Origin: Candidatus Brocadia sp.
Lineage (GTDB): Bacteria > Planctomycetota > Brocadiia > Brocadiales > Brocadiaceae
DNA length: 33,941 bases
NCBI GenBank assembly: GCA_013360945.1
Contig: JABWAQ010000052.1
Location: 1-33,941 of the forward strand
Direction: 5' to 3'
Position 1 is the first letter of the stretch; each line of letters opens with the position of its first letter. The notes beneath the pieces were generated by a model. That model was not told where the DNA came from, searched no databases, and worked only from the letters and a program-made list of their open reading frames with translations. Both the position numbers and the translations under genes were made by a program. Shown here in pieces: positions 1 to 33,941 of the stretch.

Positions 1-1
1 G

Positions 2-400
2 AAACATTCGACTTTCATTGCGACGGAAAGGTCTGTGAAGGCCCACGAGACCAGGCCTGACGGCAGGGCGTTGTCCGCTGGTACCGGTTACCAGGCCAGC
101 TTCCGTTACGGCTCTCAGCAGAGTATCACCAGGGACTGGTCTATGCCAATGCACCAGCTGGATAGCCTGTTCCATAAAGCCAAGATTGGTATGAAGTTTG
201 TCTTCGGTTTTGAGGCTGATAACCATGGTATCAATACCGTTCCAAAGGAGACTTTGGTGAAGATTACCAAAGCGGAGGATGGTGGTATTGGTGGAAAAGG
301 ATTGTGGGATCCTGCGAAAACGGGTTATACAACCGGAAACGAAAATGACTTCATGAAGAAGTACCTTAGCGGTGAGTTGATAAAGGTGGAAAAGGCGTAA
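2..400 (+). CDS. nxrA: Nitrite oxidoreductase/nitrate reductase alpha subunit, C-terminal end (partial)
   Basis: This is the 3' end of a gene that begins before the window; the frame is open from base 2 to the TAA at 398-400. The C-terminal stretch has the layout of the end of NarG/NXR catalytic subunits: a glycine/serine stretch, then SITRDWSMPMHQLD, then a GFEADNHGINTVPKETLVKI segment that parallels the end of the NarG molybdopterin-binding domain. In anammox bacteria NXR oxidises nitrite to nitrate and supplies electrons; it holds Mo-bis-MGD and an Fe-S cluster. Codons from about base 70 on are strongly biased, as in a highly expressed gene. In the first 60 bases frame 1 is also open and reads at least as plausibly (ETFDFHCDGKVCEG), so a one-base frameshift near 40-60 is possible. 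The family call rests on remembered motif layout; a related type II DMSO-reductase-family enzyme is the alternative. Confidence 0.6.
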   Translation, partial: KHSTFIATERSVKAHETRPDGRALSAGTGYQASFRYGSQQSITRDWSMPMHQLDSLFHKAKIGMKFVFGFEADNHGINTVPKETLVKITKAEDGGIGGKGLWDPAKTGYTTGNENDFMKKYLSGELIKVEKA

Positions 401-420
401 GGTAACTCGTGATAATGTAA

Positions 421-475
421 AAGTGAGCTAACAAATAGCTGTAATTGTGTTTGTTAGCTCACTTAATTTTTAGAT
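421..475 (+). terminator. Intrinsic terminator after the nxrA-like gene
   Basis: A perfect 15-bp inverted repeat (arms 421-435 and 450-464, 14-nt loop) is followed by a T-rich tract (aatttttagattttt). It starts 20 bases after the stop codon and should separate this transcript from the next gene. Confidence 0.85.
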
Positions 476-514
476 TTTTCTAAATAACATGGAAGATGGA
501 GGGAAAAAGGATTT

Positions 515-1243
515 ATGAAAAAATATTTGATTTCTGGTATCCTTGCAGTTTCTAGTATGGCATTTTCTTGCAATTCGTTCGTATGGGCCCAAGCTGAGGA
601 GGAGAAGGCGCTGACGGCTGAAGAAGCTGCAGAAGCACAAAAGAAGCTGGAAGATGCAATGGTAAAGTTAAAGAGAGTTGTCAAAAATATACCAAAGGTA
701 GAGAATGCAGGTTCTATTACCGGAGTTGTAACGTGCCAAAAGATGAGGAATAATGCCGATGCTGTTGTGTTTATTGAAAAGGTCGGAGATAATAAATTTC
801 CTCCGTCCTCTGAGCATGCGATTGTTGACCAGCTTAACCTGACGTATGTGCCCCGCGTTGTAGCTTTGCAGAAGGGAACTGTCGTGGATTTTCCCAACAG
901 TGATGCCGTACGGCATAACGTATTTTCACCACCTACAGCTGCCTTGCAATTTAACCTGGGTACGTATCCCACCGGTGTTGTAAAAGAGGTGACTTTTGAT
1001 GTTGCAGGCGAGACGCCTCTTCTCTGTAATGTCCATGCCGAGATGGCTGGTTATGTTGTATCATTTGAAAATCCTTATTTTGCAATGACTGATAAAGACG
1101 GGAACTATACCATTGAAGGTGTACCTCCGGGGAAATATGTAGTAAAGACATGGCATGAAAAACTCAAGGAATTATCTCAGGAGGTTACAGTCGAGGCTGG
1201 TAAGGCCACAACGGTTAATTTTGACTTGAAGAGAAGAAGATAA
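515..1243 (+). CDS. Secreted cupredoxin-like protein with carboxypeptidase-regulatory-like domain
   Basis: 242 residues. A signal peptide (about residues 1-25, cleavage after VWA) is followed by an acidic, alanine-rich helix (27-60). A cupredoxin-type domain (about 66-185) holds a complete type 1 copper set: His134 (RHNVF), then Cys171, His174 and Met177 in the loop CNVHAEM. The C-terminus (about 188-242) is a carboxypeptidase-regulatory-like beta sandwich (DGNYTIEGVPPGKYVVKTWH). The ATG at 515 follows a GGAGG. Cupredoxins of this methylamine-utilisation type are periplasmic electron carriers. Its position directly after an NXR-type subunit suggests, by inference only, a redox partner of nitrite oxidation; strong terminators on both sides make it a separate unit. 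Copper binding is predicted from the ligands and not proven. Confidence 0.78.
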   Translation: MKKYLISGILAVSSMAFSCNSFVWAQAEEEKALTAEEAAEAQKKLEDAMVKLKRVVKNIPKVENAGSITGVVTCQKMRNNADAVVFIEKVGDNKFPPSSEHAIVDQLNLTYVPRVVALQKGTVVDFPNSDAVRHNVFSPPTAALQFNLGTYPTGVVKEVTFDVAGETPLLCNVHAEMAGYVVSFENPYFAMTDKDGNYTIEGVPPGKYVVKTWHEKLKELSQEVTVEAGKATTVNFDLKRRR

Positions 1244-1298
1244 TTTATGGATTAACTATTTAAACCTTGCGATAAGCAGATAGTATGTCTTTTATAAT

Positions 1299-1338
1299 AA
1301 TTCCAGCGGGATGGTAAGATCTCGCTGGAATTTTTTTT
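1299..1338 (+). terminator. Intrinsic terminator after the cupredoxin gene
   Basis: Arms AATTCCAGCG (1299-1308) and CGCTGGAATT (1323-1332) form a perfect 10-bp stem with a 14-nt loop, followed by an unbroken T run to 1338. Confidence 0.87.
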
Positions 1339-1414
1339 GAGCTAAATTGGTAGGAATCTATTCCTTGATTACAGGATAAGTGTAAGGAGTTGGATTCTTC
1401 CCTGAATTTACCAT

Positions 1415-1444
1415 TTGACAAAATCAGGAAAATACCCATATAAT
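1415..1444 (+). promoter_or_regulatory. Sigma-70 promoter of the ispG-dxr-rseP operon
   Basis: A perfect -35 TTGACA (1415-1420) and perfect -10 TATAAT (1439-1444) are separated by 18 nt. Transcription would start near 1450, about 50 bases before the ispG ATG. It lies between the preceding terminator and the operon. Confidence 0.72.
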
Positions 1445-1498
1445 TATTAATCTTGATGTCCATATTTTCTTGTTTTGTTTGCCCAGTTACGAGATATT

Positions 1499-2532
1499 AT
1501 GATTCAACGGCGTAAGGCACGGGTGGTCAATGTTGGTGGTGTATTAATGGGGGGTGACAATCCCATTTCCGTGCAGACCATGACCAAGACCCATACCGAG
1601 GATATCGATGCTACAGTTCAGCAAATTAAAGAACTGGAGGCGATTGGGTGTCATATTGTGCGCGTGGCGGTGCCTACAATTGTCACAGCCAGGTGTCTTG
1701 GCGCTATTAAGTTGTTGCCGACATACATTTTGGACACCATCTTGCCCTGGAGGCTATAGAACAAGGGGTTGATAAAATACGAATCAACCCGGGAAACATG
1801 AAGGATAGGAAAAAGCTGGAAGATGTAGTGCTTGCAGCAAAAAAGAAGGGTATTCCTATTCGTATCGGGGTTAATTCCGGTTCCGTGCGCGGCGAAGAAG
1901 ACGGACATGAAAAATTAACCACGCTGATGGTAAAAACCGTCCTAAAATATTGCGAACACTTTGAATCACTGGGATTTAAAGATATCGTGTTATCGCTTAA
2001 GGCGTCCGACGTCCCTTCAACCCTGGATGCCTACAGGTCGATAGCGGTCCAATGTGATTATCCACTGCATTTAGGCGTTACAGCAGCGGGACCGCCTAGT
2101 TTGGCGACGATTAAGTCTGCTATCGGCATTGGGGGCTTGCTCTCCGAAGGTATCGGCGATACCCTGCGGGTTTCTTACACAGGCGCATCTGAATTGGAGG
2201 TCAAGGCTGGATATGATATCCTTGAGGCATTGGGCTTTCACAAGCGCCAGGGAGCCGAACTCATTTCTTGCCCCACGTGTGGACGGTGTGAAATAGATTT
2301 GGTGAATATTGTAGAACAGGTTAGACAACGTTTGCCGGGCGATAAAAAACATTTGCAAATTGCTATTATGGGGTGTGTGGTAAATGGTCCAGGGGAGGCA
2401 CGAGAGGTTGATATTGGTATTGCAGGCGGCAAGGGGTTTGGATTCCTTTTCAAGAAGGGTGAGAAGGTGCGGAAGATACCGGAAGACCGCATGGTAGATG
2501 AACTTTTGGAAGAAATTGCCCACATGGCATAA
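1499..2532 (+). pseudogene. ispG: 4-hydroxy-3-methylbut-2-enyl-diphosphate synthase, frameshifted
   Basis: IspG is the [4Fe-4S] enzyme that turns methylerythritol cyclodiphosphate into HMBPP, the penultimate step of the MEP isoprenoid pathway. The first part ([10 protein letters not shown]..., through VRVAVP) and the second part (INPGNM, IRIGVNSG, KASDV, SEGIGDTLRVS, CPTCGRCE, MGCVVNGPGEA) both match the family, including the cluster cysteines. They are in different frames. After AIK (around 1710) the frame runs into a TAG at 1757-1759, while [20 protein letters not shown] continues in another frame from about 1715. Compared with E. coli IspG, about seven codons are replaced by five bases, a net loss of about 16 nt. 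The ATG at 1499 fits the family N-terminus better than the upstream TTG at 1475. The pathway is normally essential and dxr follows intact, so an assembly error or a second ispG elsewhere should be considered. Confidence 0.9.
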
Positions 2533-2534
2533 CC

Positions 2535-3677
2535 ATGAAAAATATTGTTGTCCTTGGCTCTACAGGCTCCATTGGTAAAAACACTTTAGAAGTTGCCCGA
2601 AATTTAAAGGATAAAGTACGGGTAGTAGGCCTGTCTTCGAACTCGCGGTGGGAGTTGCTGGCCGAGCAGATAGAAGAATTCAAACCTTCATACGTTGTCT
2701 TAAGTGATTGTCAATACGTTGAAAAGTTAAAATGTCACTTTCAGAATAATCAAATAAAAATATTAACGGGTAATAATTGCCTTAAAGAAATTGTTTTACA
2801 GCGCGAAGTTGATGTTGTGGTTTCAGCCGTAGTGGGCGCTGTCGGTTTGCCAGCTGCTATTGCGACAATAGAGCAGGGAAAGACCCTTGCCCTGGCCAAT
2901 AAGGAATCTCTGGTTATGGCCGGTCATATCGTGATGTCGCTCGCCAAAAAAGATCAGATATTGCCTGTAGACAGTGAACACAGCGCGATATTTCAGTCAC
3001 TTCATTCCGGCAAGCCATGCGAAGTTAAGCGGGTTATTATTACAGCGTCGGGTGGGCCATTTTATGACTACCCCATGGACAAACTTTCTGATGTAACTCC
3101 TGCTCAGGCCCTCAAGCACCCTACGTGGCAGATGGGACAAAAAATTACCATAGATTCTGCCACCCTGATGAATAAAGCGCTGGAAATTATCGAGGCTAAA
3201 TGGCTGTTTGATCTGAAGGTGGAACAAATCGACGTGGTGATACACCCTCAATCGATCATCCATTCTATGGTGGAATTTTGTGATGGATCGGTTATTGCTC
3301 AGATGGGGATGCCGGACATGAAGGTGCCAATCCAGTATGCCTTAACGTATCCGGAAAGAAGCCCGCTCAGTGTTCGGCCATTGGATTTGTCAAATATAGG
3401 AAGTCTTACATTCAAGAAGCCCGATACGGAAAAATTCCCGGCCTTGCGGCTCGGTTATCAGGCTGCAAAAGAAGGCGGTACCATGGGGGCAACACTGAAT
3501 GCCGCCAATGAGGTAGCCGTGCAGGCTTTCTTGAATGGTCAGATTCGGTTTACTGAGATTGCATTGTATGTGGAAAAGGTGATAAACAATCACCACTTTA
3601 TTAAAAATCCTTGCCTGGAGGATATCCTTGCGGCAGACGCCTGGGCAAGACAGGAGATAAAAAAATGCCTTACGTAA
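2535..3677 (+). CDS. dxr: 1-deoxy-D-xylulose 5-phosphate reductoisomerase
   Basis: 380 residues, usual length. It catalyses the NADPH-dependent rearrangement and reduction of DXP to MEP, the first committed step of the MEP pathway. Visible are the N-terminal nucleotide-binding loop GSTGSIG (8-14), NKES (from 122), the metal/substrate segment DSEHSAIFQ (from 146) and the substrate-loop region TASGGPF. The C-terminal part has the expected NAANEVAV segment. The ATG lies 2 bases after the ispG stop and the 3' end overlaps rseP by 13 bases, so the three genes should be translated from one message. The gene is also called ispC. Confidence 0.97.
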   Translation: MKNIVVLGSTGSIGKNTLEVARNLKDKVRVVGLSSNSRWELLAEQIEEFKPSYVVLSDCQYVEKLKCHFQNNQIKILTGNNCLKEIVLQREVDVVVSAVVGAVGLPAAIATIEQGKTLALANKESLVMAGHIVMSLAKKDQILPVDSEHSAIFQSLHSGKPCEVKRVIITASGGPFYDYPMDKLSDVTPAQALKHPTWQMGQKITIDSATLMNKALEIIEAKWLFDLKVEQIDVVIHPQSIIHSMVEFCDGSVIAQMGMPDMKVPIQYALTYPERSPLSVRPLDLSNIGSLTFKKPDTEKFPALRLGYQAAKEGGTMGATLNAANEVAVQAFLNGQIRFTEIALYVEKVINNHHFIKNPCLEDILAADAWARQEIKKCLT

Positions 3678-5476
3678 ATGTGTCAACCAATGTCATTCTT
3701 GTAATCGTTGGTATCGGCTTGCTTATCTTTATCCATGAGCTCGGTCACTTTCTTATGGCCAAAAAGATAGGCGTTCGGGTGTTTGCCTTTTCATTGGGTT
3801 TTGGTCCTGCAATATTTAAAAAGCGATGGGGGGAAACTGAGTACCGGCTTTCCCTGTTTCCACTGGGTGGTTATGTCAAACTGGCCGGTGAAAGTCCGGA
3901 AGAAGAAAAGACTGGTTCACCCTGGGAATTTTCATCCAAGAGTGCCGGGCAGCGTGCCTCGGTACTCGTGGCTGGCGTGGCATTGAATGCGGTCCTGGCC
4001 TTTATCGCCTTTATTGTTGCCTTCCGCATCGGCGTGCCTTTTATTACCGCCGAAATTGGCCAGGTTATGCCCGGTTGGCCAGCTTGGGAGGCAGGAATTC
4101 AGCGCGGGGACCAGATCGTTGAGTTGGATGGGAGCAAAGATCCCGATTTCGAAGACCTATTTACGATTGTTGCCCTGAGCAATCCATCTGACGGTGTAAA
4201 TCTTAAAGTTGAACGAGAGGGTAAGATTTTTGATGTAACCGTTACGCCTAAGTATGATGCTGAGCACGGCATCCAGCGCATAGGAATAATGCCGGCCACC
4301 AGCCTGGAAGTTGACAAGATATTTGCCTTTGAAAAAAACGAATCTCCTGCCAGAGATGCAGGTGTCTGTGTCAAGGACGTCGTGGTTGCCGTAAATGGCA
4401 AACGGATTTCCACAGAGGAGGAATTCAGGGAAGTTGAGGGTATGAATCCGGGAAAAGAGATTTCACTTACCGTGCTGCGGGATGATAAAGAGGTAGAGCT
4501 AAAGGTAGTCCCTTCTAAGTCCACCAGATGGATGCTTGGTCTCTCCTGTGCAACTGCAATATTAGATGGTGTGAAAACTAATAGCCTCGCTAGCATGGCG
4601 GGTTTCATGAAGGGAGATGAAATTGTTGAAGTGAATTCAAAACCTGTAACGGGCTTTACTGATGTCAGAAAACTGGTTATTGATTCTGAAGAAGAAACAT
4701 GCATCTTTACGGTTAAAAGGAATAATAAGGTAACCCTGATTTCTGTGCCGCTTGGTGACGAAAAGACGAAGGAAGGATTTCTCGACGGGATCACGCCTTT
4801 TTATGGACTGAAGATCGATTCTCTGGTTGAGGGATTTCCGGCGGAAAAGGTTGGATTAAAACCCGGTGATAAGATTATATCGCTTGATGAGAAGGAGATA
4901 AAAGACTGGGGTACCCTCCTGCAGATGGTAATGGTGAGTCAGGGGAAGCCTATGGTGATTGAGTGGATGCACGGTAATGAGCGTTTTGTGTCTACTATCG
5001 AACCTCAAAAGGACGAAAAAAGTGCCGTAGGGAGTATTGGGGTAAAGTTTAGGGAAAAAACGGTAATAAAGCAATACGGTTTGCTTGGTTCGTGTGTTAT
5101 GGGCACAAAAAAGGCTATTGTCAATGTGCAGAGATTGTATCTCACGATAAAAGGATTTTTTTCTCAAAGACTTTCGACAAAGAATGTTGGGGGATTTATC
5201 CTTATCGCTCAGGCGTCTTACGAATCAGCAAAGGTAGGTATTGGTAAACTGGTCTATTTTCTGGGCATTCTGAGCCTCCAGCTTGCACTTTTAAATATCT
5301 TACCTATTCCGGTGCTGGATGGAGGTCATCTGTTGTTCCTGGCCATTGAACGAATCAAGGGCTCACCGGTAAGCCAAAGGACGCTCTCGATAGCTCAATA
5401 TATAGGCTTTGGTCTTATTATTACCCTGGTCATTTACGCTACGCGAAACGACATCATGCGACTGCTGACGCTTTAG
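3665..5476 (+). CDS. rseP: RseP-type site-2 zinc metalloprotease with several PDZ-like domains
   Basis: 603 residues, clearly longer than the roughly 450 of E. coli RseP. It is an intramembrane protease that cleaves membrane-bound substrates such as anti-sigma factors or signal peptides. The first membrane segment carries HELGH (His24, Glu25, His28) and the last region carries LDGGH with the third zinc ligand Asp552. Between them I see four PDZ-like segments, recognisable by their AG...GD.I..ING-like cores: WEAGIQRGDQIVELDG, ARDAGVCVKDVVVAVNG, ASMAGFMKGDEIVEVNS and AEKVGLKPGDKIISLDE. The start chosen is the ATG at 3665, with AGGAG a few bases upstream and family-like residues at once (VIVGIGLLIFIHELGH). 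It overlaps dxr, and a dxr-rseP neighbourhood is common in bacteria. The extra PDZ copies are the unusual point. Confidence 0.93.
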   Translation: MPYVNVSTNVILVIVGIGLLIFIHELGHFLMAKKIGVRVFAFSLGFGPAIFKKRWGETEYRLSLFPLGGYVKLAGESPEEEKTGSPWEFSSKSAGQRASVLVAGVALNAVLAFIAFIVAFRIGVPFITAEIGQVMPGWPAWEAGIQRGDQIVELDGSKDPDFEDLFTIVALSNPSDGVNLKVEREGKIFDVTVTPKYDAEHGIQRIGIMPATSLEVDKIFAFEKNESPARDAGVCVKDVVVAVNGKRISTEEEFREVEGMNPGKEISLTVLRDDKEVELKVVPSKSTRWMLGLSCATAILDGVKTNSLASMAGFMKGDEIVEVNSKPVTGFTDVRKLVIDSEEETCIFTVKRNNKVTLISVPLGDEKTKEGFLDGITPFYGLKIDSLVEGFPAEKVGLKPGDKIISLDEKEIKDWGTLLQMVMVSQGKPMVIEWMHGNERFVSTIEPQKDEKSAVGSIGVKFREKTVIKQYGLLGSCVMGTKKAIVNVQRLYLTIKGFFSQRLSTKNVGGFILIAQASYESAKVGIGKLVYFLGILSLQLALLNILPIPVLDGGHLLFLAIERIKGSPVSQRTLSIAQYIGFGLIITLVIYATRNDIMRLLTL

Positions 5477-5510
5477 TAAGTAACCTCGAAATCTGTCCTT
5501 TCATTTTTCT

Positions 5511-7445
5511 ATGGCTGAATTAATCGATATCACCACACCAGGGCAGGAAAAAAGCTACTCCTTAAAAGATGTCACCATTATTGGTAGGGCATCCACCGCC
5601 GATATTCTACTCGACGACCTTATGGTTTCCCGGCATCACGCAAAAGTCAGCAAGTCGGATGGGGGGTATCTTATTGAGGATCTGAACAGTCGTAATGGGG
5701 TTTTTCTGAATGGTGAACGCATAACTTCTCCTCAACACATGCCTTGTGGCATCAATGTCTGTATCGGGCCACATATCCTGGTTTTCAAAGATACCGGGCC
5801 CGCACAGCCCTGTCTCACAGAATACCCATCCAGCGAATACACGCAGGTTATTGTAGCTACAAAAGAGCCGTTGCCGGTTGGAACTATTGATGGAAAAATT
5901 TGCCATGATACCGCCGGCAAAGAAGAATTTGAGCAATTACAAAAAAGCTTAAAAATTTTTCAGGATATAACGAAGGCTATCGATAATATTTTTGATATTG
6001 ATGCGTTGCTCAAAGAGATTATACAAATTATCTTTACCGTGTTTCCCCATGCGGGGCGGTGTTTTGTCGCCTTGCAAGAGCCTGGGGAAACCAAACTGAC
6101 AATTCGAACGATCCAGACAAGGGACCCTGCCCTGTCAGAGGAAGAGAGCCTCCTGAGCCAGACGCTTGCTCATCGGGCCATCGGGGAACGAAGGTCGTTA
6201 CTCATTATGGATACACACATGGATTCCAGGGTCAGTATGAGCATAAAATTAATTGGTGCAAATTCCATCCTCTGCGCCCCACTTATATGTCCTCAAAGGA
6301 CTTTGGGTATCTTACAAATAGAAAGCAAGAGCAAGAAATACGAATTTACTAAGGCAGACCTTGGTCTTTTTACCGGCATTGCGTCTCAGGTCGCATTATT
6401 AATTTATAATGCTGAACTTCTCGATGGCCTCAGGAAGGCAAAAGAACGCATTGAATATGAGAATAAAAACCTTAAAAAACAGCAAAGGGTTCGATCTTCT
6501 TTTAATGATATTGTTGGTGCGAGTTTAAAGATCAAAGAGACATTGGAATTAGTGAAAAAGGTCTGTGACTCCCCCTATAGCATCCTCATCACAGGCGAAA
6601 GCGGCACGGGAAAGGAATTAATAGCGAAGGCGATCCATTACAATGGCGCAAGGTCAGGTCAACCATTTGTGGTCTTAAACTGTGCTGCGATTCCAAGGGA
6701 TTTACTCGAGAGCGAACTCTTTGGACATGAAAAAGGGGCGTTTACCGGGGCGGTAGAGACCAAGCAAGGACTCTTCGGGGTGGCGGACAAAGGGACTGTA
6801 TTTCTTGACGAGATTGGAGAAATGCATGCCCAGACTCAGGCAAAACTTCTGCGTGTGTTGCAGGAAAAGGAACTACAGCGGGTAGGCGGAACCAAAGTAA
6901 TAAAGATCGATGTCCGCATCCTTGCCGCAACCAATAAAGATTTGAAGGCCGCCATTGGAAAAGGAGAATTCAGGGAAGACCTCTTTTACCGGTTAAACGT
7001 GGTGCCCATCCATATTCCGCCATTGCGCGAACGCATGGAGGACATTGCCCTCCTTGCGGAACATTTTCTGTCGTTGAGTTGCGCTGACGTTGGCAAGCGG
7101 ATCAAGGGGTTTACTCCCGAAGCGTTGACATTTCTTTCAAATTATTCATGGCCTGGCAATGTGCGGGAATTGAGAAACGTTATCGAGAGGATCGTTACCC
7201 TTGCTCCGCATGATAGTATGGTTGAGGTAGAGATGCTGCCACAAGAGGTCCGTAATAAATCTGATGTACGGATGCAAAAATATAAATCCACTGGAACCCT
7301 TTATGAGGCCCAAAAACAGTTAGAGATCGAGATGATCATGGATGCGCTAAAATCTGCAGAAGGTAATAAGTCCAAAGCGGCTGAATTGCTGGGAATCAGC
7401 CGAAAGGTGCTCTATGAAAAGATAGAAAACTATAATATCTTGTAA
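5511..7445 (+). CDS. Sigma-54-dependent activator, FHA-GAF-AAA+-Fis
   Basis: 644 residues. An FHA domain (about 1-95: [29 protein letters not shown]) should bind a phospho-threonine partner. A GAF domain (about 150-305) and a short coiled linker ([17 protein letters not shown]) follow. The sigma-54 AAA+ core (about 330-565) has Walker A GESGTGKE (from 362), the sigma-54 contact loop GAFTGA (409-414), FLDEIGEMH and the arginine-finger region [10 protein letters not shown] Fis-type helix-turn-helix closes the protein ([19 protein letters not shown]). It lacks a receiver domain, so phosphopeptide recognition by the FHA domain is the likely switch. It begins 34 bases after rseP and could be cotranscribed; no -24/-12 site was identified nearby, so its targets are unknown. 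Confidence 0.93.
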
Positions 7446-7492
7446 TAATTCAGCAACATATAGGAAACGCAGGTAATGAGGTGACATGAATT

Positions 7493-7530
7493 TGTCATTG
7501 CGAGCGACAGCAAAGCAATCCGCTCTTGAG
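7493..7530. repeat. Dispersed GTCATTGCGAGCGA-type repeat
   Basis: The stretch TTGTCATTGCGAGCGACAG followed by CAAAGCAATCC matches a short repeat that recurs in intergenic DNA of many environmental bacteria. It sits in the 161-base gap before the NACHT gene. Only one copy is visible here, so the assignment is from memory of the motif. Confidence 0.4.
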
Positions 7531-7606
7531 ACTTCTTCGTAAACTCAGCCAACGACTGCTTCGGCCTAAAGCCCGCGCAATGGCGATAAAATAGGTAAAT
7601 CTTTTC

Positions 7607-10600
7607 ATGGGCGACATGGAACTGAAAAAAATATTTCTGGCATCGTCGTCTGAACTTATCGACGACCGCAAAGAATTCGAAATTTTCATCAACCGCAAAA
7701 ACAACGATTGGTTCAGGGATGAGGTATTTCTCAAACTGGTAATTTGGGAAGACTTTCTCGATGCGCTTTCGCAAACCCGGCTGCAGGACGAGTACAACAA
7801 GGCGATCACGCAATGCGATATCTTTGTCATGTTGTTCTGTACGAAGGTGGGAAAATACACCGAAGAAGAGTTTGAAACCGCATTCGGACAATTTAAGGCC
7901 ACGAACAAACCGTTGATATACACCTACTTCAAAGATGCCGAAATTACCACCGGCAGCGCCAACAAAGAAGACTTGATGAGCCTCTGGCGATTTCAAGAAA
8001 AACTTGGCAAACTGGGGCATTTTTATACCTCGTATAAAAATATCGAAGATCTGAAATTCAAATTCAACGCACAGTTGGACAAGCTGAAAGGTGAAGGGTT
8101 TTTTAAAAAAGGAAGCGTGAAGAACACAGGGAAGCCCCTGTGCCTGAACCGGTGAGTCCCGACCTTGTTGTTTCCCTCCGTACCGCATATCTGAACCGTA
8201 TCTTTGAAAGCAGCCGCCAGCTCTCTCTCGCCGGTGTTGACCCGAAGGCTGCAAGCAGTGAAAAAGAAGCACGGCTCAGCCTCGATGCCGTCTATACGGC
8301 GCTTCTCACCTTGACACCCGAGGCACACGAAGAGATGCAGCGGGCCGAATCGCCTGAAAAGAAAATCCAGCGCCAATCGGCATTAGAACAACTCAACCGG
8401 CATCCTTCTGGGCGACCCCGGGAGCGGCAAAAGCACCTTCGTCAATTTCGTAACGCTCTGTTTGTCGGGAGAACTCCTTGGACAAAAAGAACTCAATATC
8501 TCTTTGCTTACCAGGTCTTTACCCGTTGAAGGCGAAGAAAAAACGAAACCACAGGCATGGGATCACGGCGCCTTGCTGCCGGTTCGGATCATATTGCGCG
8601 ATTTTGCAGCCCAGGGGTTGCCGGCAGTTCGTGAAAAAGCCACCGCGGCGCATCTCTGAAAATTTATCGAATCCGACCTCCGTTCCGCCACCCTGGAAAA
8701 ATACGCTACACCGATGCAGGAAGAATTGCTGAAAACGGGCGGCATATTGCTCCTGGACGGATTGGATGAAATACCCGAAGCGGAACTCCGCAGGACACAA
8801 ATAAAACAGGTAGTTGAAGATTTTGCAAAGACATATCCTCGTTGCCGCATCATGGTCACAAGCCGGACGTATGCCTACCAAGAAGATTGGCGTTTATCCG
8901 GGTTCTCAGAAGCCATTCTGTCACCCTTTAACAAAGGTCAAATCAGCAGTTTTGTCGATCTCTGGTACGCCCATGTTTCAAGAGCCCGCGGTATGAACAG
9001 AGAAGATGCCGGAGGCAGGGCAAAACGATTGAAAGACGCTATTTTTAAGAGTGACCCACTTGTTTTCACTGGCAGAGCGACCCCTCCTCCTGACGCTCAT
9101 GGCATGCCTGCATGCATGGCGCGGTGGCAGCCTGCCGGAAAAACGGGAGGAGCTGTATGCAGACACCGTAGATTTGCTGCTGGATTGGTGGGAAAGCCAG
9201 CGCATTGTGCGGGACAGTGAAGGGAATCCGAAGAACCCACAACCCAGCCTGACAGAGTGGTTGAGGGTGGATCAGAAGAAGGTGCGTCATCTCCTCAATG
9301 AACTTGCATTTAAGGCACATCAATCCCAGCCGGAAGCCGTCGGCACTGCTGATATTCCCATGAAGGATCTTGTGAGCGGATTAATGGACATCAGCCAAAA
9401 TCCGGATGTAAAGTATAAGAGATTGGTAGAATACCTCAGCGATCGGGCCGGCATTCTCATACCGCGGAGTGTCAAAGTGTTTACCTTTGCACACCGCACC
9501 TTTCAGGAGTATCTGGCTGCGTGCCACCTTACGGATGACGACTTTCCGGAAAAACTTGCTCATCTTGCACGCACGGAACCGAACCGCTGGCGTGAAGTGA
9601 CCCTGCTTGCCGGCGCTAAGGCGGCAGGAGGGAGTGCTTATGCAATATGGGCGCTGGTTGAAGAACTTTGTAATTGTGAACCAGAAACCGTCAAAAATAG
9701 CATGGAAGATGCCTGGGGCGCCCATCTGGCTGCGCAGGCCATCGTGGAGACTGCCGACCTGGCAAAAATGAGTGAGGCAAACCGGAAAAAGGTGATAAGG
9801 ATAAAGCGTTGCCTTGAAAACATCCTCATCATAACGGGTTTCCCTCCCCGAGAGCGTGCTGCCGCTGGTGTTAATTTGGCGTTTCTTGGCGATGAAAGGC
9901 CGGGCGTAATAACGACTAAGGAAATGCAGTTTTGCTGTGTTCCCGGAGGTTCGTTTTGGATGGGAGAGGAAGAAGGGATGCATCAGAATGAAACCGTAGC
10001 ATATGATTTCTGGATTTCAAGGTACCCGGTTACGCAGGCACAATTTCTGGAATTTACAAGGGATAATGGATACAAGAATGAAAAATACTGGAAAGAGGCA
10101 AAGGATGCCGGTGTGTGGAAAGATGGAAAAATAAAAGAGTACTTTGAGGAATCATTCAGAGAGGAACTGTATCGATTTGGTGCTCCATTTACCTTGCCGA
10201 ATCATCCGGTAGTTGGTGTAACCTGGTACGAGGCGCTTGCATTCACCCGATGGTTAACGGAGAGATGGAAACAGCAGGGTATCCTGCCGGAAGATTGGGC
10301 GGTGAAGCTGCCCTCTGAGGCAGAATGGGAAAAGGCAGCGCGGGGTGGCTTAGAGATTCCTGTTCAACCACATAATGTAGCAATGGGAGATATAGAGAAG
10401 AATACCCGTTTGTCTATGAAGAGAAATGGAGCATCGCGGCGGTTGTATCCCTGGGGAAACGACCCTGATCCCAATCGCGCCAATTATGATGAAACGGGTA
10501 TTGGCGCTACCAGCGCCGTGGGTTGCTTTCCTGGAGGTGCGAGTCCCTATGGTTGTGAGGAGATGAGCGGTAATGTGTGGGAATGGACGCGAAGTCTTTG

Positions 10601-10802
10601 TAATGAATATCCGTATGACCCAAAGGACGGTAGAGAAAATCTGGAGGCATTAAAGAACTACGCTCGTGTTGTTCGTGGCGGGTTGTTCAACCATTATCTC
10701 AGGTACGCGCGTTGTCCCTGCCGCTTCTGGTTCAACCCGGGCTTCTGGGACGATCTCAGGGGTTTTCGTGTGATGTTGTCCCCATTTATCTCTGAACTCT
10801 GA
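7607..10802 (+). pseudogene. DGR target: TIR/DUF4062-like + NACHT NTPase + SUMF1-like domain, multiply broken
   Basis: Read across its lesions this is one protein of about 1,050 residues. The N-terminus (KKIFLASSSEL..DR..FE, CDIFVMLFCTKVGKYTEEEFE) resembles the TIR/DUF4062-like fold of conflict proteins. Next is a NACHT module: Walker [10 protein letters not shown] (about 8416), Walker B GILLLDGLDEIPE (about 8741), MVTSRT, RPLLLTLMACLHAW and a helical arm (FTFAHRTFQEYLAACHL). The C-terminus (from about 9925) is a SUMF1/FGE-like C-type-lectin fold (VPGGSFWMGEEEG, VTWYEALAFTRWL, LPSEAEWEKAARGG, EMSGNVWEWT, GFRVML) that ends in the variable repeat. Lesions: a frameshift in the T6/A6 run at 8099-8110, a frameshift with apparent loss just before Walker A (about 8400), TGA at 8657-8659 in place of a probable TGG, and a frameshift at the T4 run near 9065. 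Two are in homopolymers and could be read errors; the other two look real. Inferred role: a STAND-type sensor whose C-terminal surface was diversified. Confidence 0.85.
10665..10781 (+). repeat. DGR variable repeat (VR) in the SUMF1-like domain
   Basis: 117 nt aligning without gaps to the template at 11493-11609. The ends are identical (18 nt on the left, 21 nt on the right). In the middle there are 25 differences. 17 of them are at template adenines (12 to T, 3 to G, 2 to C) and 8 at other bases, 7 of these being transitions. In frame it encodes RVVRGGLFNHYLRYARC... to GFRVMLS, so the changed codons fall in the surface-exposed C-terminal part of the lectin fold. The invariant right end would be the initiation-of-mutagenic-homing region. 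Confidence 0.93.
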
Positions 10803-11084
10803 GCCCTCTGGACTCTGTATCTCTGCCGGGTTGTTCGGTGCCAAAGTATGGATTGTAGTGTCGATCCCACGATGGTATCGGAATTATAATAGTTTTTATG
10901 CGGTTTGTGAGGTGTGAACCATGAAGTCCCCCTTAGAAAAGGGGGATTCAGGGGGTTGTGTTTTTTCCCCGGTTATTTTACAACCCCCCAACCCCCTTTT
11001 TTAAGGGGGATTTTATTCCACGCCGAAACCCGATTAAGTGAAATGAATATGCCTATAAAATCAGGTTATTCACAGGAGGCAGAC
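10803..11084. repeat. Intergenic gap holding a CCCCCTT/AAGGGGG palindromic element
   Basis: Between the target gene and avd lies an imperfect long inverted repeat: left arm 10924-10960 (AAGTCCCCCTTAGAAAAGGG, continuing), right arm 10981-11014 (ending CCCCCTTTTTTAAGGGGGAT). A left flank reading GCGGTTTGTGAGGTGTGAA (10900-10918) recurs in similar form at 12871-12889. No gene is seen here. Confidence 0.7.
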
Positions 11085-11429
11085 ATGACACGTCAGGAAA
11101 TGCCAATTTTTACCAGGACGTTTGATTTTTTAAGCTGGCTTTTGCCAGCAACCAATCATTTTCCCAGGGCTCAGCGACATTCGTTTACCCGCAGGCTTTT
11201 AGACGCCGCCTTTGATTTGAGGGAGAGACTGGAGGAGGCAAACCTCAGGCGAGGCAGTGACCGGCAGCAGCGATTACAGCTGGCTGATGAGGCGCTGACT
11301 AAGGTGCGGTTATACCTGCGATTGGCAGTACGCTGGGGCTGGCTTTCAGACGGTCAATATCAGCATGTTGCCGAAATGGTGGTTGAGATCGGTCGTTTGC
11401 TGGGTGGGTGGAAAAAGGTATGCGTTTAA
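11085..11429 (+). CDS. avd: DGR accessory variability determinant (Avd-like four-helix protein)
   Basis: 114 residues, the usual Avd size, all helical in character and basic (RRLLDAAFDLRERLEEANLRRGSDRQQRLQLAD..., then LTKVRLYLRLAVRWGWLSDGQYQH, EMVVEIGRLLGGW). Avd belongs to the S23/four-helix-bundle family, forms a pentamer, binds the DGR reverse transcriptase and template RNA, and is needed for cDNA synthesis. The ATG at 11085 has a strong GGAGG 6 bases upstream; the open frame could be extended to 10914 but would run through a palindromic repeat. Its place between the VR-bearing gene and the template repeat is the standard DGR order. The frame is intact, unlike its partners. Confidence 0.87.
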   Translation: MTRQEMPIFTRTFDFLSWLLPATNHFPRAQRHSFTRRLLDAAFDLRERLEEANLRRGSDRQQRLQLADEALTKVRLYLRLAVRWGWLSDGQYQHVAEMVVEIGRLLGGWKKVCV

Positions 11430-11446
11430 ATCAGGAGGAGGTATCA

Positions 11447-11524
11447 ATGCGGTGCCTTCCCTTATTTTTTCGGGGGATAGGTTCAAAGCGCCCGTGTTGT
11501 TCGTGGCGGGTCGTTCAACAATAA
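11447..11524 (+). other. Possible 25-codon ORF running into the template repeat
   Basis: A very strong Shine-Dalgarno-like AGGAGGAGG (11433-11441) precedes an ATG at 11447. The frame stays open for 25 codons and stops at TAA inside the template repeat (11522-11524). The peptide ([16 protein letters not shown]...) has no recognisable character. The purine tract may instead be part of the structured DGR RNA. Coding is doubtful. Confidence 0.2.
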
Positions 11525-11609
11525 TCACAGGAACGTGCGTTGTTCCTGCCGCAATAGGAACAATCCGGACAACAGGAACAACAACGTGGGTTTTCGTGTG
11601 ATGTTGTCC
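11493..11609 (+). repeat. DGR template repeat (TR)
   Basis: 117-nt non-coding template, 64 bases after avd. Read in the VR frame it is packed with AAC/AAT codons (11 of 39; e.g. [16 protein letters not shown]), the hallmark of DGR templates, because adenine randomisation of AAY codons gives many amino acids and never a stop. It holds 28 adenines, 17 of which differ in the VR. An in-frame TAG at 11478-11480 just upstream shows that it is not the end of a second SUMF1 gene. Confidence 0.94.
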
Positions 11610-11800
11610 ACATTTTTCACCTGCGGAATTGCCAGACGCCCTTTGTGATAAGGGTTTCTGGCCGAAGCGATAAATGGCGGAACCTATTCCTGGCCGCATC
11701 CGGGATACACGGATCGGGCAAATAGCAACTGCCCCGTCCCCCTGGACGCAAGTCCCGGGACGGGGCTTATTAAGACACCCGTAATGAGCGTCCCGAAGCC

Positions 11801-11833
11801 ATGAAATACTATAAACAGTATGAAGTTATACGG
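11801..11833 (+). pseudogene. Possible 5' scrap of the DGR reverse transcriptase
   Basis: The ATG at 11801 reads MKYYKQYEVI before a palindromic repeat begins. DGR reverse transcriptases often start with a similar short basic/aromatic stretch, and the place, about 190 bases after the template, is right. Ten codons are too few to prove it. Confidence 0.25.
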
Positions 11834-11869
11834 GGTGGCACGGACAAGCTGTGCTTGTCCGTGCCACCC
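11833..11869. repeat. Palindromic repeat, GGCACGGACAAG family
   Basis: A perfect 16-bp inverted repeat (11833-11848 and 11854-11869) with a 5-nt loop: GGGTGGCACGGACAAG / CTTGTCCGTGCCACCC. A looser copy lies at 12086-12119 and a degenerate one near 20909-20944. Confidence 0.85.
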
Positions 11870-11919
11870 TGTTTATCAGTCTAAATATTCACTGATTGTG
11901 AACCCTTTAGGTATATGTT

Positions 11920-11994
11920 GTAGGGGCGAAGCATTTGCTGTCCAGAACATAAGATTACATTCAAATCTAATATCAGCAAATGCTTCGCCCCTAC
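11920..11994. repeat. Palindromic repeat, GGGGCGAAGCATTTGC family
   Basis: A perfect 21-bp inverted repeat (arms 11920-11940 and 11974-11994) with a 33-nt AT-rich centre. A second copy of the same family is at 13191-13260. The form fits a MITE-like element without its own gene. Confidence 0.87.
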
Positions 11995-12085
11995 GTGTGA
12001 CTGCAAACAAATCGACGAAGTCCTAATTAAACAAGGACAGTGCAAGAATAACCATTGCAGGGACAAAGCATGAAGCAGTTTCCCA

Positions 12086-12119
12086 GAGGCACGGACAAGC
12101 ATCGCTTGTCTATGCCGCC
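12086..12119. repeat. Palindromic repeat, second GGCACGGACAAG copy
   Basis: GGCACGGACAAGC...GCTTGTCTATGCC forms an imperfect hairpin and shares its left arm with the element at 11833-11869. Confidence 0.7.
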
Positions 12120-12328
12120 CCGGGAGAATAACTGTAATGAAGGAGCTATACAAATTATAATTTGTAATCCTTTGAGTATAATGCCCCTGAACAAAAAGAG
12201 ACGTGGCTGATGTCTTGCTACCCTAGAGTATTACTCTACAAAAACATCTTTTTTCTGTGAGGTTTTCTTTGTGACCTTCGTGTAAAACTTTGTGTCCTTT
12301 GTGGTTGACCTTTTTTGTTGCGGCTGTG

Positions 12329-12706
12329 CTGCGTTATGTGGATGATGTTCTCTTCTTTGCAAAGGACAAGGCCATATTGTGGCAATGGAAAGAGCTAATT
12401 CAGGAAAGATTACAACAATTACGGTTGACCATACATCCCCATGCGCATCCCCGTCCTGTTGAAGAGGGCATACCGTTTCTTGGTTTTATCGTGTATCCTC
12501 AGCGAAGACGTTTGAAACGGCGCAAGGGCATTCATTTCCAGCGAAAGCTCAGAAGCCTGCTGACAAGGGTTTCTCATGGCGGCATCCCTTTGTCAAGGGT
12601 AAGCGCCAGTGTCCTTGGCTGGGTGAACCATGTGCGATACGGGAACACCATTGGGTTGCGCAAGTCGGTATTGGGAAAATTATCTCTCAGGAAAGACAGA
12701 AAGTGA
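12329..12706 (+). pseudogene. DGR reverse transcriptase, C-terminal remnant only
   Basis: About 125 codons begin at the catalytic motif LRYVDDVLFF (the YxDD box of retroelement reverse transcriptases). They continue with the DGR-type thumb: a WKELIQERLQQLRLTIHP segment, then GIPFLGFIVYPQRRRLKRRK, HFQRKLRSLL and the end GWVNHVRYGNTIGLRKSVLG. A complete DGR RT has about 350-400 residues, so the fingers and most of the palm, including the first catalytic aspartate, are missing. The upstream frame continues to about 12290 but is low-quality sequence with no RT character. The reading frame of the remnant is otherwise intact to TGA 12704-12706. Without the N-terminal part it cannot be active; mutagenesis here would need an RT supplied in trans. 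Confidence 0.9.
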
Positions 12707-12720
12707 GGTGAAGGAATACC

Positions 12721-12882
12721 ATGATATTGGAAATGCTTCTTGCAAAGGCGCTTGAAAGCGCAATTTCCACACTCGCAAAGGCCGGCGTTGATAACGTAAT
12801 TGAAAAACTAAAAAATTTACTCGGAGGAACGGATGAAAAAAAGCGTCGCTTGGAATTATCATGGTTTTCGCGCAGTTTGTAG
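12721..12882 (+). CDS. 53-codon ORF, probably the N-terminal stub of a truncated gene
   Basis: The ATG at 12721 follows AAGGA at good spacing and lies 14 bases after the RT remnant. The product (MILEMLLAKALESAISTLAK, then AGVDNVIEKLKNLLGGTDEKKRRLEL) is a clean amphipathic helical start that looks like the beginning of a larger protein. It ends where a palindromic repeat flank begins (WFSRSL-stop, 12864-12882). I do not recognise the family; an N-terminal adaptor helix of a STAND or other conflict protein is one possibility. Confidence 0.4.
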   Translation: MILEMLLAKALESAISTLAKAGVDNVIEKLKNLLGGTDEKKRRLELSWFSRSL

Positions 12883-13097
12883 GGTATGAATCCTGAAAGT
12901 CCCCCTGAAAAAAGGGGGCTGGGGAGCATACGTGTTAAGTTAAGCGATTGGGTTGGGGGGGCATGGACAAACCATGTTTCTGTATGCCTTGAACAGGGAT
13001 AGTTCCTCTGTGTCTTTCTTGCAACACATAACGGCAAAATCCACTGGAAACATGGCTAACCACTGTCCCCCGCTGGCGGGGGATCAAGGGGGTGGAA
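12864..13097. repeat. CCCCCT/AGGGGG palindromic element, two arms
   Basis: The left part (AAGTCCCCCTGAAAAAAGGG, from about 12898) has the same left flank as the element at 10924. The right part is at about 13065-13097 (TGTCCCCCGCTGGCGGGGGA and AAGGGGGTGG). About 140 bases of unrecognised DNA lie between. The element truncates the ORF at 12721. Confidence 0.6.
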
Positions 13098-13385
13098 AAG
13101 GAACACGAAAATAATTCGGGAAAAAACATAATCCCTGTAACAATTTCGTTTTTTGAAAAATTTCAATAATAGCGGTGTTTACCGCTCAGGGTAGGGCGAA
13201 GCATTTGCTTTCATTGTCAAAAATGCATGCATACTCAATCAGGCAAATGCTTCGCCCCTCCTTTTCCTGGTTTTCTTTTGCCGGTTCAATCGTCCTCAAT
13301 TGAGCCGAAACAGTTGGTATGATTCCGCCCCGAGCACAAGTTCAGGCCTTAGGTTGCCTATCTTATGAAAAACCCGTGTTTACCC
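12883..13385. other. Intergenic stretch with repeats only
   Basis: Besides the two palindromic elements (12864-13097 and 13191-13260) I see no gene, RNA or other feature here before the argB promoter. Confidence 0.6.
13191..13260. repeat. Palindromic repeat, second GGGCGAAGCATTTGC copy
   Basis: Arms at 13191-13208 and 13243-13260; the core 15 bp (GGGCGAAGCATTTGC / GCAAATGCTTCGCCC) match perfectly, with a 34-nt centre unlike that of the copy at 11920-11994. Confidence 0.85.
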
Positions 13386-13413
13386 TTGACACGAAAACCT
13401 CTTTTGTTATAAT
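13386..13413 (+). promoter_or_regulatory. Consensus sigma-70 promoter of the arg operon
   Basis: TTGACA (13386-13391), 16-nt spacer, TATAAT (13408-13413). Both boxes match consensus. The predicted start is near 13420, about 50 bases before the argB ATG. No ARG-box palindrome was recognised. Confidence 0.8.
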
Positions 13414-13469
13414 TTTGACTTCTTTTAACATCGTTCGCTTTTTAGTAGGAGAGAAAAAGTATTTAGCTC

Positions 13470-14357
13470 ATGGAAAATGCCATACGCAAGGCGGGGATAC
13501 TCATTGAAGCCCTTCCTTACATACGATCATTCAGGAACAAAGTAGTTGTTATCAAATTTGGCGGAGGGGCAATGTCCAGCGATGAAGTGCTCACCAACGT
13601 GCTCCAGGACATTGTCTTTATGAAGACCGTCGGCATTTTGCCCATCCTGGTGCATGGCGGCGGCCCTCATATCAGCCAGGAGATGACACGGAGGGGGTTG
13701 AGTCCAAAGTTTGTGGAGGGGCATAGGATTACCGACCATGAGACCCTGGAGATAGCCAAAGACGTCCTCATTAATCAGATCAGCGCCTCTATCGTAAAGA
13801 AGATTTCTGAATTGGGGAATGAGGCTGCCTGTATTTGGGAAAATGGATATTGTCCACTCAGGGCAGAGAAACACTACATAGAAACCAGGACAGATCGCGG
13901 TGAATTGAAAAAATTGGATATTGGCTTTGTTGGCAAAGTTACTTCTATTGATAAGGATCGTTTTTTGAATTTGTGTAATTCATGCACCATCCCGATTGTG
14001 CCGCCTATTGCAAAAGGCGACAACGGAGACGTCTATAATGTTAATGCGGACAACGTTGCTGCGTTTATCGCAAAGGCGCTTGGTGCGGAAAAGCTTGTAT
14101 TTCTTTCCAATACCCATGGTATCATGACACGGCCAAAAGATGAGACGTCTTTTGCATCGACGTTGCACGAAGATGAGGTTCACTCACTCATCGATAAAAA
14201 GGTAATTAGCGAGGGCATGCTCCCCAAGGCATTGGCCTGTATCAGTGCGGTGAAGGCAGGGGTAAAGAAGGCGCATATTATCAATGGACTAATCCCTCAT
14301 GCGCTGTTATTGGAAATATTTACCGATAAGGGTGTCGGTACGCAGATTATCGTATAA
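13470..14357 (+). CDS. argB: Acetylglutamate kinase
   Basis: 295 residues. It phosphorylates N-acetyl-L-glutamate with ATP, the second step of arginine synthesis and usually the arginine-inhibited one. The amino-acid kinase fold is clear: VVVIKFGGGAM near the N-terminus (phosphate loop), VHGGGPHIS (substrate glycine loop), a central NVNADNVAAFIAKALGAEKL and the C-terminal EGMLPKALACISAVKAGVKKAHIING. The N-terminal helix (AIRKAGILIEALPYIRSF) is the type that mediates hexamer formation in arginine-sensitive kinases, so feedback control is likely. The ATG at 13470 has AGGAGAG upstream. First gene of a long same-strand run. Confidence 0.97.
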   Translation: MENAIRKAGILIEALPYIRSFRNKVVVIKFGGGAMSSDEVLTNVLQDIVFMKTVGILPILVHGGGPHISQEMTRRGLSPKFVEGHRITDHETLEIAKDVLINQISASIVKKISELGNEAACIWENGYCPLRAEKHYIETRTDRGELKKLDIGFVGKVTSIDKDRFLNLCNSCTIPIVPPIAKGDNGDVYNVNADNVAAFIAKALGAEKLVFLSNTHGIMTRPKDETSFASTLHEDEVHSLIDKKVISEGMLPKALACISAVKAGVKKAHIINGLIPHALLLEIFTDKGVGTQIIV

Positions 14358-14395
14358 AAGTTTGTTGTATCTCATACAGAATATTGTATAATTTC

Positions 14396-14440
14396 GGGGA
14401 TTGAAATCGGCTTGTAATTTCAATCCCCTTTTCGTTTTTG
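14396..14440 (+). terminator. Terminator-like hairpin between argB and argD
   Basis: A perfect 12-bp stem (GGGGATTGAAAT 14396-14407 / ATTTCAATCCCC 14417-14428) with a 9-nt loop is followed by TTTTCGTTTTT. A TATAAT (14387-14392) sits just before it, 16 bases after a weak TTGTAT (14365-14370). This may be a partial terminator of argB transcripts combined with a second start for argD. Confidence 0.7.
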
Positions 14441-14463
14441 AGGAGAATCAAGGAATAGAGAGC

Positions 14464-15645
14464 ATGAACACAAAAGAGATAAAAGAAATTTACGACCGCT
14501 ATGTCATTCCCAATTATATCCGGAATCCTATTTTGCTGGTTAAGGGGAGTGGTGTGGATGTGTGGGACGCCGAAGGTAAGCGGTATCTCGACCTCTTTTC
14601 CGGCTGGGCGGTGAGTTTGCTGGGACACTGTCATCCTAATGTCGTTGCAGCCATTCAGAGCCAGGCAGCCAAACTCCAGCATGCCCCGAATATCTACTAT
14701 ACGGAGCCACAGGGATTGCTGGCAAAACATATTTCGGAAAAATCCTTTGGTGGGCAGTGTTTCTTCTGTAACAGCGGCGCCGAGGCCAATGAAGCGGCGA
14801 TCAAACTTGCCCGTATCCATAACTCAGACAAAGGCAGATATAAGATAATTACCTTTTTAAACTCATTCCATGGCAGGACAATCGCCACGGTTACTGCAAC
14901 CGCACAACCAAAATATCATAAAGGATTTGCGCCGCTCGTTGAAGGATTTTCCTATGTTCCGTTTAATGATCTGGAAGCGCTTAAAAAAGCAGTAGATGAC
15001 AAGACCTGCGCCATTATGCTCGAACCTATTCAGGGTGAGGGCGGTATTAACATTGCCACCGGAGAATTCATGCAAGGTATCAGAAAGCTATGTGATGAGA
15101 AAGGATTGTTGCTCATCCTTGACGAGGTGCAATGCGGCATGGGGAGGTCCGGGAAATATTTTGCTTATCAGCATTATGATATAGAACCCGATATTATGAC
15201 CCTGGCGAAGGCGCTCGGTGGTGGCGTAGCAATTGGGGCTATGACGGCAAGAAAAGAAATTGCAAAGAGTCTTGTCCCCGGCAGTCATGCCTCTACCTTT
15301 GGCGGAAATCCTCTGGCGTGTGCGGCAGGGGTAGCCGTGTTTGAAACCATTGAAAAAGAAGGTCTGCTTGAGAATGTTAAAAAAATGGGTAGTTATTCCC
15401 TGGAGCAATTAAAATTACTGCAAAAGACACATAAGATGATTAATGAGGTGCGCGGTGTGGGCCTTATGATCGGGATAGAACTTAACGTGAGTGGGGCAGA
15501 GCTTATTAAAAGTTGTATCCAGGCGGGTCTGTTCCTTAACTGCACTCACGACAAGGTCATTCGATTTATGCCCCCGCTGAATGTCAAAAAAGAGCACATT
15601 GACGAGGGGCTGTCTATTTTACAATCCATCCTTTCTAAATTTTAA
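14464..15645 (+). CDS. argD: Acetylornithine aminotransferase
   Basis: 393 residues, class III PLP aminotransferase that makes N-acetylornithine from the semialdehyde and glutamate. Seen are the substrate-side YLDLFSGWAVSLLGHCHP, the PLP phosphate-binding region NSGAEANEAAIKLAR, FHGRT, the cofactor aspartate region LLILDEVQCGMGRSGK, and the PLP lysine in LAKALGGG (Lys249). STFGGNPLACAAG follows as expected. The ATG at 14464 was chosen over an upstream frame extension because the extension crosses the argB-argD hairpin and the family alignment begins near MNTKEIKEIYDRYVIPNY. It may also serve as succinyldiaminopimelate aminotransferase in lysine synthesis, as in other bacteria; the sequence alone cannot decide. 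Confidence 0.95.
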   Translation: MNTKEIKEIYDRYVIPNYIRNPILLVKGSGVDVWDAEGKRYLDLFSGWAVSLLGHCHPNVVAAIQSQAAKLQHAPNIYYTEPQGLLAKHISEKSFGGQCFFCNSGAEANEAAIKLARIHNSDKGRYKIITFLNSFHGRTIATVTATAQPKYHKGFAPLVEGFSYVPFNDLEALKKAVDDKTCAIMLEPIQGEGGINIATGEFMQGIRKLCDEKGLLLILDEVQCGMGRSGKYFAYQHYDIEPDIMTLAKALGGGVAIGAMTARKEIAKSLVPGSHASTFGGNPLACAAGVAVFETIEKEGLLENVKKMGSYSLEQLKLLQKTHKMINEVRGVGLMIGIELNVSGAELIKSCIQAGLFLNCTHDKVIRFMPPLNVKKEHIDEGLSILQSILSKF

Positions 15646-15662
15646 TTTATGAGAGAAAGCCT

Positions 15663-16586
15663 ATGAAATGCAAGGATTTACTTTCAATTGCAGATATTTT
15701 GCCGTCTGACATTGAGGAAATATTTCACGTCACCAGGGAACTTAAGGAGTGGCATAATAAGGGATATGATGAAAAGTGTCTGGATGGGAAAATCCTGGGG
15801 ATGATTTTTGAAAAGAGTTCCATGCGTACACGCGTTTCCTTTGAAGTGGCGATGATACAACTAGGCGGTCATGCCATCTACCTGACCCAAAGTGATATAA
15901 ACCTTGGCAAAAGGGAGGCGGTAAAAGATGGCGCCCGGGTGCTATCGCGTTACGTAGACGGGATAGCTATCCGTACGTTCGGGCAGGACACCATTCAGGA
16001 GCTGGCCAGATATGCTACCGTACCGGTTATTAACGCCTTATCGGATTACCTTCACCCATGCCAGGCGCTCACCGACATGTACACCATCAAAGAAAAGTTT
16101 GGCAACTATACAAGTATAAAGATAGCTTTTGTCGGGGATGGAAATAATGTTGCACGGTCTTTGGCGCAGATCTGTGCAAGGCTGGGTCTCTGTTTTCATG
16201 TTGCTTCGCCGAAGGGATATGAGCTTACGCCGGATTTTATCTCGAAGATCAAACAAATGACAAATGGAAGTGATATAATCCGTCTCTATCAGGATCCAAA
16301 AGAGGCGGTCGAAAAGGCGCATGTGATTTATACGGATACATGGGTTAGTATGGGACAGGAGGCAGAAAAAGAGGTACGTCAAAAGGCTTTCAAGGACTTT
16401 CAAATCAATAGTGATATTTTGAAATTAGCAAGGGACGAGGTCAAAGTAATGCACTGCCTGCCAGCCCATCGGGGAGAAGAGATCACGGACGAGGTTATTG
16501 ATGGCCCCCATTCTATCGTATATGATCAGGCTGAAAACAGGCTCCATGTGGAAAAGGCGCTTTTGAAGCTGCTCTTGCGAAAATAA
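15663..16586 (+). CDS. argF: Ornithine carbamoyltransferase
   Basis: 307 residues. It forms citrulline from ornithine and carbamoyl phosphate. The carbamoyl-phosphate loop is SSMRTR (52-57; the family usually has S-T-R-T-R, here Met replaces Thr). Further motifs are HPCQALTDMYTIKEKFG and the ornithine/catalytic loop MHCLPAHRGEEITDEVIDG with the catalytic cysteine. The gene starts 17 bases after argD with GAGAG before the ATG. argB, argD and argF lie together, while argC, argJ, argG and argH are not in this window. Confidence 0.96.
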   Translation: MKCKDLLSIADILPSDIEEIFHVTRELKEWHNKGYDEKCLDGKILGMIFEKSSMRTRVSFEVAMIQLGGHAIYLTQSDINLGKREAVKDGARVLSRYVDGIAIRTFGQDTIQELARYATVPVINALSDYLHPCQALTDMYTIKEKFGNYTSIKIAFVGDGNNVARSLAQICARLGLCFHVASPKGYELTPDFISKIKQMTNGSDIIRLYQDPKEAVEKAHVIYTDTWVSMGQEAEKEVRQKAFKDFQINSDILKLARDEVKVMHCLPAHRGEEITDEVIDGPHSIVYDQAENRLHVEKALLKLLLRK

Positions 16587-16644
16587 AAGGTAATGGTTTG
16601 CCGCAAAGACGCAAAGAAAAAACTGGAAAGGTGAAAATAGAATT

Positions 16645-17376
16645 ATGAGAGTCGATAACCGCGCACATGATGAACTGCGTCCCATAATCATCAGCAGGCA
16701 TTTTACGAAATATGCGCCGGGTTCTGTGCTCGTTCAGACTGGCAATACCAGGATCATTTGTACGGCTATGGTGGAGGAAAGTGTGCCTCCCCATATTAAA
16801 AATACCGGTGAAGGTTGGATTACAGCGGAATATTCCTTATTGCCGAGTTCGACACCCGTGAGGGCGACCAGAGAATCTACCAGGGGTAAAGTGGGCGGGA
16901 GAACCCATGAGATACAAAGGTTCATCGGTCGTTCATTACGTTCCGTCATCGATCTTGCCTTGTTGAAGGAACGGACGATCTGGATTGATTGTGACGTTAT
17001 TCAGGCCGATGGGGGTACCCGCACCGCTGCCATTACAGGCAGCTATGTGGCGTTAATGGATGCTATCCAATGGCTGAAGGGCAAAGACCTGATTAAGGAA
17101 AATCCTGTCCTGAACAGTATCGCTGCCGTGAGTGTCGGAATCGTGAATGGCGTCGCTCTGCTAGATCTTTGCTATGCAGAAGATGCGGCTGCACAGGTAG
17201 ACATGAATATTGTAATGACCGGCGATGGAAAATTTATTGAACTGCAAGGCACGGGAGAAGAGTACGCCTTTGATGACGGACAGTTGGCAGAGATGTTGAG
17301 CATGGCAAAAAAAGGCATCCGGGAGATTATTGAAATTCAAAAAACGGCATTGGAAAAGACAGAATATAAAAATTAG
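16645..17376 (+). CDS. rph: Ribonuclease PH
   Basis: 243 residues, the usual length. It is a phosphorolytic 3'-5' exoribonuclease that trims tRNA 3' ends. Family motifs are present throughout: [20 protein letters not shown] near the start, [34 protein letters not shown] (phosphate-site arginines), [19 protein letters not shown], and [20 protein letters not shown] with the metal-site aspartates. The ATG at 16645 follows GGAAAGGTG at some distance. It is 58 bases after argF and close to rdgB; rph-rdgB pairing is common in bacteria. The small gap before it contains CCGCAAAGACGCAAAG, a frequent intergenic repeat. Confidence 0.96.
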
Positions 17377-17437
17377 TATTTTTATATGGATACAGATGTC
17401 ATGGCATAAGGGCTATTTTACAGATAGGAGAGTAAGT

Positions 17438-18070
17438 ATGACTTCGTTCGTAAATACAATACATGCAAAGACCATTTTGATAGCTACACATAATGAAAAA
17501 AAGAGGTCTGAGATAAAAGAAATTCTTAAGGATGATTCATGGCTTTTGCTTCGCGGCCCTGAGGATTTTCCTTTTGTGCCGGCGGTAGAGGAAGATGGGA
17601 CTACCTTTCAGGAAAATGCCATAAAAAAGGCAACTACGCTGGCAAAGGCTTGTAATACCTGGGCAATGGCAGATGATTCCGGGCTCGAAATCGATGCCCT
17701 GAACGGACGTCCCGGTGTCTATTCATGCAGGTATGCGGGGCCTCATGCAACAGATGAAAAGAATATAGAAAAGGTATTGTCAGAATTAAGAGGAGTGCCA
17801 AAGGAACGGCGCACGGCGCGGTTCGTCTGTACGATTGCCCTTGCCAGCCCGGATGAGTTATTCTTTGTTGTAGAAGGCTGTTGCGAAGGATTTATCACCG
17901 AAGGGCCTAAGGGAAAATATGGTTTTGGATACGACCCTATCTTTTATGTTTCTGATTACCTCCAAACGTTTGCCGAATTAAATCCTGCGATAAAGAACAA
18001 AATCAGTCATCGTGCCAGTGCCCTGAAGCAGTTTAGGGAGCGGATACAACCGCTGGTACAAAGGATTTAG
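17438..18070 (+). CDS. rdgB: XTP/dITP diphosphatase (Ham1/RdgB family)
   Basis: 210 residues. It hydrolyses non-canonical purine nucleotides (dITP, XTP) to monophosphates and so keeps them out of DNA and RNA. Seen are the substrate loop IATHNEKKRSEIKEIL, the metal site ADDSGLEIDALNGRPGVYS, and FGYDPIFYV followed by KNKISHRASALKQF. The start is the ATG at 17438 (MTSFVNTIHAKT), which has GGAG 8 bases upstream; an upstream extension would overlap rph. About ten residues precede the conserved beta strand, slightly more than usual. Confidence 0.95.
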   Translation: MTSFVNTIHAKTILIATHNEKKRSEIKEILKDDSWLLLRGPEDFPFVPAVEEDGTTFQENAIKKATTLAKACNTWAMADDSGLEIDALNGRPGVYSCRYAGPHATDEKNIEKVLSELRGVPKERRTARFVCTIALASPDELFFVVEGCCEGFITEGPKGKYGFGYDPIFYVSDYLQTFAELNPAIKNKISHRASALKQFRERIQPLVQRI

Positions 18071-18127
18071 ATTGTTTCTTCTGCCAACCGTCAACTGCTA
18101 ATTTATTTTTTTGATCATATTCCTGAT

Positions 18128-18868
18128 ATGAAAAAAGGTGCTCTGAGAGAAACCGTATATGCATTCAATAATTCCGATACCGTTGCTACGTATGACACCG
18201 ACATGGATGCCTGGCACCCGAACCGCAGCAAAATGGCATCTGTTGTATGCGAGGTATTGCCGTTTGGTAAGACAGAAAGTTTAAGTATATTGGATCTGGG
18301 TGTTGGCACCGGCTACCTATCTCATAAGGTCGTCGAAACGTTTCCCCATGCAAAGATCGTTGCTGTTGATGCGGCCGGACTTATGATAGACAAGGCCAAA
18401 TTAAGGCTCAAAAACCACCTTTCGCAAGTTACCTTTCTGATTTCTACGTTCCAGGAATTACCCGATAAAACAAATACCCTTTCCAATGTAGATGTAGTGG
18501 TCTCTTCATTTGCCCTTCATCATTTGTACAAAGAAGAAAAGCTCAGGTTGTTTAAGTACCTCTGCTCGATATTAAAACCATACGGCTGGTTTGTGAATTG
18601 CGATATCATTAAGACAGCCGATGCCGTTCTTGAGGCCAGATTCCGTCGTTTGCATTATGAGGGGGTACAAGAGAGGACACGCAGAATCGGACACCAGGAA
18701 AAGTCCCTTGATCAAATCTCCTCAGAATTGGCTGATAAGGAAAAGAAGGATGGCGATCACCCCTTACTCCTTATGGACGATCTTCAACTCCTTGCAGAGG
18801 CCGGATTCCGTACTGCCGAATGTTTTTGGAAGGAATATCGGGAAGCGGTGTACGGCGGGATAAAATGA
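18128..18868 (+). CDS. Class I SAM-dependent methyltransferase
   Basis: 246 residues. Motif I is ILDLGVGTGY (54-63). An acidic residue ends the second strand (VAVDAAGLMIDKAK), and VDVVVSSFALHHL matches the fourth strand. The C-terminal part (LEARFRRLHYEGVQERTRR, then a charged EKSLDQISSELADKEKKDGDH stretch) is likely the substrate lid. Nothing identifies the methyl acceptor, so the role is open. Its stop overlaps the start of the ABC-F gene (ATGA at 18865-18868), so the two are translationally coupled. A link to ribosome or tRNA function is a guess from that coupling only. Confidence 0.85.
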   Translation: MKKGALRETVYAFNNSDTVATYDTDMDAWHPNRSKMASVVCEVLPFGKTESLSILDLGVGTGYLSHKVVETFPHAKIVAVDAAGLMIDKAKLRLKNHLSQVTFLISTFQELPDKTNTLSNVDVVVSSFALHHLYKEEKLRLFKYLCSILKPYGWFVNCDIIKTADAVLEARFRRLHYEGVQERTRRIGHQEKSLDQISSELADKEKKDGDHPLLLMDDLQLLAEAGFRTAECFWKEYREAVYGGIK

Positions 18869-20811
18869 TTCGTTTGAACAATGTCAGCCTGGCCTTCGGC
18901 TCTAAAACCATTTTAGACACTGTTTCCCTGCACATACGGAGAAACGACCGGATCGGTCTGATCGGTCCCAACGGTACCGGCAAATCCACACTCTTTAAAC
19001 TCATTTGTCGGTCGGTCGAACCCGGTGCGGGAGATCTTATTTGTGCGAGAGATACAAACATCGGTTATCTGCCTCAGGAAGGTTTTGTCTTCAGAAAAAA
19101 GACCGTTTTTGAAGAGGCCAGTTCGGCCTTTGAAGACATTCTCCTCCTGAAAAGGCAGATTGATAAGCTTCATGTCCAATTGGAAGATCCCTCCATAAAG
19201 GGTGAAGACCATCAATTGCTTCTGGACCATTATGCACACCTGCAACACCAATTGGAGGTTGTCAACGGCGCTAAGGTTGATGCAGAAACGGGTAAGGTCT
19301 TAAAGGGTATGGGGTTTAAAGAAGCAGATTTTGGGAAGGGCATCAGTACATTCAGCGGTGGATGGCAGATGCGGGTAGCCCTTTCCAGGTTGTTGCTTCA
19401 GGAGCCCAACCTCCTCCTCCTGGACGAACCGACGAACCACCTGGACATTGATTCCATTCTCTGGTTAGAAGAATATCTCAAAGAATTTAAAGGAGGCCTG
19501 ATTATCATATCGCACGATCGAACGTTTCTTGACCGTAATACGACCAGGATTTGGGAATTGGAGAAGGGGAAAATCCATGAGTACTGTGGAAATTACTCCT
19601 TTTATGAGGTTGAAAAAGAGAAACGGAAGGAATTGCAGGTTGCGCGTTATGTCAATCAGCAGAAAAGGATCAAAGAGGTGGAGCGGTTCATTGAACGGTT
19701 CAGGGCAAAGAATACCAAGGCATCCCAGGTGCAGAGCCGGATCCTCATGCTCGAAAAGATGGAAAAGGAAGAATTGCCGGAAGATGTCGTAGAGCGGGTC
19801 AGATTTAAATTTCCGCCATCGAAACAAAGCGGTATAACGGTACTTGATATAAAAGATGTTTCGCATACATATGATGGACGGTTGATCTTTCAGGATATTT
19901 GCCTTTCTATTGAACGGGGAGAAAAGGTAGCCCTTGTTGGGCAAAACGGGTCGGGAAAATCTACCTTATTACGTATTATAGCCGGTGTTGAGCAGCCACA
20001 CTCCGGGACTATGAAAATGGGGCATAACGTCCTCTTTGATTATTTTGCCCAGGAACACGCGGAAAAATTAAATAGCCAAAATACGTTATTACAGGAAATC
20101 GAGTCCGTCGCTCCGTTTTCCATGATACCCCACGTTCGCCATATCCTGGGCGCCTTTCTTTTTTCAGGTGATGATGTCTTTAAGACCGTCAACGTCCTGA
20201 GCGGCGGTGAAAAATCCCGGCTGTCTCTCGCCAAGATGCTTCTAAAACCCACGAATTTTCTTGTCCTGGATGAACCAACCAACCATATTGACATTACCAC
20301 CAAAAAGATTCTCAAGAATGCATTGCTGGATTATGCCGGGAGTTTGTTGGTCGTATCCCACGACCGGGACTTCCTGGACGGTTTGGTCTCCAGGGTCTAT
20401 GAACTGAGAAACGGAAAAATCCATGTTCATCTGGGAAGTTTTAGGGATTTTCTGGAGAAAAAGACGTCTGATTTATTTAAAGAAGCGGAAGGAAGTGAGG
20501 GGAGAGGGTTATCACAAACAAAATCCGATGAAACGAGTTTGCAGAAACAGCAGTACTTGCTCAAGAAGGAGCAAAATGCCAGGAAACGGAAGCTTTCAAA
20601 AGAAATTCAACATATGGAAGAAAAGATTGATTCATTGGAAACACAAAAGACGGAACTGGACAACCGCCTTTCAGATCCGATGCTTTACAATGACAAAGAA
20701 AAATCCATCGAAATCAACAAGCAGTATAAAACCGTTACCCAGGAGTTGGATGCCCTTTATACCAGATGGGAGACAGTCCATTTAGAATTAAAAGCCGTAG
20801 GAGATAATTAG
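18865..20811 (+). CDS. ABC-F family ATPase (Uup/EttA-like ribosome-associated)
   Basis: 648 residues with two ABC domains and no membrane segments. Domain 1: Walker A GPNGTGKST (from 34), signature FSGGWQMR, Walker B LLLLDEPTNHLD. The interdomain linker is charged and helical (KEVERFIERFRAKNTKASQVQSR cut at the family's P-site tRNA motif region). Domain 2: Walker A GQNGSGKST (from 359), signature LSGGEKSRLS, Walker B LVLDEPTNHID. The C-terminal ~90 residues form a charged coiled coil (ARKRKLSKEIQHMEEKIDSL), as in Uup, which binds DNA or ribosomes. ABC-F proteins act on stalled or paused ribosomes. The ATG at 18865 sits inside the methyltransferase stop; family residues (MIRLNNVSLAFG) start at once. 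Confidence 0.94.
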   Translation: MIRLNNVSLAFGSKTILDTVSLHIRRNDRIGLIGPNGTGKSTLFKLICRSVEPGAGDLICARDTNIGYLPQEGFVFRKKTVFEEASSAFEDILLLKRQIDKLHVQLEDPSIKGEDHQLLLDHYAHLQHQLEVVNGAKVDAETGKVLKGMGFKEADFGKGISTFSGGWQMRVALSRLLLQEPNLLLLDEPTNHLDIDSILWLEEYLKEFKGGLIIISHDRTFLDRNTTRIWELEKGKIHEYCGNYSFYEVEKEKRKELQVARYVNQQKRIKEVERFIERFRAKNTKASQVQSRILMLEKMEKEELPEDVVERVRFKFPPSKQSGITVLDIKDVSHTYDGRLIFQDICLSIERGEKVALVGQNGSGKSTLLRIIAGVEQPHSGTMKMGHNVLFDYFAQEHAEKLNSQNTLLQEIESVAPFSMIPHVRHILGAFLFSGDDVFKTVNVLSGGEKSRLSLAKMLLKPTNFLVLDEPTNHIDITTKKILKNALLDYAGSLLVVSHDRDFLDGLVSRVYELRNGKIHVHLGSFRDFLEKKTSDLFKEAEGSEGRGLSQTKSDETSLQKQQYLLKKEQNARKRKLSKEIQHMEEKIDSLETQKTELDNRLSDPMLYNDKEKSIEINKQYKTVTQELDALYTRWETVHLELKAVGDN

Positions 20812-21274
20812 CCTTTCCTCCCGAGAACAGATATCCGGCGTAATTCTTTTTAAACGTTACAACGGTAAAAGATGGATTTGTCAGGGAGAAGGCTAAGGAG
20901 TATCCTTTGTGGGCCGCTACGGACAAACGGCGTTTATCCACGCCACACGGTGTATCCATGCAGTTTTTCTGTAGGGCAAGGCACCGCCTGCCAAATCAGC
21001 CCTTGTCAAGTTCAGCTTGAATGGTTTCAAGGAATCTTATACGATTTGTTAATTCATTTGATTTTACAGGATGATTTTTATAATATTTTAAAACACGGCG
21101 GATGTTTTTTGAATTTTCACAACCCCCTTGATCCCCCTTTTGTAAGGGGGACTTGGTTGTGGCTTTGGTAAGTAATGGCTTGGTTGTTGCCTTGGCAAGG
21201 AAGGGCTTGGTTATTGCCTTGGTGAGGAAGGGGTTGATTGCGGCTGTGCTGCGCTGTGAGGTGCTCGTGAGGAT
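20812..21274. other. 463-base gap with repeats only
   Basis: It contains a degenerate GGACAA-type palindrome (about 20909-20944), a CCCCCTTGATCCCCCTTTTG...AAGGGGG element (about 21122-21150) and the tandem repeat at 21150-21243. No coding or RNA gene was recognised. Confidence 0.6.
21150..21243. repeat. 27-bp tandem repeat, three units and a partial fourth
   Basis: Units at 21150-21176, 21177-21203 and 21204-21230 share the frame GACTTGGTTGTGGC-TTGGTAAG-AA(G/T) with variation. The second and third units are nearly identical (GGCTTGGTTGTTGCCTTGG against GGCTTGGTTATTGCCTTGG). A partial unit, GGGTTGATTGCGG, follows. Confidence 0.75.
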
Positions 21275-22177
21275 ATGGAATATAAATTAAATACGCAGTT
21301 TTTTTTAAGGGATTCTGTGCCGGGACATCTTTATAAGGTATTCTTCCTCTTCTTGATGGTTTCTCTTTCCTTTCCTTTGCGTAGTATATGGGCAGTTTAC
21401 GTGGAGGGAAACATCTATAAGACTAGTTCCAAAAAATATAGTGCAAGGCAGTGGATAAAAAATGGGGACTCGAAATATAAACGCGCTAAATATGAACGTG
21501 CCGTTAAGGCATATAATAATTCCATTGCATGTTACCCCGATTACTTTGAGGCATGGGATGGCCTGGGAAATGCGTTATACAATCTGGGGAACTATGATAT
21601 GGCCATTCAAGCCTATGATAAGGCGTTAAGTATAAATCCGAACCATAATGCGACCCGGGTGAATAAGGGCATCGCTTTCTATAAAAAAGGCAACATCGAG
21701 GAAGCTTTAAAATTATACGAGAAGGCCATTAAGTCTGACCCAAAGCTTGCAACTGCCTGGTATAATAAAGGTGTTGTTCTCATTGCGCTGGCCAAACACG
21801 GTGAGGCAATGCAGGCCTTCGAAAAGGCCATTGAAATCAATCCGAAAGAGGATTTGGCATGGCATGGGAAAGGCTATATATTAATTTTGTTTGAACAATA
21901 TGACGCTGCCCTGAGACTCTTCAGCAAGGCAGCCCAGGTAAATCCAAACAGGGCGTGGGCATGGAACAATATGGGAATTACCCTGAGCAAACTGGGAATG
22001 TATAATGACGCAATAAAGGCCTTTGATAAGGCCATCGAAATCAGCCCGAAGAGTGCAAGGTCGTGGCATAACAAGGCGAATAGTTTGTACAATTTAGGAA
22101 AATATGAGGAGTCTATGAAGGTGTACAACAAGGCCATGCAGCTCGATCCTTTTTTGTATGCCGAATTAAAAAAATAA
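21275..22177 (+). CDS. TPR-repeat protein with N-terminal membrane/signal segment
   Basis: 300 residues. A hydrophobic stretch (about 20-40, VFFLFLMVSLSFPLRSIWAV) suggests export or membrane anchoring. From about residue 58 there are six to seven 34-residue tetratricopeptide units, e.g. YFEAWDGLGNALYNLGNYDM, ATAWYNKGVVLIALAKHGEA, WAWNNMGITLSKLGMYNDAI, each ending in AIEINPK-like helices. TPR arrays bind other proteins; the partner is not visible. The next gene starts 17 bases downstream and also encodes a secreted repeat protein, so the two probably form a transcription unit. No promoter was recognised in the repeat-rich DNA upstream. Confidence 0.88.
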   Translation: MEYKLNTQFFLRDSVPGHLYKVFFLFLMVSLSFPLRSIWAVYVEGNIYKTSSKKYSARQWIKNGDSKYKRAKYERAVKAYNNSIACYPDYFEAWDGLGNALYNLGNYDMAIQAYDKALSINPNHNATRVNKGIAFYKKGNIEEALKLYEKAIKSDPKLATAWYNKGVVLIALAKHGEAMQAFEKAIEINPKEDLAWHGKGYILILFEQYDAALRLFSKAAQVNPNRAWAWNNMGITLSKLGMYNDAIKAFDKAIEISPKSARSWHNKANSLYNLGKYEESMKVYNKAMQLDPFLYAELKK

Positions 22178-22194
22178 CTTTTTGAAAATCTGCC

Positions 22195-23625
22195 ATGAAA
22201 AGTACATTAAGAAAAATAATTCTAACGATACCCTTTTATACAACATTATTATGTTTTTTTACCATAACGAATCAGCAGTGCCCGGCCATAGCGTCGTGGT
22301 CCTCTAATTCTCGTGAGAATGTGGCTATCTGTACGGCGTCCGGCCAGCAAAGTTCTTTGCAAATAATTAGCGACGGTAATGGTGGCGCTATTATTGCGTG
22401 GGAAGATGCACGTGACAGCCATTTTGATATCTATGTCCAGAGGATTGATGTCCATGGGAATGTCCTTTGGGCGAAGGATGGTATTCCTGTTTGTATAGCG
22501 CCAGAGAACCAAAATCGGCCAAAGATGATCAGCGATGGCGCTGGAGGGGCTATTATTGCCTGGCAGGACATGCGCAGCGGCATTGACAACTATGATATTT
22601 ATGCCCAACGCATCGATGCGCAGGGAGACCCTCAATGGACGGCCAACGGTATGCCCATATGTACTGAAGTTAATGCACAAAATAGTCCATGTATTGCAAC
22701 TGATAGTACAGGAGGAGCTGTCATTGTCTGGCAGGATTTCAGGACTAACTATGCCGACCTCTATGCCCAGCGTGTTACTAAGAACGGGGAATGTCAGTGG
22801 ATAAAAAATGGGGTGCTTGTTTGTGGGTCTTCAGGCGCACAAAGTGCACCGGTAGCAGTTAGCGACGGTACAGGGGGTGTTGTTGTCTCGTGGCAAGATT
22901 TTCGAAGAAGTTATGCAGACATCTATGCACAACGAATCGATGGGAGTGGCAACATCCGGTGGGAAAGAGGTGGCGTGGCGGTGTGTACTGCGCAAGGTCA
23001 TGAAAGTTTTCAGGTCATTGTTAGTAATGGCGCTGAAGGGGCAATTTTGGCTTGGGTAGATACCCGTAATGGCAATAACGACGTCTTCGCCCAACAAGTG
23101 GATGGGAATGGAGTCGCTCAATGGCTGGAGAATGGCGCTCCAGTATGTACTGCACCGGGTAATCAAAACTATCCAATGATTACTGACGATGGGGCAGGTG
23201 GTGTCATCCTTGCCTGGTGGGACATGCGCAGGGGTGAGTTCGATATCTATGCACAACGTATTGACCTTGCCGGTAACGCTATGTGGGGAAGGGATGGTTT
23301 GGTTGTGTGTGCTGAATCAGGTATCCAAAATTATGTGTACGTCACCGGTGACGGCATGGGCGGTGCGATAATGGGGTGGGATGATAACCGCATTGCTGCG
23401 TTTGATGTGTATGCACAGCGGATTGACCCAAAGGGACTCGCAAAGTGGAATAACAGTGGCGTGGCTGTCTGTACGGCATCAGATACCCAATGCTTTCCCG
23501 TATTGGTTAATGATGGAACGGGTGGCGCAATCATTGCCTGGCAGGATGGCCGTCACAAAGATAAGAGTTATTGGGACATTTACGCCCAAAAGATCAATAG
23601 ACAAGGCTCACTGGGAGAGGAGTAA
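22195..23625 (+). CDS. Secreted protein of eight ~50-residue GGAIIAW-DxR-DIYAQRID repeats
   Basis: 476 residues with a signal peptide (about 1-33, ending in CPAIA). The rest is eight degenerate repeats of about 50 residues, each with the order: VCTA..Q..P....DG.GGAIIAW.D.R....DIYAQRID..G...W...G. Alternating strands and turns make a beta-propeller-like fold likely. No catalytic motif is visible. The conserved Cys in most repeats (VCTA) and the aromatic/aspartate pattern (W-D-R, DIYAQ) should be structural. It follows the TPR gene at 17 bases. Function unknown; a cell-surface or periplasmic scaffold is a guess. Confidence 0.85.
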   Translation: MKSTLRKIILTIPFYTTLLCFFTITNQQCPAIASWSSNSRENVAICTASGQQSSLQIISDGNGGAIIAWEDARDSHFDIYVQRIDVHGNVLWAKDGIPVCIAPENQNRPKMISDGAGGAIIAWQDMRSGIDNYDIYAQRIDAQGDPQWTANGMPICTEVNAQNSPCIATDSTGGAVIVWQDFRTNYADLYAQRVTKNGECQWIKNGVLVCGSSGAQSAPVAVSDGTGGVVVSWQDFRRSYADIYAQRIDGSGNIRWERGGVAVCTAQGHESFQVIVSNGAEGAILAWVDTRNGNNDVFAQQVDGNGVAQWLENGAPVCTAPGNQNYPMITDDGAGGVILAWWDMRRGEFDIYAQRIDLAGNAMWGRDGLVVCAESGIQNYVYVTGDGMGGAIMGWDDNRIAAFDVYAQRIDPKGLAKWNNSGVAVCTASDTQCFPVLVNDGTGGAIIAWQDGRHKDKSYWDIYAQKINRQGSLGEE

Positions 23626-23733
23626 GGGTTTGCAGTCCGCAGGGTTGTGGACCAGGTAAATTTAAAAGCAGGTGCGGCGCGGCTGCAATCAAATTCTCCT
23701 TGGAAAGGGGGGCGAAGGTATTGTAATAAATTT

Positions 23734-23755
23734 GCCAAAAAAGGGGGTTTTTTGC
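23734..23755. terminator. Possible bidirectional terminator between convergent genes
   Basis: GCCAAAAAAGGGGGTTTTTTGC forms a short A/T stem (C plus six A:T pairs) with a G5 loop and T or A runs on either side. It lies between the converging repeat-protein and sucD genes. The stem is weak. Confidence 0.4.
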
Positions 23756-23802
23756 ATACTATTACTTTAATAAACCTCGTTTAAGCCGCTCTTGTTGTCG
23801 TT

Positions 23803-24675
23803 TCATGGATGCATTACCTTTGCTACTGTTTTACCGATGTCGGCCGGGTTGTCCACCACGGTAACACCGGCGTTTTCCAGCGCAGAAATCTTTGATAGTG
23901 CTGTTCCCCTGCCACCGGTAATAATAGCACCGGCATGCCCCATGCGTTTACCCTGTGGTGCTGTCCTGCCGGCAATAAAACCAACAACGGGTTTTGTGAT
24001 TTCTTGCTTTATAACCTCAGAAACTTCTTCTTCAGCGCTTCCTCCAATTTCTCCAATCAGTACAATTGCCTGTGTTTCCTGGTCTTCCTGGAACAATCTG
24101 AGTATATGGGCAAAATCAGTTCCTACAATGGGATCGCCTCCAATTCCAAGGCAGGTGGATTGCCCTAAGCCTTGCTGCGTCAATTGTAAGACAGCTTCGT
24201 AGGTGAGTGTTCCACTCCGTGATACAACTCCCACATGGCCGGGTTTATGGATATATCCGGGCATGATGCCGATCTTGCATTTGCCGGGTGTAATGACGCC
24301 GGGACAGTTGGGACCGATAAGACATGTATTCCGGGTTGAGAGATATTTTTTTACCTTTACCATGTCCAGTGTGGGAATGCCTTCTGTGATACAGACCACG
24401 AGTTTAATCCCGGCCTCAGCGGCCTCCATAATGGCATCAGATGCAAAGGGTGCGGGTACGTAAATGACGGAGGCGTTGGCGCCCGTCTTTGTTGCTGCAT
24501 CGAGTACATTATCAAAGACAGGGACGCCGTGCTGCGCGGTGCCTCCCTTGCCCGGAGTAACACCTGCAACGAGTTTGGTGCCATACTCAAGCATCCTCAC
24601 GGTGTGAAAACTGCCTGCATGCCCGGTTATTCCCTGACATATTACCTTTGTGTCTTTATCTATTAGTATACCCAT
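23803..24675 (-). CDS. sucD: Succinyl-CoA synthetase alpha subunit
   Basis: 290 residues. With SucC it interconverts succinyl-CoA and succinate with substrate-level formation of ATP or GTP. Visible are the CoA-binding N-terminus ([24 protein letters not shown]), [20 protein letters not shown] and the phosphohistidine loop [12 protein letters not shown] (His247). The ATG overlaps the 3' end of sucC by 20 bases, so expression is coupled. It is the last gene of a minus-strand operon with sucC and a citrate-synthase-like gene. Confidence 0.97.
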
Positions 24676-25837
24676 TCGCTTTTGATGCCCTTACTGCCAT
24701 GCTTGCAGCTTCCTTCATGTCTTTTGCGGAGAGGATGTTTAAACCGGAATTGTCTAATAATTTTTTTGCTACCTCAACATTAGTCCCTTCCTGCCGGACG
24801 ACCAAAGGAACATGAATGCCTGCTTCCTTAATGGCTTGAATGATACCGGAGGCAATGACATCACACTTCATGATTCCGCCAAAGATATTAATCAAAACCG
24901 TTTTTACTTTCGGGTCGGACAAAATGATCTTAAATGCCTGTGTGATCCGTTCCAAAGATGCATCGCCACCGACATCTAAAAAGTTGGCAGGTTCCCCGCC
25001 GTGCAGTTTGATAGCATCCATCGTGGCCATGGCAAGACCTGCCCCATTTACGAGACATCCGATATTTCCATCAAGGCTGATGTAACTGAGCCTGTATTTT
25101 CTGGCCAGCGACTCGGCAGAGGAAATATCTTGATCGGGAAGAAACTGGTCGAATTCCGGGTGACGGTAGAGGGCGTTGTCGTCGATGTCCATCTTTACAT
25201 CGAGCGCACATAGTTCATCGTCAGTCGTTACTGCCAACGGATTAATTTCTAATAGCGAACAATCGTCTTTCACAAAGGCACGAAAAAGATTCGTGACAAG
25301 GTTGTTTAGCCTTGTTGAAAGCGCCCCGGATATGTTTAATTGAGAGGCAATGCGACGCGCCTGAAACGGGTGAATTCCAAAGAATATGTCAACCGGTTCT
25401 TTGATGATTTTGTCGGGTGTTTGCCTGGCAACTTCTTCGATTTCCACCCCTCCCTCAGCGCTGGCAATCAGCATGGGTGTTTTGAGGGAACGGTCAATCG
25501 TTATAGCAAGGTATAATTCTTTTTTAATTGAAACGGCTTTTTCTATGAGGACATACTTAATTTCAGCGCCTTTTTGGTCGGTTTGACGTGTTACAAGTCG
25601 GGTATCAAGCATGCGCTCTACGCATGTCCGGGTTTCTTCTGGTGTGTTGACAAACTGAATACCGCCGCTTTTCCCCCTGCCACCGGCAAGTATCTGTGCC
25701 TTTACGACGCAGCGATTACAGCCAATTTCCTGGAATATCTTTGGCGCATCAGCGCTTTGTGAGACGGTTTTGCCGTCAGGGACACAAACGCCATACGTTT
25801 TAAGGATGTTTTTTGCCTGAAACTCATATAACTTCAA
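24656..25837 (-). CDS. sucC: Succinyl-CoA synthetase beta subunit
   Basis: 393 residues. The N-terminal ATP-grasp domain ([42 protein letters not shown]) and the C-terminal CoA-ligase domain ([46 protein letters not shown]) are complete. The start is a TTG at 25837, directly in front of the conserved KLYEFQAK; no ATG is available. The gene is 23 bases downstream of the Re-citrate-synthase-like gene. The unusual start and weak ribosome site suggest translation depends on coupling to the gene before it. Confidence 0.96.
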
Positions 25838-25860
25838 AGATGTTATTTGGTTTTAGCGGT

Positions 25861-27252
25861 TCAGGATTCTTGTAATGTATCCGATTTGATAAAATTCTGA
25901 AGGTGGATGCGCACCTGCTCTATCATTTCGTTGTCCGAAATAGAGGTAATGCGTCCCTCGGTATATTGCCTATCCACCCATTCCTTTATCTTTGATACGC
26001 CTTCATGTGTCTTGGAAATTTGCCGGCTTCCTTCCAGTCCGAAAAAGATATTAATCCATTGTGCAATTCCAGCCACACCGGATTTGTCGGTTACGGCAAC
26101 ACCAAGGGGTCTGTGAAGGAGTTTCTTTGTGTCAAAAATATTGTATATCTCCTCGTTTTTTAATAATCCATCCGAATGGATACCTGCACGGGTGACATTG
26201 AATTCCGAACCCACAAATGGTTGAGTTGGTGGAATTGGATGCCCAATTTCATTCCGGTAATAATCTGCAATTTCTGTAATAACCGTGGTATCGATTAGTT
26301 CATCGTTGCCACGTAATGCCAGGTATTCAATTACCAGGGCCTCAATGGGTGTGTTTCCTGTGCGCTCTCCCAACCCTAACAATGTGCCGTTGATCCCGCT
26401 GCATCCGTAGAGCCATGCGGTAGTGGCGTTGCTTACTGCTAAATAAAAATCGTTATGGCCATGCCATTCCAGGTATTCCGAAGGGACGCCGGCAAAGTGG
26501 TTGAGTCCGTAAATAATGCCAGGTACGCTTCGAGGTAAGGCGGCCCCGGGGTAGCTGACACCCATTCCCATGGTATCGCAGGCGCGAATCTTTACGGGAA
26601 GTTTGCTTTCTTTGGATAGCTTCATGAGCTCCTTGGCAAAGGGTACGACAAATCCGTAAAAGTCAGATCTCGTAATATCTTCAAAGTGGCAGCGGGGAAT
26701 AATACCCTCTTCTAATGCGGCCCGAACAATATCCAGATACATATCCATGGCCTGCTTTCTGGTTTTATTTAGTTTCAAATAGATGTGGTAGTCCGATGAC
26801 GAACAGAGGATGCCGGTTTCTTTGAGCCCCATTTCCTTGACCAATTTGAAGTCACTTTTTACCGCCCTTATCCATCCCGTGACCTCTGGATATGTATAGC
26901 CACGTTCCATGCATTTCCTGACCGCTTCCTGATCCTTTGCATTGTACAGGAAAAATTCACACTGACGTATAAGCCCCTTTTTACCGCTAAGTTTATGAAT
27001 CAGGTCAAAAAGGTCTACGATCTGTTTGACGGTGTATGGCGGGCGGGATTGTTGCCCATCACGAAAGGTTGTGTCCGTGACCCATATTTCTTCAGGAGGA
27101 TTCATCGGATTGAGCCGATAATTGAACGATATTTTGGGTATTTTGTCATAGGGGAAGACGTCCCTGAAGAGATTGGGTTCTGGTGAATCTTGTAATTGAA
27201 AAATGTACTCTTCAGGTTCTAATGTGTTCCGGCGTTTATTAAATCGAAGCAT
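25861..27252 (-). CDS. Candidate Re-citrate synthase (isopropylmalate/homocitrate synthase family)
   Basis: 463 residues of the HMGL-like TIM-barrel family. Motifs: VTDTTFRDGQQS (from 59), EITRSDF-like IPRCHFEDITRSDFYGF, RACDTMGMG, the metal pair in EWHGHNDFYLA, GINGTLLGLGERTGNTP and a C-terminal SEFNVTRAGIHSDG. The long N-terminal extension (about 50 residues before the barrel) and the lack of the LeuA regulatory domain resemble the Clostridium kluyveri Re-citrate synthase group. Anammox bacteria are reported to use Re-citrate synthase instead of the usual enzyme. Sharing an operon with sucC and sucD supports a TCA role. The ATG at 27252 has AAAGGG upstream; a TTG six bases earlier is the alternative. 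Homocitrate synthase remains possible. Confidence 0.72.
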   Translation of the reverse strand: MLRFNKRRNTLEPEEYIFQLQDSPEPNLFRDVFPYDKIPKISFNYRLNPMNPPEEIWVTDTTFRDGQQSRPPYTVKQIVDLFDLIHKLSGKKGLIRQCEFFLYNAKDQEAVRKCMERGYTYPEVTGWIRAVKSDFKLVKEMGLKETGILCSSSDYHIYLKLNKTRKQAMDMYLDIVRAALEEGIIPRCHFEDITRSDFYGFVVPFAKELMKLSKESKLPVKIRACDTMGMGVSYPGAALPRSVPGIIYGLNHFAGVPSEYLEWHGHNDFYLAVSNATTAWLYGCSGINGTLLGLGERTGNTPIEALVIEYLALRGNDELIDTTVITEIADYYRNEIGHPIPPTQPFVGSEFNVTRAGIHSDGLLKNEEIYNIFDTKKLLHRPLGVAVTDKSGVAGIAQWINIFFGLEGSRQISKTHEGVSKIKEWVDRQYTEGRITSISDNEMIEQVRIHLQNFIKSDTLQES

Positions 27253-27320
27253 CTTCAATTTCCCTTTATTGAATATGGTAATTTATATAACAGATAAATT
27301 TTAAGACAGGGTAAATTTCA

Positions 27321-27349
27321 ATTGTAAAAACAATATTTTTACAAGTCAA
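27321..27349 (-). promoter_or_regulatory. Promoter of the citrate synthase-sucCD operon with palindromic operator candidate
   Basis: On the minus strand TTGACT (27349-27344), a 17-nt spacer and TACAAT (27326-27321). The spacer and parts of both boxes are covered by a perfect inverted repeat, TTGTAAAAA (27322-27330) / TTTTTACAA (27336-27344), with a 5-nt centre. A repressor bound there would block the promoter. Confidence 0.6.
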
Positions 27350-27390
27350 GTGAAATGATAGAAAAATAAAGGTTGGGAAATTGTTGTAGA

Positions 27391-27419
27391 TTGACTTTGT
27401 TTGGAAAAACTGGCATACT
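27391..27419 (+). promoter_or_regulatory. Candidate promoter of the YceI-like gene
   Basis: TTGACT (27391-27396), 17-nt spacer, CATACT (27414-27419). A start near 27426 would leave the upstream ATG at 27420 untranscribed, in agreement with the start chosen at 27480. Confidence 0.45.
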
Positions 27420-27479
27420 ATGGAAGTTCGTTTTAAGAGAATAGTATCAAATTTGATCTCAATTTGTCAGGAGGAAAAT

Positions 27480-28040
27480 ATGACCATAAAAGAAGGCTCC
27501 TATACGGTAACGGCAAGTTCGGGCAAATTGTATGTCTATACGTTTAAAGAAGGATTTCTGAGCGCGGTTGCCCACGATCTGTTAATTGAGATGACTGATT
27601 TTAGAATCAATGTGAACGTTCCGGCCGGAGGTTTTGGTTCGGCGATTGTAGAAGCGGAAATTCAGGCAAATTCTCTAAAAGTAATCTGCGCTATGAAGGA
27701 TGGACAACGTCAGAACGATACGTTAAAAGAAAAAGACAAAACAGACATCGAAGAAGCTGCTTTCAGAGATGTGCTCCATCCCGCCAGGTATCCTACGATC
27801 AACTTCCGTTCTACCGGTGTTCAGGAGAAGGAAGGTGCATATTACGTAAAAGGAGATTTAACCTTGCACGGCGTTATACGTCCTGTCGGGTTTGCTGTAC
27901 AAACTACTACGGGAAAAGATTTAAAAGGAAAGATTCCCCTGTCTCAAAAAGAGCACGGAATAAAACCCTACAAGGCTTTATTAGGTACCCTTAAAGTTAA
28001 AAATGAGGTAGACGTTGCCTTTGATTTGTCTTTAGAGTAA
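27480..28040 (+). CDS. YceI-family lipocalin-like protein
   Basis: 186 residues. YceI-type proteins form an antiparallel beta barrel that binds polyisoprenoid or other amphiphilic ligands. Here the pattern is YTVTASSGKLYVYTFKEGFL, VAHDLLIEMTDFRINVNV, then a middle segment ending in RYPTINFRSTGV and DLTLHGVIRPVGFAV, and the final strand KVKNEVDVAFDLSLE. There is no signal peptide, unlike many family members, so a cytoplasmic location is likely. The ATG at 27480 follows a textbook AGGAGG; the ATG at 27420 has no ribosome site. It is divergent from the citrate synthase operon and 219 bases before the Rieske gene. Confidence 0.87.
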   Translation: MTIKEGSYTVTASSGKLYVYTFKEGFLSAVAHDLLIEMTDFRINVNVPAGGFGSAIVEAEIQANSLKVICAMKDGQRQNDTLKEKDKTDIEEAAFRDVLHPARYPTINFRSTGVQEKEGAYYVKGDLTLHGVIRPVGFAVQTTTGKDLKGKIPLSQKEHGIKPYKALLGTLKVKNEVDVAFDLSLE

Positions 28041-28259
28041 ATCCAATCGCCGATCAATCCTGGCCCTTTCGTTAGAATTTTTGTAAAATTGACTTTATTT
28101 TTGGATTGAAAATTTATACAATTTCTGTTCCTGGTCAGATGGCATGCGCTTGCTTCACATAAGATCTCGTAAGATTAAAGAACTGATGCGTGGAAAGTGG
28201 GTGCTTTTGGTTGCTATGGAAACCGGGTGAAAAATAACATTTCTTAAATTAAGGAAGAA

Positions 28260-28766
28260 GTGAAAAGGGGTAAAAAGGTGGAAAACAGCAGAAGGAAGTT
28301 TCTTAAAATTGCTTCACACACTATGGGTGGCGCTCTGGCAGCGGGTATATTAGCCCCGGTTGTAGGGCTTGCAATACACCCCTGGATGAAAGAAACCATA
28401 TACGGGATTGAAGATTATATTAATATTGGTAAAATGGATGATTTTCCCGTAGGTGTCCCAAAAAAGATGACTATTACGTCTTCAAAAATGGACGCATGGA
28501 ATATTTTTGAAGGACTGGTTATGGGGTCGGTATGGGTAATACGAAAAGAGGACAATTCATTGAACGTATTTTCAGTTAATTGTCCGCATCTCGGTTGCGG
28601 CATAAACTGGGGTGATGACGTAAAACAGTTTTTGTGCCCTTGCCATGAAGGTGTTTTCGACATAAACGGTAGGAAAATATCGGGACCTCCCCCGCGTGAC
28701 ATGTACAGCCTTGAGACAAAAATCGAAAACAATAATGTCCTCGTAAATTATAAAAAATTGGTATAA
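28260..28766 (+). CDS. Rieske iron-sulfur protein of a bc-type complex
   Basis: 168 residues. A twin-arginine-like start (NSRRKFLKIA) leads into one membrane helix (about 22-40, GGALAAGILAPVVGLAI). The [2Fe-2S] domain has both boxes: CPHLGC (Cys108, His110, Cys113) and CPCHEG (Cys126, Cys128, His129). The ligands are Cys108/His110 and Cys126/His129, and Cys113/Cys128 form the usual disulfide. PPPRDM follows, as expected for the Pro loop. The start is GTG at 28260, or GTG at 28278; both have purine-rich leaders and I cannot decide. The cytochrome b/c gene starts 29 bases downstream. The two should form the core of a quinol-oxidising complex in the anammoxosome membrane. Confidence 0.95.
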   Translation: MKRGKKVENSRRKFLKIASHTMGGALAAGILAPVVGLAIHPWMKETIYGIEDYINIGKMDDFPVGVPKKMTITSSKMDAWNIFEGLVMGSVWVIRKEDNSLNVFSVNCPHLGCGINWGDDVKQFLCPCHEGVFDINGRKISGPPPRDMYSLETKIENNNVLVNYKKLV

Positions 28767-28795
28767 AGATATTTTTCTGGGATGGCATAAATCTT

Positions 28796-30586
28796 ATGGC
28801 AAATAAATTGAGTGAGTGGATAGAAGATAGAACCGGGTTAAGTAAACTGCTAAAAGCAGCGCTGGATGAGCCTGTTCACGGTGGTGCTAAATGGTCATAC
28901 ATTTTTGGAAGTGGACTGGTATTTCTTTTTATTCTCCAGGCAGTTACCGGAATTATTATGGCAAGTTTTTATGCGCCTTCTTCGACATCTGCATGGGGGA
29001 GTGTTTATTATATTCAATATAAGACATCCTTTGGTTGGTTTGTACGCGGCCTACATCACTTTGGTTCAAGCGCCATGATGATCCTTGCCCTTGTGCACAT
29101 GTTTCAGGTTTTTATTTTTGGTGCGTATAAAAAACCACGTGAGCTGAATTGGATTTCCGGGGTAATCCTCCTGTTATTCCTCTCAGGGTTTGGGTTAACA
29201 GGCTACCTTTTGCCCTGGGATCAGAAGGGATATTGGGCCACGCAGGTTGCTACCAATATCATGGGTACCATTCCGGTAATTGGGAAATATATCAAGATAA
29301 TACACCAGGGTGGCTCTGACTACGGAAACTTTACGATTACCCGTTTTTACACCCTTCATGTATTTTTGTTACCAATATCTCTCATCTTTTTTCTCTTTGT
29401 CCATATAGCGCTTTTCCGTAAACATGGCGTAACTCCGTACTGGAAGATGCGTGAAGAGGTAATAAAAAATCGTGTCGACCCCTTCTGGCCAGACCAGGTG
29501 TTTAAAGACGTTGTGTTTGCTATCGGGATGTATGCAGCGCTTGCGGGTGTGGTATTCTGGACAGGGGGTGCAGAACTGCAGTCGCCGGCCGATCCGGCGT
29601 CAAATTACCTTGCCAGACCTGAATGGTACTTCTTGTTTTTGTTCCAACTCTTAAAATATTGTCAGGGGAATTTCTTAATTGTGGGTACCGTTATTATCCC
29701 TGCCCTTGCTTTAATCTTTTTATTCATACTGCCGTTTATCGATAGGAACACTTCAAGGTACCCGGTGAAAAGGATACCGTATTTCGGCGCAGTATTTTCA
29801 GGGTTAGCCGGGGTTGTTGCATTGACTATCCTGGCGATGTATCACGATAGTCAGGATATCCATATCATTCATCAGCGGGAAGAAGCTGAGAAACAGAGTG
29901 AAAGGGCTATAAAGCTGGCAGCGAAAGGTATTCCTCCAACCGGTGGGCAGTCAATCTTCCTCAACGATCCGGTATACCTCGGAGCGAAGATTTTTAAAGA
30001 AAATTGTATTGGTTGCCACATGATCAACGGAGAAGGTGGGGAAACGGGTCCCGATTTTACCAATTTCGGTTCAAGGGAATGGGTAACTGAGTTGCTAAGG
30101 AATCCCAAAGACAAAAGGTATTTTAAGGAATCAGGGATTATGCCAGCGGTAAAACTCCCTGATGAATCGCTCCTGGATATGTCTGAATTCCTGCTCAGCC
30201 AGTCGGGAGGTTTGTTCAATCAAAATACCGAAAGGATTGAGCGGGGAAAAGAGCTTGTCATGAAGAATAATTGTGCCGTTTGTCACCCAATCGATAATAA
30301 AGACATGAAAAAGATTGCGCCAAACTTGACCGAGTATTTGTCAGAGACGTGGTTGAAAGAGTTTATCAAAAATCCTGCAGATCCGAAATTTTATGGCACA
30401 AGGAATAAGATGCCTGGCTTTGATAAGTTTACTGATAATCAATTGGATGCACTCATACAATATCTGTTTACCTTATCAAAAGATCGGGTGCTTGTTTCCG
30501 AGAGGGAGGAAAGAAACAAGAAGAGAAAATACGTCTTTGGCCAAACTGCTCCGAGGGCAATAACAGCTTTTAAAAATGAGTCCTGA
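28796..30586 (+). CDS. Cytochrome b fused to a di-haem cytochrome c
   Basis: 596 residues. The N-terminal part is cytochrome b: haem ligands His87 and His101 in helix B, His188 and His203 in helix D. The second pair is 14 residues apart, as in b6-type cytochromes rather than mitochondrial b. Four helices are followed by a subunit IV-like part (RPEWYFLFLFQLLKY, the PEWY Qo motif). The C-terminal third (from about 390) is a soluble cytochrome c with two haem sites, CIGCH (404-408) and CAVCH (493-497), and methionine candidates in the MPAVKLP and KMPGF segments. One polypeptide thus joins quinol oxidation and the c-type acceptor. The same two-gene layout (Rieske plus b/c fusion) is known from Kuenenia. 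No separate cytochrome c1 gene follows. Confidence 0.95.
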   Translation: MANKLSEWIEDRTGLSKLLKAALDEPVHGGAKWSYIFGSGLVFLFILQAVTGIIMASFYAPSSTSAWGSVYYIQYKTSFGWFVRGLHHFGSSAMMILALVHMFQVFIFGAYKKPRELNWISGVILLLFLSGFGLTGYLLPWDQKGYWATQVATNIMGTIPVIGKYIKIIHQGGSDYGNFTITRFYTLHVFLLPISLIFFLFVHIALFRKHGVTPYWKMREEVIKNRVDPFWPDQVFKDVVFAIGMYAALAGVVFWTGGAELQSPADPASNYLARPEWYFLFLFQLLKYCQGNFLIVGTVIIPALALIFLFILPFIDRNTSRYPVKRIPYFGAVFSGLAGVVALTILAMYHDSQDIHIIHQREEAEKQSERAIKLAAKGIPPTGGQSIFLNDPVYLGAKIFKENCIGCHMINGEGGETGPDFTNFGSREWVTELLRNPKDKRYFKESGIMPAVKLPDESLLDMSEFLLSQSGGLFNQNTERIERGKELVMKNNCAVCHPIDNKDMKKIAPNLTEYLSETWLKEFIKNPADPKFYGTRNKMPGFDKFTDNQLDALIQYLFTLSKDRVLVSEREERNKKRKYVFGQTAPRAITAFKNES

Positions 30587-30648
30587 TCTGGGTTTAATAG
30601 AAAAGCCACGAATACGTCGATATGTAAGTGCCATAAAAACTGTAAAAG

Positions 30649-30741
30649 TGTAGGGTAGATTAAGGCGAGGATTTTTCCGCCGAATCCACCAACAATATTT
30701 TCATAATCGGTGGATTCGCTTGTGCTTAATCCACCTTACAA
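30649..30741. repeat. Palindromic repeat, GTAGGGTGGATTAAG family
   Basis: The left end (GTAGGGTAGATTAAGGCGAG, from about 30649) and the right end (GCTTAATCCACCTTAC, to about 30740) are inverted copies, with an inner pair CGAATCCACC / GGTGGATTCG. It resembles a MITE-like element without its own gene. Confidence 0.75.
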
Positions 30742-31084
30742 TACTGAAGGTTTCCTCGCACACGGCTTTCCGGTAGACTTCTTCTCACGCATTCACGGTT
30801 GCCATCCTAAAAAGTGGTTGTGCAGGGTTAATCAATCCATACTGATTAACTAACATCTCGTTTCGGGTAATTTGCTGCACATTACCCATCCACATATAAT
30901 TCTCCTACAATTTCACACCATTCTTTCCCACTTCTCTTTCCTTTGATTTTTAATTTTGCTTAAAAAATTAGAAAAAAGCTTGCAATCTTATTCGGTTTTG
31001 TTTTAATATCGCCTTAAAGAGAAAAAGCAATTTCCTACAATCTTCCTACAATCTAATCCTAATCGCACCAAGGAAGCGGTCACT
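30742..31084. other. Intergenic stretch before the hydrolase gene
   Basis: No gene is seen. On the minus strand the segment 30746-30785 resembles a short piece seen near group II intron reverse transcriptases (GTCTACCGGAAAGCCGTGTG), but nothing else of an intron is present. A weak promoter candidate (TTGCAA 30980-30985, 18-nt spacer, TAATAT 31004-31009) precedes the next gene. Confidence 0.45.
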
Positions 31085-32359
31085 ATGCCGGAATCACACT
31101 TTTACCGAATTAAGCGGGGTGGGAACCAAGCCGCTATTGTGTTCGTCCACGGCCTCTTTGGTCATTACCGCCAGACATGGGGAGAGTTTCCCTTTCTGGT
31201 TACCCAGGACACCTCTCTTAACCATTGTGATATCATCTGCTGGGGATATCCCAGTAAGTTGAGAGTCCGGCATCTCTGCTCTCTAATGCCTTTTGTGGGA
31301 GATCGTATGCCTACCGTAACTGATGTGGCGAATGCCCTGAATTCAGACCTTAACAATCCGGAGATCGGCTGTGATTATACGGATCTGGTATTGGTGGGGC
31401 ATAGTCTGGGTGGTTTGGTGATCAAGAAAATGATTATCGCCGCCCTTCAGAATCCTACGCAGACCAATCCGGACCTACTGAACCGGATCCGCCGCGTTGT
31501 GCTTTACGCCACCCCCTCTGAAGGCGTTCAACTGCCAATCCTGTGCAAGGCGCATCCCCAAGCCAAGGATCTCGCTTGTGATGAAAACTTCGTTAATCAA
31601 CTCCAAACCAAGTGGAGCGATTGCGTGGACGAGGTTCCACCAAATGGCACTCCAACGGGGGGGAAGAGATACATTCCCGTCACGGTCGTTGTCGGGTTGG
31701 AAGATAACGCTGTCACCAGGGACAGCGCCAAGTCCTTCCATCATGATGTAGAGACGGCTTCAGGCAACCACACGGAGGTTTGCAAGCCCCCCGATCGGGA
31801 TCACACGTCATTTCAGGTTCTCAAGGATCGAGTCCTGAAGAGCACCGTGCCTAGGCTTATCTGCGGTGCAGGGGCAGTGATGACGGCCAATATCCAAATT
31901 GTCCAGAGAGCCGCGGATAGACTGTTTGTGGCCGGTTCCCGCTCTAGAGATGAAAAGTATCTGGGCGCCATCGAGGAACAGCTCAAGAAGCACCCGGATT
32001 TGATTCATTACCGGGTGCTCATTGGTCCACCACGTCACGCGATTCTAAAAGATCACCTCCTAAAACTCCTGCAAATCCGGTCCCCCGACGATTTGTCGAA
32101 AGGATATAAGACAATTCACATGGGGATGTTCGCGAACGAGTATCTTCAGCCCGAGATCTTCCTCTGCGGGAACGAGAGTTCTGTCTTGGCCGTGTTGCCG
32201 CCTATGACCGGGATCGGCGAATTCACTACGGCGGCCTTTTTCACGGACCCGGAGCTTGTCGATAGTTATCTCCGGCTGACAAAAGATCTTTACAACAAAG
32301 GCCGGAAAATAGAGACGGTAGATTCCGTTAAGGAGTTATCAGTAAAGGAGAATCCGTAG
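31085..32359 (+). CDS. Alpha/beta hydrolase with C-terminal PLD-like, HKD-less domain
   Basis: 424 residues. The N-terminal half is a PGAP1/SERAC1-like serine hydrolase: VFVHGLFGHYRQTW oxyanion region, nucleophile elbow GHSLGG (Ser107), acid in VVGLEDN, and His in RDHTSF. The C-terminal half (about 270-424: RLFVAGSRSRDEKYLGAIEE, HYRVLIGPPRHAILKDHLL, then PEIFLCGNESSVLAVLPP) looks like a phospholipase-D-like fold without HKD motifs, known as an accessory sensing domain in regulators and conflict proteins. The stop is directly followed by the ATG of the M20 gene, so both are made together. Codon use looks more GC-rich than in the housekeeping genes upstream, which suggests acquisition. Substrate unknown. 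Confidence 0.8.
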   Translation: MPESHFYRIKRGGNQAAIVFVHGLFGHYRQTWGEFPFLVTQDTSLNHCDIICWGYPSKLRVRHLCSLMPFVGDRMPTVTDVANALNSDLNNPEIGCDYTDLVLVGHSLGGLVIKKMIIAALQNPTQTNPDLLNRIRRVVLYATPSEGVQLPILCKAHPQAKDLACDENFVNQLQTKWSDCVDEVPPNGTPTGGKRYIPVTVVVGLEDNAVTRDSAKSFHHDVETASGNHTEVCKPPDRDHTSFQVLKDRVLKSTVPRLICGAGAVMTANIQIVQRAADRLFVAGSRSRDEKYLGAIEEQLKKHPDLIHYRVLIGPPRHAILKDHLLKLLQIRSPDDLSKGYKTIHMGMFANEYLQPEIFLCGNESSVLAVLPPMTGIGEFTTAAFFTDPELVDSYLRLTKDLYNKGRKIETVDSVKELSVKENP

Positions 32360-33601
32360 ATGTCGACCGACGAAACACTGCTTGATGAGATTGTCCGGTT
32401 CACCCAGAAGCTCGTGCGAATTCCAAGCCAAACCTCTCTGGACAGTCTGGACCCTATCTTTCATGTCATATCCGAGTGGCTGGTGACTAACCATCTGAGT
32501 TGGGAGTTCGTGCGCGATGATTCCGGGCACAGCGTGGCCATTCTTGTTACGGTTGACTCTGGAAAAGCAGGCCCGACGATAGTACTCAATGCGTGTGCAG
32601 ATACTGCTCCCATCGGTAGGGCAAATGCTTGGAGCGTCCCGCCTCTCTCAGGCGTGGTTGAGGACGGCAAGCTTTATGGCCGAGGGGCAGCAGACTCAAA
32701 AGTGGCCGTTTCGATCTTTTGTCATCTGGTCCGAGATCTCTATCGTTCCGGGAGCCTTGATCGAGGCCGCTGGCAGGTTTTGCTGGACGGGGACGAACAC
32801 TCGGGGAACTTTGGTGGAGTCAAAGCCTTCATCGCCCGGCAGCCCACTCCCATGTCGTTTGTCGCGATTGGGTATCCTGGGAATGATGCCATCGTGATCG
32901 GTGCCCGAGGCTTTTACCGGGTAAAAGTTTGCACCTTTGGGAAAGAGGCCCACTCTGGGTCGAGTGACCAGACGAATCCCCAGAACGCGATCATCAAGAT
33001 GATGCGTTTGATAGATCACCTCAGTACAAGACCTCTCCCGGTGGAACTCGACAACGATTTTTCCTTTGGTCCCAGAGTGAATGTGACCGAGATCGAAGGG
33101 GGATCGGGATTCTCTCAGATTCCCGGCCAGTGCGAGGTGAAAGTTGATTTTCGCTTGACGCCTGAGTTCAATGAAGACCACGCCCGCCAACTTATTCTGG
33201 AAAGCCTGAGCTGGATCGATGCGGAATTTCCAACCGAGCGCCCTTCGTCCTATGAGGAAACGGCAACCTGGCCATGGTACAAATTGGATCGGGAGGAGGT
33301 TCACGTTCAGACATTGCGCGACTGCGCCGAAAAAAATTTCCGGAAGTCGGTCGAGCTGCGCGTCTGTGGTCCTTCCAACATTGGCAACTTCTTGGCCACC
33401 CATGGGATCCAGGCTACCTGCGGGTTTGGCGTCACCTACGAGAATTTGCATGCGGCGAACGAGTGCCTGGAAATTAATTCGATCTTGCCGGTCTATAAAA
33501 CCTATCGGTGTGCTGTCAGAAAGTGGTCTCGTTCCGAATTACGGCGGGTGGGAAGTCCTTTACACAACCGTATCCAAAGGCTCTCTTTGTCCAGAGAGTA
33601 G
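32360..33601 (+). CDS. M20-family (ArgE/DapE/carboxypeptidase-like) protein with altered metal site
   Basis: 413 residues. The M20 fold is clear: VLNACADTAPIG, LYGRGAADSK, LLDGDEHSGNFGG, the dimerisation-domain GKEAHSG, VTEIEGGSGFSQIPGQCEVKVDFRL and the C-terminal ENLHAANE. The usual metal ligands are changed. In the first motif (normally GHxD) Cys79 replaces His, with Asp81 kept. Asp112 is kept. In the DEE motif Glu146 is kept but the next residue is His147. The EP motif reads GYPG (Tyr172). The final His is present. The protein could bind another metal, or none. It begins with zero spacing after the hydrolase gene. I cannot name the substrate. Confidence 0.82.
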   Translation: MSTDETLLDEIVRFTQKLVRIPSQTSLDSLDPIFHVISEWLVTNHLSWEFVRDDSGHSVAILVTVDSGKAGPTIVLNACADTAPIGRANAWSVPPLSGVVEDGKLYGRGAADSKVAVSIFCHLVRDLYRSGSLDRGRWQVLLDGDEHSGNFGGVKAFIARQPTPMSFVAIGYPGNDAIVIGARGFYRVKVCTFGKEAHSGSSDQTNPQNAIIKMMRLIDHLSTRPLPVELDNDFSFGPRVNVTEIEGGSGFSQIPGQCEVKVDFRLTPEFNEDHARQLILESLSWIDAEFPTERPSSYEETATWPWYKLDREEVHVQTLRDCAEKNFRKSVELRVCGPSNIGNFLATHGIQATCGFGVTYENLHAANECLEINSILPVYKTYRCAVRKWSRSELRRVGSPLHNRIQRLSLSRE

Positions 33602-33812
33602 TTGACTTTACTTTTAAAACTTCTGGGATAGCAGGCCACAAAGTTCCCACAAAGGGATCACGTCTTAACAGGTTCTCCAAGAATACAATGACAATCTCAA
33701 AACGGATGTTCACCCCAGCCAAAATACATAAGTATAGAATATATGGTTGGTTAGCACTGTTTTGTAGATAAATATGTAGTCACTAATATATTATTATTAT
33801 TCAATAATATAT

Positions 33813-33841
33813 TTGACATTGTGAATAATATGGTATATTAT
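33813..33841 (+). promoter_or_regulatory. Strong promoter before the transposase gene
   Basis: TTGACA (33813-33818), 17-nt spacer, TATTAT (33836-33841), directly before an ATG at 33849. The surrounding AT-rich inverted repeats (ATTATTCAATAAT and neighbours, 33790-33840) may be the end of an insertion sequence or an operator. Confidence 0.6.
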
Positions 33842-33848
33842 GGTGGAC

Positions 33849-33941
33849 ATGTATCTTGTAGAGAACAAATCAAAATCCGGCAAAAAGATCTATCGTTCTA
33901 TCCTTCTGCGGGAATCATATCGTGAGGAAGGAAAAGTCAAA
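33849..33941 (+). CDS. Transposase N-terminus, IS1634-like (partial)
   Basis: 31 codons run off the window end. The start (MYLVENKSKSGKKIYRSILL, then RESYREEGKVK) resembles the opening of IS1634/IS4-type transposases, which begin with a short basic strand pattern ending in ESYR-EGKV. The assignment rests on this N-terminus only. It would mark the edge of the acquired hydrolase/M20 region. Another mobile-element protein is possible. Confidence 0.5.
   Translation, partial: MYLVENKSKSGKKIYRSILLRESYREEGKVK

Follow-up and report, generated by a model that had tools for sequence, protein, structure and literature searches.

The question raised by this locus is whether a diversity-generating retroelement (DGR) is still at work in it, or whether only the traces of one are left. 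The window, i.e., the whole stretch of 33,941 nucleotides from Candidatus Brocadia sp. (contig JABWAQ010000052.1) that was analysed, contains two similar repeats, a gene for the accessory protein Avd and reverse transcriptase (RT) sequence, and an initial annotation regarded this as the complete layout of a DGR. DGRs with STAND/NACHT-CLec targets have been described in multicellular bacteria, for instance DGR 3 and DGR 6 of Thiohalocapsa PB-PSB1 (PMC10907252). As detailed below, the most likely reading, with a probability of roughly 0.87, is that the window locus is what remains of a DGR which once diversified the FGE (C-type-lectin-like) sensor domain at the C-terminus of a NACHT protein.

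The template repeat (TR, 11493-11609, + strand) and the variable repeat (VR, 10665-10781, + strand) are 117 nt each and align without gaps. They differ at 17 of the 28 TR adenines and at 8 of the 89 other bases (Fisher one-sided p = 7.8e-8), and these counts, already given in the initial annotation, were reproduced on recount. It also described identical ends of 18 and 21 nt; the ends are indeed identical, while the lengths measured are 19 and 22 nt. When the TR region was used as query against the window's own genome, the VR was found at E = 1.2e-24, and the other matches were a 33-nt stretch on contig C83 and a weak one on C119 (E = 0.67). The TR is also supported by homologous TRs. As expected of a DGR, the VR occupies the C-terminal region of a coding target, close to the 3' end of the FGE open reading frame (9051-10802).

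Avd is found between the VR and the TR, as first annotated. Its open frame (11085-11429, + strand) scores 85.4 bits against NCBIfam DivGenRetAVD (cut-off 80) and 4.6e-16 against Pfam bAvd, so that the accessory protein of a DGR is present, and it is 84% identical to the Avd of a relative, genome G039. The RT sequence reported downstream is of the DGR type, but it is a C-terminal piece only (12320-12706, + strand). It begins just before the YVDD motif and corresponds to positions 222-339 of the 340 in the RT profile, to positions 149-203 of the 205 in Pfam RVT_1, and to residues 230-350 of the 351-aa G039 RT (61% identity by tblastn). The YVDD motif is thus retained while about the first 220 residues are missing, and neither tblastn nor an unfiltered six-frame profile search of 11400-13500 gave any match to the front part. 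An aspartate at position 129, which we take to be the catalytic residue of motif A, is invariant in eight aligned RTs and falls in the missing part. Since the RT is incomplete, the locus is classed as a DGR remnant and not as a working DGR, and the view that the layout is complete had to be abandoned, as the target frame is broken as well.

Where homologous loci start their RT, the window has palindromic, MITE-like inverted and direct repeats (11827-12122, no strand assigned). Rfam matches at 11819-11885 were sub-threshold miRNA models sitting on the palindromic repeat and were set aside. The possibility of a split RT, whose front part would be encoded at another site, was also considered, but the RVT_1 front-part match on contig C154 resembles the intron-like RT of C116 and not a DGR RT; outside the locus, the genome sequences that match the front part are those of intron-like RTs and of a second, distant DGR on C83. 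The start of a second target at 12721-12881 was rejected because its 53-aa frame matched none of the loci compared.

A scan of the named genomes using the RT piece gave 14 loci, in MAGs labelled Chloroflexota/Anaerolineae, Myxococcales, Nitrospirales, Halieaceae, Bacteroidales, Desulfobacterales, and others. Many of them display the order NACHT-FGE target(s), Avd, TR, RT. Twelve loci with an RT front part were examined (11 of the named loci and that of G039); the RT frame has at least 350 residues in ten of these, and about 300 in L029 and L039. Seventeen TR/VR pairs were found in ten of the 12 loci, L028 and L038 being without a pair. About half to seven tenths of the adenines are changed in these pairs. 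The pooled change at other bases is 21/1482, with zero to three per pair except for the second target of L031 (7/95), and this baseline leans low since the number of mismatches outside adenines is capped in the scan. The changes in the homologous loci scanned were not spread evenly over all bases, and the same parts in the same order, together with the adenine bias, bear out the original assignment of the window pair to the DGR type. The non-adenine change in the window pair (8/89, or 5/64 by the clipped scan method) exceeds that of the pooled pairs; however, the L031 pair means that such an excess alone is no proof of decay.

An intact homologous locus is that of G039 (L041), a genome of the same taxonomic order, with the arrangement target-Avd-TR-RT-target. 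It resembles the window in its Avd, in an alignable TR and spacer RNA, and in NACHT-FGE targets, but differs from it in having a full-length RT of 351 aa, two open targets, and repeats that are changed at 16/32 and 18/32 adenines and at 0/91 and 0/90 other bases. When Avd was searched for in the 59 genomes of relatives (own genome included), eight were matched, and only the G039 match was close; the others were at most 30% identical. Two further loci may be mentioned. On a contig listed as viral (IMG/VR; L089) a related DGR is found, its targets being NACHT-FGE-like and its Avd lying on the strand opposite the RT. On contig C17 of genome G041 (L078, 7408-10602) there is an open NACHT-FGE gene with a VR-like end and no Avd or RT match within the 17 kb examined; it is perhaps a remote or orphan target.

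The history of the locus within the genus can be followed from argB, which was located in all 11 genus genomes (11/11, window genome included). In eight of the ten relatives the sigma-54-regulator gene and argB are 94-192 bases apart, while about 5.9 kb separates them in the window; judged from this spacing, the DGR locus stands as an island of this size in the genus. The regulator gene was unmatched within the stretch of G002 examined. The G007 contig begins inside a remnant, where a VR-bearing FGE stub precedes argB (L061 225-692, contig C30), and a one-base insertion in this VR changes the frame. With this inserted base omitted, at one of five equally good places, the G007 VR differs from the window TR at 18/28 adenines and 5/89 other bases (p = 4e-10); the adenine bias thus recurs in a relative as well as in the homologous pairs. 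The window and G007 VRs differ from each other at 19 of the 28 TR-adenine positions and at ten of the 89 others, a pattern that fits the expectation if the DGR was active after the lineages parted.

With the G007 VR and the G039 TR as references, six of the eight non-adenine mismatches point to a change in the VR of the window, and two (positions 63 and 94) to one in its TR. In those six G007 has the TR base, while the G039 TR agrees in three and shows a third base in the other three, so that the assignment of the latter depends on G007 alone. Six mismatches look private to the window VR and two to the TR, as would be expected once activity had ceased. For the FGE stretch ahead of the VR (101 codons) omega between the window and G007 is 0.30, compared with 0.07 for argB (295 codons), indicating that constraint persisted during a portion of the period after the lineages separated. 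For Avd the synonymous sites were saturated in the window comparisons, and the rate test hence gave no omega. On contig C1 of G029 (L080, 6977-7041) a 54-55 nt match to the 3' end of the VR/TR was seen, with no FGE match in the stretch examined; it is perhaps a smaller relic. A search for PF18582 (hydrazine synthase alpha), as a marker of anammox, gave no match in the window genome, and none in the controls either.

For the repeats one might also invoke plain duplication followed by divergence, with no DGR involved, as some change has occurred at bases other than adenine (8/89). This is hardly credible, given the adenine bias within the window (p = 8e-8) and against the G007 VR (4e-10), the adjoining Avd and DGR-type RT sequence, and the zero non-adenine changes in the G039 repeats. 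The adenine bias is most likely a record of past DGR activity.

When it comes to the target gene, it is spread over several frames, all on the + strand. The part of NACHT ahead of the P-loop is found in frame 1 (8170-8401) and the part from the P-loop onward in frame 2 (8402-9043), as revealed by tblastn of the G041 and G039 homologues for the former, and by tblastn and the open-frame list for the latter; the boundary between the two is approximate, and an in-frame stop is found at 8657-8659. The C-terminal part with the FGE-sulfatase (C-type-lectin-like) domain (PF03781, 1.8e-42) follows in frame 3 (9051-10802 in the open-frame list), where the tblastn match of the homologues begins at 9054. 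Compared with the open homologues in G039 (1086 aa) and G041 (an open frame of 1065 residues), the window target thus shows two changes of frame and a single stop. Its NACHT piece scores below the Pfam cut-off, but the G041 homologue and target 1 of G039 score above it. In an NLR-like (STAND/NACHT) protein a single open frame spans the NACHT ATPase and the C-terminal sensor, which is not the case in the window.

Further upstream, a TIR/DUF4062-like frame (7607-8155, + strand) either encodes the N-terminus of the target or is a small gene of its own ahead of it; its matches to TIR_2 (7.9e-5) and DUF4062 (0.0014) are both below the Pfam cut-offs. It is read in frame 2, and the switch from there to frame 1 may mark a genuine boundary between two genes. 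Its product is 72% identical to a G007 protein encoded on another contig, and its best plasmid match is annotated as DUF4062. In the plasmid comparison this was the single match, covering 5% of the island, in the DUF4062 part. The G007 TIR gene (contig C32) was rejected as a part of the same island, as its surroundings are different and lack the sigma-54-regulator gene.

A structured spacer is known for the DGR of phage BPP-1 (PMC12875486). In the window, a structured spacer RNA is predicted between the TR and the RT (11608-11766, + strand; own fold z = -4.3). The spacer is about 160 nt long and conserved in 13 homologous loci (the window, L027-L032, L035-L039, and L041). The predicted structure has 28 pairs, 23 of which covary with changes on both sides; 96.1% of the cells in the alignment pair, and none of 500 shuffles reached the observed values. 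A slid control gave at most 54% paired, a comparison that favours the structure since it was derived from the same alignment. The window spacer forms 25 of the 28 pairs and has a covariance score of 128 bits, within a range of 81-145 across the 13 loci. The RNA expected 3' of a TR is in this sense present as a predicted, covarying structure.

One independent locus was found using the covariance model, the viral-contig locus L089 (E = 1.6e-4), where the spacer lies beside Avd and RT. Among the 59 genomes of relatives two were matched (own and G039), and among 392 genomes of the phylum four, three of them weakly (E 1e-4 to 2e-3). None of the queried DGR proteins was found within the surrounding 1.7-3.2 kb of these three, which are therefore probably chance matches. 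The model gave no score in the C83 DGR (L016), the G041 DGR (L081), or the viral-contig loci L090 and L091, indicating that it marks one DGR group only. Rfam gave no gathering-level match in the window, and the spacer form of this group was found neither in Rfam nor in the literature searched.

The second DGR of the genome (L016 17500-19987, contig C83 of G000) consists of an HRDC-domain gene, Avd (140 aa), an open RT (339 aa) and a TR downstream, and the contig ends inside a VR-like stretch, with the VR end at the edge. Its Avd scores above the DivGenRetAVD cut-off, and trans activity has been proposed for RT-less DGR loci in PB-PSB1 (PMC10907252), so that the window locus might in principle still be diversified in trans from C83. 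However, identity is low, at about 41% between the RTs of C83 and G039 and about 20% between the Avd proteins of C83 and the window, the spacer model is silent in L016, the window VR has its best TR in the adjoining one while the C83 TR matches over 33 nt only, and the target gene is broken in any case. From these comparisons it seems unlikely that the C83 DGR serves the window locus, and continued diversification in this way is judged very improbable. A more far-reaching and highly speculative idea is that the spacer represents an as yet uncatalogued type of priming RNA common to NACHT-FGE DGRs of several phyla, and that the RNA, TR and Avd of the window locus have survived the loss of their own RT, working as guide and accessory for an RT supplied in trans.

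The reading of the locus as a decayed DGR would imply the following course of events. By analogy with BPP-1, an RNA with the TR and the structured spacer would have been bound by RT and Avd, primed and copied into cDNA with errors at the template adenines, and this cDNA would then have replaced the VR by retrohoming. What is directly observed is the adenine-biased differences in the window, the same-genus stub and the homologous loci, as well as the conserved gene order and spacer RNA. The activity would have ceased when the RT lost about its first 220 residues, where the repeats are now found, and the target gained two frame changes and a stop; MITE-like arrays that replace DGR RTs have a precedent (PMC10907252). 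Afterwards, bases other than adenine would also have changed in both the TR and the VR. G007 and the window genome probably inherited the island from their common ancestor, and it would then have decayed separately in both lineages. Present DGR activity is not supported. Against decay speak the Avd gene, whose frame is open and whose product shares 84% identity with that of G039, and the score of the spacer RNA, which is within the range of the others; either the decay is recent or part of the locus is still used.

The intact look of Avd and the spacer RNA would also agree with the assembly showing one degraded allele, or errors, while other cells carry an intact, active DGR at the same place. 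The genome is a draft of 196 contigs, and in Thiohalocapsa PB-PSB1, strains whose RT is disrupted live alongside others that have it intact (PMC10907252). This explanation is nevertheless considered improbable, as the lesions in RT and target are independent and the TR and VR have drifted at non-adenine bases. The neighbouring genes for the sigma-54-regulator, an amino-acid kinase, an aminotransferase and OTCase are in addition open with good Pfam family matches, so the contig is not generally error-ridden, even if the frame changes could partly be assembly errors.

The window locus, taken as a relic, is a decayed member of the already known NACHT/STAND-CLec kind of DGR. As in the PB-PSB1 DGRs, the targets are of the STAND/NACHT type and hold the VR in a C-terminal CLec/FGE domain, targets occur in duplicate within a locus, a genome has several DGRs, and MITE-like arrays stand in place of DGR parts (PMC10907252); unlike the PB-PSB1 targets, the window target is itself broken and its upstream part is TIR/DUF4062-like. 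The order Avd-TR-spacer-RT, the structured spacer 3' of the TR and the adenine-specific change are shared with the phage BPP-1 DGR (PMC12875486), while the window target is a cellular NLR-like gene and not a phage tail protein, and the window RT is truncated.

The locus would document the death of a hypermutating immune-type system, in which the RT and the target have been lost while the template, the RNA and the accessory gene remain, and a stub is left beside the same gene, argB, in a related species. With the window, the stub and an intact homologue at hand, it can be said for most of the TR/VR mismatches which of the two copies has changed. The model of the spacer RNA may be of use in finding DGRs of the same group and in testing how the synthesis of their cDNA is primed.
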